Notes under the pieces: generated by a model
Databases searched by the model: none
Seen by the model: only the letters and a program-made list of their open reading frames with translations
What the model was told of the DNA's origin: nothing
In this document: positions 1 to 64,000 of the stretch, in pieces
How positions within the stretch are numbered: position 1 is the first letter of the stretch
How the letters are laid out: every line of letters begins with the position of its first letter
DNA from: an uncultured Verrucomicrobiota bacterium
GTDB lineage: Bacteria; Verrucomicrobiota; Verrucomicrobiia; Opitutales; Opitutaceae
Length of the DNA: 64,000 nucleotides
Direction: 5' to 3'
NCBI GenBank assembly: GCA_903898675.1
Contig: CAIUGM010000008.1
Coordinates: forward strand, 62,001-126,000
Translations under genes and position numbers: made by a program

Positions 1-855
1 CGCCTGCGCGTGGGCCAGATCGGCCCCGGCGATTTCCAGCCGCGGGGGCCGGACATAAGGCGTGCCCCGGCCGACCTCCGCCTGCACCCACTTGATGAGC
101 TGCACGAACTTCGGCACCGTATCGAGCCGCAGCAAGGGCAGGAACCATATATACAGCGCCGCGGCCCGAACCTTGTCGCCGTGACTGGCGTAATCGAACA
201 GCGCGACCGATTCGGCCGGAAAGGCGTTCACCAAACCGGCAATCCAGCCGGTCGCGCCGGCGTAGATCCCCTCGACGATGGCGTCGTCCATGCCCACGAG
301 AATCTCCAACCGGCGACCGCAGATGGCCCGGATCGCGGTCACGCGGCGGACGTCACCGCTGGACTCCTTGACCGCCTGCAGATTCGGATGCACCGCGGCC
401 AGCTCGGCGATCTGTTCCGGCAGGAAGTCGGTTTTGTAGGCAGGCGGGTTGTTGTAGAGCATGCAGGACAGTTCGGTCGCCGCGATGACGGCGCCGACGT
501 GCGCCCTCATTTCCCGCCAGTCGCTTGCATAGACGTAGGGCGGCAGCACCATCAGGCCCTGCGCACCCGCCTGCGCCGCCGCCCGGGCCAGCGCCACGGC
601 CTCCGCCGTGCTGAGCGAAGCAATCCCGAGCACCACCGGGGCTCGCTCGCCCACGGCTTTCACGCAGGTTTCAACGATGGCAATTTTTTCGGCAAAGCTG
701 AGCGTGGCCGCCTCCCCGAGCGAACCACCGGCCACAATCCCGGTGCAGCCGCTGTCGATCATCCACCGGCAATGGGCGGCAAGTGCCGCGTGGTCCACCG
801 ACAGGTCGGCGTGCAGGTTCGTCGTGATCGCGGGTAGGACGCCTTTCCAGTTCAT
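1..855 (-). CDS. DapA-family lyase, probable 1-pyrroline-4-hydroxy-2-carboxylate deaminase (3' end outside window)
   Basis: The reading frame runs from ATG at 855 to the window edge with no stop, so the C-terminus is missing. The visible 285 residues have the dihydrodipicolinate synthase/N-acetylneuraminate lyase TIM-barrel pattern: GGSLGE near residue 40 in place of the GTTGE loop, LYNNPP with the conserved Tyr, and AVKESSGD with the Schiff-base lysine at residue 163. The family includes DHDPS, NAL, KDG aldolase and the deaminase of hydroxyproline catabolism. Immediately upstream on the same strand are a hydroxyproline epimerase and a D-amino-acid dehydrogenase. That context makes deamination of pyrroline-4-hydroxy-2-carboxylate to 2-oxoglutarate semialdehyde the best guess. 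The family call is firm; the substrate is inferred from neighbours. Confidence 0.85.
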   Translation of the reverse strand, partial: MNWKGVLPAITTNLHADLSVDHAALAAHCRWMIDSGCTGIVAGGSLGEAATLSFAEKIAIVETCVKAVGERAPVVLGIASLSTAEAVALARAAAQAGAQGLMVLPPYVYASDWREMRAHVGAVIAATELSCMLYNNPPAYKTDFLPEQIAELAAVHPNLQAVKESSGDVRRVTAIRAICGRRLEILVGMDDAIVEGIYAGATGWIAGLVNAFPAESVALFDYASHGDKVRAAALYIWFLPLLRLDTVPKFVQLIKWVQAEVGRGTPYVRPPRLEIAGADLAHAQA

Positions 856-870
856 GGGATGTTTAAGAAT

Positions 871-920
871 GGAGGGCCCGTCTCCCGACGGGTCGCAGTC
901 CGTCAGGCGACGGACCCTCC
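871..920. repeat. Cloverleaf-like inverted repeat between the dehydrogenase and deaminase genes
   Basis: An outer stem (GGAGG at 871-875 with CCTCC at 916-920) encloses two perfect hairpins. The first is CCCGTC-TCCC-GACGGG (877-892) and the second is GTCCGTC-AGGC-GACGGAC (898-915). Together they could fold as a three-way junction. It fills most of the 78-base gap inside an apparent operon. It could be a REP/BIME-type repeat or an RNA-stability element; no second copy was seen in this window. Confidence 0.7.
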
Positions 921-933
921 AAGGGTGGGATAC

Positions 934-2196
934 TCACGCATACCGGTTGGGATTGAGCAGGCCAAGATCCACCCGCGGCTTCCGCCCGGCCAGCAGGTCG
1001 GCGACGAGCAGTCCGGAAATCGGCGCCATGGTCAGGCCGAGCATGGCATGACCGCAGGCGGCGGTGAGGTTGCCGTAGCGGTTAAAACGGCCGAGGTAAG
1101 GCAGGCCGTCGGGCGAAACCGGCCGGTACCCGAACCAGGGCTTGATCCCCGCGAAGTCGGCGTCCGAAAGCTCGGGAAAATAAATCCGGGCGGCGGCAAT
1201 GATCTGCTCCACCCGCTCCGGCCGGACAAAGTTGCTGTGGCCGCTGATCTCCATCGTGCCTCCGAAACGCAGCGTATCGCCCATGGGGGTGACCGCGACG
1301 CGTCGCTCGGTCAGGATGAGGGATTTTGTAAGATGCAGGCGCGGCTTGGGCAGGGTCAGGCTGTAGCCCTTGCCCGCCTGCATGGGCAGGCGCAGGTTGA
1401 GCCCGGCCAGCATCGCGGGGGCCCACGAACCGCCGGCCAGGACAAACTCATCGGCCAGCAGATCGCCCGACGTCGTCTGCACGGCGGCAATGCGCCGGCC
1501 CTCCGTGCGCCAGCCGAAGACCGTCGTGTTCCATTGGAAGCGCACGCCCATTTCCTTGAGCACGGAGGTCATGGCCCCGGCAAAGCGCCACGGCGTCAAA
1601 TGCGCATCGATCGGAAAGTACACGGAACCGGCGATGTCCATCCTGGCGCCGGGCTCCAGCTCGGCCGTCTGCCGGGCGTTCAGCACCCGCGCCTCGACGC
1701 CGAGCTCGTTGGCGATCCGCGCCAGGCCGTGCGCCTCGTGGTCCAGGCCTTCCTGCGTCCGGCACAGGTTGAGCAGGCCTTCCTTCTTCAGCTCGAAGGT
1801 GTTTCCCGTGATGTCATCCAGCTCCTCGTAAAGCTTGCGGCTGCCGAGGCAGAGGTCGCGGAGGATGGGCGCGGCGCGCTGGACCTGGGCGCGGTTGCAG
1901 GCCCGCCAGAACAGCCAGCTCCAGCGCATGAGTTCGCCGTCGAGCCGCGGCTTGATATAAAACGGACTCCGCGAGTTCGTCATCCATTTCAGTCCCTGCC
2001 AAACCATGCCCGGGGTCGCGAGCGGGATCACATGGCTGGGCGAGATGTAGCCGGCGCTGCCGAGGGCGCAGTGGTCGCGGTCCGCGCCGTTGCGCTCCAC
2101 CAGGGTCACGGCGTAGCCCTCGCGCGCCAGGTAATAGGCGCTGCAGAGCCCCACAATGCCGCCGCCGCAGATGATGACCGACTTTGACTGGCGCAT
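934..2196 (-). CDS. FAD-dependent D-amino-acid dehydrogenase, probable D-hydroxyproline dehydrogenase
   Basis: 420 residues of the DadA/DAO family. The N-terminus carries the dinucleotide-binding signature GGGIVGLCSAYYLA followed by the acidic end of strand 2 (VTLVERN), and the C-terminus has GHAMLGLTMAP, typical of the family. It would oxidise cis-4-hydroxy-D-proline to the pyrroline carboxylate and pass electrons to the membrane chain. The frame stays open for 66 codons upstream, but the ATG at 2196 lies just before the FAD motif and only 2 bases after the epimerase stop, so it is the likely start with coupled translation. Substrate assignment rests on the flanking epimerase and DapA-family gene; a general D-amino-acid dehydrogenase is the alternative. 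Confidence 0.87.
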   Translation of the reverse strand: MRQSKSVIICGGGIVGLCSAYYLAREGYAVTLVERNGADRDHCALGSAGYISPSHVIPLATPGMVWQGLKWMTNSRSPFYIKPRLDGELMRWSWLFWRACNRAQVQRAAPILRDLCLGSRKLYEELDDITGNTFELKKEGLLNLCRTQEGLDHEAHGLARIANELGVEARVLNARQTAELEPGARMDIAGSVYFPIDAHLTPWRFAGAMTSVLKEMGVRFQWNTTVFGWRTEGRRIAAVQTTSGDLLADEFVLAGGSWAPAMLAGLNLRLPMQAGKGYSLTLPKPRLHLTKSLILTERRVAVTPMGDTLRFGGTMEISGHSNFVRPERVEQIIAAARIYFPELSDADFAGIKPWFGYRPVSPDGLPYLGRFNRYGNLTAACGHAMLGLTMAPISGLLVADLLAGRKPRVDLGLLNPNRYA

Positions 2197-2198
2197 GG

Positions 2199-3128
2199 TC
2201 AGCGGATGCCCGTCGCAAACGGATCCGCCGGATCGGCCAGCAGCGTGGTCTCGGCCATCACATGCGCCGTGCCGGTGATCGTCGGGATGATCTTGTCGCC
2301 CTGCTTCCGGTATTTCCCGCGAAACACGCTGCCGACAATGCTCTCCTGCACCCACTCGGCGCCGACTGCCAGCTGGCCGTCGGCGGCGAGGCACGCGAGC
2401 TTGGCACTCGTGCCGGTGCCGCAGGGCGAGCGGTCGTAGGCCTTGCCCGGGCAGAGGACAAAATTGCGGCTGTTCACCCCGGCCGTGGTGGAGGGGCCGA
2501 AGAGCTCGACATGGTCGACCTCGGGAAAACCCGAATCACTGACCGCCTGCCGGACCCGCGAGGTGTAGTCGGTGAGCTGCGCCACGTTGGCGAGCTCCAG
2601 CTTCTGGTCGTGGTCCTGGATCAGGCAGAACCAGTTGCCGCCCCAGGCCAGGTCGCACATCACGTCGCCCACACCCGGCAGGTAGAGCGAGAGATCCTTT
2701 TCCCTGCGGTAGCTCGGCACGTTGTTGAAGGACACCTCGCCGTTCGGGTGCAGCATCGCCTCGATGGGTCCGACCGGCGTGTCGATCTTCAGCGCGCCCG
2801 GCTTGATGCGCCCGAGGTGCGCCAGGGAAACCACGAGTCCGATCGTGCCATGACCGCACATCCCGAGGTAACCGACATTGTTGAAAAAGATGACGCCGAA
2901 CTGGCAGCCGGGCTCGTGGGGGGCACACAACAAGGCGCCGACCATGACCTCGGATCCGCGGGGCTCCCCCTCCACCGTGGTGCGAAACGCGTCATGCTGC
3001 TCCTTGAAAACTTTCACCCGCTCGCTGAGCGGGCCGGCGCCGAGGTCGGGGCCACCTTCCAGGACGAGGCGCGTGGGCTCCCCGCCGGTGTGGGAATCCA
3101 GAACTTTGATGCGAAGTGGTGCAGCCAT
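2199..3128 (-). CDS. 4-hydroxyproline 2-epimerase (proline racemase family)
   Basis: 309 residues, normal for the family. Both catalytic cysteines are present: Cys91 in MCGHGTIG and Cys236 in SPCGTGTSA. The N-terminal DSHTGGEPTR motif is also intact. A Cys/Cys pair indicates a racemase or epimerase rather than the Thr-containing trans-3-hydroxyproline dehydratase. It would interconvert trans-4-hydroxy-L-proline and cis-4-hydroxy-D-proline in the cytoplasm. It is the first visible gene of a minus-strand operon with the dehydrogenase and the DapA-family deaminase, which supports hydroxyproline over proline as substrate. Start ATG at 3128; nothing unusual in composition. Confidence 0.9.
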   Translation of the reverse strand: MAAPLRIKVLDSHTGGEPTRLVLEGGPDLGAGPLSERVKVFKEQHDAFRTTVEGEPRGSEVMVGALLCAPHEPGCQFGVIFFNNVGYLGMCGHGTIGLVVSLAHLGRIKPGALKIDTPVGPIEAMLHPNGEVSFNNVPSYRREKDLSLYLPGVGDVMCDLAWGGNWFCLIQDHDQKLELANVAQLTDYTSRVRQAVSDSGFPEVDHVELFGPSTTAGVNSRNFVLCPGKAYDRSPCGTGTSAKLACLAADGQLAVGAEWVQESIVGSVFRGKYRKQGDKIIPTITGTAHVMAETTLLADPADPFATGIR

Positions 3129-3170
3129 CGGGAAGTCGGGGCAGGATCACCGGCCTTGTCCCCGGTGAAA

Positions 3171-3204
3171 AGAAAAAAGCCGGCCTCCGCGGGGAGACCG
3201 GCCG
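3171..3204 (-). terminator. Intrinsic terminator after the first PII gene
   Basis: Read on the minus strand, a GC-rich hairpin (arms about 3179-3187 and 3194-3203, GGCCGGTCTC against the complementary arm) is followed by a run of Ts interrupted by one C. It begins 14 bases after the stop of the PII gene at 3218. Confidence 0.85.
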
Positions 3205-3217
3205 GGAAAAACCAGGT

Positions 3218-3619
<402 letters not shown>

Positions 3620-3787
3620 TTAAGCCCGGCAATGCAATACCGTGCGCCACACTTCTACCTGCGGGAAAGTACATCCTGACTAGCAACTCTGATGCCACCG
3701 GCGGGTTTTCCCCGTGGCGGGCATTGGGTCACCCTCGGTCAGCTGGGCAAGATCCGAGTCATTTAAGGCCAAGACCATCGGACATAT

Positions 3788-3842
3788 GGGAGCGAGCTTG
3801 CTCACGACATGACATGGGCGAGTCGCGAGCAAACTCGCTCCC
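3788..3842. repeat. REP-like palindrome, family A, copy 1
   Basis: A 21-base arm starting GGGAGCGAGCTTGCTC (3788-3808) is matched by an inverted arm (3822-3842) with two mismatches across a 13-base spacer. A second copy with the same arm length and spacer length lies at 52221-52279. The form resembles the REP elements mobilised by RAYT transposases in other bacteria. Confidence 0.85.
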
Positions 3843-3890
3843 ACAGATAAAATTAAAGCCGAAGCACTCCCGACCATTGACCCTGCCGGA

Positions 3891-3922
3891 AAACAAAAAA
3901 ACCGGCCCGATCGGGCCGGCTT
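3891..3922 (-). terminator. Intrinsic terminator after PII copy 2
   Basis: Perfect palindrome CCGGCCCGATCGGGCCGG at 3902-3919. On the minus strand it is followed by a run of seven Ts, then GTTTT. It lies 27 bases after the stop at 3949. Confidence 0.9.
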
Positions 3923-3948
3923 TCAAAGTGAAACGGGATGCAGGCAGA

Positions 3949-4341
<393 letters not shown>

Positions 4342-6120
4342 TTACTGCACCGGTATGACGGTCTGGATGTGCAGGTCCTTGAGCTGCTTGGCCGTGACCG
4401 GCGTCGGGCTCTGGGCCATGAGGTCCTGCGCCTTCTGGGTCTTGGGGAAGGCAATGACGTCGCGGATGCTGGTCGTGCCGCACAGCAGCGCCACCATGCG
4501 GTCCAGGCCGAAGGCAATGCCCCCGTGCGGCGGCGCGCCGTAAGTGAAGGCCTTCAGCATGTAACCGAAGCGGCTCTCGACCACGTCGGCCGGAATTTTG
4601 AGCACTTCCTCGAAAATCTTCTTCTGCAGCGCCGGCTGGTGGATCCGGATCGAGCCGCCGCCCAGCTCCATGCCGTTCAGTACTACGTCATAATGCTGGC
4701 CGCGCACGGCCTTCGGGTCCGAATCGATCAGGCCGGTGTCCTCGGCCACCGGCGCCGTGAACGGGTGATGGGTGGCGACGTAGCGCTTGCTCTCCTCGTC
4801 ATAGCTCATGAGCGGGAAATCGACGACCCACAGGAAATTCCACTGGTTGGCCGGGATGCTGAGCTTGCCGCGCTTCACGAGCAGCTGCGCCGCCTCGAGC
4901 CGGGTACGGCCCAGAATGGCGCAGGCGCGGTCCCACGTCGCCGCGGCAAAGAAGATGATGTCACCGTCGGCAATGGAGAGCTTCTGCGTAAGCTCGGCCT
5001 TTTCCGTTTCGGAGAAAAATTTCACGATGGGCGACTTCCATTCGCCGCCCTCGACCTTGATGAAGGCGAGGCCTTTTGCGCCAAGTGATTTTGCGATCTC
5101 CTCGAGCGCCCCGATCTCACCCTGCGTGATGTCGGCGAGGCCCTTTGCATTGAAGGCCTTCACGCAGCCGCCGGCCGCGACCGTGGAGGCAAAGACCTTG
5201 AAGCCGGACGCCTTGAACGTGGCGGAGAGATCGACCAGCTCGAGGCCGAAGCGCGTGTCGGGCTTGTCGACGCCGTAGCGGTTCATGGCGTCGTGATACG
5301 GCAGACGCGGGAACGGCGTCGGGAGGTCGTGATCGAGGACTTCCTTCCAGACCTTCTTGAGCATGCCCTCGAAGAGCGCGTAGATGCCCTCGCGGTCGAT
5401 GAACGACGCCTCGACGTCGATCTGGGTGAACTCCATCTGGCGGTCGGCCCGCAGGTCCTCGTCGCGGAAGCACCGCGCGATCTGGAAATATTTTTCCACG
5501 CCCGCAACCATCAGGATCTGCTTGAACTGCTGCGGTGACTGCGAAAGCGCGTAGAACTGGCCGGCGTGGATGCGTGACGGCACGAGGTACTCGCGCGCGC
5601 CCTCGGGCGTGCTCTTGAACAAGGCGGGCGTCTCGACCTCGATGAAACCCTGGCCGTCGAAGTAGTCGCGCACGGCCTTGGTCGCGCGGTGGCGGGTCAG
5701 GAGATTCTTCCGCATCTTCGGCCGGCGCAGGTCGAGGTAGCGGTAGGTCAGGCGCAGGTCCTCATTGACCTTGTCGCCGCCGGCATCGGTCAGCGGGAAC
5801 GGCGGGGTGTCGGAAATGTTGTGGACGATCAGCCCGGTCGCCTCGACCTCGATCTCGCCGGTCGGGATGCCCTGGTTCATCATGGCGTCAGGCCGCAGGA
5901 CGACCTGGCCGGTGATGCCGATGACGGACTCGCTCTTCAGCTGCGCGGCCTCGGCGCGGAGCATGGTGTCGAACTTGATCTGCGTGATGCCCTCGCGGTC
6001 GCGCAAGTCGATGAAGATGATGCCGCCGTGGTCGCGGACGGAGTCGACCCAGCCGGCCAGGGAGACGGTGGCGTTGAGATCCGACTTGGTGAGCTGGGCG
6101 CAGTGGTGGGTTCGTTTCAT
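4342..6120 (-). CDS. aspS: Aspartyl-tRNA synthetase
   Basis: 592 residues, the usual size of bacterial AspRS with the GAD insertion domain. An N-terminal OB-fold anticodon-binding domain (GWVDSVRDHGGIIFIDLRDR near residues 24-43) is followed by the class II core. Motif 2 is FRDEDLRADRQMEFTQID and motif 3 is GIAFGLDRMVALLCG near the C-terminus. It charges tRNA-Asp with aspartate in the cytoplasm. The start MKRTHHC matches the family; the frame extends 15 codons further up without support. Whether it also charges tRNA-Asn cannot be judged here. A PII gene follows 54 bases downstream. Confidence 0.97.
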   Translation of the reverse strand: MKRTHHCAQLTKSDLNATVSLAGWVDSVRDHGGIIFIDLRDREGITQIKFDTMLRAEAAQLKSESVIGITGQVVLRPDAMMNQGIPTGEIEVEATGLIVHNISDTPPFPLTDAGGDKVNEDLRLTYRYLDLRRPKMRKNLLTRHRATKAVRDYFDGQGFIEVETPALFKSTPEGAREYLVPSRIHAGQFYALSQSPQQFKQILMVAGVEKYFQIARCFRDEDLRADRQMEFTQIDVEASFIDREGIYALFEGMLKKVWKEVLDHDLPTPFPRLPYHDAMNRYGVDKPDTRFGLELVDLSATFKASGFKVFASTVAAGGCVKAFNAKGLADITQGEIGALEEIAKSLGAKGLAFIKVEGGEWKSPIVKFFSETEKAELTQKLSIADGDIIFFAAATWDRACAILGRTRLEAAQLLVKRGKLSIPANQWNFLWVVDFPLMSYDEESKRYVATHHPFTAPVAEDTGLIDSDPKAVRGQHYDVVLNGMELGGGSIRIHQPALQKKIFEEVLKIPADVVESRFGYMLKAFTYGAPPHGGIAFGLDRMVALLCGTTSIRDVIAFPKTQKAQDLMAQSPTPVTAKQLKDLHIQTVIPVQ

Positions 6121-6209
6121 GGGCACTAGGGGCACAGCTAAGCGCCCCGCCCCGCCGGTGGGCAAACAGAATTTGGGCCGCTATGACACGTTTGCCCGGT
6201 TCCAGCCTG

Positions 6210-6279
6210 TAGCCGGGGTCGCCGACCCCGGTCCGCGCTCCCGTAGCCGCGTTGGAGCCCGCGACAAGATGGCCGGTCT
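6210..6279. repeat. Compound repeat: perfect palindrome plus a family B half-element
   Basis: CCGGGGTCGCCGACCCCGG (6213-6231) is a perfect 19-base palindrome. It is followed at 6243 by GTAGCCGCGTTGGAG and a tail similar to the left arms of the family B repeats at 10881 and 59654. Both lie in the gap between the divergent aspS and VOC-family genes. Confidence 0.7.
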
Positions 6280-6356
6280 GCCCCGCCACTTCACTCCACG
6301 CTCGCCCGCGCTCGTCTCACCGGTAATGATCAGCGATTTAACGCATAAGACAATTC

Positions 6357-6857
6357 ATGGATGTTCAAGCCACACTGAATTTCTACGGGCGCACGGAAGA
6401 AGCGGTCGCGTTTTATGGCAGGGCGCTTGGCGCGGAGACTCTCTTCCTGATGCGGTTTCGCGACTGTCCCGACCCGGCCCAATCGAGACCAGGTTTTGAG
6501 GGGAAAATCTTTCACGCCACCTTTCGCATCGGTTCCACGGAGGTCATGGCGTCGGACTGCGGTTGCGAGACGACGCCGGCCGAAGCAACCTTTGCCGGTT
6601 TCTCTCTCGCCCTGCGCGTGGAAACCCCGGGCAAAGCCGAACGGTTCTTCGCGGCCCTCAGCGAGGGCGGTCAGGTCCAAATCCCCTTGCTGAAAACATT
6701 TTTTGCCGAGCGATACGGCATCGTGGTCGATCGCTTTGGCATCTCCTGGAAGATAATGGCCGAGTCTCCTGCGCAAAACGGAGAGGAAAAAACGGGAGGG
6801 GCGTCGCCCAACCGGACGTCAGTGCCAGCAGCCCTAAGCGACCGTGACTCAGCTTGA
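6357..6857 (+). CDS. VOC-superfamily (PhnB/glyoxalase-like) protein
   Basis: 166 residues. The opening (VQATLNFYGRTEEAVAFYGRAL) and the closing FGISWKIM are typical of PhnB-like VOC proteins, which have the glyoxalase/bleomycin-resistance fold. These proteins are often annotated as 3-demethylubiquinone methyltransferase-like but most have no proven reaction. After the normal end of the domain (about residue 138) there is an extra tail of roughly 28 residues, polar and without motifs. The gene reads plus-strand with the reductase-like gene at 6882, 24 bases apart, so the two may form a small operon. Substrate unknown. Confidence 0.85.
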   Translation: MDVQATLNFYGRTEEAVAFYGRALGAETLFLMRFRDCPDPAQSRPGFEGKIFHATFRIGSTEVMASDCGCETTPAEATFAGFSLALRVETPGKAERFFAALSEGGQVQIPLLKTFFAERYGIVVDRFGISWKIMAESPAQNGEEKTGGASPNRTSVPAALSDRDSA

Positions 6858-6881
6858 ACTTTGGAAGAATAGCCAAAAATC

Positions 6882-7487
6882 ATGCCAAACACTGATTCAC
6901 GCGTAACAATCCACATGGCCGCGAGCCTCGACGGCTTCATCGCGCGAAAGGACGGGCGGACCGACTGGCTCGAGACCTCGGACGAATTCGCGGGCGGAGC
7001 CACGATGGACCCGGCATTCGTCGAGGCCTTCCTGAAGTCGATCGGCTGTTACGTCATGGGTTCCAGAACCTATGAGACCGCGCTGAACTTTGAAGCCAAG
7101 GGGTTCGGCTGGGCGTATGGCGACAAACCCGTTTTCGTGCTCACCAGCCGCCAGTTGCCGCGGACCCGGGCGACTGTCGAGTTCTACTCCGGCGATCTCG
7201 CGCAACTCGTGAACGGGCGTCTGCGACCGGCGTTTCGCAGCATCTGGATGGCCGGCGGCGGCGTGGTGGCGGGCGAGTGCCTTCGCCGCGGGCTGGCCGA
7301 CGAAGTCCGTTATTCGATCCTGCCGGTCCTGATCGGCGACGGGATCCCCTTCTTCGACAAGCTCGACCGGGATGTCGCCCTTCACCTCAAGGAGGTCAAA
7401 GGCTACAAGAACGGCATGGTGGCGCTTTGTTATGAGGTGCGGACGGAAATGAAAAAGCCCGGCCAAGCGCCAGAGGCAACGGCCTGA
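6882..7487 (+). CDS. Dihydrofolate reductase-like (RibD C-terminal domain) protein
   Basis: 201 residues. The N-terminus IHMAASLDGFIARKDGRTDW and the central FRSIWMAGGGVVAGE match the RibD C-terminal/DHFR-like reductase fold that binds NADPH. Stand-alone members such as the YyaP/YwjB group are of unproven function; this is not the main folA, which lies at 29812. It follows the VOC-family gene by 24 bases on the same strand. The start ATG at 6882 gives the expected N-terminus. The specific substrate is not known. Confidence 0.88.
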   Translation: MPNTDSRVTIHMAASLDGFIARKDGRTDWLETSDEFAGGATMDPAFVEAFLKSIGCYVMGSRTYETALNFEAKGFGWAYGDKPVFVLTSRQLPRTRATVEFYSGDLAQLVNGRLRPAFRSIWMAGGGVVAGECLRRGLADEVRYSILPVLIGDGIPFFDKLDRDVALHLKEVKGYKNGMVALCYEVRTEMKKPGQAPEATA

Positions 7488-7523
7488 GTAAACGAAAGCA
7501 CTCGGAGCGTTATCAGCACTCGA

Positions 7524-7615
7524 TTGTCATCCTGAGCAGCGCGAAGGATCCATGCGTTCGTACGCGATGCCGCGTTTGGAAGCGTCTGGATCCTTCACTG
7601 CGTTCAAGATGACAA
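7524..7615. repeat. Inverted repeat, family F (TTGTCATCCTGAG type), copy 1
   Basis: Two 28-base arms face each other: TTGTCATCCTGAGC... (7524-7551) ending in GGATCC, and GGATCCTTC... (7588-7615) ending in GATGACAA. A second pair with arms of the same length is at 61669-61755, and a single arm is at 40509-40535. It sits between the convergent reductase-like gene and gpmI. Confidence 0.85.
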
Positions 7616-7635
7616 ACCTACCCTGAAGACAGTGC

Positions 7636-9225
7636 TTACCCCAGAATCAGCCCCTCGCCCGTCATCTCCGCCGGCTTGGGCAGGCCCATGAGTTGGAGGA
7701 CGGTCGGGGCGATGTCGGCCAGGCGGCCGCCGGTGCGCATCTTGGTCTGGCCGGCGGTGAGGCCCTCGCCCACGGCGAAGACTTCCACGAGATTGAGCGT
7801 GTGCGCGGTGTGCGGGCCGTTGTTGATCGGGTCCCACATCTGCTCGGCGTTGCCGTGGTCGGCGAGGATCACGGCCTTGCCGTTCTTGGTCGCGAGCGCG
7901 GCAAGCAATTCACCCAGGCCCTGGTCGGTCGCTTCGCAGGCCTTGATGGCGGCGGGCAGCGAGCCGGTGTGGCCGACCATGTCGGGGTTGGCGTAGTTGA
8001 CGACGACCAGGCCGTACTGGCCGGAAAGGATCGCAGCCTTGGCCTCGGCGGTCACCTGCGCGGCCGACATCTCGGGCTGCATGTCGTAGGTGGCGACCTT
8101 CGGGCTCGCCGGACAGGCATTCACCTGGCCGGGGAACGGCGTGCTGCGATAGTTGTTGAAGAAGAAAGTCACGTGCGGGTTCTTCTCCGTCTCGGCACAG
8201 CGGAACTGGCCGATGCCGGCACTGCTGACGACCTCGCCGAGGATGTGCTTCAGCGGCGCCGGTTTGCCTGAGATCACGTGGACCGGCAGGCCGGACTCAT
8301 ACTCGGTCATCGTCGCGTAGTAGAGATCGAGCTTCGCGCCGCGGTCGAACTCCTTGAAGCCGTCGATCACGAACGCCTTCGTGATCTCGCGCGGACGGTC
8401 GCCGCGATAGTTGTAGAACAGCACCGCGTCGCCGTTGCCGATCGTCGCCACGGGCTTGCCGTCCGCCCCGGTGATCCACGTCGCGGGCACAAATTCGTCG
8501 CCATGCTGGGTCGCGCTCAGCGGCTTCTCATAATAACTGGCGACGGCCGCCTCGGCGCTCGGCGCGGTGGCCTCGGCCTTTTGGCCCGTGAGCATGTAAT
8601 ACGCCTTCTGTACGCGCTCCCAGCGGTTGTCGCGGTCCATGGCCCAGAAGCGTCCGCAAACCGTGGCGATTTGACCGACGCCGATCTCCTTGAGATGGGC
8701 CTCGACCTGCTTGATGAAGCCGAGCCCGCTCTGCGGCGGCGTGTCGCGGCCGTCGGTGAAGCCATGGATGAACACGCGCCCCGCCAGTCCGTCCTCCTTC
8801 GCCTGGCGCAGAATGCCGTAAAGGTGCTCGAGCATGCCATGCACGCCTCCGTCGGAAACAATGCCCATCAGGTGGAGCTTGGCGGTGGGCGAACCCTTCA
8901 AGCGGGCGACGACCTCGTGCCACACGGGATTGGTCGCGAGCTGCTTCTCGGAAAACAGCTTGTTCAGGCGGACGAGTTCCTGGTCCACGATGCGGCCGGC
9001 GCCGATGTTCTCGTGGCCGACCTCGGAGTTGCCCATCTGACCGTCGGGCAGGCCGACGTCGAGCCCGCTCGCGGCAACGAGGGTCCGCGGGTACTTGGCG
9101 TGCAGCATGTCATCGCACGGCTTGTGGGCGAGGTAGACGGCGTTGAATTTGTTCTGCTCGGGGTGGGGGTTGGCACCCCAACCATCGCGGATGACCAGAA
9201 GAACGGGGGGACGGGTTGAATTCAT
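7636..9225 (-). CDS. gpmI: 2,3-bisphosphoglycerate-independent phosphoglycerate mutase
   Basis: 529 residues, slightly longer than the usual 510-515. The alkaline-phosphatase-fold metal site begins at VIRDGWG, and the phosphoserine nucleophile is Ser67 in GQMGNSEVGH. The second metal-binding region (VVNYANPDMVGHTG, ILADHGNAEQM) is complete. It converts 3-phosphoglycerate to 2-phosphoglycerate using Mn. Start ATG at 9225 gives MNSTRPPVLLVIRDGWG, as in the family. It is transcribed alone, divergent from a small unknown gene at 9340, and complements the gap-pgk-tpiA cluster at the right end of the window. Confidence 0.97.
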   Translation of the reverse strand: MNSTRPPVLLVIRDGWGANPHPEQNKFNAVYLAHKPCDDMLHAKYPRTLVAASGLDVGLPDGQMGNSEVGHENIGAGRIVDQELVRLNKLFSEKQLATNPVWHEVVARLKGSPTAKLHLMGIVSDGGVHGMLEHLYGILRQAKEDGLAGRVFIHGFTDGRDTPPQSGLGFIKQVEAHLKEIGVGQIATVCGRFWAMDRDNRWERVQKAYYMLTGQKAEATAPSAEAAVASYYEKPLSATQHGDEFVPATWITGADGKPVATIGNGDAVLFYNYRGDRPREITKAFVIDGFKEFDRGAKLDLYYATMTEYESGLPVHVISGKPAPLKHILGEVVSSAGIGQFRCAETEKNPHVTFFFNNYRSTPFPGQVNACPASPKVATYDMQPEMSAAQVTAEAKAAILSGQYGLVVVNYANPDMVGHTGSLPAAIKACEATDQGLGELLAALATKNGKAVILADHGNAEQMWDPINNGPHTAHTLNLVEVFAVGEGLTAGQTKMRTGGRLADIAPTVLQLMGLPKPAEMTGEGLILG

Positions 9226-9264
9226 GTATAGATGTGACGATACTAGACATCAGAGTGAACGCCC

Positions 9265-9276
9265 TGGTCGCGACCA
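9265..9276. promoter_or_regulatory. Perfect 12-base palindrome in a divergent intergenic region
   Basis: TGGTCGCGACCA lies midway between the divergent starts of gpmI (9225) and the small gene at 9340. Its position would suit an operator for a dimeric regulator, but in GC-rich DNA a 12-base palindrome can also arise by chance. Confidence 0.3.
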
Positions 9277-9339
9277 AATCCAGATAAAATCTCAAATCCA
9301 CCCGTCGACGGCATAAAAATTGCAGAACCCCTTCCTGCC

Positions 9340-9651
9340 ATGACGCTCGTCATTCGTGATCAGCTGGTGTGCCCCCCGACCTGGTTCGCCTCGTACCGGG
9401 ACCTGACCCTCTACTGTCACATTCTGCTGAAGCTCGACATCGTCATCGAGTCCGACACGGCGGATATTTATTACCGCTGGATCAAGCCGCAGGGCGGGAT
9501 GGACTTCATCGAGGATATCGTCCGCCCCGGCAGCGAACGAGGCACGCGGCTCGATCTCACCTGCACCGCGCCCCGGACAATTGTGACCGACCGGATCGTC
9601 CCGGAGAACGTCCACCGGCTGATCGCCGCGATCCAGTCAGTGGCGGCGTAA
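9340..9651 (+). CDS. Small protein of unknown function
   Basis: 103 residues; family not recognised. It looks like a compact soluble alpha/beta protein: strands such as LDIVIESDTADIYYRWI, a charged middle and a C-terminal helix (PENVHRLIAAIQ). There is no signal peptide or membrane segment. Coding is supported by its own 114-base upstream gap divergent from gpmI and by codon use like its neighbours. A family D repeat follows immediately. No function can be assigned. Confidence 0.65.
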   Translation: MTLVIRDQLVCPPTWFASYRDLTLYCHILLKLDIVIESDTADIYYRWIKPQGGMDFIEDIVRPGSERGTRLDLTCTAPRTIVTDRIVPENVHRLIAAIQSVAA

Positions 9652-9669
9652 GCCCAACCTTGGTTTGGG

Positions 9670-9738
9670 TGTAGGGCCGCCGCTTGCCGCCGCGCCTCGC
9701 CCGTGCCGAACGGCACAGCGCAAGTGCCGGCCCTACAA
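9670..9738. repeat. REP-like palindrome, family D, copy 1
   Basis: TGTAGGGCCG followed by CGCTTGC (9670-9687) pairs with GCAAGTG and CGGCCCTACA (9720-9737). The spacer holds a nested CCGTGCCGAACGGCAC hairpin. A related element starts at 54961. Confidence 0.8.
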
Positions 9739-9828
9739 CTTATTTCTTCACCGGGATTAGCGGCACGATCATCTTCCTCCTCCGGTTGACATTCGGAAGG
9801 TTTGCCCCACCTCTTTTGGATCTCACCC

Positions 9829-10872
9829 ATGTCCCAGTCCGCCGTCCTCCTGCTCAACCTTGGTTCCCCCGACTCGACCTCCGTGCCGGATGTTAAGCGC
9901 TACCTGCGCGAGTTTTTGGGCGACGAGCGGGTGATCGACAAACCGTTCCAGCCGCTACGCTGGCTGCTGGTGAATGGCATCATCATCCCGTTCCGCGCGA
10001 AAAACTCGGCGCACGCCTACTCGACCATCTGGACCGACGAGGGCTCGCCGCTCGTGGTGACGAGCCGCCACACCCGCGAGAAGCTCCAGGCGGTCATGGA
10101 CCTGCCCGTAGAACTGGCGATGAACTACGGGAACCCCTCGATCCCTGCGGCGCTGGCGCGGCTCGCGGCGAGCGGCGTCGAGCGCCTGCTGCTCTTTCCC
10201 CAGTACCCGCATTATGCGATGTCGAGCTGGGAGACGGTCGTCGTCAAGGTCCGGCGCGAAGCGGCCCGGATCGCCCCCGGCATGATCATCGAATGCGTGC
10301 GGCCGTATTACGAGGACGACGACTACATCACCGCGCTCGTCGCCAGTGCCCGGCCCTACCTCGATCACCCGCACGATCACCTGCTTTTCAGCTACCACAG
10401 CATTCCCGTGCGGCACCTGACCAAGGCGGACTCCTCGCACGCGCACTGCCAGACCGTGCCCGACTGCTGCAATACCTGCAGCCCGGCCCATGCCACGTGC
10501 TACAAGGCGCAGGTGACGCATACGACGCGCGCGTTTGCCGGGAAAGCCGGGCTTGATCCCGCCAAATGGTCGATGGCCTTCCAATCCCGCATTGCGAACG
10601 AACCTTGGATCAAGCCCTACACGGATTATGAGTGCAAACGGCTGGCGCGGGAGGGCAAGAAGCGCCTGCTCGTCATCACGCCGGCCTTCGTCACCGACTG
10701 CCTCGAGACCCTCGAGGAAATCCGCGTGCGCGGGGCCGAGGATTTCATCGGTGCGGGCGGGGAGTCGTTCGAGCACATCCCCTGCCTGAACGATCAGCCG
10801 GTCTGGATCGATTTCCTGGCCAACCGGGTGCGCCGCTGGCAGGCCAAGGTTGCCCCCGTGGCCGCCCGATAG
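9829..10872 (+). CDS. hemH: Ferrochelatase, probable internal-cysteine iron-sulfur type
   Basis: 347 residues. The core matches class II chelatases: LLLNLGSP at the N-terminus, catalytic His190 in FSYHSIPVRH and Glu293 in TDCLETLEEI. It inserts Fe(II) into a porphyrin in the last heme-synthesis steps. Five cysteines fall within 18 residues (207, 213, 214, 217, 224) just after the catalytic histidine. An internal cluster of this kind is known in a class of bacterial ferrochelatases that bind a [2Fe-2S] centre. The start ATG at 9829 fits the family; a TTG nine codons upstream is less likely. No other heme genes are nearby. Confidence 0.95.
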   Translation: MSQSAVLLLNLGSPDSTSVPDVKRYLREFLGDERVIDKPFQPLRWLLVNGIIIPFRAKNSAHAYSTIWTDEGSPLVVTSRHTREKLQAVMDLPVELAMNYGNPSIPAALARLAASGVERLLLFPQYPHYAMSSWETVVVKVRREAARIAPGMIIECVRPYYEDDDYITALVASARPYLDHPHDHLLFSYHSIPVRHLTKADSSHAHCQTVPDCCNTCSPAHATCYKAQVTHTTRAFAGKAGLDPAKWSMAFQSRIANEPWIKPYTDYECKRLAREGKKRLLVITPAFVTDCLETLEEIRVRGAEDFIGAGGESFEHIPCLNDQPVWIDFLANRVRRWQAKVAPVAAR

Positions 10873-10880
10873 TGGCTGGT

Positions 10881-10960
10881 TAGCCGCGCTGGAGTGCAGC
10901 CCGACAACGTGGCCGGGCGCACGGCCGGAACCACCCTTTCGCAGGCTCAAGTGCGGCTAC
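10881..10960. repeat. REP-like inverted repeat, family B, copy 2
   Basis: TAGCCGCGCTGGAG (10881-10894) through a spacer containing CGACAACGTGGCCGG to TTTCGCAGGCTCAAG and GCGGCTAC ending at 10960. The same order of words occurs at 59654-59730, and a left half occurs at 6243. The right flank (TTTAAGCCGCTT) is also shared with copy 3. Confidence 0.85.
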
Positions 10961-11103
10961 GTTATGTTTAAGCCGCTTCAAACTTAGCTTATGGATGGGC
11001 GACTTTGGTAAAACGAATTTAAAGAACCGTGTCCGGCTGCCGTCGGACCCATCTTTTACTCGCTTGGACCCACCAATAGTAAAGCATGCGTTAAATTCCG
11101 GAA

Positions 11104-13785
11104 ATGAACAATCCGTCCGCCCAGAACCCCGTGCGCAAACCGCTGACCCAGGCGGGTACGGCGGTGCTTGTGCTGGATACCAACGGGCGCGTGCAGATGG
11201 CGAGCACCGCGGCCTGCATCCTATGGCAGGCCTCGGTCACCGAGCTGGTCCGAGACAGCTTTCCCAACCTGTTTGTTTTCGACGTGGTTTCCCGCGACCC
11301 GGACTGGCTGCAGTCGCAGTGGGAAGTGCTGCTGGCCGGGGCGCTCACTCAGCCCATTACCCTGCAGCTCCAGCCCAAGGAAGCCGCGGCGCGCGACGCT
11401 GTCGTTCGCATCGAAAAGGCCGGCGACGAACCGGTGACCTATTTTGCCTTCGTCCACCTGCCCGCCCCGGCAGTCGCCGCGGCGGTCCCGGCGCATCCGT
11501 CTGTCGGCCCGGCCGATAGTTTTCTCACCCAGCTCAACGAGCGCAGCCCGCTGGGATTCTTCGACCTGAATTTCCTCAAGAATGAGGTCTACTACTCGGC
11601 CGGCTGGAAACGGCTGCTCGGGTACGGCGACGCCGAGCTCCCCAACACCTACCAGACGTGGCTGGCGCTGATCCACCCGGATGACTCCACCGCCGCGCCT
11701 GACCGGCAGAGCCGCAGCGGCGCGACCGGCCCGCGCCAGTTCTCGCTCGAATTTCGCATGAAGCACGCCGGCGGCCACTACGTGTGGGTGCACAGTGTCG
11801 GCGTGCAGTACTACGGCCCCAACGGCGCCCTGCAGCGGGTGATCGGCGCGCACCTCGACATCGGCGACCGCAAGGAATTCGAGGAGGCGGGCCTGCGCTC
11901 GGAGGAACGGCTGCAGCAGCTCGGTGACCGCGGGCGCGTCGGCATGTTCGACCTGGATTTCGCCTCCGGCGTGTACTGGCTCTCGCCCGGTTTTAAATCA
12001 CTGCTCGGCTACGCGGATGCCGAGTTACCCGACACGCTGGAGTCCACGTTGCGCACACTGCCCATGGATGAGACCACGGGCGGGCTGCAGGCGTACTTCC
12101 TCGGCCAGCATCCCAGCCAGCTCGCCTATTTTGATGTCCTGCGGCTGCGCCACAAGGAAGGCCGCGAGGTGCTGGTGTACGCCGGCATCGTGCGCCAGAT
12201 TTCCCGACGCAAGGACCTGCAGCGCGTGCTCGGGTTTGCGATGCCGCTGCCCGACAACCTGCCGCAGGCGGGTGACACCGGCCTCGGCCTGCCCGCCGCG
12301 CACCTCGCGGCCATGCTCGAGGAGCTCCATGAGGCGGTGGTGTTGGCCGACGCCGAGGGCCGGATCATTTTCCTCAACCCCAAGGCGGAGCAACTGCTCG
12401 AGCGGACCAACGACGCAGCCCTGGGCGAGCACGTCTGGGAAATCTTCCGCCTGGTACACCGGCAAAGCGGCCAGACCGGGGAAAGCCCGGTCGCCCGGGC
12501 CCTCACGACCGGTGAAGCCTCGCCGCTCAACAACGAGTTTGAGCTCGATCTCGGCGGGAACCGTTCCCGGCCCGTCGCCTTCAGCGCGCGCCCGGTCGCC
12601 GGCGCGACCGGCCAGGCCGCCGGGGTCGTGCTGGTCTTCCGCAATCCCGAGGAAATGAGCCTCACGCCGGAGGAATTGATCCAGGCAAACCGCTTTGAAA
12701 CCCTCGGGCAGCTGGCCGGCGGCATCGCCCACGATTTCAACAACCTGCTGACCACCATCCTCGGCGGGGTCTCGCTGGCCAAGGAAAACCGGGACTTTGT
12801 CGGCCTCGAGAACAGCGAGCGGGCCTGCCTCGCCGCCAAGTCGCTCTCGAAACAATTGCTGACCTTCTCACGGGGCGGCACCGCCGTGCGCCAGGTCGTG
12901 AAGCCGGGCGACATCCTCGCCGATGCCGTGCGCCTCGCCGCGGCCGGCTCGACCCTCCGGGTGGAGGTCAACCTCGCGCCGGAAACCGCCGCGATCTGCG
13001 TGGACCGCGCCCAGATCCTCCAGGTTTTTCAAAACCTCGTGATCAACGCCATCCAGGCGATGACCACCAGCCGCGACCCCATCATCGTCAGCGCCGGGAA
13101 TGTCACGCTCACCGAGGGCCAGATCGCGCCGCTCGCCGCCGGCCCTTACGTCGCGATCGAGGTGCGCGACAGCGGCAGCGGCATCAAGCCCGAACACCTG
13201 CAAAAGATCTTCGAGCCCTTCTTCACCACGAAAAAAACCGGCACGGGCCTCGGCCTCGCCACCGTGCTGTCGATCGTCAAGCGCCACGGCGGCCAGATCG
13301 GCGTCGACACCGAGCTCGGGATCGGCACCGCCTTCACCGTCTTCCTGCCGCAGGCGGACCGGCCCGAGGACGTCGAGGCCCGCCGGGCCCCGACCCTGCG
13401 GTTTGGCACGGGCCGTGTCCTTTTCATGGATGACGACGAGGAGATCTGCACCCTCACGGGCGTGATGCTCGAGAGCCTGGGCTACAAGTACGACCTCGCC
13501 CGCAACGGCGAGGAGGCCGTGCAGTTCTACAAGCGCTACCTCAACATCGGCCGGCCCTACGACGCCGTGATCATGGATCTGACGATCATCGGCGGCATGG
13601 GCGGCGAACAGACCTACCGTCAACTGCACGACCTCGACCCCGAGGTGCGCGCCATCATGGCCAGCGGTTACGACAACGATGCGATGGCGCGACAGTTCCT
13701 CGACATGGGGTTTTGCGGCTACCTCGCCAAGCCCTACCGTGTCGGCGATCTCGGCAAGATCCTCCGGACCGTCCTCGGCAAATAA
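11104..13785 (+). CDS. Multi-PAS hybrid sensor histidine kinase
   Basis: 893 residues, apparently cytoplasmic with no membrane segment. Four PAS-like domains are visible: about 15-105, 140-262 (LGYGDAELPNTYQTWLALIHPDD), 270-370 (a repeat of the second, with LGYADAELPDT) and 400-515. The HisKA domain has phospho-acceptor His543 in GGIAHDFNNLLTTILGG. The ATPase domain has GSGIKPEHLQKIFEPFFTT and GTGLGLATV. A C-terminal receiver follows, with Asp825 in DAVIMDLTI. The H-box type is that of the NtrB-like, two-loop kinases. Downstream on the same strand is a SulP transporter, but the 135-base gap gives no clear coupling. The signal is unknown. Confidence 0.95.
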   Translation: MNNPSAQNPVRKPLTQAGTAVLVLDTNGRVQMASTAACILWQASVTELVRDSFPNLFVFDVVSRDPDWLQSQWEVLLAGALTQPITLQLQPKEAAARDAVVRIEKAGDEPVTYFAFVHLPAPAVAAAVPAHPSVGPADSFLTQLNERSPLGFFDLNFLKNEVYYSAGWKRLLGYGDAELPNTYQTWLALIHPDDSTAAPDRQSRSGATGPRQFSLEFRMKHAGGHYVWVHSVGVQYYGPNGALQRVIGAHLDIGDRKEFEEAGLRSEERLQQLGDRGRVGMFDLDFASGVYWLSPGFKSLLGYADAELPDTLESTLRTLPMDETTGGLQAYFLGQHPSQLAYFDVLRLRHKEGREVLVYAGIVRQISRRKDLQRVLGFAMPLPDNLPQAGDTGLGLPAAHLAAMLEELHEAVVLADAEGRIIFLNPKAEQLLERTNDAALGEHVWEIFRLVHRQSGQTGESPVARALTTGEASPLNNEFELDLGGNRSRPVAFSARPVAGATGQAAGVVLVFRNPEEMSLTPEELIQANRFETLGQLAGGIAHDFNNLLTTILGGVSLAKENRDFVGLENSERACLAAKSLSKQLLTFSRGGTAVRQVVKPGDILADAVRLAAAGSTLRVEVNLAPETAAICVDRAQILQVFQNLVINAIQAMTTSRDPIIVSAGNVTLTEGQIAPLAAGPYVAIEVRDSGSGIKPEHLQKIFEPFFTTKKTGTGLGLATVLSIVKRHGGQIGVDTELGIGTAFTVFLPQADRPEDVEARRAPTLRFGTGRVLFMDDDEEICTLTGVMLESLGYKYDLARNGEEAVQFYKRYLNIGRPYDAVIMDLTIIGGMGGEQTYRQLHDLDPEVRAIMASGYDNDAMARQFLDMGFCGYLAKPYRVGDLGKILRTVLGK

Positions 13786-13920
13786 GCCGTCGCGGCCCGC
13801 CGCATTCCATCGTCACCGGCCGGTGGTGCACCCGGCTCGCGCGGCCGTACACGGAGATTGTATGCCGGGGCAATTCGGCGCAGGGTTCGGGTGAAACCCG
13901 CCCAAGATGTCGCACGTGCA

Positions 13921-15699
13921 ATGAAATCCCCCGGCCTGACAGGCTCCCGGCTGTTGACGGCGCTGAAATTCCGGCCGCGGTCGCTCGCGGTCCTGCGCCA
14001 GGGTTACTCCCACCGGCAGGCGCTCACGGACGGCCTGTCGGGCGTCACCGTCGCGCTGATCGCCCTGCCCCTCGCCCTCGCCCTGGGCGTGGCGAGCATC
14101 CCGGCCGGACTCAAGACCCCGTTTCCCGCGCCGGCGATCGGCCTGTTCACCGCGATCATCGGCGGATTCATCGTCTCGCTTCTCGGCGGCAGCCGCGTGC
14201 AGATCGCCGGTCCGACCGCGGCCTTCGTCACGGTGATCCTGCTCATCGTGGAGCAGTACGGCTATGACGGCCTGCTGCTCGCCACGATCATGGCGGGGGT
14301 GATCCTCGTGCTGATGGGGCTCAGCGGCATGGGCACGCTGATCAAGTTCATCCCCTACCCGGTGACGAGCGGTTTTACCACAGGCATCGCCGTGGCGATC
14401 ATGGCCGGCCAGGCGCCGGAATTCCTCGGTCTGCATGCCGGCTCGGCCCCGCCGCGGGAGTTCATCCGCAAAATCCCGTGGCTGGTCTCGCACCTCGGGC
14501 TGGTCAACCTGCCGACCCTGCTCATCGCACTCGCCTCGGGCCTTTTCATTCTTCTCTGGCCAAAATACCGCGCGCGGCTGCATGCCGACCGGGTGCCCGG
14601 GGCCATCATCGCGATGGTGGTCTCGGCGGTGGTCGTGACCTGGTTCGGCTGGGACAAGAGCCTGGGGATCGCGACCGTCGGCTCGCAGTTCGGCCCCGCG
14701 GCGATCCCGCACGGGCTGCCGCCGTTCGTCTGGCCGGTGATCACCTTTGAGCGGATCCGCGACCTGATCGGACCGGCCACCACCATCGCCCTGCTCGGCG
14801 CCATCGAGTCGCTGCTCTCCGCGGTCGTAGCCGACGGCCTGATCAACGACCGGCACGATTCCAACACCGAGCTCATGGCCCAGGGCCTGGCCAACATTAT
14901 CTGCCCGTTCTTCAGCGGCATGCCCGTGACGGGCGCCATCGCCCGCACGTCCGCCAACGTGAAGGCCGGCGGCCGCACCCCGGTGGCCGGCATGGTACAC
15001 GCAGTGACGCTGCTCCTGATCGTGCTGTTCTTCTCGCAATACGCGCAGTACGTCCCGATGGCCGCGATTGCCGCCGTGCTGGTCGTCGTCGCCTTCCGCA
15101 TGGGCGAATGGCACGAGCTCGTCCGGCTCCGCAAGATGCCGCTGAGCGACGCCCTCGTGCTGCTCACCACCTGCAGCCTCACGGTGGTCTTCGACCTCGT
15201 CGTGGCCGTGGAGGTGGGCATGATGCTGGCAGCGGTGCTCTTCATCAAGCGCATGGCGGACACGACCGAAATCACCGAGGTGACCGCCCGTGACGAGCTC
15301 GAGACGCCCGAGCAGCTCGCCCACGGCAAGGACATCCCGGCCGGCGTCGTGGTGTACCGGATCTTCGGCCCGTTCTTCTTCGGCGCCGCCGAAAAAATGG
15401 AGGACGCGCTGATGCGCGCCGGCATCACCCCCCGGGTGCTCATCCTCCGCATGCAGCTTGTGCCCGCCATGGACGCGACCGCCCTCAACGCGCTGGAAAG
15501 CATTGTCGAGCGCATGCAGGCGGCGGGCGGCGCCGTCATCCTCAGCGGTCCGCACCGGCAGCCCCTCGACATGATGGTGCAGGCCGGCTTCATCGACCGG
15601 CTGGGCCGGCGCAACATCCGGGCGCATTTTGACGACGCCCTGGTCCGGGCACGGGAAATCCTCGCCGCCGGCAACGATGCGCCGTCCGCCCCCGCCTGA
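13921..15699 (+). CDS. SulP-family anion transporter with STAS domain
   Basis: 592 residues. About 10-12 hydrophobic helices span residues 30-420, starting with the family signature region (LSGVTVALIALPLALALG, then PAPAIGLFTAIIGG and GPTAAF). A cytoplasmic STAS domain occupies the last 120 residues (VLILRMQLVPAMDATALNAL). SulP proteins carry sulfate, bicarbonate or other anions across the inner membrane; the substrate cannot be read from sequence. The ATG at 13921 was chosen; a TTG 21 codons upstream keeps the frame open. The DUF1275 gene begins 5 bases after the stop, so the two are very likely cotranscribed. Confidence 0.93.
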   Translation: MKSPGLTGSRLLTALKFRPRSLAVLRQGYSHRQALTDGLSGVTVALIALPLALALGVASIPAGLKTPFPAPAIGLFTAIIGGFIVSLLGGSRVQIAGPTAAFVTVILLIVEQYGYDGLLLATIMAGVILVLMGLSGMGTLIKFIPYPVTSGFTTGIAVAIMAGQAPEFLGLHAGSAPPREFIRKIPWLVSHLGLVNLPTLLIALASGLFILLWPKYRARLHADRVPGAIIAMVVSAVVVTWFGWDKSLGIATVGSQFGPAAIPHGLPPFVWPVITFERIRDLIGPATTIALLGAIESLLSAVVADGLINDRHDSNTELMAQGLANIICPFFSGMPVTGAIARTSANVKAGGRTPVAGMVHAVTLLLIVLFFSQYAQYVPMAAIAAVLVVVAFRMGEWHELVRLRKMPLSDALVLLTTCSLTVVFDLVVAVEVGMMLAAVLFIKRMADTTEITEVTARDELETPEQLAHGKDIPAGVVVYRIFGPFFFGAAEKMEDALMRAGITPRVLILRMQLVPAMDATALNALESIVERMQAAGGAVILSGPHRQPLDMMVQAGFIDRLGRRNIRAHFDDALVRAREILAAGNDAPSAPA

Positions 15700-15704
15700 T
15701 CACC

Positions 15705-16397
15705 ATGCTCCGACACGCCACCCCCAGCTGGATCTACTTCGGCGGGCTCATCCTCACCCTCGCCGCCGGCGCGATCAACGCCGTCGGGTTCCTCGGCCAG
15801 CATCACCAGGCGCTCAGCCACATGTCCGGCACCGTCACCGTGCTGGGCATGGAACTCGCCCGCGCCAACTATGCCGTGGCGCTCCACGCCCTGGCGGTTC
15901 TCACGGCGTTCTTTGCCGGCTGCATGGTCAGCGGGGCGATCATCCGGCAGACCTCCCTGCGCCTCGGCCGGCGTTACGGCGTGGTCCTGTCCCTGGAATC
16001 GGCCGCCCTCTTCCTCGCCGTGTACTTCCTCCGGCACGGCGCCAACACCGGCGACTACCTGGCGGCGCTGGCGTGCGGGCTCCAGAACGCCATGGTCTCC
16101 AGCTACAGCAGCTCGACGATGCGCACGACCCACATGACCGGGATGGTGACCGACCTCGGTATCGCGTGCGGCCATTTCATCCGCGGCGCGACGGTGGACT
16201 GGTTTCGCTTCCGCATGTACGGCGTGCTGTTCCTCGGTTTTTTTGCCGGCGGCGTCGCAGGGGCGATCGGCTACGAGCGATTCGGCTACGACACACTGCT
16301 CTTTCCCGCGCTGCTGAGCGGCGTGGCCGGGGTCGGCTACACGATCGTGAAACACCTCGAGCACCGCCGGAAGGCGCGGGAGCGCCACCCCGCCTGA
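15705..16397 (+). CDS. DUF1275 (YoaK-like) membrane protein
   Basis: 230 residues with about six hydrophobic segments. Family features include AGAINAVGFLG near the N-terminus, SHMSGTVTVLG and GLQNAMVSSYSSSTMRTTHMTG. DUF1275 proteins are inner-membrane proteins of unknown activity. The start codon is 5 bases after the SulP stop, indicating an operon and possibly a shared transport role. The stop abuts the ruvC stop from the other strand: the two stop codons form the palindrome TGATCA at 16395-16400. Confidence 0.9.
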   Translation: MLRHATPSWIYFGGLILTLAAGAINAVGFLGQHHQALSHMSGTVTVLGMELARANYAVALHALAVLTAFFAGCMVSGAIIRQTSLRLGRRYGVVLSLESAALFLAVYFLRHGANTGDYLAALACGLQNAMVSSYSSSTMRTTHMTGMVTDLGIACGHFIRGATVDWFRFRMYGVLFLGFFAGGVAGAIGYERFGYDTLLFPALLSGVAGVGYTIVKHLEHRRKARERHPA

Positions 16398-16976
16398 TCA
16401 GCCCCGCCAGGTCAGTGCGTGGCAGAGTGCAACGCCCGCCGCATCCGCCTCGTCGAAGGCCAGCGTCCGGCCGTGCCCGAGCATGGCCATCACGGTGCGG
16501 GCCATCTGGTCCTTGCTCGCCCGGCCCTGCCCCACGACGGCCAGCTTCACCCGCAGCGGGGCGTATTCAAAAATCTCCTTCTGCTGCAGCGCCGCGGCCG
16601 CGATCGCCGCGCCGCGCGCCGCGCCGAGGATCTGCGCGGTCTGGAAATTCTGCACGAAGATGGTCTGCTCCAGCGCCACGTGGACCGGGTCGAACTCGGT
16701 CACGAACGCCGCCACCGCCCGGTGGATCTCCCCCAGGCAGTGCGCCATGGACAGCTTCGCGGCCATCCGGACGGTCACGCACCGCAGCAGCACCGCCGGC
16801 CGGCCGGGCACAAACTCAATCAGCGCCAGGCCGGTGCCACGCAGGCTGGGATCGATACCGAGCACGCGGCCCTGGAAGGCCGGCCGCTGCAAGGTCGGGG
16901 CGTCGGGCCACGACTTCGCCGTCAGCTTGCCCTCGAGCTTTGCCTTCCACATCTGCCTGACGGAGGTCCGCGCCAT
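16398..16976 (-). CDS. ruvC: Holliday junction resolvase RuvC
   Basis: 192 residues. The RNase H-fold acidic residues are visible: Asp42 in LGIDPSLRGTG, Glu103 in VALEQTIF, and the C-terminal DEADAAGVALCHAL. RuvC cuts Holliday junctions symmetrically after RuvAB branch migration. Relative to typical RuvC, which begins only a few residues before the first Asp, this start adds about 35 residues rich in Lys and Pro. The ATG at 16976 (MARTSVRQMW) or the internal Met9 are the candidate starts. ruvA and ruvB are not adjacent. Confidence 0.93.
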   Translation of the reverse strand: MARTSVRQMWKAKLEGKLTAKSWPDAPTLQRPAFQGRVLGIDPSLRGTGLALIEFVPGRPAVLLRCVTVRMAAKLSMAHCLGEIHRAVAAFVTEFDPVHVALEQTIFVQNFQTAQILGAARGAAIAAAALQQKEIFEYAPLRVKLAVVGQGRASKDQMARTVMAMLGHGRTLAFDEADAAGVALCHALTWRG

Positions 16977-17122
16977 AAAGTGGCCCACGGATACACGGAA
17001 CGGCGGGAAAGAAGAAGCGGAATGTTTGGCGGCCGGTCCGACCACCGGCCGGCCGGATCGTCGCAGGCTGCTTCCGGCTTGTGATTGGGCCGCTGCGTCC
17101 GCCAAACTGAAATAATCCCTGA

Positions 17123-18940
17123 ATGAAACGGCCACGCCCAGACCAGGATCTTCCCCCCGAGCGAACGGTGCCGCCTTTTCCCAACCGCTGGCAGCGCTGG
17201 CGGGCCAAGGTCCAGGCCTTTCACCTGCGCGACCTCTGGTGGCGGGTGTTGGATCGCTGGGAATCCAGCCGCCGGCTCCGGCGCGCCACGTACGGGTCAC
17301 TGCTGCTGGCCCTCGTGGCGGGTGGACTCTGGTGGGGCGCCTATCCTTTGTGGACCAAGCACAATGCCATTAAGATCGCCCGGAAATGGCTCGCGAGCGG
17401 CCACTACCAATATGCCGCCGACGCCGTGGCGCAGGCAATGAAAGTCGCTCCGGAAAGTCCCGAGCCGTGGCAGATCGCCGCCGAACTGGCCCGGCTGGGC
17501 GGGCAGAAGGACAAGGCGATCGAGTACGCCCGCCAGGCCTCGAATCTGGAACCGGAAAATGCGGAGCTGCTGATTGCCTGGGCGACCGAGGCCCTGCGGG
17601 CGGACCGGCCGCAACAGGCCGAGCAGGTTCTGGCCCGGGTGCCGGCCGACGAACTGGACCGTTCGTCCCAGGCCCAGCGGCTGTTGGGCGAACTTGCCCG
17701 CCGCAAGGTGCGCCTCACCGCGGCCAAAAAATACTTCGAGGCCGCCCTGCGGCTCGACGGACCGATCGCCAACGACGAGGTTCCCCTGGGCATCATCCTA
17801 CTGAACGCCACGGACGCGACCGAACGGAAGCACGGACTCGACCTGCTGGCCAAGTGGACCGCCGACCCGGAATGGGGCGTGGTCGCCTTGCGCCTGTTGC
17901 TGCAGGATGCGCTGGCGCGGAACGACCGGCCGGCCTTGTTGCAATGGGCGGAAGCCCTGCGGCTCAATCCCGGTTGCACCGTGGGCGACATGCCCACCTG
18001 CCTGCTGGCGCTCGCACGGGCCGACGAAGCGCGCTTCTCCGCCGTCCTCGCCGGCCTCGAAAAAGACCATGCGGTCAGCCCGGAGGCGGCAACCCAGCTG
18101 CTGAGCTGGCTGAACCAGATCGGGCGCAGCGCCGACGCGGTGCGCTGGATGCAGACCCTGCCGCCGGCCGGCCTGCAACGGCCGCCGCTGGCCGTGGCGG
18201 CGGCGGAAGCGCTGCGCCAGACGGCGGACTGGCCGGCGTTGCAGGCGTGGACCGACGGCAAGAACTGGGGCCCGGAGGCTGATTTTCTGCGCTGGGCCTA
18301 CGGCCTGAAGGCCGCCCGCATGCTGGACGACCGGGCACAGGCGGAGGAACTCTGGCGGACGCTGTACAGTCACGCCCAGCTGAACAGCGTGCACGCGCTG
18401 TTCGCCGGTTCGACCGTTTACACCTGGGGCATGATCCCGGAGGCCGAAGCCCTGTGGTGGCGCGCCGCCGGACAGGAAGGCAAGATCGCGATCGAGGCAC
18501 TCGGTTCGCTGGTCCGGCATTACCAGCAGCAACGCGATGCCGACGGCCAGTACCGCGTGTTCAGCCAGTTGCACCTGTTGCAGCCGCACGACGCAGCCAT
18601 CGGAAACAACTTCGCCTTCTTCGCCGCACTGACCGGACGGGAGCAGCGCACCGCCGAGGAGGTCGCCCGGGCAAATCTGACCGCCGCCCCGCTTAATCCA
18701 AACTACGCGGCGACGTACGCCTTCATTTTGTTCACGCAGAATCGCAGCAACGAGGCGCTGGCCGGGCTCAAGCCCCTGGCACCGGAGACCAGTCACTCCG
18801 AGTCGGTCGCCTTCGCCTATGGCCTCGCTCTGGCTGGCACGGGCAACAAGGCCACGGCAAAAACCGTCCTGGGGAAACTTGATCCCGCCACCCTGACGCT
18901 GACCGAGGTGGAATTAATCAAGCAGACGCTGGCCGACTGA
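17123..18940 (+). CDS. Membrane-anchored TPR-repeat protein
   Basis: 605 residues. A basic N-terminus (1-55) is followed by one transmembrane helix (about 57-75, YGSLLLALVAGGLWWGAYP). A long alpha-helical region with TPR-like repeats comes next (for example WQIAAELARLGGQKDKAIEYARQA at about 113-136). Helical pairs continue to the C-terminus. Such proteins act as scaffolds, and in Verrucomicrobia many are linked to exosortase or polysaccharide systems. The 3' end overlaps the 3' end of the PEP-CTERM-like gene by 27 bases. No catalytic motif is seen; the function is unknown. Confidence 0.82.
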   Translation: MKRPRPDQDLPPERTVPPFPNRWQRWRAKVQAFHLRDLWWRVLDRWESSRRLRRATYGSLLLALVAGGLWWGAYPLWTKHNAIKIARKWLASGHYQYAADAVAQAMKVAPESPEPWQIAAELARLGGQKDKAIEYARQASNLEPENAELLIAWATEALRADRPQQAEQVLARVPADELDRSSQAQRLLGELARRKVRLTAAKKYFEAALRLDGPIANDEVPLGIILLNATDATERKHGLDLLAKWTADPEWGVVALRLLLQDALARNDRPALLQWAEALRLNPGCTVGDMPTCLLALARADEARFSAVLAGLEKDHAVSPEAATQLLSWLNQIGRSADAVRWMQTLPPAGLQRPPLAVAAAEALRQTADWPALQAWTDGKNWGPEADFLRWAYGLKAARMLDDRAQAEELWRTLYSHAQLNSVHALFAGSTVYTWGMIPEAEALWWRAAGQEGKIAIEALGSLVRHYQQQRDADGQYRVFSQLHLLQPHDAAIGNNFAFFAALTGREQRTAEEVARANLTAAPLNPNYAATYAFILFTQNRSNEALAGLKPLAPETSHSESVAFAYGLALAGTGNKATAKTVLGKLDPATLTLTEVELIKQTLAD

Positions 18941-19819
18941 GGCCGCGCCCGGCTCGCGCAGGCGGAAACGCCGCACCACGAACAGACCCAGCGCGCCAAC
19001 CACCGGCAGCCACGTGCCGACTTCGGGCACGGGATTGCCGCCGACCGTCATGGCCGCACCCACCTGGTAGACCAGCAGCCCGCTCGGGTTCAAGGCGTTC
19101 GAGCCCGAGGTGCCGGTGGTGCTGTTGGTGTTGTCGACCACGATGGTGATGTAGTTGGTGCCGATCTTGAAATTGGCGTTGGCCGAACCGTTCGAGTCGG
19201 TGAAATTCTGCAGGTAAATCGACGTGGTATTATTCCAGGCGTTGGTCCGGGATGAGGCCAGGGTGCTGCTGCCGGTCTTGACGCTGCCATTGCCGTTCAA
19301 AGCCGGGTTGACGTAGATGGAGTATTGATCGTCCGACGCGATGGTCAGTGAAATCGAAATGTTGTTCGTGACCGCCGAGCCGTTGCCGCCTGCGCCGGAG
19401 ATCTGGAATGCCAGGGTGTACGTGTAGCTGGCCGCGTTGGTCCCCGTCGTGCCGTTACCCGGCAGGTAGTCACCGCCGGTATTCGTGGAACCACCGGCCG
19501 AGGTCGGACTCGCACCGGGCGGAACGATCCATTGGGCAGACCCGGTATTCTGCACCCAACCTGGATCGATATTTCCCCCATTCACGACATACGCCGGTCC
19601 TTGGTAAGTGGCGTTGCCACTCGTGCCATTCACATTGGCGTAGGTGACCGACCAATGTGGGTCCTGGGAAGCACCACTCAGCAGGCCGTAGGTGTTATTC
19701 ACGCCAGTGTAATACAGGCCGTTAATATTGGTCGCGGCGCCTCCATACATCAGGTTGGCCAGCCCGAGAAAAAGGGCGGCCAGAACTGAACCTGCTTTGA
19801 TTGCGTAGCTAAGTCTCAC
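18914..19819 (-). CDS. Exported protein with PEP-CTERM-like sorting tail
   Basis: 301 residues. It has a signal peptide (about 1-28, AGSVLAALFLGLANLMYGG) and a central region extremely rich in Asn, Thr, Gly and Ser that looks like a beta-sandwich surface protein. The tail VPEVGTWLPVVGALGLFVVRR has the Pro-Glu motif, hydrophobic helix and basic cluster expected for exosortase recognition. It continues about 15 residues beyond the usual end. No exosortase or EPS gene is in the window. Composition is less GC-rich than neighbours because of Asn codons. The C-terminal coding overlaps the TPR gene by 27 bases on the other strand. Confidence 0.8.
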   Translation of the reverse strand: MRLSYAIKAGSVLAALFLGLANLMYGGAATNINGLYYTGVNNTYGLLSGASQDPHWSVTYANVNGTSGNATYQGPAYVVNGGNIDPGWVQNTGSAQWIVPPGASPTSAGGSTNTGGDYLPGNGTTGTNAASYTYTLAFQISGAGGNGSAVTNNISISLTIASDDQYSIYVNPALNGNGSVKTGSSTLASSRTNAWNNTTSIYLQNFTDSNGSANANFKIGTNYITIVVDNTNSTTGTSGSNALNPSGLLVYQVGAAMTVGGNPVPEVGTWLPVVGALGLFVVRRFRLREPGAASVGQRLLD

Positions 19820-20027
19820 GAGTTGTGTCTAGGGTGTATTGCCTATGTTTCAATCAAATTCTTAGGGTATTTATCCCCTAATATCGGCTCAATTTACCAC
19901 CGCTCCGCCACAAACACAACCGACCGACCGAGAATAACTTCGTTCTTCCGACCGAATGCAAAATTTAGTTTCTCATTATCAGTCTGGGCATTACGAATTA
20001 ATCTTCGCAGCATTGGTGCGGCTTATC
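19820..20027. promoter_or_regulatory. AT-rich upstream region of the PEP-CTERM-like gene
   Basis: About 200 bases clearly richer in A+T than their surroundings. A hairpin TTAGGG (19862-19867) / CCCTAA (19876-19881) lies 43-62 bases upstream of the start at 19819. The region probably holds that gene's promoter. No confident -35/-10 or sigma-54 element was identified, and no credible small gene is present. Confidence 0.4.
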
Positions 20028-20774
20028 TCAAAACACCAATAATTTAACGGTCGCGATCACAGTCAGGAATACCGCAGTCCTTTCAAACACGACCTGATTC
20101 ATTTTGGTGGCCGCGATCCGGCCAATCAAACACCCGAGCACCACGGCCGGGGTAAGCCGCAGGTTCAACCAGAGGCTTTCATGATTGATCAACCCCAGGT
20201 TGACCATGAACGGGACCTTGAACCAATTGAGCATCAGAAAAAACACCGCATTGGTGCCAAGAAAACCCAGCTTCGGCATGCGCATCGCGAGGAGATAAAG
20301 GGTCATGACGGATCCCGCCGCGTTGGCCACCAGCGTCGTGAATCCCGCCAGCAATCCCGTACCCGCCGCCACCCAGCGCGGGGCCTGCGCCACCTCCGGC
20401 TCATCCTGGCCTCCGCGCACCGCCCGCCAAAAATGCACCACGAGCAGCAGGGCAATGATGCCGCCGACCAGCCGCTTCGTCTGCAGGTCGTCGATGCGGC
20501 CGAGCATGAACCAGCCGAGGATCACCCCTGCGGCCGTCCAGGGAAACAGCCGCCACAGGTGACGCCACTCCGTGTGCCGGCGGTAGAGCAGCACGGCAAA
20601 TACATCACCCACGATCAACAACGGCAGGATGACCCCCGTGGCCTGGCGGGCGGGAATCACATTATAGACCAGGGCCACGAACAAAATGCTCAGGCCCACG
20701 ACGCCCGTCTTGGCCAGCCCGATGAAAAAAGCCGCGGCGATCAGCACGGCCCACTGCCAGGGTTCATAATTCAT
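20028..20774 (-). CDS. TauE/SafE-family membrane permease
   Basis: 248 residues, about eight hydrophobic segments. The family features AAFFIGLAKTGVVGLSI near the N-terminus and GFTTLVANAAGSVMTLYLL in the second half are present, reflecting the internal duplication. The family includes sulfite and sulfoacetate exporters, but most members have no proven substrate. Its ATG overlaps the recF stop (ATGA at 20771-20774), so it is translated from the recF transcript. A link to recombination is not expected; the arrangement is probably accidental. Confidence 0.92.
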   Translation of the reverse strand: MNYEPWQWAVLIAAAFFIGLAKTGVVGLSILFVALVYNVIPARQATGVILPLLIVGDVFAVLLYRRHTEWRHLWRLFPWTAAGVILGWFMLGRIDDLQTKRLVGGIIALLLVVHFWRAVRGGQDEPEVAQAPRWVAAGTGLLAGFTTLVANAAGSVMTLYLLAMRMPKLGFLGTNAVFFLMLNWFKVPFMVNLGLINHESLWLNLRLTPAVVLGCLIGRIAATKMNQVVFERTAVFLTVIATVKLLVF

Positions 20775-21883
20775 GCCCCGCCTCCGGTCGCGGAAATTTT
20801 TCCGTCAACCACCGCCAGCACCTGCCAGCCGGCCCCGTCGGACTGCGGCAGGCTGGTGCCGGTCGCGATCACCTGCGGCTCACCTTCGAGCGAAGCCCAG
20901 AATCTTGCCCGCCGGTCGGGATCGAGTTCACCGAGCACGTCATCGCACAGGAGCACCGGCGTCACCCCGCCCTGCTGCTTGAAATAGGCGGCCTGCGCCA
21001 GGCGCAGGGCGATGACGAGACAGCGCTGCTGCCCTTCGGAGGCGAATTGTTTCGCGGGCCGGGCGTTCAACAACAGTTCCAGATCGTCGCGATGCGGGCC
21101 GCGCTCCGTGGATTTCAACAACGTGTCGCGCGGGCGGTTTTTCAGCAGCAACGCCGCGAACTCGCCTCCACTCGTGGCCGCGGTGTCCGGCGCGTAGACC
21201 AGTCCGGCGGACTCGGCGCGGACTCCGTCCGCCGCGGCGCCTTCCGGCACCAGCCGCGCGTGGGCGATCCGGAACAGGCGGCTCAATTCCTCCACCCCGC
21301 TGGTGCGCTTCGCCACCAGGATCACGGCGTGGGCGGACAGCTCATGCTCGAAAGCCTCCAGGGCACCGGCGTCGCGCCCGCCTTGCTTGAGCAGCATATT
21401 CCGCTCGGCGACCGCACGGGTGTAGGACTGCAGCGCGGTCAGGTAGGCGGGGTCCATGGCCGCGAGGGTCAGGTCCAGCCAGCGGCGCCGCAGCGAGGGC
21501 GCGCCGCGCAGGAATTGGTTGTCCTGCGAGGAAAAGACCACCGTCGGGAATTTTCCGATGAACTCGGCGAGCCGCGTCACCCGCCCCTGCTCCCACATCA
21601 CCTCGCGCCCTTGCGCGGTCAGCGTGATGGTGATCCGGCTCTCGCCGAACAACTCGTGCTCCACCACGAACGCCAGGCCCGCCTGCGGCTGGCCCAGCCC
21701 GACCAGGGTGCGCGCCTCGGCGCCCCGGAAGGAACGCAGCGCGGTGACATAGCCCGCCGCCTCGATGAAATTGGTTTTCCCCTGGGCGTTGGCGCCACAC
21801 AGGAACGTCCGCGTGCCCGCCAGCTCGACCGCGACGAGCGGGAGATTACGGAAGCCCTGCAGGGTAACCGAGCGGAAACGCAT
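20771..21883 (-). CDS. recF: DNA replication/repair protein RecF
   Basis: 370 residues. Walker A is GANAQGKTN (30-38), the ABC signature is SEGQQRCLVIALRLA and Walker B is VLLCDDVLGELD. RecF loads RecA at gaps with RecO and RecR. The ATG at 21883 gives the canonical MRFRSVTLQGFRNL start; longer frames upstream are shadows. It follows a nucleoside permease gene by 10 bases and overlaps the TauE gene. It is therefore not in the dnaA-dnaN-recF-gyrB arrangement common in other phyla. Confidence 0.96.
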   Translation of the reverse strand: MRFRSVTLQGFRNLPLVAVELAGTRTFLCGANAQGKTNFIEAAGYVTALRSFRGAEARTLVGLGQPQAGLAFVVEHELFGESRITITLTAQGREVMWEQGRVTRLAEFIGKFPTVVFSSQDNQFLRGAPSLRRRWLDLTLAAMDPAYLTALQSYTRAVAERNMLLKQGGRDAGALEAFEHELSAHAVILVAKRTSGVEELSRLFRIAHARLVPEGAAADGVRAESAGLVYAPDTAATSGGEFAALLLKNRPRDTLLKSTERGPHRDDLELLLNARPAKQFASEGQQRCLVIALRLAQAAYFKQQGGVTPVLLCDDVLGELDPDRRARFWASLEGEPQVIATGTSLPQSDGAGWQVLAVVDGKISATGGGA

Positions 21884-21893
21884 GAAGCCGCCA

Positions 21894-22946
21894 CTATGGC
21901 TGCTTCGCCGCGGGCGGTTCCACCTTAAATTTCTCCCAGCCGGCGAGGATCGCCTGGACCACCGGGTTGCCGACGCGGAAGGCCGCCTCCAGTGACGGGA
22001 TATAGCCCGAGTAATGCCCGATCTTCTCGCCGAACATGCTCTGCGCCGCGGTCGCGCCCGGCCACTGCATGTCGTAATTGCTCGCCGTGCGCAGCACCAG
22101 CAGCCGGCGGACATCCGCCTTGCCCGCCCGGGTGAGCCACGTCAGCGCCTGCGCGGTGCCGGTGTCCTCCATCGCCGTCGTCACGAAATTGCCTCGGCCG
22201 TCGGTGTGATACTTCACCCACGCGTTGGCCCACTCGTTCATCAGCTTGCCGTGCCAGTACGTCTCCGACGATAGCGTGGCGCCCTTCAGCACGAACGGCT
22301 GACGCTGCGCATTGGGAAACCCGGTATAGACCGCCCGGCGCTCCTGGAGCCCCGGGCTGTCCGCGAGCGGCGTATTTTTGGTCAGCTCGTAGGCCCAGTT
22401 GACCAGGCCGGGCTCCAGTTGGAAAACCTGGCTGGTCTCCTCGGTGCTGCGCGGCATCTCATACGGCCGGCCCTTCCGCAGGGGCACGTACCCCGTCGGC
22501 CAGTCGGCGGGGATCTCGCGCGGATCGATCTCATGACCCAGGTCGCCGTTCACGATGAAATCTGCCCAGACCGCGCTGCCGATCGAGCCATCCTCCGGGT
22601 CGATGCCCGCGATGCCCGCCACGAGCCAGTAGCTCTTGGTCAGGTCAAAACGCGGATCACTGCCGAGGGCCATGATCGTGGCGGCGGCGCGCGTGTTGCC
22701 GATGCCCGTGACAATGCCGATGACCGAGCCGTCGGCGTTGCTGCGCACATCGTGGTAGGCCGAGGGCAGCGCGTAGGTCCGGTCGAGCTTCAGGCGCTCG
22801 ACCCAGAACTGAAACTCGCCCGGCACATCGCCGGAATCCTGGCCCGGCTCGAACATGGCGACGACGACCACCTTGGGGGCGATGACCTCGGCGTGCCCCG
22901 CGTTGAGTCCGGCCAGCAACAGGAACAGAAGGGTGATTTTGCGCAT
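21894..22946 (-). CDS. Exported purine nucleoside permease (NUP) family protein
   Basis: 350 residues with a signal peptide (cleavage likely after GHA at about residue 19). The body matches the NUP family first described in Candida: KVVVVAMFEPGQDSGDVPGEFQFW, VTGIGNTRAAATIMALG, YWLVAGIAGIDPEDGSIGSAVWA and MEDTGTAQALTWL. The fold resembles nucleoside phosphorylases, so a periplasmic nucleoside-binding or cleaving role is as likely as transport; there are no membrane helices. It heads an operon with recF 10 bases downstream. Confidence 0.9.
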   Translation of the reverse strand: MRKITLLFLLLAGLNAGHAEVIAPKVVVVAMFEPGQDSGDVPGEFQFWVERLKLDRTYALPSAYHDVRSNADGSVIGIVTGIGNTRAAATIMALGSDPRFDLTKSYWLVAGIAGIDPEDGSIGSAVWADFIVNGDLGHEIDPREIPADWPTGYVPLRKGRPYEMPRSTEETSQVFQLEPGLVNWAYELTKNTPLADSPGLQERRAVYTGFPNAQRQPFVLKGATLSSETYWHGKLMNEWANAWVKYHTDGRGNFVTTAMEDTGTAQALTWLTRAGKADVRRLLVLRTASNYDMQWPGATAAQSMFGEKIGHYSGYIPSLEAAFRVGNPVVQAILAGWEKFKVEPPAAKQP

Positions 22947-23028
22947 CGCCCCGAGTCAGCAGCCTGCATGCCGGATGTCCATTTGGTTCTTGCGGATTGC
23001 GGGCGCGAAAGGCTTTTTTGTCCCTTCT

Positions 23029-23550
23029 ATGAGCAAAGCCACCGCCTCCACCGAAGTCGCCGTGTTGAAGACCAGCTACGGCGAGATGACCCTCGCCTTC
23101 TGGCCCGATGTCGCCCCGGCGACCGTCGAGAATTTCAAGAAGCTCGCCCGCGCGGGTTTCTATGACGGCACCGCGTTCCACCGCATCATCAAGGGTTTCA
23201 TGATCCAGGGTGGCTGCCCCAACACCAAGGAAGGCGAGAGCGGCATGCCCGGCACCGGCGGCCCCGGCTACAAGATCAAGGCCGAGTTCAACCCGAAGGC
23301 CCACGTGCGCGGCGTCATCTCCATGGCCCGCTCCTCGCACCCCGATTCCGCCGGCTCGCAGTTCTTCCTCTGCCACGGTGACGCCAAGTTTCTCGACAAC
23401 CAGTACACCGCCTTCGGCCAGCTCACGGCCGGCGACGATGTGCTTGAGCGCATCGCCAATGTCCCGACCAAGTCCGGCGGCGGCGGTGAGAAAAGCACGC
23501 CCATCGACCGCGTCGCCCTCGAGAGCGTCAAGATCGTGGCCGTCGCCTGA
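23029..23550 (+). CDS. Cyclophilin-type peptidyl-prolyl cis-trans isomerase
   Basis: 173 residues, a single cyclophilin domain. The catalytic arginine motif is FHRIIKGFMIQGG, followed by SAGSQFFLC and FLDNQYTAFGQLTAGDDVL. It would catalyse prolyl isomerisation; the start MSKATAS has no signal peptide, so it is cytoplasmic. The frame remains open further upstream, but the ATG at 23029 gives the usual N-terminus. A clear terminator follows 28 bases after the stop. Confidence 0.95.
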   Translation: MSKATASTEVAVLKTSYGEMTLAFWPDVAPATVENFKKLARAGFYDGTAFHRIIKGFMIQGGCPNTKEGESGMPGTGGPGYKIKAEFNPKAHVRGVISMARSSHPDSAGSQFFLCHGDAKFLDNQYTAFGQLTAGDDVLERIANVPTKSGGGGEKSTPIDRVALESVKIVAVA

Positions 23551-23578
23551 ACCCCGCAGTCCCGCCCCCGTCCAATCC

Positions 23579-23608
23579 AGCCCGCGCCTCACCGCGCGGG
23601 CTTTTTTT
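23579..23608 (+). terminator. Intrinsic terminator after the cyclophilin gene
   Basis: AGCCCGCG (23579-23586) pairs with CGCGGGCT (23595-23602) and is followed by seven Ts. Confidence 0.92.
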
Positions 23609-23664
23609 ATCAGACGGCCGCCGCTGTCAGTTGCCTCGCGACGGCGGCTATACGCGGTCCGGTG

Positions 23665-25254
23665 TCATTTAGCCCCCGTCTTCGCCGTTGGTATCACCGC
23701 GACCGGCCCGGCGTTGTTCTCGAGGGTGGCGCGGATGATTGAAGCAACCTGGGCCACCCGTACACTGGGCTGCAGCCGGTCGACTTGATCCAACATTTGC
23801 AGTGCCGCCGCCCGGTCCTTGAGCCGCGCCCAGCTCCAGGCAAGGGCCAGCAGGGTATGCGGCTGGTCGTTCAGCGTGCCGAGGTGACGCTGAACCAGAT
23901 TGATGTTCGCCAGCGAGGGCTTCGCCGCCGTGGCCTCCACCCAAGCCATGATCTCGTACGCGGAACTCTGCGCCGGGGCGCAGTCGATGGAGCGCTGCAG
24001 CAGCGTCCGGAGCAGCGTCACTTCCTTTTCGGGCAGCCGGAAATAAACATCGAACTGACCGAGCCAGCGCTCGGCTTCCAGCTCGCCGAGTTCGCGGTAG
24101 ATGGCGGGGTTGGTGGAGCCGAGGTCGATGGCCTGGTTCCAGCGCTCGCGCGCCAGTTCGCGGTCGCCGTCGAGCCAGGCATCGTTGCCGAGCACCTCGC
24201 GCAGCCGCGCATCAGCGGGGTTCTTATCCTGGGCGCGCAACAGGGTAAGGCGCGCCAGTCCGCCCCGGGTGATCCGGCACGACAGCTCCGCCAGCCGCAC
24301 CAGCATTTCGCCCGGTGGAACCGGCCGCACCAAGTAGGTGCCGGGATCCTCGGTGCGGGGGCGGGCAAGCTTGTTCTGATTGAAATGCCCGGCGACAATG
24401 TAGCGCTTAAGTTTCTCCTCCAGCTGGGGGTAATCGTAGCCGAGCAACTCCCGGCAAGCCTGGCGCAGCAGCTCCGGGTGGTCCGGCGTCTGGCCTTGCC
24501 CCGCCAGGCGCCGGAACTGTTCGAGACGATCCCGCGGGAGTCCGGCAAGACCGTAGTAGCAGTAATGCAGAAAGGCCCAGGACTCCGCATAGAACAAGCC
24601 CGCGTGGTCGCTATCCTTGAAGACCGCCGAGTCGTGCGTGATCGCGAAGAGCTGCCCGAGCGGAATCAGTTCCTTCTGCCTCAGTTCAAGGATCGAGCTC
24701 TCAATCGGCAGACCCATGATCACCTCGCCATAGTCCTCCTCGAGGGTGGAGAAAAGCTCCGCCATGCCCTCATTGTACCAAGGGGGCGGGGTCAGCTCGG
24801 CGATGCGGAAGAGGTAATGGATGTATTCGTGGTAGACGGTCCGTCGGCCCGCATCCCCGTCGGTCGGGGCGAGGGAGATGACGGTACGGTCCGTCTGGTT
24901 TTCGCAAAAGCCCGCCAGGTTTGCATTCTGGGCGTATTCCGGCGGCCAATACCCGTGAAAATCCCGGTTGGAATCGAAATAGAAGATCGTGACCGGCTGT
25001 GCCACCCGCGCCGTCAGCTTGAAGCTGTCGAGAAACACCGCCCGCAGCAGCTCCATGTGGCCCAGCACCTCCCGTGACTCGTAGTCGCTGCTCTCGCTGT
25101 ACATCTCAAAATGGGGCGAGTGGTAATAGTGCCACTTCTTCCCCAGGCCGGGGAATATTTCCGGTCGGGCCGCGGATGTCCCGGTCGCGACAGCCAACAG
25201 GAACAGCAGGCCGACGGGCCATCGCAGGAAATTGCGGTGGGGCGATAAGGACAT
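23665..25254 (-). CDS. Exported gluzincin-like metallopeptidase with C-terminal helical repeats
   Basis: 529 residues. It has a signal peptide (about 1-29) and a peptidase-MA-like domain with zinc motif His142-Glu143-x-x-His146 (YHEYIHYLF). The downstream glutamate is Glu162 in WYNEGMAELF. The second half is alpha-helical and TPR-like. It would act outside the cytoplasmic membrane on an unknown protein substrate. A paralog at 25411-27033, 156 bases upstream on the same strand, aligns along its whole length but lacks the zinc site. The spacing permits cotranscription. Family membership is clear; cleavage activity is inferred from the intact motif. Confidence 0.87.
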   Translation of the reverse strand: MSLSPHRNFLRWPVGLLFLLAVATGTSAARPEIFPGLGKKWHYYHSPHFEMYSESSDYESREVLGHMELLRAVFLDSFKLTARVAQPVTIFYFDSNRDFHGYWPPEYAQNANLAGFCENQTDRTVISLAPTDGDAGRRTVYHEYIHYLFRIAELTPPPWYNEGMAELFSTLEEDYGEVIMGLPIESSILELRQKELIPLGQLFAITHDSAVFKDSDHAGLFYAESWAFLHYCYYGLAGLPRDRLEQFRRLAGQGQTPDHPELLRQACRELLGYDYPQLEEKLKRYIVAGHFNQNKLARPRTEDPGTYLVRPVPPGEMLVRLAELSCRITRGGLARLTLLRAQDKNPADARLREVLGNDAWLDGDRELARERWNQAIDLGSTNPAIYRELGELEAERWLGQFDVYFRLPEKEVTLLRTLLQRSIDCAPAQSSAYEIMAWVEATAAKPSLANINLVQRHLGTLNDQPHTLLALAWSWARLKDRAAALQMLDQVDRLQPSVRVAQVASIIRATLENNAGPVAVIPTAKTGAK

Positions 25255-25410
25255 GATTAACGGGCCGTCAACCCGGCCGCGTCAGCCTGCCGTCCCGCGG
25301 CGCCCGGGCAAAACAAAAGCCCGTCAACCGCTCACCCTGGTTAGCGCCAGGATCCAGGCGGCGGCCTGAACCGGCTGACTCGTTTCCGCTGAGCCGGAAA
25401 CCCGGCGAAC

Positions 25411-27033
25411 TCAGCCTGGGTTTTCCAGGTCCAGCTTGATTTGTGGCACCGACTGGTCCGGCTCCGGCTTGGCATCCGGCCGGCGGTCAGGGTTAACGGG
25501 ACGATTCTCCAGTTTCGCCCGGATTTGCTCGGCGCCCGATCTAACCCAGTCGCTGGGGCCGGACCGGTCGAGGGCATTGAGGATCTCGACCGCCCCGGCC
25601 TTGTCGTCGAGGCGCAGCCGAACGAGCGCGAGGGCCAGCAGGGTGCGGTCCTGCTGCTGTAGCCGCGGAAAGTTTGCCTGCACGAGGTTGATATTGGGGA
25701 TTTGCGGCGCATTGGCCGTGGCCTCCACCCAAGCCAGCAATTCGTACGCCGCGGCCAGTTGGGGCTCGGCCGCAATGGTTTTTTTCAACAGGCTGCGTAG
25801 CTCGGCGGCCGTGTCATCGGGCAGCCGGTAGTAGAGATCAAACTGGCGGAACCGCTGCTGGCTCTCCAGCAGGCAAAGCTCATGCAGCACCGCGGGGTTG
25901 GAGGAACCGGCCGCCACGGCCCGCTTCCACCGGTCGAGCGCGCCGTCCCAGTCGCCGTCCTTGATGGCATCGGCGCCGAGCACCTCGTTGATGCGCGCGG
26001 CATCATCCCGCGGTTGATCGAGGGCCTGCAACAGGATCAGTTTGCCCTGCGCCGACCGGTTGATCTCGAGCGCCACCTCGGCCAGGCGGAGGTTGATTTC
26101 GTCCAGCGGCACCTTGCGCATTTCGTAGCCCCTGGCCGGTTCCACCGCCGGCACGGACAGCTTTTGCCACCCGTAACGCCCGCCATGGAAATAATGGTCC
26201 AAATCCTCGTTCATGGTCTCATAGGAAAGCCCCAGCGAATCCTGGAATTTGCGGCGGACGGCCTCGGCATCAAAATTGCGGGTGTTTTTCAGGGCGAAGC
26301 CAACAAACTCCGACACGGCCTTCGGCGGCAGCTGGTTTTTCCCGAAATACAGGTAGTGGACCATCGCCCAACTCTCGTCGTGAAAGAGGTTGTTCGCCTG
26401 ATTGGCCCGGAACGCGGTGGATTTATCATCCAGGCCGAACATGACCTGGACCGGGATCAGGGTGGCGCGCTGCAACCGCTGCACCTGCGCCTCGTTGGCC
26501 TTGCCGAGTTCCAAACTGTCGGAGTTTACGACCAGATTGGCGAAGAGCTCGGACACCCCGTAAGTGTACCAGGCCGGACTCGGCGCATCGAGCAGGCGGA
26601 ACAGGTGAAAGGCATAGCTGCCAAACGCGAGCCGCTGGGCCGAGTCGTAGTCCGGGAGTGGCGCCACCGTCAGGACCCCCCGGTCCCACTCCGCGTCATA
26701 GAACGCGGCGAGATTGTCGACCTTCCGGTAGGCCTCCGGCTTGTAGGCGTCGAAATATTTCTCGCGCGAGAAAAAATAAACCGTGACGGGCACGGTGCGG
26801 ATGGGCGTAAAGCCAAACGTCTGGAAGAAAATCGCGTGCACGAGCTCCAGGTTGTGCAGGAGCAGGCGCGAATCGCTTTCGGAATTCCGGCTGTAGAGCT
26901 CGAAATGTTTCGAGTGGAAAACGCGCCACTTCTCGTCGGCGCCGGGCATCAGGGCCGAGGTACGCGGGAGAAACGCCAGCACTGCGCACAACATCAAGGT
27001 CCGGCCCGGCCACTTTCGGGTACTCACGGTCAA
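25411..27033 (-). CDS. Exported paralog of the adjacent metallopeptidase with the zinc site lost
   Basis: 540 residues with a signal peptide (about 1-27). It aligns with the 23665-25254 protein over the N-terminal domain (KWRVFHSKHFELYSRNSESD against KWHYYHSPHFEMYSESSDYE) and over the helical C-terminus (YELLAWVEATANAPQIPNIN). At the catalytic site HEYIH is replaced by GSYAF (138-142) and the distal Glu by Tyr158, so every metal ligand and the general base are gone. The frame is intact and codon use is normal, so it looks like a maintained non-catalytic partner rather than a pseudogene. Role unknown. Confidence 0.85.
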   Translation of the reverse strand: MTVSTRKWPGRTLMLCAVLAFLPRTSALMPGADEKWRVFHSKHFELYSRNSESDSRLLLHNLELVHAIFFQTFGFTPIRTVPVTVYFFSREKYFDAYKPEAYRKVDNLAAFYDAEWDRGVLTVAPLPDYDSAQRLAFGSYAFHLFRLLDAPSPAWYTYGVSELFANLVVNSDSLELGKANEAQVQRLQRATLIPVQVMFGLDDKSTAFRANQANNLFHDESWAMVHYLYFGKNQLPPKAVSEFVGFALKNTRNFDAEAVRRKFQDSLGLSYETMNEDLDHYFHGGRYGWQKLSVPAVEPARGYEMRKVPLDEINLRLAEVALEINRSAQGKLILLQALDQPRDDAARINEVLGADAIKDGDWDGALDRWKRAVAAGSSNPAVLHELCLLESQQRFRQFDLYYRLPDDTAAELRSLLKKTIAAEPQLAAAYELLAWVEATANAPQIPNINLVQANFPRLQQQDRTLLALALVRLRLDDKAGAVEILNALDRSGPSDWVRSGAEQIRAKLENRPVNPDRRPDAKPEPDQSVPQIKLDLENPG

Positions 27034-27160
27034 CTATGGTTTCGATTCCCGTTAGGTGGCACACTTGAACTTGGGCCGGAAGCCCGGTCTGTCGCAAATC
27101 CAAAAAATGCCCCCCACGCCCGGCTCGCGTCCGGGCGCATGGGTCGCCGGGTGGCCCGGC

Positions 27161-27192
27161 AAAAAGCCCGGCGGCCTTGCGGCGCACCGGGC
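27161..27192 (-). terminator. Intrinsic terminator after ald
   Basis: On the minus strand a GCCCGG...CCGGGC stem (27187-27192 with 27166-27171, with an inner GCC/GGC pair) is followed by CTTTTT-type sequence ending at 27161. It starts 19 bases after the ald stop. Confidence 0.8.
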
Positions 27193-27211
27193 AGGGAAAA
27201 CAGGCCGGGGC

Positions 27212-28303
27212 TCAGGAGTCGAAGCCGACCGCCTTCGCGACCGCGTCGTAGGTGATCCGGCCGTTGCGGGTGTTCACGCCGCGGGCCAGGCCCTTGTGCT
27301 CGCTCAGGGCGCGCTCGACGCCCTTCTGCACCATCATGGCGACAAACGGCTCGGTAGCCTGCGTCAGGCCCATGGTGGACGTCCGGCCGACGAGCGCCGG
27401 CATGTTGGGCACCGCGTAATGGATGACCCCGTGCTCCTTGTAGGTCGGCTTCTGGTGCGAGGTGGCGTGGACGGTCTCGATGCAGCCGCCCTGGTCGATC
27501 GCAATGTCGCAAATCACGCTGCCCGGGCGCATCTGGGCGACCATCTTGTCGGAGACCACGATGGGCGCCTTCGCGGCGGGAATCAGCACGGCGCCGATGA
27601 GCAGGTCGGCATCCGCGACCGCGTGCTCGATGTTGGCGGGGTTGGACATCAGGGTGACGATCCGGCCGCGGTACTCGGTGTCGAGCGCCTCAAGCTTGCG
27701 CGTGTCGAGGTCGAGCACGGTGACACGGGCGCCCATGCCGGCGGCCATCTGCACGGCGTGCGCGCCGGAATTGCCGGCCCCGACCACGACCACATGACCG
27801 GGCATCGTGCCGGGAATGCCGCCGAGCAGCACGCCGGAACCGCCGAGCTGCGACTGGAGAAAGTAAGCCCCGATCTGGATCGAGAGCCGGCCGGCGATCT
27901 GCGACATCGGTTTCAGCAGCGGGAATGCGCCATCCACGCCCTCGACCGTCTCGTAGGCGATGCCGAGGATGCTCTTCCGGCAAAGTTCCTTGGCGAGGGC
28001 CGGGCCGGCCGCGAGGTGCAGGTAGGTGAATAGTGTCTGGCCCTGCTGGAGGAGACCGTACTCGGCCTCGAGCGGCTCCTTCACCTTCAGGATCACGTCG
28101 GCTGTTTTCCAGACCTTGGCCGCCGAGGGCGCCAGACTGGCGCCGGCGGCCTTGTACTCCTCATCGGTAAAGCCGGCGCTGTTGCCGGCCGACTTTTCGA
28201 TGAGCACCTTGCCGCCCAGTGCCACGACGCGGCGGCACAGGCTGGGGGTCATTGAAACGCGGGTTTCACCGATCTTAATTTCCTTGGGGACTCCGATAAT
28301 CAT
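27212..28303 (-). CDS. ald: Alanine dehydrogenase
   Basis: 363 residues. The N-terminus MIIGVPKEIKIGETRVSMTP is characteristic. The catalytic region LKVKEPL and YLHLAA is present, and the NAD-binding Rossmann motif is VVVGAGNSGAHAVQMAAGMGA. It interconverts alanine and pyruvate plus ammonia with NAD. The ATG at 28303 is the family start; the upstream open frame is not coding. It is a single-gene unit with its own terminator, divergent from the GIDE-LemA gene. Confidence 0.96.
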   Translation of the reverse strand: MIIGVPKEIKIGETRVSMTPSLCRRVVALGGKVLIEKSAGNSAGFTDEEYKAAGASLAPSAAKVWKTADVILKVKEPLEAEYGLLQQGQTLFTYLHLAAGPALAKELCRKSILGIAYETVEGVDGAFPLLKPMSQIAGRLSIQIGAYFLQSQLGGSGVLLGGIPGTMPGHVVVVGAGNSGAHAVQMAAGMGARVTVLDLDTRKLEALDTEYRGRIVTLMSNPANIEHAVADADLLIGAVLIPAAKAPIVVSDKMVAQMRPGSVICDIAIDQGGCIETVHATSHQKPTYKEHGVIHYAVPNMPALVGRTSTMGLTQATEPFVAMMVQKGVERALSEHKGLARGVNTRNGRITYDAVAKAVGFDS

Positions 28304-28468
28304 ATGGCGGTATGACACGGCATTGCCGCCCGGCACGCAATGCCGGAAGCGCCTGCCACCTCCGGCGCAGGAGGTGAGCCATCCAAGTACTTGAGCGGCC
28401 GTCCTTACCATTTCATTCCGGCGGAACTGGGCTTGGCAAAATCCTCGGAGGGCACCAGAACGCCAGCC

Positions 28469-29782
28469 ATGAACCAATACCTGGGCCTGCTCGGCGGCAG
28501 TCTCCTCGCGGGCGCCCTTTGCCTGTGGGGCAACCTGCGGGAGCTTCGCCGCCGCCGCCTGTTGGACGACACCCCCACCTCGAAAGCGCTCGGGGTGTTC
28601 ATCGGCCTCGCGGAACTGAAGGGAACAGCGGAGGCCGCCCAGCCATTGACCAGTCCTCTGGCAGAGCGCACCTGTGTGCAGTACGCCGGGAGCGTGGAAG
28701 AGTCGTGGTCGAAGACGGTCACCGAGTCGTACACCGACGACCAGGGAAAATCCCAAACCCGCACCACCCGCGAGAGCGGCTGGACCACGGTGGCGGAGAG
28801 CGAGGCCAGTATCCCCTTCTACCTGAAGGACGACACCGGAATGATTTTAATCCGCCCGACCGGCGCGCAGCTCGATAACGATGTCTTTCTTTCGGAGATC
28901 GTCGATCGAGGCAGTCCGATCTATTATGCAAAAGGCCCGGCCGACAGCATCCCCAATTCCGACTACAAGCGGCGGTTCGTCGAACGCGGCCTGCCGCACC
29001 AGGCGACCCTGTTTGTGATCGGGCCGGCCCGGGAGCGCGCCGACGTCGTGGCCGCGGAAATCGCGGCCGACCCCGGCGCGCCGCTTTTCCTGATCTCTAC
29101 CCGCGGCGAGGATAAGGTTAAGTCGGCCATGGGCGGCTGGGCCTGGCTCTGGGGAATGCTGGGGTTGGGGGTGGCGAGCGCACCGTTGATTTTGACCGCC
29201 GCGGGAAACGGACCGAAAGTGCCCGATGGATTCCGCATCCTGGAGGTCATTCCGCCGGTGCTTTTCGCGGTGAGCTGGTGCCTCGGCTGGCTGTGGATGG
29301 TTTATAACAGCATCATCGGGCTGCGTCAGCGCGTGCTGCAGGGGTGGTCGCTGATCGATGTCCAGCTGAAGCGGCGGCATGACCTGATTCCGCGCATCGC
29401 CGCAAGCGTGTCCGCGCTGGGGACCCATGAACAGGAGGTTCAAACCGGACTGGCCGGCCTGCGGGCCCAACTCAGCGCCACCGCGCCGGGGCAGGCCGGA
29501 CCCGACTTTGCGGGTGTCGCCGTGACCGTCCGGGCGATCGTCGAGCGCTACCCCCAGCTCACGGCCCAAGGCGGTTTCAGCAGCCTGCAAAAGGAACTGG
29601 TCGAGACGGAACAGCGCGTCGCGCTGGCGCGTTCGTATTACAATGACATCGCCACGCAATTCGCCACGCGGCTGGAAGTGGTGCCCGACCGCTGGGTCGC
29701 CGCCATCCGGGGCCTGAAGGCGGAGCCGCTGCTGCAGGCCGCGGACTTTGAGCGGGCCGCGGTCAGGCTTGACCAGGCCTGA
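28469..29782 (+). CDS. GIDE-domain/LemA-like fusion membrane protein
   Basis: 437 residues. It begins with an N-terminal membrane helix (about 1-20, MNQYLGLLGGSLLAGALCLW). A GIDE-type domain (the bacterial relative of the MUL1/MAPL intermembrane domain) follows at about 25-210, with ALGVFIGLAELKGTAEAA and PLAERTCVQYAGSVEE. Two further hydrophobic segments lie at about 215-285. A LemA-like helical domain completes the protein (NSIIGLRQRVLQGWSLIDVQLKRRHDLIPRI). LemA and GIDE are usually separate neighbouring genes; here they are one chain. Neither domain has a settled function. The start ATG at 28469 has GGAGGG 16 bases upstream, rather far for a ribosome site. Confidence 0.85.
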   Translation: MNQYLGLLGGSLLAGALCLWGNLRELRRRRLLDDTPTSKALGVFIGLAELKGTAEAAQPLTSPLAERTCVQYAGSVEESWSKTVTESYTDDQGKSQTRTTRESGWTTVAESEASIPFYLKDDTGMILIRPTGAQLDNDVFLSEIVDRGSPIYYAKGPADSIPNSDYKRRFVERGLPHQATLFVIGPARERADVVAAEIAADPGAPLFLISTRGEDKVKSAMGGWAWLWGMLGLGVASAPLILTAAGNGPKVPDGFRILEVIPPVLFAVSWCLGWLWMVYNSIIGLRQRVLQGWSLIDVQLKRRHDLIPRIAASVSALGTHEQEVQTGLAGLRAQLSATAPGQAGPDFAGVAVTVRAIVERYPQLTAQGGFSSLQKELVETEQRVALARSYYNDIATQFATRLEVVPDRWVAAIRGLKAEPLLQAADFERAAVRLDQA

Positions 29783-29811
29783 AGCGGTTCACTGCATCGA
29801 CCCCTGCCGCC

Positions 29812-30297
29812 ATGCCCATCAGCCTCATCGTCGCCTGCGCCGAGAACCGAGTGATCGGTCGCAACCGCCAGTTGCCTTTCGACATCGCGGAGGACAAGGC
29901 GTGGTTCGACCAAAAGACCGCCGGCCACGTGGTGGTGCTGGGTCGCATCTGTTTCGAGACCTGGCCCAAGGCGGTCGCCGCCGGCCGGCACCCGATCGTC
30001 ATCACCCGCGACCGGACCCTGGCGTCGCCGCTGGTGCAGGTCGCCGCCAGCGTGCCCGAGGCCCTGGCGCTGGCGCGGACACTCCCCGGCGAAACCCTGG
30101 TGTGCGGCGGTCAGCGCATCTACGAGGAGACCCTGCCGCTCGCCGACCGGCTTTATGTCACACTCGTGCACGCCGAGGTGCCCGGGGACACCTATTTCCC
30201 CGAGTGGCGGAAGATGAACTGGCGCGAGACGGCGCGGCGCGAAAGTCACGACGCCAACTATCGGTACACCTTCCTCACCCTCGACCGTCAGGAGTGA
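29812..30297 (+). CDS. folA: Dihydrofolate reductase
   Basis: 161 residues, a standard single-domain DHFR: LIVACAENRVIGRNRQLPFDI, the active-site acidic residue in EDKAWF, VVVLGRICFETWP, and VCGGQRIYEETLP for the NADPH site. It reduces dihydrofolate to tetrahydrofolate. LPF replaces the more common LPW, a known natural variation. It lies 29 bases after the GIDE-LemA gene on the same strand. Its 3' end overlaps the small DUF2892 gene on the other strand by 10 bases. thyA is not in the window. Confidence 0.94.
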   Translation: MPISLIVACAENRVIGRNRQLPFDIAEDKAWFDQKTAGHVVVLGRICFETWPKAVAAGRHPIVITRDRTLASPLVQVAASVPEALALARTLPGETLVCGGQRIYEETLPLADRLYVTLVHAEVPGDTYFPEWRKMNWRETARRESHDANYRYTFLTLDRQE

Positions 30298-30485
30298 GTC
30301 CGGTCGGTGAACGTCGTGTCGACGTGCAGGACCGCATAGAGCGGGCAGAAACCGCCGATGGACGTGATCACGGGAATCAGGCCCAGCAGACCATACCAAC
30401 TGGAGTAATGTGCGCCGAGTCCGAGAATAAAGCAGCCCAGCACGAAGCGAACTGCGCCGTCATAGGAGCCAACATTTGTTTTCAT
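30288..30485 (-). CDS. DUF2892 small membrane protein
   Basis: 65 residues with two hydrophobic segments (AVRFVLGCFILGLGA and YGLLGLIPVITSIGGFCPLYAVL). The pattern NVGSYDGAVRF...GLLGLIP...GFCPLY is the DUF2892/YgaP C-terminal type, a small inner-membrane domain often next to rhodanese or sulfur genes. No rhodanese is present here. The start MKTNVGS at 30485 matches the family. The convergent overlap with folA is 10 bases. Confidence 0.88.
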   Translation of the reverse strand: MKTNVGSYDGAVRFVLGCFILGLGAHYSSWYGLLGLIPVITSIGGFCPLYAVLHVDTTFTDRTHS

Positions 30486-30564
30486 GGGAGTAACGGGGTT
30501 CGCCCCTAAGATACTCCCAACCGGGAATTGCACTGTGCAGTTCTTGGCTAATCCCGTGCACCGT

Positions 30565-31098
30565 TCACCCTGGGGGCCGGAGCGCCGCGTGGGCCCGCGC
30601 CACCTCGATGTATTTCTCCGCCCAGCCGCGGAGCCCGCGTTGCTCGGCTTCCGTCAACGGCCGGACAACCTTCGCCGGGGACCCGAGAATCATCGAGCCC
30701 GGCGGAGCCACAAAGCGCTGCGTGACCAGGGCGTTGGCGCCCACAATGCAGCGGTCGCCGATCTTGGCCCCGTCGAGGATGGTCGCGCCCATGCCGATCA
30801 GGCACTCGTCGCCGATCTCGCAGGCGTGGATGATCGCGCTGTGCCCGATCGTGGAATACTGCCCGACCTTCACCCCGTGATTGTCCGCCAGATGCACCAT
30901 GGTCAGGTCCTGGATGTTGGAGCCTTCCCCGATCTCAATGGTGTTGATGTCGCCGCGGAGCACGCAGCCATACCAGACGCTGCTCTGCGACCCGAGACTG
31001 ACGGCGCCAAGCACCGTGGCATTGGGGGCGACGAAGGCCGCCCGCGCCGTATCCGGCTTCCTGCCTAAAAAACGCGCTAGTCGCTCAAGGATTTCCAT
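30565..31098 (-). CDS. Gamma-carbonic anhydrase family hexapeptide-repeat protein
   Basis: 177 residues forming a left-handed beta-helix with repeated [LIV]-G-x-x hexads (VTLG-type turns throughout 25-140). The three metal-binding histidines expected of gamma-CA-like proteins are present in MVHLADNH and GHSAIIHACEIG. Members often lack the key glutamates and have unproven CO2 hydratase activity; this one is best called gamma-CA-like. ATG at 31098 (MEILERLARFLGR) was chosen because longer frames have no support. It may be cotranscribed with the 46-residue membrane protein 43 bases upstream. Confidence 0.92.
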   Translation of the reverse strand: MEILERLARFLGRKPDTARAAFVAPNATVLGAVSLGSQSSVWYGCVLRGDINTIEIGEGSNIQDLTMVHLADNHGVKVGQYSTIGHSAIIHACEIGDECLIGMGATILDGAKIGDRCIVGANALVTQRFVAPPGSMILGSPAKVVRPLTEAEQRGLRGWAEKYIEVARAHAALRPPG

Positions 31099-31141
31099 AC
31101 CCCATGCTACCGGAGACTCGGGGCAGGCCAAGCCTGCAGAC

Positions 31142-31282
31142 TCAGGCCGCCTTGCGGCGATTGTCCTGCGGCCGCCCGCCCGCCAGCCAGACCACGAGGC
31201 CAATCGCGCAGATTCCAGCCACGCAGACGGCGGCAATCAAGGCGCCCAAGGCAAGGAAGAGATCAAGGATTTCTCCGGTCAT
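31142..31282 (-). CDS. 46-residue single-pass membrane protein
   Basis: Reading frame MTGEILDLFLALGALIAAV... with one long hydrophobic helix (about residues 5-34) and a short basic tail (RPQDNRRKAA). It sits alone between the gamma-CA-like gene (43 bases downstream) and nupC, on the same strand as both. A charge distribution with a positive C-terminus suggests an outside-N, inside-C insertion. No family was recognised. Support is its frame, composition and operon-like placement. Confidence 0.5.
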   Translation of the reverse strand: MTGEILDLFLALGALIAAVCVAGICAIGLVVWLAGGRPQDNRRKAA

Positions 31283-31426
31283 CGGTGGAGACGTGGTGGT
31301 TCGTCACTGTTAGACGCCCACGGTTCACCAGGGTTTCGGCCTTTCGTATCATTCCCGCGAAAAAGATACGGAAATAGAGACAACCCCCCATGCGCCGGCA
31401 CTCCCGCGAGGTACCCGGCCGGAAAA

Positions 31427-32689
31427 TCAGACTACGATGCCGGCGATGGTCGCGGACAAATAGGACGCCAGCGTGCCACAGAAGAGCGCCTTGATCCCCA
31501 GCTTGGCCAGGTCCGCGCGACGTTCGGGCACCAGGGCGCCGATGCCGCCGATCTGCATGCCGACACTGCTGAAATTGGCGAAACCGCAGATGGCGATGCT
31601 GACGATCAGCAGGCCCTTGTCGGTGATGATCGGCACCGCCTTGTCGGTCAGGTTCTTGAACGCCACGAATTCGTTGATCGTCAATTTCTGCCCGAGCAAG
31701 GTGGCGACATTGTTGATGTCCGCGGCCGGGACACCCATGGCCCAGGCCATCGGATAGAACGCCTTTCCAAAGATCCAGTTGAGCGTCAGGTCGAAAGTGG
31801 GATCAAACACATGGCCGGCCGAGACCAGGAGCCAGTCGATGCACGCAATCACGGCGATGAAGCCAATGAGCATCGCGATCACATTCATGGCGATCTTGAA
31901 GCCGTCACCGGCGCCGTGCGAGATGGCATCGATCACATTGGTGTAGTCGCTCTTCACCTCGAGCTTCACGGCCCCCATGGTCTGGCTCTCCTCGGTTTCC
32001 GGATAAAGGATCTTGGCGATGACCAGGGCGCCCGGCGCGGCCATGAGGCTGGCGGTGATCAGCTTGGGCGCCAGATCCAGGCCGGCCTGCAGGCCCATGT
32101 TGACGTAGACCACCAGAATGCCGCCCGCGATGCAGGCCAGGCTGCCGCTCATGGAGGCCAGCAATTCGCTCTTGGTCATGCCGGCCAGGTAGGGCCGGAT
32201 CATCACCTGGGCCTCCACCTGCCCGACGAGGGCGCTGGCCACGTTGCTGAGCGCCTCGGCGCCACTGACGCGCATCACAAAATTCATCGCCTTGGCCACC
32301 ACCGCCACGACCCGCTGCATGATGCCGTAGTGATAGAGCACGGCCACGAGGGCGCAGACCAGAATGATCGTCGCCGTGACATTGAAGGCGAAGACGAATC
32401 CGCCCGCCATGTAGTTGCCGATCTTGCCCGGTCCCTGTTCCACCGCGATGCCGCCGTAGACGAACGCCGCACCCGCACGGGCAAACTCCTCCAGCTTGCC
32501 GATGCCCTGCCCCACGATCTGGAAGAACCGCGCGACCGGTCCCACGTGAAAGATCAGCATCGCGATCGCCACCTGCAGGCTGATGCCGGTGAGCACGAGC
32601 CGGAGATTGATGCGCCGCCGATTGTTGGAAAAGAGGACCGCGAGGCCGAGAATGAGAGCGACGCCAATCAAGCCGTGTAGACGATCCAT
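31427..32689 (-). CDS. Concentrative nucleoside transporter (CNT family)
   Basis: 420 residues, about ten hydrophobic segments. CNT signatures are VQVEAQVMIRPYL-like (GQVEAQVMIRPYLAGMTKSEL) in the middle and GFANFSSVGMQIGGIGALVP near the C-terminus. It imports nucleosides with Na+ or H+. The ATG at 32689 (MDRLHGLIGVALILG) is the family-like start; the 26 extra codons upstream are hydrophilic and unlikely. Downstream (31342-31374) there is an imperfect hairpin with arms TTTCGTATC/GATACGGAAA but no T-run. The exported NUP protein at 21894 may point to nucleoside salvage as a shared theme. Confidence 0.93.
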   Translation of the reverse strand: MDRLHGLIGVALILGLAVLFSNNRRRINLRLVLTGISLQVAIAMLIFHVGPVARFFQIVGQGIGKLEEFARAGAAFVYGGIAVEQGPGKIGNYMAGGFVFAFNVTATIILVCALVAVLYHYGIMQRVVAVVAKAMNFVMRVSGAEALSNVASALVGQVEAQVMIRPYLAGMTKSELLASMSGSLACIAGGILVVYVNMGLQAGLDLAPKLITASLMAAPGALVIAKILYPETEESQTMGAVKLEVKSDYTNVIDAISHGAGDGFKIAMNVIAMLIGFIAVIACIDWLLVSAGHVFDPTFDLTLNWIFGKAFYPMAWAMGVPAADINNVATLLGQKLTINEFVAFKNLTDKAVPIITDKGLLIVSIAICGFANFSSVGMQIGGIGALVPERRADLAKLGIKALFCGTLASYLSATIAGIVV

Positions 32690-32818
32690 GGGTGTGTTGC
32701 CGTTGAAGCTGGTTGCCGGGGCGAACCGTTGCGATGCGGCGAGAAGCTGGGGAACTAAAGCCCGCAATTCAATCCCAGACCGCGCCCGTCCCGCGCTTCG
32801 CCGGATTCGCCCCGGACT

Positions 32819-33649
32819 TCAGGGCCGGTAGACCCAGGCCAGGCCATGCGTCAGCGAAAGCGGCTTGACCGACGTGTGGTTCTCGCCGGGATAAAGCGTG
32901 AAATCCCAGGTGCCGGACCGAGGCGGGGATTTCTCGAGCAGGGCGGCGAAGCGCTGCACCGCGGCAATGGCCTCGGGGTCCTCCGCCGAGCCCATGCTCA
33001 AGTCGAGGCGCGAGGGAAATTCCTGCTGCGCCAGCCGGGCCGCCGCGAGCTTGGTCAGGCATTCGTCATCCCACCGCAGCGAGGGACTGGCCGCCACAAT
33101 GCGCTGGAACAGCGCCGGCCGCTCCAGCCAGGCGTAGACCCCGAACAACCCGCCGTAGGAATGCCCCAACAGGGCCCGATCCGCCGGGTTGGTCCGGAAA
33201 GTCCGGTCGATGTAGGGCACCAGTTCCTTTTCCAAAAACGCCAGAAACTCGGCCGCCCCGCCCGAGCCCGGATGCTTCGCCCAGTCCGTGGGCGTGAAAT
33301 CATGCTCCCGCCGCCGCATGATTCCGTCATAGGGCAGGCCGTAATCGACCGCCACGATGATGAGCGCCGGCAGCCGCTGCCCGTAATACAAGCCGTCCTC
33401 AATCCCCGCCAGCAGCGCAAAGTTCCAGACGCCATCCAGGACATAGAGCACCGGGTAGGTCTTGCCCGACGTGGCGTAATCCTCCGGCAGGTTGATCGAG
33501 AGCTGGTAGGTCCAACCCATCCGGGTCGAGACCAACTCCCGCCGCTGGGTGTGCGGCAGCTCGACCCTGGGCCCGTCGGCCTCGGACCGCGCCACGACTG
33601 CACCCAGACCAACCGCGAGGACAAGACCGAGCAAATGGAGCGATTTCAT
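32819..33649 (-). CDS. Exported alpha/beta-hydrolase, esterase-D/enterochelin-esterase-like
   Basis: 276 residues with a signal peptide (about 1-21). The nucleophile is the Ser of GHSYGG. The fold is typical of putative esterases: YPVLYVLDGVWNFALLAG, LIIVAVDYGLPYD and, near the end, a His in GENHTSVKPLSLTHGL. Family members include siderophore esterases, S-formylglutathione hydrolase and mycolyltransferase relatives. No siderophore genes are near, so the substrate is unknown. The longer upstream frame does not include a better start. Confidence 0.9.
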   Translation of the reverse strand: MKSLHLLGLVLAVGLGAVVARSEADGPRVELPHTQRRELVSTRMGWTYQLSINLPEDYATSGKTYPVLYVLDGVWNFALLAGIEDGLYYGQRLPALIIVAVDYGLPYDGIMRRREHDFTPTDWAKHPGSGGAAEFLAFLEKELVPYIDRTFRTNPADRALLGHSYGGLFGVYAWLERPALFQRIVAASPSLRWDDECLTKLAAARLAQQEFPSRLDLSMGSAEDPEAIAAVQRFAALLEKSPPRSGTWDFTLYPGENHTSVKPLSLTHGLAWVYRP

Positions 33650-33711
33650 CCCGGGAAAAAAGCAGCTTATGTGCCTGTTCCCCGCCTGCCCCGCGCAGTG
33701 CCCCGGAGAAA

Positions 33712-34170
33712 TCACCCGCCCAGTTGCCGCAGCGCCTCGTACGTCGCGATGCCGGCCGCGGTGGAAAGATTGAGCGAGCGGAGCTCCCCGTTGGCGTGCG
33801 GAATCTTGACCCGCTGCGGTTCGCCGAGCTCCGCGTGCAGCCAGTCGGGCGCCCCGGCCTCCTCGTTGCCAAACACGAGCCCGTCGCCGTCGGCGTAGCG
33901 CGCCGCCCAGAAAGATTGGGTGGCATGCGTCGTGAAAAGCCACAGCCGCTGCGGCGCCGCGGGGCTGGCCTTGAACGCCGCCCAGTCCGCGTGATGGTGC
34001 ACATCCAGGGAAAACCAGTAGTCCATGCCGGCGCGCTTGAGGTTCTTGTCCGTGATCTCAAACCCCAGCGGATGAACCAGGTGCAACCGCGAGCGCGTGA
34101 CGGCGCACATCCGGCCGATATTGCCCGTGTTTTGCGGGATTTGCGGTTGAAACAGCACGACGTGGACCAT
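33712..34170 (-). CDS. trmL: tRNA (cytidine/uridine-34 2'-O)-methyltransferase, SPOUT family
   Basis: 152 residues, the usual TrmL length. N-terminal VLFQPQIPQNTGNIGRMC, middle FGNEEAGAP and C-terminal IPHANGELRSLNLSTAAGI form the knotted SAM-binding site. It methylates the wobble ribose of tRNA-Leu species. Start ATG at 34170. It lies 62 bases upstream of the esterase gene on the same strand. Confidence 0.95.
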   Translation of the reverse strand: MVHVVLFQPQIPQNTGNIGRMCAVTRSRLHLVHPLGFEITDKNLKRAGMDYWFSLDVHHHADWAAFKASPAAPQRLWLFTTHATQSFWAARYADGDGLVFGNEEAGAPDWLHAELGEPQRVKIPHANGELRSLNLSTAAGIATYEALRQLGG

Positions 34171-34323
34171 GACGCCCGGAGCGTGCCGTCACCCGCGGCG
34201 CGGTGTCAATGCGCCGTGGTGTCCGGCGCAGCAACCCCGCCCCGGCGGCGGTCTTTATCCGCTTTACCGAGGCCTGATTTAGACTAGACGTATGCGCACT
34301 GCCTGGGTCGCAGGAATTTCCCG

Positions 34324-34764
34324 ATGTCTCACCCTTTATCGCGCCGCGATGAAAAAACGGTTATCCTCGTCGACGATGAAGTCGCGTACATCGACCTGCT
34401 GCAGCAGCTGCTGAGCGAGCACTTGGGTTGTCCGGTGCAGGGCTTCAACAAGCCGACGGAGGCCCTGGCGGCGATGGCCACCCTCAATGTCGGCTTGATC
34501 ATCACCGATTACCAGATGCCGGACATGAACGGCCTCGAATTCATCGCCGCGGTCCAAAAGACGAACCCGGCCATCCCCGCCGTGATGATCACGGCCTATC
34601 AGCCGAAATTCACCCCGGCCGAACTTGCCCGGGTGCCCGCCCTCAAGGCGGTGATCCGCAAGCCCTTCAAGTGGACGACCCTCGCCGAGCACGTGGTGAA
34701 ACACTGGCCCGATTCCCGGCCGCCGTTCATCAGCAACTCAAGCCCGGCGGCGAACCACCGCTAG
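34324..34764 (+). CDS. Single-domain response regulator
   Basis: 146 residues: one receiver domain with acidic pair VDDE (17-19), phospho-acceptor Asp62 in IITDYQMPDMNG, Thr in MITAYQ and the conserved Lys in VIRKPFKW. No output domain follows, only a short Ser/Asn-rich tail. It probably relays phosphate or binds a partner. No kinase is adjacent; the hybrid kinases at 11104 and 39375 are candidates only by proximity. The last 27 bases overlap the thrB 3' end. Confidence 0.92.
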   Translation: MSHPLSRRDEKTVILVDDEVAYIDLLQQLLSEHLGCPVQGFNKPTEALAAMATLNVGLIITDYQMPDMNGLEFIAAVQKTNPAIPAVMITAYQPKFTPAELARVPALKAVIRKPFKWTTLAEHVVKHWPDSRPPFISNSSPAANHR

Positions 34765-35661
34765 GCCCTTGTTGTCCGCCTGCAGCAGGTGGACCGTGGA
34801 CGGTAATTTTTGGGCGGCGAACGCGGCGGCCATGGCGCGGCCCACCTTGGCCGCCACGCGCGGCCGGGCCACACAGAGCACGCTGGAACCGCTGCCGCTG
34901 AGCCACCCCGTCAGCGCACCCGCGGCCACGCCGGAATCGATCGCGGCCCTCGCCCCGGGAATGAGCGGCAGCCGGTAGGGCTCGTGCAGGAAATCACACA
35001 CGGCATCGCGGAGCCTGTCATACTCGCCGGAAAGGATCGCCGCGACGACATACGCCGCGCTGTTGACGCTCTTGATGGCATCGAAATACGGCAGCTCCTT
35101 GGGCAGGATGCCGCGCGCCTTCTTGGTCTCCAGTTCCTGGTCGGGCGACACCACGACAAAGACCAGGTCCCGCCCGATGGGCTTGCGCAGCACACCCAGC
35201 AGTTCGCCGGTATGCGGATCGCAGCGCGCCACGCAGAAACCGCCGAGCACCGCCGGGGTCGCATTGTCCGGGTGGCCCTCCAGCTGGGTCACCAGGCTGC
35301 ACAGGTCGTCCTTGGTCAGCTTGGCGCCGGCCAGTTCGTTGAGCGCCGCGACGACCCCCGCGCGCAGCGTAACACTCGAGCCGAGACCGCGCGACATGGG
35401 CACATCGCCCTCGATGGCCAGGGTGTAACCAAACTCCTCGATCCCGGTGCGGACGAAGAAGAGGCGGCCGGCCTCATCCGCCATGTTAAGCCCGGCCGTA
35501 TCCCGGTCGGTCGCCGGTTGCGCCCCGCGCCAGTCACCGCGGGTCAGCGTGATGCGGTTGTAGATCTTCAGCGCGAGCCCAAGCGTGTCGAAGCCGGCGC
35601 CACAGTTCGAGGTGCTGCCGGGGACGCGGACGGTGACGCTGTTGGGCAATTTGCTTTTCAT
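34738..35661 (-). CDS. thrB: Homoserine kinase
   Basis: 307 residues, GHMP kinase family. Motif 1 is VRVPGSTSNCGAGFDTLGLAL, the ATP-binding motif 2 is PMSRGLGSSVTLRAG and motif 3 is LTGWLSGSGSSVLCV. It phosphorylates homoserine for threonine synthesis. Its ATG overlaps the smpB stop (ATGA), so translation is coupled to smpB. No other threonine genes are nearby. The 3' end overlaps the response-regulator gene by 27 bases. Confidence 0.94.
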   Translation of the reverse strand: MKSKLPNSVTVRVPGSTSNCGAGFDTLGLALKIYNRITLTRGDWRGAQPATDRDTAGLNMADEAGRLFFVRTGIEEFGYTLAIEGDVPMSRGLGSSVTLRAGVVAALNELAGAKLTKDDLCSLVTQLEGHPDNATPAVLGGFCVARCDPHTGELLGVLRKPIGRDLVFVVVSPDQELETKKARGILPKELPYFDAIKSVNSAAYVVAAILSGEYDRLRDAVCDFLHEPYRLPLIPGARAAIDSGVAAGALTGWLSGSGSSVLCVARPRVAAKVGRAMAAAFAAQKLPSTVHLLQADNKGLAVVRRRA

Positions 35662-36131
35662 CGGCGGAATTTGAGGGCTTTGCGCGCCTCCATTTGCTGC
35701 TCACGCTTTTTGACGTCGGCACGCTTGTCGAACTGCTTTTTGCCGGTCGCCGTCGCAATCTCGACCTTCACCAGCGCCTCCTTGAAATACATCCGCAGGG
35801 CCACGATCGTCTGGCCGCCGGTCTCGACCGCGATCGTCAGCTTCCGGATTTCGCTCTCATGCAGGAGCAGTTGCCTCACGCGGCGCAGGGCGTGCTGGGA
35901 AAGTCCGCCATGGGAGTATTCCTGGATAAACGCGCCGTAGAGCCACACGCCGCCCTTCTCGATCCGGGCGAAGGCATCCGTGATCTGCGCCTTGCCGGCC
36001 CGGATGGATTTCACCTCGGTGCCGACCAGCTTGATGCCCGCCTCGAACTTATCGTGCACGAAATAATCACGCAGCGCCTTCGCATTGCGGAGCTCGGTGT
36101 AGCGGGCGGTGTCATGCGGCTTGGCGGACAT
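35658..36131 (-). CDS. smpB: SsrA-binding protein SmpB
   Basis: 157 residues. Signature elements are RNAKALRDYFVHDKFEAGI, LVGTEVKSIRAGKAQI, GFHP-like AFIQEYSHG and the basic tail KKREQQMEARKALKFR. With tmRNA it rescues stalled ribosomes. It is followed by thrB with a 4-base overlap. An rpoZ gene with its own terminator lies upstream on the same strand. No ssrA gene was recognised in the window. Confidence 0.96.
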   Translation of the reverse strand: MSAKPHDTARYTELRNAKALRDYFVHDKFEAGIKLVGTEVKSIRAGKAQITDAFARIEKGGVWLYGAFIQEYSHGGLSQHALRRVRQLLLHESEIRKLTIAVETGGQTIVALRMYFKEALVKVEIATATGKKQFDKRADVKKREQQMEARKALKFRR

Positions 36132-36167
36132 GGTCAGTCAGCGACTATGCGCGGGGATAGACCCGGG

Positions 36168-36203
36168 TGACAAACAAAAGAAGCGAGGCCGGGGCCTCGC
36201 TTC
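36168..36203 (-). terminator. Intrinsic terminator after rpoZ
   Basis: Perfect 11-base stem GAAGCGAGGCC (36180-36190) / GGCCTCGCTTC (36193-36203) with a 2-base centre. On the minus strand it is followed by CTTTTGTTTGT. It begins 36 bases after the rpoZ stop and 37 bases before the smpB start. Confidence 0.93.
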
Positions 36204-36238
36204 GCGGTGGTTCGGGAATCGCTCCCGGGCAGGCCGGT

Positions 36239-36439
36239 TCAGGCCGTGTGCAGCTCGTAGCTGATCTTGCCCTCGATGACCTCGCGCAGCGCGACATCCT
36301 CAGGGCTGAGCTTTTCGAGCGACTCGACGAGCGGACGGCTGCCGCGGCGCAGCTGCTTCACGCGACGGGAAATCACGTTGATCAGGATGTTCGGATCGGG
36401 AATGACTTTCTGGGCTTCGCGGATGTATTCGTCTCTCAT
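36239..36439 (-). CDS. rpoZ: RNA polymerase omega subunit
   Basis: 66 residues. The pattern PNILINVISRRVKQLRRGSRPLVE followed by ALREVIEGKI matches the omega fold that clamps the beta-prime C-terminus. It is shorter than the E. coli protein but of the length seen in related phyla. A strong terminator isolates it from smpB. Confidence is moderate to high because omega is a short family. Confidence 0.88.
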   Translation of the reverse strand: MRDEYIREAQKVIPDPNILINVISRRVKQLRRGSRPLVESLEKLSPEDVALREVIEGKISYELHTA

Positions 36440-36568
36440 GGTGGCGGTCGGTAAGATTGTGAACGGATAGACCTACGCCGCCGCGAAGGTGCGTCAAGGG
36501 CTAATTGAGTCTGCGCCCGGCGGTTTTTAGGCTTTGCCGGCCGGCCGGAGCCGTGCGAAACTGCCTCC

Positions 36569-36901
36569 ATGTTCGTGGCTTGGACAACAACCGCACTTCG
36601 GGCCGACGCCGACCGGCTGGCGCGCGGCGCCGTGGAGCAGCGGTATGCCGTGTGTGCCCAGGTGGACGGCCCGGTCACTTCCTATTATCACTGGGAGGGA
36701 AAGCTCGCGCAGGCCGAGGAATTCCGGGTGTGGTTTAAATACCTGCCGGGCAACGCCTCCGCCCTGAGCACCTGGGTGCATGCGCACCATCCGTTCACGA
36801 CGCCCGAGTGGATCGAGGTCAGTGCTGAAAACGTAGGTGAAAAGTACTTGTCATGGGCAATGGCGAACTCTACATCCGCACCCTTCCACAGTCCGAATTA
36901 A
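36569..36901 (+). CDS. cutA: CutA1 divalent-cation tolerance protein
   Basis: 110 residues. It has ARGAVEQRYAVCAQVDGPVTSYYHWEGKL, a CutA-like strand-helix segment, and the defining HHPFTTPEWIEVSAENVGEKYLSW. CutA1 proteins are stable trimers of PII-like fold with unproven metal roles. The small basic protein gene begins 18 bases after its stop. An alternative start a few codons away is possible but the N-terminus MFVAWTTT is plausible. Confidence 0.92.
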   Translation: MFVAWTTTALRADADRLARGAVEQRYAVCAQVDGPVTSYYHWEGKLAQAEEFRVWFKYLPGNASALSTWVHAHHPFTTPEWIEVSAENVGEKYLSWAMANSTSAPFHSPN

Positions 36902-36919
36902 CCATAACCGAACCTCTTT

Positions 36920-37081
36920 ATGTCCCAGCACAACAGCCTTAAGTCCAGTGGCGGCGGCGGCCTCGTCATCAAACGCAATGTCCTGAAGCGCTTCGAGCGC
37001 GTCGCCCTGCTCAAGAAGCGCGGCCAGTGGAAGGAAGGCGATCGCGTCCAGGGTCTGCGCAAGACCAAGGCTGACGTCTAA
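36920..37081 (+). CDS. Small basic protein of the Chlamydiae/Verrucomicrobia type
   Basis: 53 residues beginning MSQHNSLKSSGGGG and containing RNVLKRFERVALLKKRGQW and a Lys/Arg-rich end. It fits the short, strongly basic family recorded only from Verrucomicrobia and Chlamydiae, whose function is unknown; an RNA- or ribosome-associated role has been suggested from charge. It starts 18 bases after cutA and ends in a terminator. It is a useful lineage marker for this window. Confidence 0.85.
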   Translation: MSQHNSLKSSGGGGLVIKRNVLKRFERVALLKKRGQWKEGDRVQGLRKTKADV

Positions 37082-37099
37082 TCGTCCGATTTTCGTTGA

Positions 37100-37126
37100 G
37101 GCGGGCGTGTCATGCGCCCGCCTTTT
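37100..37126 (+). terminator. Intrinsic terminator after the small basic protein gene
   Basis: GGCGGGCG (37100-37107) pairs with CGCCCGCC (37115-37122), followed by TTTT. The T-run is short. It sits directly before the DedA start at 37133, so the DedA gene needs read-through or a promoter within it. Confidence 0.75.
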
Positions 37127-37132
37127 CCGTTT

Positions 37133-37759
37133 ATGCACGACCAGCTCAATGCCCTGATCGAATGGTACAAGCACTCGCTCGAGACGGGGGGCTATCCGCT
37201 GATCGTGCTGCTCATGTTCATCGAGAGCACGTTTCTCCCGCTGCCCAGCGAGCTGATCATTCCCCCCGCCGCGTACCTCGCCTACACCAAGGGCAACCTG
37301 AGCCTGACCGGCATCGTGCTCGCCGGCGCTTTCGGTTCCTGGCTCGGCGCCACGGCGATGTACTGGGTCGCGCGCGCGGCCGGGCGGCCGCTCGTGCTCA
37401 GGTTTGGCAAATATTTTCTCATCTCGCCGGCCAAGGTTGAAAAGGCCGAGCGCTGGGCCGCCGCGTACGGCAACTTCGGGATCTTTGCCTCCCGCCTCCT
37501 GCCCGTGGTGCGCCACCTGATCGGCATTCCCGCCGGCATCGTGCAGATGAACTACTGGCGCTTCTCCCTCTACACCCTCATCGGCTCGGGCCTGTGGTGC
37601 ACCGTGTTGTGCTGGCTCGGCATCAAGGCCGGGCAGGACGAGTCCCTGATGCGCGGCGAACTGCATTCGATCACCCTCTGGGGCATCGGCGCCCTCGCCG
37701 TGCTCGCGGTGATCTATTATTTCTTTGTCCACCGGCAGATGCAGGCGGCGAAGAAATAA
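37133..37759 (+). CDS. DedA-family membrane protein
   Basis: 208 residues with about five hydrophobic segments. Family motifs are FIESTFLPLPSELIIPPAAY (the acidic E..P region), GSWLGATAMYWVARAAG and FASRLLPVVRHLIGIPAG (F-x-R-x-x-P-x-x-R). DedA proteins are inner-membrane flippases or transporters that affect undecaprenyl-phosphate recycling and pH homeostasis. ATG at 37133 was chosen, seven codons inside the longest frame, because it lies just past the terminator of the preceding gene. Confidence 0.93.
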   Translation: MHDQLNALIEWYKHSLETGGYPLIVLLMFIESTFLPLPSELIIPPAAYLAYTKGNLSLTGIVLAGAFGSWLGATAMYWVARAAGRPLVLRFGKYFLISPAKVEKAERWAAAYGNFGIFASRLLPVVRHLIGIPAGIVQMNYWRFSLYTLIGSGLWCTVLCWLGIKAGQDESLMRGELHSITLWGIGALAVLAVIYYFFVHRQMQAAKK

Positions 37760-37884
37760 GGCCGGCCGCGGCGCCCCGCCACCGCGATCTTATGCGGATC
37801 GCACCCAAATGGAATAAGACACGGCGGCGCGAGGCCTGGTGTTGATTCGGGGCGCGCCGGCTGCTTGCCTTCCCTTCCCCTACC

Positions 37885-39117
37885 ATGAGCCAAAAGAAGA
37901 AAGTCGCCATCCTCACCGCGGGCGGTCTCGCCCCCTGCCTCAGCGCGGCCGTCGGCCAGCTTATCCTGCACTACACGCAGCAGTGCCCGGACTGGGACCT
38001 CATCTGCTACCGCTCCGGCTACAAGGGCCTGCTCAAGGGCGACAGCATCGTCGTCACCCCCGCGATCCGCGCCCAGGCCGGCGTCCTCCGCCGCTACGGC
38101 GGCAGTGTCATCGGCAACAGCCGCGTCAAGCTCACCAACACCAAGGACTGCGTGAAGCGCGGCCTCGTCAAGGAGGGCCAGAATCCCCTCACCGTCGCGG
38201 CCGAGCAGCTGCAGCGCGACGGCGTGGACATCCTCCACACCGTCGGTGGCGACGACACGAACACCACGGCCGCCGACCTCGCCGCCTACCTCGAGAAACA
38301 CAATTACAAGCTCAACGTGATCGGCCTGCCCAAGACGATCGACAACGACATCATCCCGATCAAGCAGAGCCTCGGTGCGGTCACGGCCGCCGAGCAGGGC
38401 GCCCATTTCTTCTCGAACGTCGTCACCGAGCTCGGCGCCAGCGGGCGCATGCTGATCGTGCACGAGGTGATGGGCCGCAGTTGCGGCTGGCTCACCGCCG
38501 CCACCGCGAGCCACTACCAGCAGGGCCTCGCCGCCCAGCCCTGGGTACCGGCCATCGGCCTCGCCAAGGGACGCTATGCCGTCCACGCCGTCTACCTGCC
38601 GGAGCTGGAACTGGACATCACCGCCGAGGCGGCCCGCCTGCGCGCGATCATGGACGAGCAGGGCAACGTCAACCTCTTCGTCAGTGAAGGCGCCGGCCTC
38701 GACAGCATCATCAGCGAGATGACCGCCAGCGGCGCGAAGATCGACCGCGACGCCTTCGGCCACGTCCGGCTCGACACGATCAACCCCGGCAAGTGGTTCG
38801 GCGAGCGCTTCGCCGCCATGATCGGCGCCGAGAAGGTGCTCGTGCAAAAGAGCGGCTACTTCGCCCGCTCCGCCCCGGCCAACGACGAGGATTTCAAGCT
38901 CATCGACACCTGCGTGCTCAAGGCCGTGGAATGCGCCCGCCAGGGCATCACCGGCCTCATCGGCCAGGACGAGGAGCGCGGCGATGAACTCCGCGCCATC
39001 GAATTCCCCCGGATCAAGGGCGGCAAGGCCTTCGACGTCAGCGCGCCCTGGTTCAAGGACCTGCTGAAGGAGATCGGCCAGCCCCTCACCCCGGTCAAGA
39101 CCGCCGCGGCGCACTGA
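37885..39117 (+). CDS. pfp: Pyrophosphate-dependent 6-phosphofructokinase
   Basis: 410 residues. The phosphate-donor residues mark the PPi type: Asp124 in VGGDDTNTT (ATP enzymes have Gly here) and Lys150 in GLPKTIDND (Gly in ATP enzymes). The catalytic TIDND and the substrate motif MGRSCGWL are intact. It makes fructose 1,6-bisphosphate reversibly using PPi. Start ATG at 37885 gives MSQKKKVAILTAGGLAPCLS. A single gene, 126 bases after dedA. With gpmI and gap-pgk-tpiA in the same window it forms most of the glycolytic trunk. Confidence 0.94.
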   Translation: MSQKKKVAILTAGGLAPCLSAAVGQLILHYTQQCPDWDLICYRSGYKGLLKGDSIVVTPAIRAQAGVLRRYGGSVIGNSRVKLTNTKDCVKRGLVKEGQNPLTVAAEQLQRDGVDILHTVGGDDTNTTAADLAAYLEKHNYKLNVIGLPKTIDNDIIPIKQSLGAVTAAEQGAHFFSNVVTELGASGRMLIVHEVMGRSCGWLTAATASHYQQGLAAQPWVPAIGLAKGRYAVHAVYLPELELDITAEAARLRAIMDEQGNVNLFVSEGAGLDSIISEMTASGAKIDRDAFGHVRLDTINPGKWFGERFAAMIGAEKVLVQKSGYFARSAPANDEDFKLIDTCVLKAVECARQGITGLIGQDEERGDELRAIEFPRIKGGKAFDVSAPWFKDLLKEIGQPLTPVKTAAAH

Positions 39118-39220
39118 TTGGGTTCCCGGTGCAGGCTCCTGCAAGCAGGCTCGTACACGTTCTTCATAAAACCGGCTTGAAAACGCCCGAACCGGCAGAA
39201 TGCTGTCCGTTCGGTTGTTC

Positions 39221-39295
39221 GCGAATGTAGCACAATGGATAGTGTAGTAGCCTCCGAAGCTATTGATCCCGGTTCGACTCCGGGCATTCGCACCA
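39221..39295 (+). tRNA. tRNA-Arg (anticodon CCG)
   Basis: A complete cloverleaf: acceptor stem GCGAATG/CATTCGC, D-arm GCAC/GTGT, anticodon stem GTAGC/GCTAT with loop CTCCGAA, T-arm CCCGG-TTCGACT-CCGGG, and encoded ACCA end. The anticodon CCG reads CGG (Arg). It lies between pfp and the second hybrid kinase. Confidence 0.95.
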
Positions 39296-39374
39296 GCCTT
39301 CGCTCCGGTGGAACTACGGCTCGGCGAGCCAAGTGACTGCGGCCAACAATCAAGCCGGCCAAGGTGGCCCAAGC

Positions 39375-40460
39375 CTATGGCAAACGAACCACCGCCGTCG
39401 TTCCCTCACCCACCTTGCTTTGCAGGGTGAGCGTGCCGCCCAGCCTTTCGAGCTGGCGACTGGCCAGCGTGAGACCCAACCCCAGGCCCTGTTGCTCATA
39501 ACGCTTGCGATCAAACTGCGTAAAGGCACCCACCCGCGCGATTTGTTCGGCGGTCATACCCCGACCCTGGTCCGAGACGCGCAGGACCGTCCCGTTATTC
39601 TCGGGGAAAAACCCCACCTGGATCGGCCGGCCCGGCGCGGAGAAACTGCAGGCGTTCTCCACCAGTTCCTCCACCAGCGTGACCAGCAAGTCCTGGTCGA
39701 GGCCGGGCGTGCAAGGCTGGAACCGGCAGGTGAGATCGGCGCTGCGCTCATGCTTGGCCGCCACCGACCCGGCCGTAGTCTCCACCGCCGCCTTCGCCTC
39801 CTCCGCGCCCAGACGCCCGGGCGGGTTGCTGGCACCTGCGGCCTTGGGCCCCTGTTCAAGGTCCAGGATTTTAAGGTAGTTGCGCAGGGTCCGGTACAGG
39901 CGCAGGCCGCTCTTGTTGATATCCGAGGCGTAACTGATGATTTCCTCCGACGAAAGCTGCCGCGCATCCTCCTTCAGGATGTCGCTCAGCCCGATGATGC
40001 CGGTCAGGGGCGTGTAGAATTCGTGCGGCATCGCTAGATGGATCGTGCTGCGCATCTCCTGCAGCAGCCTGCCCTCCATCGCGCCGTGCAGTTCGGCCTT
40101 CTGCAGCCGGGTGGCGACGCACTGGAGGAGATCTGTCATCTCGAAGGGCTTGGCGAGGTAATCGTCGGCCCCCAGGTTCATCCCGGCGCGCTGCGGTGTC
40201 GCCGTGGTATTGCCCGTCATCATCACAAACGCCCGGGTCTTCAATTCGGGATCCTTCCGGAATTCCTGCAACACCTGCCGGCCGTTCATATCCGGCATGT
40301 TGACATCGCACAGGGTAAGATCCGGCTGGAGTTCCCGGGCCAGTTTCAAGCCCTGTTCGCCCGTGCGCGCCAGCAGCGTCTCATACCCCGCCGCCTGCAA
40401 CACCATCTCAAGCGTCGCGCGCATCGATTCCTCGTCATCGATGATCAAAATCTTTTTCAT
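39375..40460 (-). CDS. Receiver-histidine kinase hybrid
   Basis: 361 residues. An N-terminal receiver has IDDEE (7-11), phospho-acceptor Asp52 in LCDVNMPDMNG and Lys104 in LAKPF. The HisKA domain has His146 in MPHEFYTPLTGIIG. The ATPase domain carries LVEELVENACSFS, RVSDQGRGM and QQGLGLGLTLA. The order receiver-then-kinase is typical of soluble relay kinases. There is no membrane segment, so it probably receives phosphate or input from another protein. No cognate regulator is adjacent. Confidence 0.93.
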   Translation of the reverse strand: MKKILIIDDEESMRATLEMVLQAAGYETLLARTGEQGLKLARELQPDLTLCDVNMPDMNGRQVLQEFRKDPELKTRAFVMMTGNTTATPQRAGMNLGADDYLAKPFEMTDLLQCVATRLQKAELHGAMEGRLLQEMRSTIHLAMPHEFYTPLTGIIGLSDILKEDARQLSSEEIISYASDINKSGLRLYRTLRNYLKILDLEQGPKAAGASNPPGRLGAEEAKAAVETTAGSVAAKHERSADLTCRFQPCTPGLDQDLLVTLVEELVENACSFSAPGRPIQVGFFPENNGTVLRVSDQGRGMTAEQIARVGAFTQFDRKRYEQQGLGLGLTLASRQLERLGGTLTLQSKVGEGTTAVVRLP

Positions 40461-40508
40461 GAATGCGCTTGGGCATCGGGAGTGCGAGGTACCCTGATGC
40501 CGGTCAAT

Positions 40509-40535
40509 GAATCCTTCGCTCCTCCCGGGATGACA
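40509..40535. repeat. Single arm of the family F repeat
   Basis: AATCCTTCGCTCC followed by GGGATGACAAAC matches one arm of the TTGTCATCCTGAG inverted repeat. The partner arm is absent, so this is a solo or degraded copy in the upstream region of the kinase gene. Confidence 0.6.
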
Positions 40536-40635
40536 AACCTATTTGCATGCCCCGCCCGGGAGGTGACCGGGCTCGGCGGAATATTCCCTAAGAAAGGCCG
40601 GGCCGCTGCGTCATGCTGCTGGACCCCTTCCTCCC

Positions 40636-41250
40636 ATGCTCCTGATCCCCACCCTGCTTTGCCCCAAATCCTGGGAATCCATGTCCGGCGACGAGACCCG
40701 GCGTTTTTGCACCTACTGCAAAAAACACGTCCACAACCTGGCCGCCTTATCAAGCAATGAGCGCCTGGCGCTCCTCAGTTCGCCCGCCGCCTCGATCTGC
40801 AGCCGCTACCGGGTGGCCATCCGGCGGCCGGTCAAGGGCATGGAAGCACCCTACCTCCAGCATCTGGTCAAATACGGCGCCGGGGTCGCCCTCACGGGCT
40901 CGGTCCTCCTCGTGCTGTGGGAGATGCACGGGCAAACGGAGCAACAGAAGTATTATCGCACCGGCACCGGGGCAAACTGCGCGATGCCGAAGAATCTTTA
41001 TACCGAGCACCGGTCCCAATTACTGGGTGAAATGTATGTGCGACCGCGCCCTGCACCGAAATCGGAGCCGGCCAATCCTGAAACGGTTTCGACGCCCACG
41101 CACCTCGACTTGCACTTGGATTCGGCGGTGATCGACGCATTGATCGATAACACCCAGCCACTGATATCTGTCCCCAAGCCGGAATTACCGTTGGAAATAA
41201 AGCAAGCAAAAGGCCGGCGCCCGGCCGGCCTTCGTAGTTCAAGAACTTAA
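40636..41250 (+). CDS. Membrane protein with N-terminal cysteine motif
   Basis: 204 residues. The first 60 contain four cysteines (9, 25, 28, 55) in the pattern LLCPKSW...RRFCTYCKKHVHNL...SICSRYRV, likely a zinc-binding ribbon. The C-W-x-x-M-x-G-D-x-x-R-x-C-x-x-C form recurs in small proteins of several phyla, often next to Ton or carboxypeptidase-regulatory domains. One membrane helix follows (about 78-96, GAGVALTGSVLLVLWEM). The rest is a polar, Pro-rich region of about 100 residues, perhaps periplasmic. The last codons overlap the lpd terminator on the other strand. Function unknown. Confidence 0.78.
   Translation: MLLIPTLLCPKSWESMSGDETRRFCTYCKKHVHNLAALSSNERLALLSSPAASICSRYRVAIRRPVKGMEAPYLQHLVKYGAGVALTGSVLLVLWEMHGQTEQQKYYRTGTGANCAMPKNLYTEHRSQLLGEMYVRPRPAPKSEPANPETVSTPTHLDLHLDSAVIDALIDNTQPLISVPKPELPLEIKQAKGRRPAGLRSSRT
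41201..41232 (-). terminator. Intrinsic terminator after lpd
   Basis: On the minus strand AAGGCCGG (41225-41232) pairs with CCGGCCTT (41210-41217), followed by TTGCTTGCT. It lies about 60 bases after the lpd stop and inside the 3' coding end of the plus-strand gene at 40636. Confidence 0.65.
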
Positions 41251-41292
41251 AACTTACGCCTATCGCTTACCGCCGCGGCGCCCCGCGCCGCA

Positions 41293-42687
41293 TCAGATAT
41301 GAATCGCCTCGTTGGTCGTGGCGGCGGCGGCCTCGGCCAGCGCCTCCGACAAGGTCGGGTGCGCGTGGATGGTGTGGTGGATTTCCTCGATCGTGGCCTC
41401 GAGGTTGATCGCGAGACCATACTCGGCGATCAGCTCGGTGGCTTCGTTGCCGATGATGTGGACGCCGAGGATCTCACCGGTCTTGGCGTCGCTGATGACC
41501 TTCACAAAACCCTCGGAGTCACCGGAGGCCACGGCCTTGCCGGACGCGGTGAACGGGAACTTGCCGACCTTGTAGTCCAGTTTCTTTTCCTTGCAGGCCT
41601 TCTCGGTCAGCCCGGTGCTGGCGACTTGGGGCTGGCAATACGTGCAGCCCGGGAAACCGGCGACCTGCTTGGGCTTGCTGTGGCCGAACATACCATTGAC
41701 GGCGTTGACCGCGCGGAAAGTGGCGACGTGCGCCAGCCAGGGCGGGCCCTGGATGTCACCCGCAGCGTAGATCCCGGGCACGCTGGTCTGGTAATCGGGG
41801 CCGACCTTCACAAAGCCGCGGTCGGTGTCGACCTTCACCTTGGTCGAGAACAGGCCGTCGAGGGCGGACGTGATGCCGATGGCCACGAGCACGGTCTCGG
41901 CCTCGACCTCGGTGGTCTGGCCGTCCTTCACGAGATTGATCTTCACCGACTTGTCGCCGACGCGGATGTTTTCGCTCTTGGTGTTGGTGTGGACCGCGAT
42001 CCCCTGCTTGGTGAAGCTGCGCTCCAGGGTGCGGGCAATCTCCTCGTCCTCCACCGGCAAAATCTGCGGCAGCATCTCAACCAGCGTCACCTTGCAGCCG
42101 AAGGCATTGAAGAAATAGGCGAACTCCACGCCGATGGCACCGGCCCCGATGATCACCATCGATTTCGGCAGCGCCTTCGGCACCAGGGCCTCGCGGGAGG
42201 TCATCACGCGGACGCCGTCGACCGGCAGACCCGGCAGCGGCTTGGGCTTCTGGCCCGTCGCGATCATGATGTTTTTGGTCCGGAAAAACTTCCCCTTGTG
42301 CTCGCCCTCGATGATCTCGACCATGCCCGGGACGGTGACCTGGCCCTTGCCGACGAAGTAATCGACCTTGTTCTTCTTGAACAGGAATTCGATGCCCTTG
42401 GACATCTGCGTCGAGACCCCGCGCGAGCGCTGCATGACCTTCTCGAAGTCAAACGACAGCCCCTGCACGCTGAAGCCGAAGAACTCCGCCTTCTGAAACG
42501 TGCGATAGACCTCCGCGCTCTTGAGCAGTGCCTTGGTCGGGATGCAGCCCCAGTTGAGGCAGGTGCCGCCGGCGCGCTCCATTTCGATGCAGGCGACCTT
42601 CTTGCCCAGCTGGCCGGCGCGGATCGCGCCCGCGTAACCCGCGGGACCACCGCCGATGACTACCAAGTCGTAAATATCGTCTGCCAT
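41293..42687 (-). CDS. lpd: Dihydrolipoyl dehydrogenase
   Basis: 464 residues. It has FAD motif VVIGGGPAGYAGAI, redox-active disulfide in GGTCLNWGCIPTKAL, NAD motif MVIIGAGAIGVEFAYFFNA, and C-terminal catalytic His-Glu in HTIHAHPTLSEALAEAA. It is the E3 subunit of pyruvate, 2-oxoglutarate or glycine-cleavage complexes; none of the partner genes is in the window. Start ATG at 42687. Downstream of it lies a clear terminator; upstream is a repeat-rich gap before the holin-like gene. Confidence 0.97.
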   Translation of the reverse strand: MADDIYDLVVIGGGPAGYAGAIRAGQLGKKVACIEMERAGGTCLNWGCIPTKALLKSAEVYRTFQKAEFFGFSVQGLSFDFEKVMQRSRGVSTQMSKGIEFLFKKNKVDYFVGKGQVTVPGMVEIIEGEHKGKFFRTKNIMIATGQKPKPLPGLPVDGVRVMTSREALVPKALPKSMVIIGAGAIGVEFAYFFNAFGCKVTLVEMLPQILPVEDEEIARTLERSFTKQGIAVHTNTKSENIRVGDKSVKINLVKDGQTTEVEAETVLVAIGITSALDGLFSTKVKVDTDRGFVKVGPDYQTSVPGIYAAGDIQGPPWLAHVATFRAVNAVNGMFGHSKPKQVAGFPGCTYCQPQVASTGLTEKACKEKKLDYKVGKFPFTASGKAVASGDSEGFVKVISDAKTGEILGVHIIGNEATELIAEYGLAINLEATIEEIHHTIHAHPTLSEALAEAAAATTNEAIHI

Positions 42688-42775
42688 AGTTGGATTTTGT
42701 GAGGGGCAAAGTCGCCGCGGCCAGCGGCTGCGTCAAATTGAAAGTCATTCGGAAAGTACCGGATCAAGGCAAATC

Positions 42776-42852
42776 GCGGAAACGCGGAAGAACTGAACTA
42801 CGGAAGCCCGGCCAATTCGCGTCATCCGCCCTTTCGCCCTTTCGCGATCTCC
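42776..42852. repeat. Inverted pair of tandem octamer arrays between lpd and the holin-like gene
   Basis: Left arm (42776-42807) is four degenerate octamers beginning GCGGAAAC, GCGGAAGA. Right arm (42821-42852) is GTCATCCG then CCCTTTCG twice. Its complement reads CGAAAGGG twice, so the arms are loosely inverted copies. The layout matches the heptamer arrays in the gap-pgk interval and in uvrA. Confidence 0.65.
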
Positions 42853-42855
42853 TCC

Positions 42856-43272
42856 TCAGATATCGATCACATCATCCCGCTTGCCCATGGGGGCGGCGGG
42901 CGGCGTTCCGGGCGGCTTCGGCGGGGTCAGCAGCCGGTTGAGCACCAGATTGGTCACGCTGACGATCAACGCCCCCAGCATGGCCGCGCCGAAAGTCGAA
43001 ACATGGAAGCCATCGACCAGCCGCCCGACGAAATAGAACAGCAGGGCATTGATGATCCAGATGCCGATGCCGAGCGTGAGGACGATGAAAGGCAGCGTGA
43101 AAAGCAGCAAAAGCGGCTTCAGGACGGCATTGAAGAAACTCAGGACCAGCACGACGACCAGCAGGGTGCCACCCGTGTCGTAGCTGATGCCGCGCACGAT
43201 CTTCGTGCTAAGCCAGACCCCGACGGCGAGCACCATCCATCGTACCAGCAGATTGACGAACGCGTTGTTCAT
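42856..43272 (-). CDS. Phage-holin-family-4/YvlD-like membrane protein
   Basis: 138 residues with four hydrophobic helices. The family pattern LLVRWMVLAVGVWLSTKIV, SFFNAVLKPLLLLFTLPF, GIGIWIINALLFYFVG and the final SVTNLVLNRLL are present. A Pro-rich tail ends the protein (TPPKPPGTPP). Despite the family name it is a chromosomal inner-membrane protein of unknown role and no phage genes are nearby. It diverges from the glycosyltransferase gene, the two starts being only 42 bases apart. Confidence 0.9.
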   Translation of the reverse strand: MNNAFVNLLVRWMVLAVGVWLSTKIVRGISYDTGGTLLVVVLVLSFFNAVLKPLLLLFTLPFIVLTLGIGIWIINALLFYFVGRLVDGFHVSTFGAAMLGALIVSVTNLVLNRLLTPPKPPGTPPAAPMGKRDDVIDI

Positions 43273-43314
43273 TGAATGATGTCCCTACTTTTTGCCGCGG
43301 ACCCCCGCGGAGCA

Positions 43315-44400
43315 ATGAAAATTCTCATCGTCCAGGACTACCTCCGCAGCGGCGGCACCGAACGCCAGTCCGTGTTCATGGCCACGGCTTTCGCCAAGGC
43401 CGGGCACGAGGTCACCCTGCTGACCTTCCGTCCGCGCGGCGTACTGGAATTGGACGCCGGGCAGCAGCCCTTCGCCTTCCGGTCGCTGCAGCCGTTCGAC
43501 ACCCGCCTCGACTGGTTTGCCCCGGGCCTGCTCGGGGCCGCCGAGGAAGCCGCCCCCGACCTCGTGCTCTGCATGGGTCGCATGGCGAACTGCTATGCCG
43601 GCTTCATCCAGCGCCGCCTCCCCCGCGCGGCGGTGGTGTGCACGATGCGCACCGGCAAGGCCCTGCCCGCCCTTTTTCTGCGTTCCATGCGGCTGTGCCG
43701 GCACGTCATTGCCAACAGCCACGTCGCCAAGCGCGTCCTCACCGACCAGCACGACATCCCTTCCCACAAGATCACGGTCATCCATAATTCCGTCCTGGGC
43801 TTCACCGACGAGACCGCGCCGCGCAACCAGGCCCTGCGCCGCTACCATGGCGCCAACCAGAGCACCGTCGTGCTGGTCAACGTGGCGATGTTCCGGCCCG
43901 AGAAGAACCAGCGCGAACTGATTGAGATCTGCGCCAAGCTCCCCGGCTACCTCGACTGGCAGCTCTGGCTCGCCGGCGAGGGCCCGGCCCGAAAAAAATG
44001 CGAACGCCTGGCCCACGACCTCGGCCTCGGCGCCCGCGTCAAGTTCCTCGGCTACCAGTCCGACCCGGCCCCCCTGTACCTCGCCTCGGATATCGCCGTG
44101 CTCGCCTCGCAAAGCGAGTCGCTGTCGAATTTCCTGATCGAGGCCCAGCTCCACGGGTTGCCCGCGGTGGCCTATGACATTGTCGGGGTCGGCGAATGCT
44201 TTGTGCCGGACCGGTCGGGCTGCCTGATCGCCAACCTCGACCAACCCGGCTTTGTCGCCGCCCTCGACCGCCTGATCCGGAACCCCGCCCAGCGCCAGCG
44301 GTTCGGGGAACTCGGCCGCCAGCATGCCCAGGCCAATTTCGTGCCCGAGCGGCAGGTCCAGGCACATCTCACGCTCTTCCGGGAAGTGACAAAGGGCTAG
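43315..44400 (+). CDS. Family 4 (GT-B) glycosyltransferase
   Basis: 361 residues. The N-terminal domain opens with ILIVQDYLRSGGTERQSVFMA, and the C-terminal domain has VAMFRPEKNQRELIEIC, LWLAGEGP and SQSESLSNFLIEAQLHGLPAVAYD, the E-x7-E donor-binding region of GT4. It would transfer a sugar from an activated donor in lipopolysaccharide or exopolysaccharide assembly. ATG at 43315 gives the expected N-terminus; an earlier ATG at 43276 overlaps the divergent promoter region. No other glycan genes flank it. Donor and acceptor unknown. Confidence 0.92.
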   Translation: MKILIVQDYLRSGGTERQSVFMATAFAKAGHEVTLLTFRPRGVLELDAGQQPFAFRSLQPFDTRLDWFAPGLLGAAEEAAPDLVLCMGRMANCYAGFIQRRLPRAAVVCTMRTGKALPALFLRSMRLCRHVIANSHVAKRVLTDQHDIPSHKITVIHNSVLGFTDETAPRNQALRRYHGANQSTVVLVNVAMFRPEKNQRELIEICAKLPGYLDWQLWLAGEGPARKKCERLAHDLGLGARVKFLGYQSDPAPLYLASDIAVLASQSESLSNFLIEAQLHGLPAVAYDIVGVGECFVPDRSGCLIANLDQPGFVAALDRLIRNPAQRQRFGELGRQHAQANFVPERQVQAHLTLFREVTKG

Positions 44401-44481
44401 GCCGGGATCGCGGCGATTCCCCGGACACCTCCGCTGCTGACAGCATTATGTCAGGAGACACCCGCCGCCACACTCCCGGGT

Positions 44482-47400
44482 TTGCATTCCGGTAATTCGT
44501 GCTCATTTGTGCCAGCAGTGCCGCCCAAACCCGCCCCCGAGTCCATTCGCCTGCGCGGCGTCCGCCAGAACAACCTCAAGGGTTTTGACCTCGATCTACC
44601 ACTCGGGAAATTCATCGTCGTCACCGGCCTGAGCGGGGCCGGCAAGTCCTCGCTGGTGTTTGATACGCTCCACGCCGAGGGACAACGGCGCTACGTCGAG
44701 ACCTTTTCCGCCTACACCCGGCAGTTCCTGGACCTGCTGGACAAGCCCAAGGTCGATTCCATCGAGAACATCCGGCCCTCCATTGCCATCGAGCAGACCA
44801 ACACGGTCAAGACCTCGCGATCCACCGTCGGCACGATGACCGAGCTGACGGACTTCGCCAAGGTCTGGTTCAGCCACGTCGCCGGGTGCTTTGATCCGGC
44901 CACCGGCGAGAAGGTCGAGGACGACAACCCGCAGACCATCTGGGCCAAGACCCATGCAGCGCATGGCACGGCGAACCTGCTGCTCTGCTTCCGCATCGCC
45001 AAGCCGGATAACTTGGCGTGGACCGAAGTGCTGACGAGCATCAAGGGCCAGGGCTACACCCGGGTGCTGGCGTCGAAGGAAAAGTCGAAGACCGATCTGA
45101 TGCTATACAAGATCGATGGCCTCTTAAGCCAGCCTTCGGCCGCCGCCCTTCGTCATTCGACTTTCCTCTTTGTCGTCCAAGACCGTCTGGCCATCACCGC
45201 CGACAACAAGGCCCGCTTCCTCGAGGCCACCGAAGCCGCCCTGCACTTCGGCAAGGGCGAGGTTTACCTGTTTGAGAATCTGAAATCTGAAATCTCCGAT
45301 TTGAGCTTTATCGGCGCCGGCCATTACTCCCGCGGCCTGCATTCGCCCAAGACCGGCCGGACCTTCCGTGCCGCCTCACCGGGGATGTTCTCCTTCAACT
45401 CCCCGCTCGGCGCTTGCCCGAAATGCCGGGGCTTTGGCCGCGTCATCGACATCGACTACCGCCTCGCCGTCCCCGACCACTCCGTCTCGATCAACGACGG
45501 CGCCATCAAGCCGTGGGAAGGGGAAGTCTACGGTGAATCCAAGCGCGACCTGCTCACGTTCACCAAGAAAAGAGGCATCCCCACCAACGTCCCGTTCGCC
45601 GCGCTCACACCCGAGCAGAAGGCCTTCGTCATCGACGGCGAGCCCGGCTACGGCAAGGAGAACGGCAAGGAATGGCCCAAGTATTGGTACGGCCTGAAGG
45701 GCTTCTTCCGTTACCTTGAGAAGACGACGTACAAGATGCACGTGCGCGTCTTCCTCTCGCGCTTCCGGACCTACAACCAATGCCCGGAGTGCCACGGAGC
45801 CCGGCTGCAACCCGAAGCCCTCTGCTGGAAATGGCAGGGCACCACGCTGCCCAGTCTCTATCAACTCCCGGTGAGTGAACTGCTCGCGCTGATGCAGTCG
45901 GCGGGAGACTCCGCGGTGCCACCGGATTCGGCGTCCGGCCATCACCAGCGCGATCTGGCCTATGAGTCCATGGTCACCCGCCTGCGCTACCTCGCCCAGG
46001 TCGGCCTCGGGTACCTGACCCTCGACCGCACGTCGCGCACCCTTTCCGGCGGCGAGGTCCAGCGCGTCAATCTCACTTCCTGCCTCGGCACCTCGCTGGT
46101 CGACACGCTGTTCGTCCTCGATGAACCGTCCGTCGGCCTGCATCCGCGCGATATCGACCGGCTCCTCGGCATCATCCGGACCCTGACGGACACGGGCAAC
46201 ACCGTCGTCGTGGTCGAGCACGACGAGGCGATGATCCGGGCCGCCGACCACGTCGTGGAGGTCGGGCCCGAGCCCGGTGCGCGCGGTGGCGAAATTGTCT
46301 TTCAGGGGACCGTGCCCGCCATGCTGGCTTCGCCCCGCAGCATCACCGGCGCCTATTTTTCGGGCCGCCAGCGCATCGACGCGCCGGCCCAGCGCCGGCC
46401 GAAGCCGGCCGCCTGGCTGCGTTTCACCAACGCCACGAAGCACAATATCCAGCACCTGGATTTCCGCCTGCCGCTGCAGCGCCTGGTCTGCCTGTCCGGC
46501 GTGTCCGGCTCGGGCAAGTCCACGCTGCTCGACAATGTCATCCACCAGGGCCTGCTGACGCAGCGCAACCTGATGACCGATGATCCGGCGTCGTTCGCCT
46601 CGATCCAGTCCGACCTGCCTTTCTCCGAGGTCGTGCTCGTCGACCAGTCGCCGTTGAGCCGGACTCCGCGCTCAAATCCCGCCCTCTACTGCGAGGCCTG
46701 GGAGTTGATCCGGGAGCTCTACGCCACGGTGCCCGCCGCCCAGGAAGCGGGCTTCAGTCCGTCGACGTTTTCCTTCAACAGCGGCGAGGGCCGCTGCGAC
46801 CACTGCCAGGGCCTCGGCAGCGAACGCGTGGAAATGCAGTTCCTCTCCGATGTCTTCGTGCCCTGCCCCATCTGCGAGGGCCGGCGCTTCAAGCCGGAGG
46901 TGCTGGCCATCGTCTGGAACGGCCGGTCCGTAGCGGGCCTGCTCGCCACCACGATTGCGGATGCGCTGCCACTGTTTGCCGGTCACGCCGAAATCCAGCA
47001 GCGCCTGGCCGCGCTCGACGAGGTCGGGCTGGGCTACCTCCCGCTCGGCCAGCCGCTGAATACGCTCAGCGGTGGCGAATCGCAGCGCCTCAAGCTCGTG
47101 CGCTACCTTTCGGACTACGCCAGCGATGCGCAAATTCCGGCGCAAGATTCTGGAATCCCACCGCCCAAGTCTCAAATTCCAGCCGGCGCGCTGCTCCTGC
47201 TGGACGAGCCCACCACCGGCCTGCACCGGCACGACGTGAAGCGGTTGCTCGCCGTCCTGCAGCGCATCGTGGACCAGGGCCACAGCGTCGTGGTGATTGA
47301 GCACAACCTCGACGTCCTGAAGTCCGCCGACTGGATCCTTGAGGTTGGCCCGGAAGCCGGCTCCGGCGGCGGCCGCATCGTCGCCGAGGGTCCGCCCGAG

Positions 47401-50325
47401 GCCATCGCCCGCGCCGACACCGCCACCTCCCCCTTCCTCCGCGACGCCCTGTCACTTGGTAACGCAATACGTTACAACGGATCGGAACTGATGGCGGCGG
47501 AGGATCCGGCACCTTATCAGGCGGGCCTGACCCTCGGGGCCAGCGAACTGACCGTGATCGGGGCCCGGGAGAACAACCTCAAGAACATCTCGCTGACCAT
47601 TCCGCACCGGCAGCTGACGGTCGTCACCGGCGTCTCGGGCTCGGGCAAGTCCACGCTGGCCTTCGACATCATCTTTGCCGAGGGCCAGCGGCGCTTCATG
47701 GAGTCGATGTCCCCGTATGCGCGGCAGTTCGTGGAGCAACTGCCGCGACCCGACATGGACCGGCTGACCGGGATTCCCCCGACCGTCGCGATCGAGCAGC
47801 GCGTCACGCGCGGGTCGCGCAAGTCGACCGTCGCCACCATCACCGAGGTCGCCCAGTACCTCCGCCTCCTCTACGCCCGGCTCGGCATCCAGCACCACCC
47901 GGAAACCGGCCGCGCCGTGACGCCCCTTTCGCCCGGCCAGTTGCGCCGGCTCCTCGACAAGGTCGTCGCCTCGCCCGCGGGCCGCAAGGCGAAGCACCTG
48001 TACCTGTGCGCCCCGCTCATCCGCGGCCGCAAGGGCCACCATGAGCCGATCGCCAAGTGGATTGAAAGGCAGGGTTACGCACTCATGCGCGCGGACGGCC
48101 GGCTGCTGCGCGTCGACACGTTCCAGAAACTCGATCGCTACAAGGAGCATGATGTTGAGGTCGTGGTCTGCGACCTGAAGTCGCAGATTGGCAGCCGAAA
48201 GCCGAAAGCCGAAGGTCGAAAGTCCGGAGCGGGCAAAATCGACCCTCGTCCCTCGTCCTTCGATTCTCCAGCGCGAGCGCTGGAGACCGCCCTTCGTCTC
48301 GGCAAAGGCGCGTGCTTCCTCGTCACGCCCACGGGCCAGGTCCTCTCCTGGTTCTCCACCACCCGCACGGACATCGCCTCCGGGGAATCCTTCCCCGAGC
48401 TCGACCCCAAGCATTTCTCCTTCAATTCGCCGAAGGGCTGGTGCCCGACGTGCCGCGGTCACGGACGCATCTACGACTGGATGCTGCAGCCGGATGAGGA
48501 CGAGGAAAGGTCGCCGGAGGTGGCTGACGCACTGCGCAGCTTCGATCCCGCTGATCCCGCCTCACACGGCAAGGCGTGCCCGACCTGTCACGGCGAACGG
48601 CTCAACCGCATCGCCCGGGCGGTGAAACTGCCGCTCAAGCAGGGTGAACCCATCAGCCTGCCGACGCTCGTGGGACTTACGCCCGCCGGCCTGATCGCCC
48701 AGCTGCGCAACCTGCAGCTGGAGGCCCGCGGCAAGCTCATCACCCAGGACATCGTGCCCCAGATCGAGGAGCGGCTGCGCTTTCTCGGCCAGGTCGGTTT
48801 GGATTACCTGGAGATGGACCGTCCGACCGAGACGCTCTCCGGCGGCGAGGCCCAGCGCATCCGGCTGGCGGCCCAGCTCGGTTCCAACCTTTCCGGTGTG
48901 CTCTATGTCCTCGACGAACCTTCCATCGGCTTGCACGCCCGGGACAACGACCGGCTGATCGACACGCTGATCACCCTGCGCGAGAAGGGTAACACCCTGC
49001 TGGTCGTAGAGCACGACGACGGCGTCATGGCACGCGCCGACCGGATCATCGACCTCGGCCCGGGCGCGGGCATCCACGGTGGTACCGTGCTCGCGAACGA
49101 CACACCGGCCGAACTGCGCAAGAATGCCGGCTCACTCACCGGCCTCTATCTCGACAAGGGGATCAAGCACCCGCTGAGGGGAAAGTATCGGGAAATCCCA
49201 AAGGCCAAAATCCAAACGCCAAAAATTCCTGCGTGGCTGGATCTCACCGGGATCAATTTCCGCAACCTGAAAAACGAGTCGCTGCACCTCCCGCTCGGGC
49301 GGCTGATCATGGTGTGCGGGCCGAGCGGCGCGGGCAAATCCACGCTTTTCCGCGACATCCTGCATCCGGCCGTAAGCTGCGCCATCAAGCAGCGGAAGGC
49401 CCGGCTCACCGGCCAGGACTTCGCGCGTCTCACCGGGTTTGAAGCAGAATCGAAAATCGGGAACCAAAAAACCCCAACCCTGTTCGCCGCCCTCACCGGC
49501 GCCCACGGCTTCAAGACCGTCGTCGAAGTGGACCAGTCGCCCATTGGCAAGACGCCGCGTTCCACGCCCGCCACCTACCTGGGGATCTTCGACCTGATCC
49601 GCCAGTTCTTCGCCTCGCTGCCGGAGTCCAAGATGCGCGGGTACACCGCAAGCCGTTTCTCGTTCAACACCGCCGGCGGGCGCTGCCTGACCTGCTCGGG
49701 CGCCGGGCGCATCAAGCTGGAGATGGCTTTCATGCCCGATTCCTACTTGCCGTGCGACGACTGCGGCGGCTCGCGCTATGGCCCGGAGCTGGCCGACATC
49801 ACCTGGAAAGGCAAAACCGTCGGCCAGGTGCTGAAGCTTTCCTTTGATGAGGCGGCGGTGTTCTTCGATTTCCACTCACAGCTCTCCCAGGTCTGCCGGC
49901 TGATGGTGGACTGCGGCCTTGGCTACCTCACGCTCGGGCAAAGCAGCCCGTCCCTGTCCGGCGGCGAGGCGCAGCGCCTGAAGCTCGTCACCGAGCTGAC
50001 CAAGGGCCTGCAAACCTACCAGGAACGCTCCCGCGGCATCGCGATCCGCAACCTCTACCTGCTGGAGGAGCCGACCATCGGCCTGCACCTGAGCGACTGC
50101 GAAAAACTCATCGACGTGCTGCACAACCTCGTGGAGCAGGGCCACAGCGTCGTGGTGATCGAGCACCATATGGATCTGCTCGCCGAGGCCGACTACATCA
50201 TCGAACTCGGGCCGGGCGGCGGACCCAACGGCGGTGAGATTCTTTATCAGGGCCCGCTCGCCGGACTGCTCAAGGTGAAGGGGAGCCCGACGGCGCCGTA
50301 TCTGCGCTTAAAACTGAAGAGTTGA
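44482..50325 (+). CDS. uvrA: Double-length excinuclease ABC subunit A
   Basis: 1947 residues, about twice normal UvrA. Four ATPase modules are visible. Walker A motifs lie at 49 (GLSGAGKSS), 673 (GVSGSGKST), 1050 (GVSGSGKST) and 1613 (GPSGAGKST). Signatures lie at 521 (LSGGEVQRV), 862 (LSGGESQRL), 1452 (LSGGEAQRI) and 1825 (LSGGEAQRL). Zinc-type CxxC pairs recur ([32 protein letters not shown]). This is two UvrA units in one chain, as known in Chlamydiae. UvrA scans DNA for damage with UvrB. Several low-complexity segments coincide with heptamer repeats. The start is uncertain: TTG at 44482, GTG at 44509 or GTG at 44518. No ribosome site is clear. Confidence 0.96.
45133..45174. repeat. Heptamer array inside uvrA, site 1
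   Basis: Six 7-base units in register, such as CCTTCGG and CCTTCGT (45133-45174), encoding about residues 218-231. The local peptide ([13 protein letters not shown]) has no counterpart in typical UvrA between the K/D-rich loop and VVQDRLAI. Confidence 0.6.
45274..45308. repeat. Heptamer array inside uvrA, site 2
   Basis: TGAAATC occurs twice in tandem (45281-45294), flanked by related units at the same 7-base phase. It encodes [12 protein letters not shown], an atypical segment just before the FSFNSP region. Confidence 0.75.
47131..47179. repeat. Heptamer array inside uvrA, site 3
   Basis: CAAATTC at 47131 and again at 47173, exactly 42 bases (six units) apart, with degenerate units between. 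It encodes [17 protein letters not shown] between the second signature and its Walker B, a position that is normally a short loop. Confidence 0.75.
48194..48285. repeat. Inverted pair of heptamer arrays inside uvrA, site 4
   Basis: Left arm GCCGAAA twice, then GCCGAAG and GTCGAAA (48194-48221). Right arm CCCTCGT twice then CCTTCGA (48243-48263), the complementary orientation. A perfect palindrome CTCCAGCGCGAGCGCTGGAG follows at 48266-48285. It encodes a Lys/Arg/Pro-rich linker near residues 1235-1270. Confidence 0.8.
49193..49227. repeat. Heptamer array inside uvrA, site 5
   Basis: Five consecutive 7-base units, each starting AAA (for example AAATCCC and AAAGGCC), at 49193-49227. They encode [13 protein letters not shown] in the linker between the third and fourth ATPase modules. 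Confidence 0.8.
49447..49481. repeat. Heptamer array inside uvrA, site 6
   Basis: Five 7-base units from GAATCGA and AAATCGG (49447-49460) to CAACCCT. They encode [13 protein letters not shown], replacing the usual short loop after the fourth Walker A helix. Confidence 0.7.
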
Positions 50326-50341
50326 TAAGCTATCTGAGCTT

Positions 50342-51079
50342 TTATTTTTCAGCTTTTAATTTCTGAGCCGCAAGGGCCTCGTCATAATGCGCCGGAAAAT
50401 AGAACTTAATTCGGCGGAGTGCGCCTTCTTCCTCTGGTGGATATTTCGCCTGCGCAATATCGTCTAGGAGAAGCGAACATAAATCCGAAGATTGAAAGCC
50501 ACTCCAATCCTCTCTGGCAGAGGCAACGATTTCAGGATATTTTATGGGACTGCAGATTTGAACCCCGCCTGAAGGACGGTATCTTACACCAACTTGCGGT
50601 CTATTTGTGATTTGCCCCAAAACGACCAGACACACATCGCCCACCAAGATACGATACGGTAATTCAAGGGATTCTTCCTTATAAGCATAGGCTCCGTGGC
50701 CACGGAGGGGCTTGTTATTGTAATCATTGCATATGCGCGCCCAAGTAATGTGATTTTCCTCCCTAATTTCAAGTTTTGTGGGTCTCGCATCATCCAGATG
50801 CAGTAATAGGTCCGGGATCGCGGCAGTTCCTCTTGCAACCAATTCTTTCATCGCAGGATAAATTATCGGTTTCTGTGATCCCATGATCCCGCCCGTGAAT
50901 TTTGGCTGTGACTCTTCAGCAATGAATTGATCAATCCATGCCGTAGGGTGCTGTCCAATAGTAAATCCGTCTAATTTTTGCAGATCATCAATCAGTTCCT
51001 CGCAGGTTTTTGCCGGCAGATCGTCGGCTCCCTTCATAGCAGTGCAGGAGACCAGAAATGCTAAAAACAGGTATTTCAT
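50342..51079 (-). CDS. Probable lipoprotein of unknown function, AT-richer than neighbours
   Basis: 245 residues. The N-terminus MKYLFLAFLVSCTAMKG has a possible lipobox (LVSC) for lipid attachment at Cys12. The rest is soluble with no recognised domain; some helical repeats (AMKELVARGTAAIPDLLLHL) look HEAT-like. Base composition is clearly lower in G+C than the genes around it and codon choice differs (many A/T third positions), which suggests later acquisition or relaxed constraint. It is convergent with uvrA with a 16-base gap and lies downstream of tsaD on the same strand orientation. Confidence 0.7.
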   Translation of the reverse strand: MKYLFLAFLVSCTAMKGADDLPAKTCEELIDDLQKLDGFTIGQHPTAWIDQFIAEESQPKFTGGIMGSQKPIIYPAMKELVARGTAAIPDLLLHLDDARPTKLEIREENHITWARICNDYNNKPLRGHGAYAYKEESLELPYRILVGDVCLVVLGQITNRPQVGVRYRPSGGVQICSPIKYPEIVASAREDWSGFQSSDLCSLLLDDIAQAKYPPEEEGALRRIKFYFPAHYDEALAAQKLKAEK

Positions 51080-51163
51080 TTAAGGGCAGGGCCTCATTGC
51101 CGGGAAACCAAGTTTTCTAATAGGATTGCCTGAAATAAGTGATTTCCAAGCCCATTGTGAACC

Positions 51164-52204
51164 TTACGCGAGAGCCAGTGGCAGGCTTGGGCTGATCTGT
51201 AGCTGATAGCCCGCCTCGCTCACCCCGCCCGGCTCGCGCTCGGCCCACGCGGCAAAGGCGATCATCCCGGCGTTGTCGCCGGTGTGCTGCGGCTGGGCGC
51301 GCAGAAAAGCAATCCCATGCTCCCGCGCCACCCTCTCCAATCCGGCTTGCAGCGTCCGGTTGTTCGCCACGCCACCTGAAAGCCCGAAACTCCGGTAGAC
51401 GCCCCGCTCCAACGCCAGAGCCGACTTGCGCAGCAGTGCCTCGAACACCGCGTACTGGTAGCTCGCGCAAAAATCGGCTCGCCGGTGTTCGATGACCTCG
51501 GGGGAAAGTTTCTCCAGCTGGTAGCGCAGGCTGGTTTTCAGGCCGGAGAAGCTGAAGTCCAGGGTGGCCCGCTGGGCCATGGCCTTGGGAAACTCAAACG
51601 CGGTGGCACTGCCACCCGCGGCCAGCTTCTCCACCTGCGGACCGCCGGGATAACCGAGGCCGAGCAATTTGGCGCCCTTGTCGAGGGCCTCGCCGGCTGC
51701 GTCGTCGAGCGTAGATGACAACAGCCGGAGACGCCGCGACTCATCGATGGTGAACAAGGCCGTGTTGCCACCCGAAACCAGCAGGCCGAGGTGTGGCAGC
51801 AGTTTCGCCAGCTCCGCCTCGAAGGCGGCGGGATTCGCCGTATGCAGGGGAATGAACGGCGAGAAGGCGTGCGCCCGCAGGTGGTTCACGCCCACCACCG
51901 GCACGTCCCAGGCCAGCCCGAGACTCTTGGCGGCGGACAAACCCATGGCCAGGCAGGCCGCCAGGCCGGGTCCGCTGGTCACGGCGATTTTTGTGATGGC
52001 GGAAGCCGGTGTGTCCGCGAGCGAGCGCCGCAACAGCGGGCCGAAATTCTCGAGGTGCTCCCGACTGGCGAGGTCCGGCACGACCCCGCCATAGGCTTCA
52101 TGGAGGGCGATCTGGCTGTGGACCCATTCGCCCAGCAGGCCGCGCGCCGGGTCGAACACCGCCACGGCGGTCTCATCGCAGGAACTTTCGAGGGCGAGGA
52201 TCAT
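51164..52204 (-). CDS. tsaD: tRNA N6-adenosine threonylcarbamoyltransferase
   Basis: 346 residues. It begins MILALESSCDETAVAVFD. The metal site is HLRAH in VNHLRAHAF, and the ATP-binding region SGGNTAL and the C-terminal GLSGGVANNRTL and GDNAGMIA are present. It transfers threonylcarbamoyl to A37 of ANN-decoding tRNAs with TsaB and TsaE. The ATG at 52204 is the family start. A REP-like palindrome lies directly upstream, between it and the protease gene. Confidence 0.97.
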   Translation of the reverse strand: MILALESSCDETAVAVFDPARGLLGEWVHSQIALHEAYGGVVPDLASREHLENFGPLLRRSLADTPASAITKIAVTSGPGLAACLAMGLSAAKSLGLAWDVPVVGVNHLRAHAFSPFIPLHTANPAAFEAELAKLLPHLGLLVSGGNTALFTIDESRRLRLLSSTLDDAAGEALDKGAKLLGLGYPGGPQVEKLAAGGSATAFEFPKAMAQRATLDFSFSGLKTSLRYQLEKLSPEVIEHRRADFCASYQYAVFEALLRKSALALERGVYRSFGLSGGVANNRTLQAGLERVAREHGIAFLRAQPQHTGDNAGMIAFAAWAEREPGGVSEAGYQLQISPSLPLALA

Positions 52205-52220
52205 GGCGCGAAACGTCCCT

Positions 52221-52279
52221 GTGGGAGCGAGCTTGCTCGCGACTTCCGGCCCATGAGTCGCGGGCAAACTCGCTCCCAC
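52221..52279. repeat. REP-like palindrome, family A, copy 2
   Basis: Left arm beginning GTGGGAGCGAGCTTGCTC (52221-52243) and inverted right arm (52257-52279), one mismatch pair, 13-base spacer. Same arms and spacer length as the copy at 3788. It lies between tsaD and the C-terminal processing protease gene. Confidence 0.88.
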
Positions 52280-52301
52280 CAGGAAATCAATGCCACGAGA
52301 T

Positions 52302-53567
52302 TCATTGTGCCGGCACCTTCGCCGCCAGCACCCCCGTCAGTACCTCCCGCGCGGCGGACAGCTGCTCGTCCTCGATGCGGTCGAAGCCGAAGCGTTCGTT
52401 GAATTCCGCCGGGGCGGACAGGTCCGGGCGCGCCTGCTGGAGGCGGAGTTTGCTGTCGTCGTCCGCCGAGACCTCCAGTTCCACCTGGGGCGTGATGCCC
52501 TTCTCGTGAATGGTGACCCCGCTCGGCGTGTAATAGCGCGCCGTGGTCAGGCGGAGGCCCTCGCCGTTCTGCAGCTCGAGGATCGTCTGCACCGAACCCT
52601 TGCCGAAGGTCTTCTCGCCGACGATCACCGCGCGCTTCGTGTCCTTCATCGCCCCGGAGACGATCTCGGCGGCACTGGCGGTGCCGCCATTGACGAGGAT
52701 GGCGACGGGGTAGGTCCGCGGCTGATGGCCGCCGGTGGCCTTGAAGTTCTCGCGCGACTCCGGCGTGCGGCCCTGCGTGTAGGCGATCAGCTCGCCCTTC
52801 TCAAAGAACTCATTGCAGACGTCGATCGCCGCATCGAGCAATCCGCCCGGGTTGTTGCGCAGGTCGATGACCAGCGCCTTCAGGCCCTGCTGTTCCAGGC
52901 CCTCGAGAGCCGCGGTGAATTCGTCGCCGGTGCGCTCGCTGAACTGGGTGATCTGCACGTAGCCGATGCCGTCCGGGCCCATCGCGGCGTTGCGCACGCT
53001 GTCGAGGCGGATGCTCTCGCGCTTGAGCTTGAAATCGATCGTCCGGTTCTGGCTCGGCCGGTAGGCCGTGATCACCACCTCGGTGTCGGGTTTGCCCCGG
53101 ACCAGCCGGACGGTCTTTTCCACCGTCGGGTTTTCCAGGACCTTGCCGTCGATCTTCACGATCCGGTCGCCGTGCCGCATGCCGGCCCGCTCCGCCGGGG
53201 TGCCGGCGATGGGCGCGACCACCACGATCTGGCCCTCGCGCTGTTCCACCTGCATGCCAACGCCGCCGAAGGCATTGCTCAATTCCTCCTCGGTTTCCTG
53301 GTACTGGTCCGCCCGCAGAAACTGCGAATGCGGGTCGAGCGTGCCGACCATGCCGTCCAGCGCCGTGCGGGTCAGGTCGTCGTAACCCGCCGGGGCGTCG
53401 CCGACGTAGTTTTCCTTCACCAGCTGCATGACATCGCGGAAATAGCGGACGTTTTTATCGCGCTCGCGGTCCGGCCACCAGCTGGGGGCGCCCGAGTGGG
53501 CGGCAACCTGGGCCACACCGTAGCCGACCAGCACGGCGGCCACGATTGCGAAAAAGTGTTTGAGCAT
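52302..53567 (-). CDS. C-terminal processing peptidase (S41 family)
   Basis: 421 residues. It has an N-terminal signal or anchor (about 1-22), a PDZ domain (about 100-175, GVGMQVEQREGQIVVVAPI), and the S41 catalytic core with Ser298 in NGGTASAAEI and Lys323 in EKTFGKGSVQ, exactly 25 residues apart as in the family. It degrades or trims proteins from their C-termini in the periplasm. The ATG at 53567 is 34 bases from the divergent MidA-type start, so the promoters overlap. tsaD follows 97 bases downstream. Confidence 0.95.
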   Translation of the reverse strand: MLKHFFAIVAAVLVGYGVAQVAAHSGAPSWWPDRERDKNVRYFRDVMQLVKENYVGDAPAGYDDLTRTALDGMVGTLDPHSQFLRADQYQETEEELSNAFGGVGMQVEQREGQIVVVAPIAGTPAERAGMRHGDRIVKIDGKVLENPTVEKTVRLVRGKPDTEVVITAYRPSQNRTIDFKLKRESIRLDSVRNAAMGPDGIGYVQITQFSERTGDEFTAALEGLEQQGLKALVIDLRNNPGGLLDAAIDVCNEFFEKGELIAYTQGRTPESRENFKATGGHQPRTYPVAILVNGGTASAAEIVSGAMKDTKRAVIVGEKTFGKGSVQTILELQNGEGLRLTTARYYTPSGVTIHEKGITPQVELEVSADDDSKLRLQQARPDLSAPAEFNERFGFDRIEDEQLSAAREVLTGVLAAKVPAQ

Positions 53568-53601
53568 GGCTTTAAGTGGAAGCAAATGCTTCAGTTGGCA
53601 A

Positions 53602-54588
53602 ATGGGTTCCTCCTCCGACTTTTTTGAAATCTTCGCCACTGAGCCGACTGCGGCCCAAGGCGTCTCCTTCGCCCGCTTCATGGAGCTGGCCATGTACCAC
53701 CCGACGGCCGGGTATTACACGCGGGACTTCAAGCGGGTCGGGCGGGACAACAAGGCGGATTTTTTCACCTCGACCACCTTCAGCCCCGTGTTTGGCGAGC
53801 TCGTGGCCGCCGCGGTCGTCAAGCTGCTCGCCCCGGCCGCGCCGGCCGACTTCGTCTTTGTGGAGATCGGCGCCGAGCCCGGCGGCGGCATCCTGCGCGA
53901 CGTGGCCCACCCGTTTGCCAGCTACCAGATCATTTCCCTGGGCCAGCCGTTCACCCTGCCGGACCGCGCGGTGGTGTTCTCCAACGAGCTCTTCGACGCC
54001 CAGCCGTTTCACCGCGTCGTCTGGCGCGAAGGCCGCTGGCGCGAACTCGGGGTGGCCCTGACCGGCCGCACCCTGCGCGAAGTCGAACTGCCGGAATTGT
54101 CGCCCGAGCTGGCCGCTCACGCCGACCGCCTGCCCAAATCCTCCGCCGAGGGTTACCACATCGATCTGCCACTGCGCACGATCCCGATTCTGGAGCGCAT
54201 TGTCGGCCCGAAGTGGAGCGGTCTGTTTGTGGCCTTTGATTATGGCAAATACTGGCAGGAACTGGTGGAGAATCTTCCCGCGGGCACCGGCCGCACCTAT
54301 CACCGCCAGAAAATGGGCAGCGATCTGCTCGCGCGGCCCGGCAAACAGGACCTGACCTGCCATATCTGCTGGGACTGGCTGGAGGACGGCCTCGTCCGGG
54401 CCGGGTTTGGCGAGTCCCGGGTGGACTCACAGGAGAGCTTTTTCATGCACCATGCCCAAAAAACCCTGGCCGCGATCACGGCGGCCGAAGCGGGCAGTTT
54501 CAGCCTCCGGAAACGGATGCTCATGCAGCTGATGCACCCGGCCAACATGGGGCAGAAGTTTCAGGCACTCTATGCTTTACGCAAGTAG
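53602..54588 (+). CDS. MidA/NDUFAF7-type SAM-dependent methyltransferase
   Basis: 328 residues. The defining MELAMYHPTAGYYTRD opens the domain. FVEIGAEPGGGILRDV binds SAM, and FSNELFDAQPFHRV and FVAFDYGKYW match the family core. Mitochondrial NDUFAF7 methylates an arginine of complex I; bacterial substrates are unproven. ATG at 53602 was preferred; an ATG at 53566 overlaps the divergent protease start. rpmB follows 86 bases downstream, probably with its own promoter. Confidence 0.9.
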   Translation: MGSSSDFFEIFATEPTAAQGVSFARFMELAMYHPTAGYYTRDFKRVGRDNKADFFTSTTFSPVFGELVAAAVVKLLAPAAPADFVFVEIGAEPGGGILRDVAHPFASYQIISLGQPFTLPDRAVVFSNELFDAQPFHRVVWREGRWRELGVALTGRTLREVELPELSPELAAHADRLPKSSAEGYHIDLPLRTIPILERIVGPKWSGLFVAFDYGKYWQELVENLPAGTGRTYHRQKMGSDLLARPGKQDLTCHICWDWLEDGLVRAGFGESRVDSQESFFMHHAQKTLAAITAAEAGSFSLRKRMLMQLMHPANMGQKFQALYALRK

Positions 54589-54674
54589 AGCGACCCTGGT
54601 GATGGTTTTCCAAATTTCCCTTGCTAAGACGACGAGCCGTCCTTTACTCCTGACCCTTTAACTCAAGAAACACC

Positions 54675-54905
54675 ATGGCACGAATTTGCGCAATCACCGG
54701 CAGACGCCCCACCAAGGGCAAAATCATCCACCGTAAAGGTCAGTCGAAGAAGAGCGGCGGCATCGGCACGCACATCACGACGCTGACCCCCCGCTTGTTC
54801 CGCCCGAACCTGCAGTGGATCCGCGTCAAGCTGCCCAACGGCGGCACGAAGCGCATGTGGGTCTCCGTCAAGGCCATCAAGGCCGGCCTCGTCCAGAAGG
54901 TCTGA
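54675..54905 (+). CDS. rpmB: Ribosomal protein bL28
   Basis: 76 residues. MARICAITGRRPTKGKIIHRKGQ, then KSGGIGTHITTLTPRLFRPNLQ and VSVKAIKAGL are typical of bL28. It is part of the large ribosomal subunit. No zinc CxxC motif, so it is the C-minus form. A terminator lies 23 bases after the stop. rpmG is not adjacent. Confidence 0.97.
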   Translation: MARICAITGRRPTKGKIIHRKGQSKKSGGIGTHITTLTPRLFRPNLQWIRVKLPNGGTKRMWVSVKAIKAGLVQKV

Positions 54906-54928
54906 GGAATTCCTCCCACCCTTCCCCA

Positions 54929-54956
54929 AGCCCGCCGCGCAAGCTGCGGGTTTTTT
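54929..54956 (+). terminator. Intrinsic terminator after rpmB
   Basis: AGCCCGC pairs with GCGGGTT (one G-T) around a 10-base loop, followed by TTTTTT. Confidence 0.88.
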
Positions 54957-54960
54957 CATT

Positions 54961-55023
54961 TGTAGGGCCGGCGCTTGCTGCCGTGCCGGGCGTAGCCCGC
55001 AGGTGGCAGCGCTATCCGGCAGC
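54961..55023. repeat. REP-like element, family D, copy 2
   Basis: TGTAGGGCCGGCGCTTGC at 54961-54978 matches the left arm of the element at 9670 with one change. The right half is degraded (GGCAGCGC at 55005-55012, then CGGCAGCGCC). It runs into the 3' end of the acetyltransferase gene. Confidence 0.6.
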
Positions 55024-55302
55024 GCCCAAGAGATCCCGATACTCCTCATGCCGCTCGATGAACTTCGCCACATAGGAGCACGCCGGCACGACCGTGCGGC
55101 CCTGCGCCCGCGCGTCAGCCAGCGCCGCCCGCACAAGTTTTTCCGCAATCCCGCGGCCGCGCAGCTCGGGCGGCACCAGCGTGTGGGTGAAAATCATCCG
55201 CTTCCCCTCCAGCACGTATTCGCAAATGGACAAATGCCCGTCGACCAGCAGCTCGTAACGGCTTGCGGCCATGTTGTGCCGGACCGTGACCGCCGCATCC
55301 AT
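55012..55302 (-). CDS. Small GNAT-like N-acetyltransferase (YidJ/NATD1 type)
   Basis: 96 residues. ELLVDGHLSICEYVLEGK, FTHTLVPPELRGRGIAEKLV and PACSYVAKFIERHEEY give the compact acetyl-CoA-binding fold of this subfamily. Its ATG overlaps the murJ stop by one base (TGATG), so it is translationally coupled to murJ. The substrate is unknown. It is the last gene of the fmdB-murJ operon. Confidence 0.9.
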   Translation of the reverse strand: MDAAVTVRHNMAASRYELLVDGHLSICEYVLEGKRMIFTHTLVPPELRGRGIAEKLVRAALADARAQGRTVVPACSYVAKFIERHEEYRDLLGAAG

Positions 55303-56879
55303 CAGCCGGCCTCCGGCTTGGCCGCGAATCGCGTGCGCAGTTTTTTGAAAAGGGCCTCGAGATCCTCGCGACCCTCGATCTTGAGCATCCAGAGCAAGGC
55401 GCCGTAGAGCGCGCACGCGGCCGGGATCAAACCGACGACCTCCACCAGGTCGCGCGCCTTGCCGCCGAGTGGCAGCAGGGCCACCAGCTGCGTCCCGCCC
55501 CACACCGCCAGGGCCATGACCGCCGTGGCGGTGAGAATCCGGCCCACGCTCGGCAGCAGCAAACCGAGGCCCATGCCCGGCAGTTGCCCGGCGAGCGCCC
55601 GGTGCAGCAGCCAGGTCTGGGCGATGATCGCCACCGTGCTGGCGAGCACCAGGCCGGCCGCGCCCAGCCAGCGCATGAGGAGCAGGCTGAGCCCCAGGTT
55701 GATCAGAAAGTCGACCGTGGCGACGCGCACCGGCGCCTTCGTGTTCTTCACAGCGTAGAACGCCCGGACCGTCAGGTTGACCACCGAGAAGAACGGCAGG
55801 CCGAGCGCATAAATCGCCAGCAGCGGCGCCATGGCCTGTGTATCGGCGGCGGTGAAGTTGTGCCGCTCAAACAGCAGCCGCACGATCGGTTCGCTCAGCA
55901 GGGCGAGTCCCGCCGCCGCCGGCACGTTGATGAGCAAAATCAGGCGGACGCCCTTGCGGAAGTCCTGCGCGAGTCCGTCGAAGTTGCGCTCGACCGCATG
56001 CTTGGTCAGGAGCGGGTAAACCACCGTCGAAACCGCAATGGCAAACACCCCGATGGGCAGCTCCATCAGCCGGTTCGCGTAGAACATCAGCGTGCCCGCC
56101 GAGTCGTTGATCGAGAAGGCCAGCATGCTCGAGACATAGGAATTGACCTGGTAGATCGCGGTGCCCCACAGGCCGGGCGTCATCAGCAGCGCGATTTCCC
56201 GCACCCGGGGCGAAAGGCCGAGGTCGAATTGCGGCCGCCAGCCTTCGCCGCGGATGAGCGCCGCCGCCGGCACCGCCATCTGCAGGAAGCCGCCGACCAG
56301 CACGCCGGCGCACAGCCAGTGGATTTCGCCCAGCGGCGTGGCGGAGAAATGCAGGCCCGCGCCGCCGAGGGTGGCGATCATCGACAGGTTGAGCCAGATC
56401 GGCGAGAGCGCCGGCTCGAGGAAGCGGTGGAACACCTGCAGCGTGGCGCTGAACGCCGCCGCGAGACAGACGAAGATCAGGTAGGGCACGAGGATCACCG
56501 TCAGGTCGGCGAGCAGGTACCACTTGTCGTCGTGGCCCGGCAGCCGCCGCGACTGGCTGAAGACCAGCATGAAGACGGCCGCGAGTCCGCCCGTGATGAC
56601 GAGCAGCCAGCTCGCCACCTTGTTCAGCAGGGCAAACGCGCCCGGCCGGCCGTGCTCGTGCAGCTCATGCTGCAGGTTCGGCAGAAAGGCCGCCGCCAGC
56701 GCGCCCTCGCCCAGCAGCCGGCGGAAAAGGTTCGGCAACCGGAAGGCCGAGAGAAAGGCCGTGTTGAGGACGCTCGCCCCGAAAATCGCGGCGCCCAGCT
56801 GGTCGCGGATCAGCCCCAGGACGCGCGAAACGACCGTGAGCAGCGAGACGAGGCCGATATTCTTTAAGTTTTTCGACAC
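55302..56879 (-). CDS. murJ: Lipid II flippase MurJ
   Basis: 525 residues, about 14 hydrophobic helices. NIGLVSLLTVVSRVLGLIRD, AFRLPNLFRRLLGEGALAAAFLP and FYANRLMELPIGVFAIAVSTV are MurJ/MviN signatures, including the arginines in the central cavity. It flips lipid II for peptidoglycan synthesis across the inner membrane. It lies 30 bases after the unknown gene at 56910 and overlaps the GNAT start, forming the core of an operon. Confidence 0.96.
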   Translation of the reverse strand: MSKNLKNIGLVSLLTVVSRVLGLIRDQLGAAIFGASVLNTAFLSAFRLPNLFRRLLGEGALAAAFLPNLQHELHEHGRPGAFALLNKVASWLLVITGGLAAVFMLVFSQSRRLPGHDDKWYLLADLTVILVPYLIFVCLAAAFSATLQVFHRFLEPALSPIWLNLSMIATLGGAGLHFSATPLGEIHWLCAGVLVGGFLQMAVPAAALIRGEGWRPQFDLGLSPRVREIALLMTPGLWGTAIYQVNSYVSSMLAFSINDSAGTLMFYANRLMELPIGVFAIAVSTVVYPLLTKHAVERNFDGLAQDFRKGVRLILLINVPAAAGLALLSEPIVRLLFERHNFTAADTQAMAPLLAIYALGLPFFSVVNLTVRAFYAVKNTKAPVRVATVDFLINLGLSLLLMRWLGAAGLVLASTVAIIAQTWLLHRALAGQLPGMGLGLLLPSVGRILTATAVMALAVWGGTQLVALLPLGGKARDLVEVVGLIPAACALYGALLWMLKIEGREDLEALFKKLRTRFAAKPEAG

Positions 56880-56909
56880 AGCCTCGGGCCGGAAAGGACG
56901 CCGGGCGGT

Positions 56910-57626
56910 TTACTGCACGGCCAGCTTCAGGGTGCTGCCCTCGATCGCCACGGAGTTCAATTTGGCCCAGGCCGCGCGGACGTCGTCCGGCGCCTTTTCG
57001 TGCGCGGTGATGTACGCGACCAAGGGAGCGGCGGCGGCCGGCAGCAGGTGCACCGGGCAGGAACCGAGATAGACCGTCTCCGGCGCAAACACGTAGCCAT
57101 CGCCCTCGCGACGGAAACCGCCGGTCGCCTGCACCGTGACATCGGTCGCCAGGCCGTACCAGTTCAGCGTGCATTTCATGCCAATCTGCAGCTTGCCGTC
57201 CACGATGCGGAAATTGGGCGCGGCCGGAATCACGAAGCCCTCGAGTGGCGGGGTCGTGGGCTTGGCGGGAGCAGCGCCCGGTTTCGCCGGCGCGGCGGGA
57301 GTGGCGGGCTTGGCGGCGGGCGCGGGCTGGGCGATCGTGGCGGCCCAGGCGTTCAACTCCTCCTCCACGAGGTGCACGCTGGTGCCCGCGAGAAATTGCT
57401 TCTGCTTGGCCTGCCAGGCCCGGCTCTTCGCGTTGCTCTCCGCGCCGGGCATGAAATAGACGACACCGCGGGCGGTCTCCTTCGGCTTCTCCTTCAGGAG
57501 GACCACGGGCTTGAAGACCAGAAAGACGCACGCCACCACGATGCCGAGCAGCAGGCCCAAAATCGCCCCGAAGATAACCTCGAGGAGACTCGGACCATAA
57601 AGGGCTTTTTCAATTTTTCTGGCCAT
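56910..57626 (-). CDS. Membrane-anchored protein of unknown function
   Basis: 238 residues. One membrane helix (about 16-38, LLEVIFGAILGLLLGIVVACVFLVF) is followed by an exposed domain with a Pro/Ala/Lys linker (about 102-127). The C-terminal part (NFRIVDGKLQIGMKCTLNWYGL to VYLGSCPVHLLPAA) has strands resembling no family I recognise. It sits 11 bases after fmdB and 30 before murJ, on the same strand, so a role at the envelope is possible. The linker is unlike the heptamer-derived peptides elsewhere. Confidence 0.75.
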   Translation of the reverse strand: MARKIEKALYGPSLLEVIFGAILGLLLGIVVACVFLVFKPVVLLKEKPKETARGVVYFMPGAESNAKSRAWQAKQKQFLAGTSVHLVEEELNAWAATIAQPAPAAKPATPAAPAKPGAAPAKPTTPPLEGFVIPAAPNFRIVDGKLQIGMKCTLNWYGLATDVTVQATGGFRREGDGYVFAPETVYLGSCPVHLLPAAAAPLVAYITAHEKAPDDVRAAWAKLNSVAIEGSTLKLAVQ

Positions 57627-57637
57627 GGCAGCGGGTA

Positions 57638-57898
57638 TTATTTGGCGGCGGTCGGGGCCGCCGGTTTGGTTTCGGTGGACTTGGCGGGAGAGGGGCTGTC
57701 AGCCGATCCGGACTTCTTCTTGTAATCGGTGATATAAAAGCCGGTGCCCTTGAAAATCAGGCCGGCGCCGCCGCCCACCTTGCGCTTGAGGGCGCGCTTC
57801 CTGCAGGTCGGGCACACCTTGAGCGGTTCATCCTTCATCGACTGAAATGCCTCCATTTCGTGGCCGCATTTGGTGCAGATGTATTCGTAGGTTGGCAT
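57638..57898 (-). CDS. FmdB-family zinc ribbon protein
   Basis: 86 residues. MPTYEYICTKCGHEMEAFQS with a second CPTC pair gives zinc ligands Cys8, Cys11, Cys29 and Cys32. The C-terminus is a disordered Ser/Pro/Ala/Lys tail. FmdB-like proteins are regulatory or unknown. First gene of a minus-strand operon with the 56910 gene, murJ and the GNAT gene. The upstream ATG (five codons earlier) is less typical. Confidence 0.92.
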   Translation of the reverse strand: MPTYEYICTKCGHEMEAFQSMKDEPLKVCPTCRKRALKRKVGGGAGLIFKGTGFYITDYKKKSGSADSPSPAKSTETKPAAPTAAK

Positions 57899-57980
57899 CC
57901 GGAAAGTGACCAACGGTATGATTTGGCCCGCGCGGCTTGGCGAGTCTGTTCTTGGCGGGTCCGAATGGAGTTAAAGCACT

Positions 57981-58038
57981 ATGGGCGCAGCATCGGCCGT
58001 CGCCAAGCCTATGGCCCGACAAGAGTCTGCGCCCCTAC
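57981..58038. repeat. Inverted repeat, family E (GGGCGCAG...CTGCGCCC), copy 1
   Basis: TGGGCGCAG at 57982-57990 pairs with CTGCGCCCC at 58027-58035, with TAC following. A shorter version with the same ends lies at 60822. It is in the gap between fmdB and the polyprenyl synthase gene. Confidence 0.6.
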
Positions 58039-58109
58039 CCAGAGCTTTCCAAACCCCGTCCAAAATCCGTTTGCCAACCCGGGGTGCCCGCCAAACTGTG
58101 GCCGTCCCG

Positions 58110-59057
58110 ATGGATTTTTCCGCCCAGTTCGAGCACTACCGCCTGCAAGTGGAACGGGGGCTGGACGAATTGACGCCTCCAGCAGGCACCCGGCCGGCCC
58201 GCCTGCACGAGGCCATGCGGTACAGCCTGCTGGCCGGCGGCAAACGCCTGCGGCCGGTGCTGGTCCTTGCCGCCGCCGACCTGTTCGCCGCGGCCGGTTT
58301 AGATCCCCAATCAAAAATCCACGACCCCCGGCCGGCCCAATCGACCGGCTCAGGGCGGTCAGTGGATCCACTGGCCGCCGCCGTCGCCGTGGAGTGCATC
58401 CACACCTACTCGCTGATCCACGACGACCTGCCGTGCATGGACAACGACGACCTGCGCCGCGGCCGGCCCACCGCCCACAAGCAGTTCGATGAGGCCACCG
58501 CCCTGCTCGCCGGCGACGCCCTGCTCACCCTCGCCTTCCAGTTGCTCGGCCGGCACTACGCGGAACACCCCGCCCTGTGCGCCGCGCTGGCCCGCGCAAT
58601 CGCCGACGCCGCCGGCAGCGAAAAACTGATCGGCGGCCAGATGGCGGACCTGCTGGCGGAGAAAAAATCCAACGCCACGGCGGGCGAGCTGGAATACATC
58701 CACCTTAATAAAACCGCGGCCATGCTGAGTGTTTCGCTCGTCGCCGGCGGACTCTGCGGCGGCGCCACCGCGACGCAACTCGCCGCGCTCCACGACACCG
58801 GCCGCCACCTCGGCCTGGCTTTCCAGATCATGGATGACATCCTCGACGCCACCGCCGACACGGCGACGCTCGGGAAGACCGCGGGCAAGGACGCCAAGGC
58901 GGGCAAGACAACCTACGTCAGCCTGCACGGGCTCGAGGCCTCGCGGAAATTCTCCCGGCAGCACACCGAGGCCGCGATCGCCGCCCTGGCCGCGCTGCCG
59001 GGCGACCAGTCATTCCTCCGGGTGCTGATCGAGTCGATGGCCGTCCGCTCCAACTGA
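58110..59057 (+). CDS. ispA: Polyprenyl (farnesyl/geranylgeranyl) diphosphate synthase
   Basis: 315 residues. The first aspartate-rich motif is DDLPCMDNDD and the second is DDILD in FQIMDDILDAT. GGKRLRPVL and the Lys/Gln sites are present. It condenses IPP with allylic diphosphates. An extra stretch (about residues 65-85, PQSKIHDPRPAQ...) precedes the normal AVAVECIHTYSLIHDD segment and coincides with a heptamer repeat. The ATG at 58110 is the family start. The next gene follows 9 bases after the stop. Chain length cannot be fixed by sequence alone. Confidence 0.94.
   Translation: MDFSAQFEHYRLQVERGLDELTPPAGTRPARLHEAMRYSLLAGGKRLRPVLVLAAADLFAAAGLDPQSKIHDPRPAQSTGSGRSVDPLAAAVAVECIHTYSLIHDDLPCMDNDDLRRGRPTAHKQFDEATALLAGDALLTLAFQLLGRHYAEHPALCAALARAIADAAGSEKLIGGQMADLLAEKKSNATAGELEYIHLNKTAAMLSVSLVAGGLCGGATATQLAALHDTGRHLGLAFQIMDDILDATADTATLGKTAGKDAKAGKTTYVSLHGLEASRKFSRQHTEAAIAALAALPGDQSFLRVLIESMAVRSN
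58302..58336. repeat. Heptamer array inside the polyprenyl synthase gene
   Basis: Four to five 7-base units (GATCCCC, AATCAAA and relatives) in register at 58302-58336. They coincide with an insertion that has no counterpart between the LAAADLF region and the AVECIH helix of the enzyme. Confidence 0.7.
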
Positions 59058-59066
59058 CCCCAGCCG

Positions 59067-59567
59067 ATGGCCGGACAACAGCAGGACTACATCCTCCGCC
59101 AGATCGAGCTGCTCGGACGCTTCGCCGCCCGCCTGCGGCGGAAGGGAAAGCCACTGGACGACAAGGACCGGCTCGAACTGAACGAAACCCTCCTGCTGGC
59201 GCTGCACCTGCAGGAACAGAATTTCGGGATGCCGGCGGCCAAATTCCTGAGCCTGACGGCGGACGAGCAGGTCGCCGCCCTCCGCAAGGGGGAATCCACG
59301 GCCGACGGCCAGGCCCGTTGCCTCGTCTATGCCACGATCCTGAAGGAAACGGCGGTGCTCTACGCGTTTCGCGACAACGAGGATCTCGCACTCGGCGCCC
59401 GCCAGCTCGCGCTTTACCTCGCACTCTCGCTGGCCCTGGAGCCGCCGACTGATGGACGGGCCGTCCACGCCTTGATCGATGAGCTTCGCGCCGACCTGGG
59501 CGAAGCCGGCCTGCACGCACCCACCCGGGAACTGCTCGGACAGTTCGAGCAATCCCGGCCCGCCTGA
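59067..59567 (+). CDS. Helical protein of unknown function, possibly DUF6483-like
   Basis: 166 residues, almost all helical. The opening DYILRQIELLGRFAARLRRKGK resembles the N-terminal helix of small DUF6483-type proteins. The rest has helical pairs with no catalytic motif. It starts 9 bases after the polyprenyl synthase stop, so it is cotranscribed with it. A link to isoprenoid metabolism is not supported. The family match is tentative. Confidence 0.72.
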   Translation: MAGQQQDYILRQIELLGRFAARLRRKGKPLDDKDRLELNETLLLALHLQEQNFGMPAAKFLSLTADEQVAALRKGESTADGQARCLVYATILKETAVLYAFRDNEDLALGARQLALYLALSLALEPPTDGRAVHALIDELRADLGEAGLHAPTRELLGQFEQSRPA

Positions 59568-59653
59568 GCCAGCCCCGGCGCTGATCGCTTCGCCTGGCAG
59601 CGATGGACACGGCGGAAAGAACCCGACCGGGCTGGAGCGGTTTCAGAAAAGAT

Positions 59654-59730
59654 GTAGCCGCGTTGGAGCTTGGCTACAACGTGGTCGGCCGCGATCAAAC
59701 CCAAGCTTTCGCAGACTCAAGCGCGGCTAC
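59654..59730. repeat. REP-like inverted repeat, family B, copy 3
   Basis: GTAGCCGCGTTGGAG (59654-59668) through TACAACGTGGTCGG to TTTCGCAGACTCAAG and GCGGCTAC (ending 59730). The outer flanks GAGCGGTTT and AAACCGCTTT are themselves inverted. Same word order as 10881-10960. Confidence 0.88.
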
Positions 59731-59748
59731 CGCAAGATTTAAACCGCT

Positions 59749-60732
59749 TTAATGCTTCGGCGGAACCACGGTCAGCCCGTCGAGCAATTCGGTGATATCG
59801 TCCGCCACCTCGGCGTAATTCTTTTCGGTGGCCCAGCCGCGCAGCTGCACCGCGCCCTCGGGTCCGCTGTAGAAATAACCGTGGTTGAGATAGGCCACCC
59901 CCTCGACGCGCGCGGTGAATTGCAGCTCGGCCATCTGGACCGTGCCGCGGTATTTGGCCCCGCGTTTCTTCACGGTCACGGACTCCGCCCCGTCCTGCGC
60001 GGTCTTGAGCACGGCCGCCTCGATGTCACCACCCTCGATCGCATGTTCCTCCGCGATGAACTGCGCCTCGGCCTTGCGGTCGGGCCGCAGGAAATTGAAC
60101 ACGCCCGGCTCCTGGTCGGAGGGATCGCGATACCACTGCGCGGCATCATAGCGCAGCCGGAAGTTCCCGGCCCCCAGCTCGCGCCAGCGTTCGTTCTGTT
60201 GCACCACGCGGGCATCGGTGTAGCCGGGCCGCAGCTGGATCGACTCAAACAGCCGCGCGCCGTGGGCCGCCCCGGGGCCCGGCTCCGGCCACTCGGCGCT
60301 GAAGACATAGAGGGAGGAACCAATCACCACGAGCCGCACCTCGCGCACCGTCCCCTCCCGATGCTGGGCAATGACGAGCCGCTCGCCCGCGAAGGGCCCG
60401 AGCACATAGGCTTCGTGCCGCCGGATCTCACCGGGTCGCGAACGCAGCAACTCGGCCTCGGATTTTTCGTAGAGTCCCGCCTCTGCCCCGGGCTGCAGGG
60501 CGAGCGGATAGGTGAAGCGCACCAGCAGGAAATGCTCCCCGGCCAGCTCCGCGAAATACCGGCGGGCCCGAACATCCCCCTGGGGCGAAGGCGTGAGCAC
60601 CGCATCGGTCGACGGCGGCGCCGGGAACTGCGCTTCCACCGCCCAGTCGGCGGCGGCCAGCGGTGACTCATCCGCCCACAGCAGCCCGGTGCCCGGAAAA
60701 AGAGCGCAGATAATGCCGAGTAGTCGCCGCAT
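59749..60732 (-). CDS. Exported protein of unknown function
   Basis: 327 residues with a signal peptide (about 1-20, MRRLLGIICALFPGTGLLWA). The mature part looks like two related alpha/beta domains (for example FTYPLALQPGAEAG and FRLRYDAAQWYRDP). It ends in NHGYFYSGPEGAVQLRGWA and a helix. The arrangement recalls lipoprotein-like domains used for substrate or surface binding, but no family is recognised. ATG at 60732 gives the signal peptide. It lies 158 bases after tpiA on the same strand with a repeat between. Confidence 0.7.
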   Translation of the reverse strand: MRRLLGIICALFPGTGLLWADESPLAAADWAVEAQFPAPPSTDAVLTPSPQGDVRARRYFAELAGEHFLLVRFTYPLALQPGAEAGLYEKSEAELLRSRPGEIRRHEAYVLGPFAGERLVIAQHREGTVREVRLVVIGSSLYVFSAEWPEPGPGAAHGARLFESIQLRPGYTDARVVQQNERWRELGAGNFRLRYDAAQWYRDPSDQEPGVFNFLRPDRKAEAQFIAEEHAIEGGDIEAAVLKTAQDGAESVTVKKRGAKYRGTVQMAELQFTARVEGVAYLNHGYFYSGPEGAVQLRGWATEKNYAEVADDITELLDGLTVVPPKH

Positions 60733-60821
60733 CCGGTCGTAGTTAATCCGAACTGCTTCCAAGGCGGCAAGCCCGCAAGAGTCGGGACGACGATGACCTG
60801 AAATCCGCCGGTTTCCCACAG

Positions 60822-60847
60822 AGGGGCGCAGGCTTGCTGCGCCCCTA
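60822..60847. repeat. Inverted repeat, family E, copy 2
   Basis: AGGGGCGCAG and CTGCGCCCCT face each other across six bases (GCTTG-type centre). It lies 44 bases after the tpiA stop and could also serve as a terminator hairpin, though no T-run follows. Confidence 0.7.
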
Positions 60848-60890
60848 CCCCCTTTAATCCGGCCAAACCAAAGCGACTTGGCGAACCTGA

Positions 60891-61658
60891 TTACTTCGCC
60901 GCGGCGGCCGCCCGAACGAGCTCGATGAACGACTTGGCCTCGAGGGCCGCACCGCCGATCAGGCCGCCGTCGATGTCCTTCTGGGCGAGCAACTCCGGCG
61001 CATTGGCCGGCTTCATGGAGCCGCCGTAAAGGATGCGCACCTTCTGGGCGAGCGGGGCGCCGTAAAGCTTGGTCAGCAGGTCGCGGATGTAGGCATGCAC
61101 TTCCTGCGCCTGCTCCGTGGTCGCAACCTTGCCGGTGCCGATCGCCCAGACGGGCTCGTAGGCGATGATGACCGTGGTGATCTGCTCCTTGGTCACGCCC
61201 AGCAGGCCACCCTCAACCTGGCGCTGCACCACCGCGAGGGTGGAGCCGGACTCGCGCTCGGCGAGGCTCTCGCCCACGCAGAAAATCGGTTTCAACTGGT
61301 TGGCCAGCGAAGCCAGCACCTTCTTGTTGATGAAGGCGTCGGTCTCCCCGAAGTATAAGCGGCGCTCGCTGTGGCCGAGGATGACGTGGGTGACAAAAAG
61401 CGCGCGCAGCATCTCGGCGGACACCTCGCCGGTGTAGGCACCGTTCTTCTCCGGGTGCATATTCTGCGCCCCGAGCTTGACGGACTGGCCCTCGAGTGCG
61501 CGGCCGACGCTTTCGAGCGCGGTGTACGGCGGGCAGAGCACGATGTCGACGGACGGATCGCGGCCGACCGCCTCGACGATGTCATTGGTGAGCGTGACGC
61601 CGTCGGCGGCCGTCTTGTTCATCTTCCAGTTACCAGCGATGACTTTTTTGCGGATCAT
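60891..61658 (-). CDS. tpiA: Triosephosphate isomerase
   Basis: 255 residues. The N-terminus VIAGNWKMNKT has catalytic Lys12. The catalytic His is in VILGHSERR, the catalytic Glu in AYEPVWAIGTG, and ILYGGSMKPAN ends the barrel. It interconverts glyceraldehyde-3-phosphate and DHAP. ATG at 61658 is the family start. pgk lies 107 bases upstream with a family F repeat in the gap, so the gap-pgk-tpiA order is kept but interrupted. Confidence 0.97.
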   Translation of the reverse strand: MIRKKVIAGNWKMNKTAADGVTLTNDIVEAVGRDPSVDIVLCPPYTALESVGRALEGQSVKLGAQNMHPEKNGAYTGEVSAEMLRALFVTHVILGHSERRLYFGETDAFINKKVLASLANQLKPIFCVGESLAERESGSTLAVVQRQVEGGLLGVTKEQITTVIIAYEPVWAIGTGKVATTEQAQEVHAYIRDLLTKLYGAPLAQKVRILYGGSMKPANAPELLAQKDIDGGLIGGAALEAKSFIELVRAAAAAK

Positions 61659-61668
61659 GGTGTTGGGG

Positions 61669-61755
61669 TTGTCATCCTGAACCACGTGAAGGATCCAGGT
61701 TGTTGGCGAGAATTCGGTTGCGCTGATGGATTCTTCGCTTCGCTCAGAATGACAA
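61669..61755. repeat. Inverted repeat, family F, copy 2
   Basis: Left arm TTGTCATCCTGAACC... ending GGATCC (61669-61696), right arm beginning GGATTCTTCGC and ending GATGACAA (61728-61755), both 28 bases. It occupies most of the pgk-tpiA gap. Confidence 0.88.
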
Positions 61756-61765
61756 GCAAATGTTG

Positions 61766-63004
<1,239 letters not shown>

Positions 63005-63016
63005 GGGAGGCAGAAG

Positions 63017-63108
63017 TAGCGGATAGTGAGTAGTGGGTAGCGAGCAGACTCAAAAAGAAAGCGAGTAGGAGCCGATTATGCTCACTACTCGCTACTCGAT
63101 GTTCGCTA
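63017..63108. repeat. Inverted pair of tandem heptamer arrays between gap and pgk
   Basis: Left arm is four heptamers (TAGCGGA, TAGTGAG and two relatives; 63017-63044). Right arm, read on the other strand, is TAGCGAA, CATCGAG and two more (63081-63108). The arms are about 36 bases apart and fill most of the 124-base gap. Confidence 0.85.
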
Positions 63109-63128
63109 CTTGAGGCAGCGCAGCCGCC

Positions 63129-64000
<872 letters not shown>

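Follow-up and report, generated by a model that had tools for sequence, protein, structure and literature searches.

The window, a stretch of 64,000 nucleotides of Verrucomicrobiota DNA, carries two neighboring minus-strand genes of one protein family. P0002, which has lost the residues of a zinc-peptidase site (a dead member), lies upstream, and P0001, which keeps them (a live member), lies downstream. The order in the window is ald, dead gene, live gene, a convergent cyclophilin-like gene and then a recF-like gene; judging by the sequences, we take the products of the three flanking genes to be alanine-dehydrogenase-like (ald), cyclophilin-like and RecF-like. The features of this slot are listed below.

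22855..23550, plus strand: cyclophilin-like gene, convergent, the downstream flank of the slot
23579..23602, plus strand: terminator-like hairpin with a T run, between the convergent genes
23665..25254, minus strand: P0001, live member, 529 amino acids, an open reading frame with an ATG start; an N-terminus that resembles a signal peptide by eye, then a gluzincin-type domain (about residues 30-306) and C-terminal TPR-like helices
25255..25410, minus strand: intergenic gap of 156 bases between the dead and live genes
25411..27033, minus strand: P0002, dead member, 540 amino acids, TTG start; same layout as P0001
27212..28300, minus strand: alanine-dehydrogenase-like gene (ald), the upstream flank of the slot

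P0001 and P0002 align over 508 residues with 38% identity (327 bits, E 4e-110), in agreement with the initial annotation, which had described tandem paralogs of 529 and 540 residues between 23665 and 27033. P0001 carries H142-E143-x-x-H146 (HEYIH) and E162 within W-Y-N-E-G, the HExxH motif and downstream Glu ligand by which gluzincins are recognized, whereas P0002 has GSYAF opposite HEYIH and Tyr opposite the distal Glu; alignment thus confirms the replacements that had been read from the two translations. An intact frame and a signal peptide had also been ascribed to P0002. Its frame is indeed open, with a GTG at 27027 read from the sequence as an alternative start, and both proteins begin with stretches that resemble signal peptides by eye. 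No minus-strand terminator-like site was seen in the gap between P0002 and P0001, so a single transcript is possible. At E <= 0.01, a search of the window's genome returned no family member other than these two genes.

AlphaFold2 models built on a six-row alignment (mean pLDDT 82.5 for P0001 and 81.2 for P0002; pTM 0.78 each) predict a similar order of elements in both proteins, in which a mixed domain that reaches approximately residue 306 is followed by TPR-like helices. In comparisons of these predicted models with VIA-align, the top rows for both N-terminal domains were M9 collagenase peptidase domains (Z 13.8-15.1), those of ColG, ColH, ColT and the Vibrio and Grimontia collagenases, with an rmsd of 3.4-4.9, 220-250 residues aligned and 9-16% identity. 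Helical-repeat proteins followed, from Z 12.9 and 11.9 down. P0002 was compared by VIA-align alone, and among the 50 matches that Foldseek itself listed for P0001 there was no collagenase. Because VIA-align merely re-ranks the 1000 candidates of Foldseek and the identity is so low, we take the resemblance to be a match of predicted peptidase-domain folds and not membership in M9. Neither protein matched PF01752 (M9) at E up to 1, and 2 of 28 family members matched Pfam M9 at E <= 0.01 (best 1.3e-5); the W..EG.AE motif looks similar in the family and in M9 collagenase. In M9 collagenases an activator domain precedes the peptidase domain, whereas in the P0001/P0002 family the helical repeats come after it.

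Weak likeness was found to two further Pfam families, with both window proteins below the curated cut-offs: P0001 to Peptidase_MA_2 (PF13485; E 0.0004, 20.7 bits against 32.4) and P0002 to DUF1570 (PF07607; E 0.027, 15.2 bits against 22). At E <= 0.01, PF13485 was matched by 6 of the 28 family members and PF07607 by 10. Pfam and NCBIfam returned for P0002 only weak TPR, DUF1570 and chaperone-like matches, and the family profile found mainly TPR proteins among solved structures. BepA of E. coli is an M48 peptidase in which TPR helices follow the gluzincin domain. Its structure 6ait stands at ranks 23 and 37 of the Foldseek list for P0001, with TM-scores of just 0.19-0.24, which suggests a shared layout, not shown kinship.

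A profile of 28 members, applied at E <= 1e-40, matched 85 of 225 genomes of the window's taxonomic family, and in a sample of the phylum 14 of 288 genomes were matched, all 14 inside that taxonomic family; with P0001 or P0002 as query (E <= 1e-5), a member was found in 12 of the 21 genomes of the genus. Sequence was fetched for 113 loci holding 146 family domains, with the profile matches in G031 and G066 left out. These domains comprised 94 live ones (HExxH and distal Glu), 44 dead ones and 8 fragments that had no usable metal-site columns and were excluded from the live/dead count; calls from alignment columns and from a plain HExxH search were never in conflict. By genome, 50 of the 85 with fetched members were live only, 22 had both kinds and 13 were dead only. 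The member counts are lower bounds, at most seven candidates per genome having been scored, and three additional members without HExxH stand outside them (L245 in G136, L268 in G002 and L270 in G051), so that G002, classed as live only, also carries such a member. A second search of the 13 dead-only genomes, in which all first-look candidates were scored at E <= 1e-10 and one weak match each in G242, G213, G123 and G046 was left out, brought up further members that are likewise not part of the 94 and 44, and all those read were without HExxH. Some of these very divergent members may be old non-peptidase relatives and not recent losses.

A family tree was computed from 128 domains (42 dead) with the metal-site columns removed; from the 139 rows of at least 250 residues, six under 370 residues and five near-duplicates were excluded. 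It requires at least 12 changes between live and dead, or 11, 10 and 8 when branches below 80, 90 and 95 are collapsed, and its long branches are a warning of misplacement. The zinc site therefore appears to have been lost about 12 separate times in the family (8 after weak branches are collapsed). The dead clades have their own replacement sets: GSY..Y in that of the window, EF..Q (10 rows), R/K-E..E (7 rows), mostly S/A..R (6 rows), an LQ..T-like set (4 rows) and several small ones. In a careful tree of 38 rows, P0002 joins its dead counterparts from G147 and G093 (100/100), the dead gene of G163 comes next at 92/97, and P0001 falls in a separate clade with G161, G203 and G207 at 100/100. 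Since the two proteins belong to different clades and are not sisters in either tree without metal-site columns, a recent local duplication of P0001 into P0002 was rejected.

Overall, the reading that we favor, and hold to be reasonably probable, makes P0002 a functional pseudopeptidase. On this view the protein, apparently exported, retains the fold of a gluzincin together with the TPR helices, lacks both the zinc ligands and the catalytic Glu, and is under selection for binding. P0002 has what defines a pseudopeptidase, namely a homologous fold, lost ligands and catalytic Glu and a gene under selection, and we infer its inactivity from the altered site. The direct support consists of the loss of all ligands, the open frame, the retained predicted fold and purifying selection in the P0002 clade, and, beyond these, the many parallel losses and the dead members in genomes with no detected live member. 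Export and the loss of zinc and activity are inferred. In the mechanism that we propose, P0002 would be exported with the gluzincin fold retained but without zinc or cleavage, and the empty groove and the TPR surface would bind polypeptides (substrates, envelope proteins or partner proteins), which would make cutting dispensable. P0002 probably occupies the same compartment as P0001 and may contact it, without needing that particular partner. Catalysis has been lost repeatedly, also in genomes that yielded no live member, so the dead form probably does more than accompany a single live enzyme; in this family, binding may often take the place of cutting. The P0002-type gene is missing from most genomes of the genus and is therefore dispensable.

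The initial annotation had seen in the two genes an active/inactive pair at the envelope, with the dead form as a retained regulatory or scaffolding partner. In its strictest form, this proposal would make P0001 and P0002 an obligate or regulated heterodimer whose dead half shapes the cavity, as in MPP alpha/beta and the M16B pairs. Those M16B pairs include the mitochondrial processing peptidase, TTHA1264/TTHA1265, SPH2681/SPH2682 and AlbE/AlbF, and two reviews describe in M16 both active and ligand-less homologs encoded by neighboring genes and single chains roughly 1000 residues long (PMC11266112, PMC12731061). The window fits this precedent in that the two genes are adjacent and co-oriented, and no terminator-like site lies in the gap on their strand. 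Moreover, a live gene adjoins the dead one, on the same strand and with the dead gene first, in all four loci of the P0002 lineage (the window, G147, G093 and G163), and in L085 (G051, on a 4.17-Mb contig) a single open frame of 1038 residues contains both a dead copy and a live one. However, the live neighbor is not orthologous between these genomes but comes from a different sub-lineage each time, that of G093 being of a distant HEMTH type. The expectation that the inactive form is always adjacent thus holds within the P0002 lineage and fails in the wider family, where dead members are also solitary or adjoin other dead ones. Of the dead members 24 of 44 lie in tandem arrays, of the live ones 29 of 88 (Fisher p 0.024, without correction for relatedness), and most live members are solitary (59/88). 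Across 23 arrays, 13 live-dead neighbors were seen against 12.7 expected from shuffling (p 0.54), in a count that joins genes less than 1000 bases apart, misses the live-dead neighbors of L161 and leaves out five loci with near-duplicates. Obligate pairing is unsupported, as neighbors match random mixing and 13 of the 85 genomes showed dead members alone. The L085 fusion and the larger share of dead than of live members in tandem arrays would also suit a partner role, and we regard the heterodimer as possible though rather unlikely. Of the proposed retained partner, the retention stands (open frames, dN/dS below 1), whereas a role as partner of one particular peptidase is unsupported, because the live neighbors change and dead members occur alone or beside other dead ones.

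Beyond its neighbors, the slot itself varies. The ald or the cyclophilin-like gene was near a family gene in 48 of the 113 loci, and ald was co-oriented with the family gene in all 36 loci showing both. A search for ald (E <= 1e-120) found a match in 64 of 120 genomes, and the slot was examined in 58 of these, G126, G139, G114, G111, G090 and G042 being left out. A family gene lay downstream of ald in 20 of the 58 and was lacking in 38, and in 23 of the latter ald and the cyclophilin-like gene were on the same stretch; the slot is recurrent yet often empty. A very diverged member hidden in an apparently empty slot was considered for the large gap of L242, which proved to hold an unrelated 879-residue frame; the remaining gaps were scanned with the family model only. 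The occupants of filled slots are drawn from all parts of the family tree, and within the genus the filled slots of G198, G200, G203, G204 and G207 have no dead gene between ald and the live gene.

Three pairs of close loci were compared. Identity between L061 and L139 is 91-92% across the two flanks and most of the live gene. Their dead genes, by contrast, have 42% of residues alike and a saturated dS, against a dS of 0.49 for the live pair, a divergence better explained by replacement, or by the keeping of different paralogs, than by rapid evolution. In another pair, L065 carries a dead gene where the otherwise collinear L063 has none; in the third, G163 carries a second dead gene, not seen in G133. 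On these alignments, dead genes are gained, lost or replaced as whole genes. We speculate that the family could be a modular gluzincin system, MPP-like many times over, in which slot-sharing live peptidases cut and swappable, sometimes fused pseudo-subunits set the choice or holding of substrates; we consider this extended model unlikely. We find it decidedly more doubtful that the dead members serve in recognition or as decoys, against foreign proteases for instance, and are turned over quickly as exchangeable cassettes. The L061/L139 contrast, the presence of a dead gene in one locus and its absence from the other in the two further pairs and the filling of the slot from the whole tree are what such cassettes would produce, but the turnover would also fit ordinary birth and death of genes within a tandem array, and close locus pairs number only three.

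A functional pseudopeptidase should be maintained by selection, and this is where it parts from a decaying pseudogene whose frame is not yet broken. Loss of all metal ligands would suit decay, and absence or frameshift of the second gene in close relatives had been named beforehand as its mark. The P0002 type is present in 3 and absent from 18 of the 21 genomes of the genus, but it is absent as a whole gene, and no frameshifted copy was seen among the relatives found. The frames are open in G147 (62% identity), G093 (54%) and the less close G163 (40%), and the dead copies of G147 and G133 are interrupted by contig ends only. Most differences fall at third codon positions. A pairwise codon model gave dN/dS of 0.006-0.073 for four pairs in the P0002 clade, point values that mean little since dS is saturated, and dN/dS = 1 was rejected (2dlnL 150-326). 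For the unsaturated dead pair G163/G133, which are looser relatives of P0002 and not its closest orthologs, dN/dS was 0.18 over 170 codons in two fragments, contig ends dividing the G133 gene; the adjoining live gene gave 0.13. Identity in the pseudo-peptidase domain versus the TPR part was 62% versus 57% among the three closest dead orthologs and 61% versus 54% in live clade alpha, and the ratio of peptidase to TPR identity ranged from 0.90 to 1.08 over six dead groups, with values of 0.89 and 1.12 for two live groups; by this measure constraint is no weaker in the pseudo-peptidase domain than in the TPR part. Additionally, the predicted fold is intact, and the Gly, Ser and distal Tyr of the P0002 site are common to its three closest orthologs. 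The dN/dS proposed as a check is well below 1, indicating purifying selection, and makes decay very improbable. The same shared Gly, Ser and Tyr, together with the recurrent sets of other dead clades, might be taken for a new chemistry at a remodeled site, which we consider the most improbable of all, as the profile matches of P0002 offer only the weak TPR, DUF1570 and chaperone-like hits.

The pseudopeptidase reading places P0002 among known kinds, since pseudopeptidases and active/inactive pairs have both been described. Like the M16B pairs, the P0001/P0002 family has an inactive homolog beside an active one and, in L085, a fusion of the two. Unlike them, P0001 carries HExxH where M16B has HxxEH, the live neighbors vary between genomes, and dead members are present in genomes without a detected live one. 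The pseudo-metallopeptidases covered in one review (PMC11266112) are mostly eukaryotic, with a few bacterial M16 pairs, and a search of one open library found no paper on the P0001/P0002 family. What is new is the number of parallel zinc-site losses and the turnover of dead genes within one bacterial family. With about a dozen losses, close locus pairs whose chief difference is the dead gene, and a live-dead fusion found in nature, the family would lend itself to a direct test of what a dead peptidase is for, and would allow one to ask whether a changed dead neighbor alters what the live peptidase cuts. In that fusion, the dead copy reads HGxxC with the distal Glu kept, and the two halves are sisters in the tree at 100; dN/dS between them is 0.37, which suggests weaker constraint there.

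The single open frame at the fetched locus L085 is a natural fusion of a dead family domain, which lacks the zinc site, and a live one, which carries HExxH and the distal Glu:

L085 3961-7074 (G051:C1:530000-541000), dead and live fusion frame, 1038 residues

Its dead domain reads HGxxC with the Glu retained, and the two domains are sisters in the tree.

Among the dead members, pseudo-sites recur. Seven (L105, L107, L188, L194, L198) have Arg or Lys in place of the first His and retain both Glu residues, and the basic side chain may substitute for the metal; four of the seven form two dead-dead tandem pairs. A ten-row dead clade (L100, L142, L174, L178, L180, L190, L195, L196, L197) has its own recurrent pseudo-site, mostly with H-E changed to E-F and E-G to Q-G.

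Individual members also show loss:

L153 3-1079 (G016), QEYLQ member, both His changed to Gln, Glu residues retained
L144 3828-5693 (G221:C171), live-type member with one in-frame TAG interruption

The zinc-site loss in the former looks recent. Decay affects live genes too, because the TAG breaks a live-type member. Between L061 and L139, a divergence island (L061 ~4976-6869) covers the dead gene together with the end of its live neighbour; outside it, the loci are 91-92% identical.

Other frames lie at or near the slot downstream of the alanine-dehydrogenase-like gene ald:

L242 3478-6117 (G026), 879-residue frame unrelated to the peptidase family, between ald and the cyclophilin-like gene
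L268 and L270 ~6520-9201 (G002 and G051), two more family-like frames without HExxH, in tandem

The first carries a CxxCH haem-type motif; the tandem frames lie ~5 kb downstream of ald. In the window itself, one frame has a PEP-CTERM-like C-terminus:

18914-19819, minus strand, frame with the PEP-CTERM-like C-terminus

We take this C-terminus to be a putative PEP-CTERM sorting signal.
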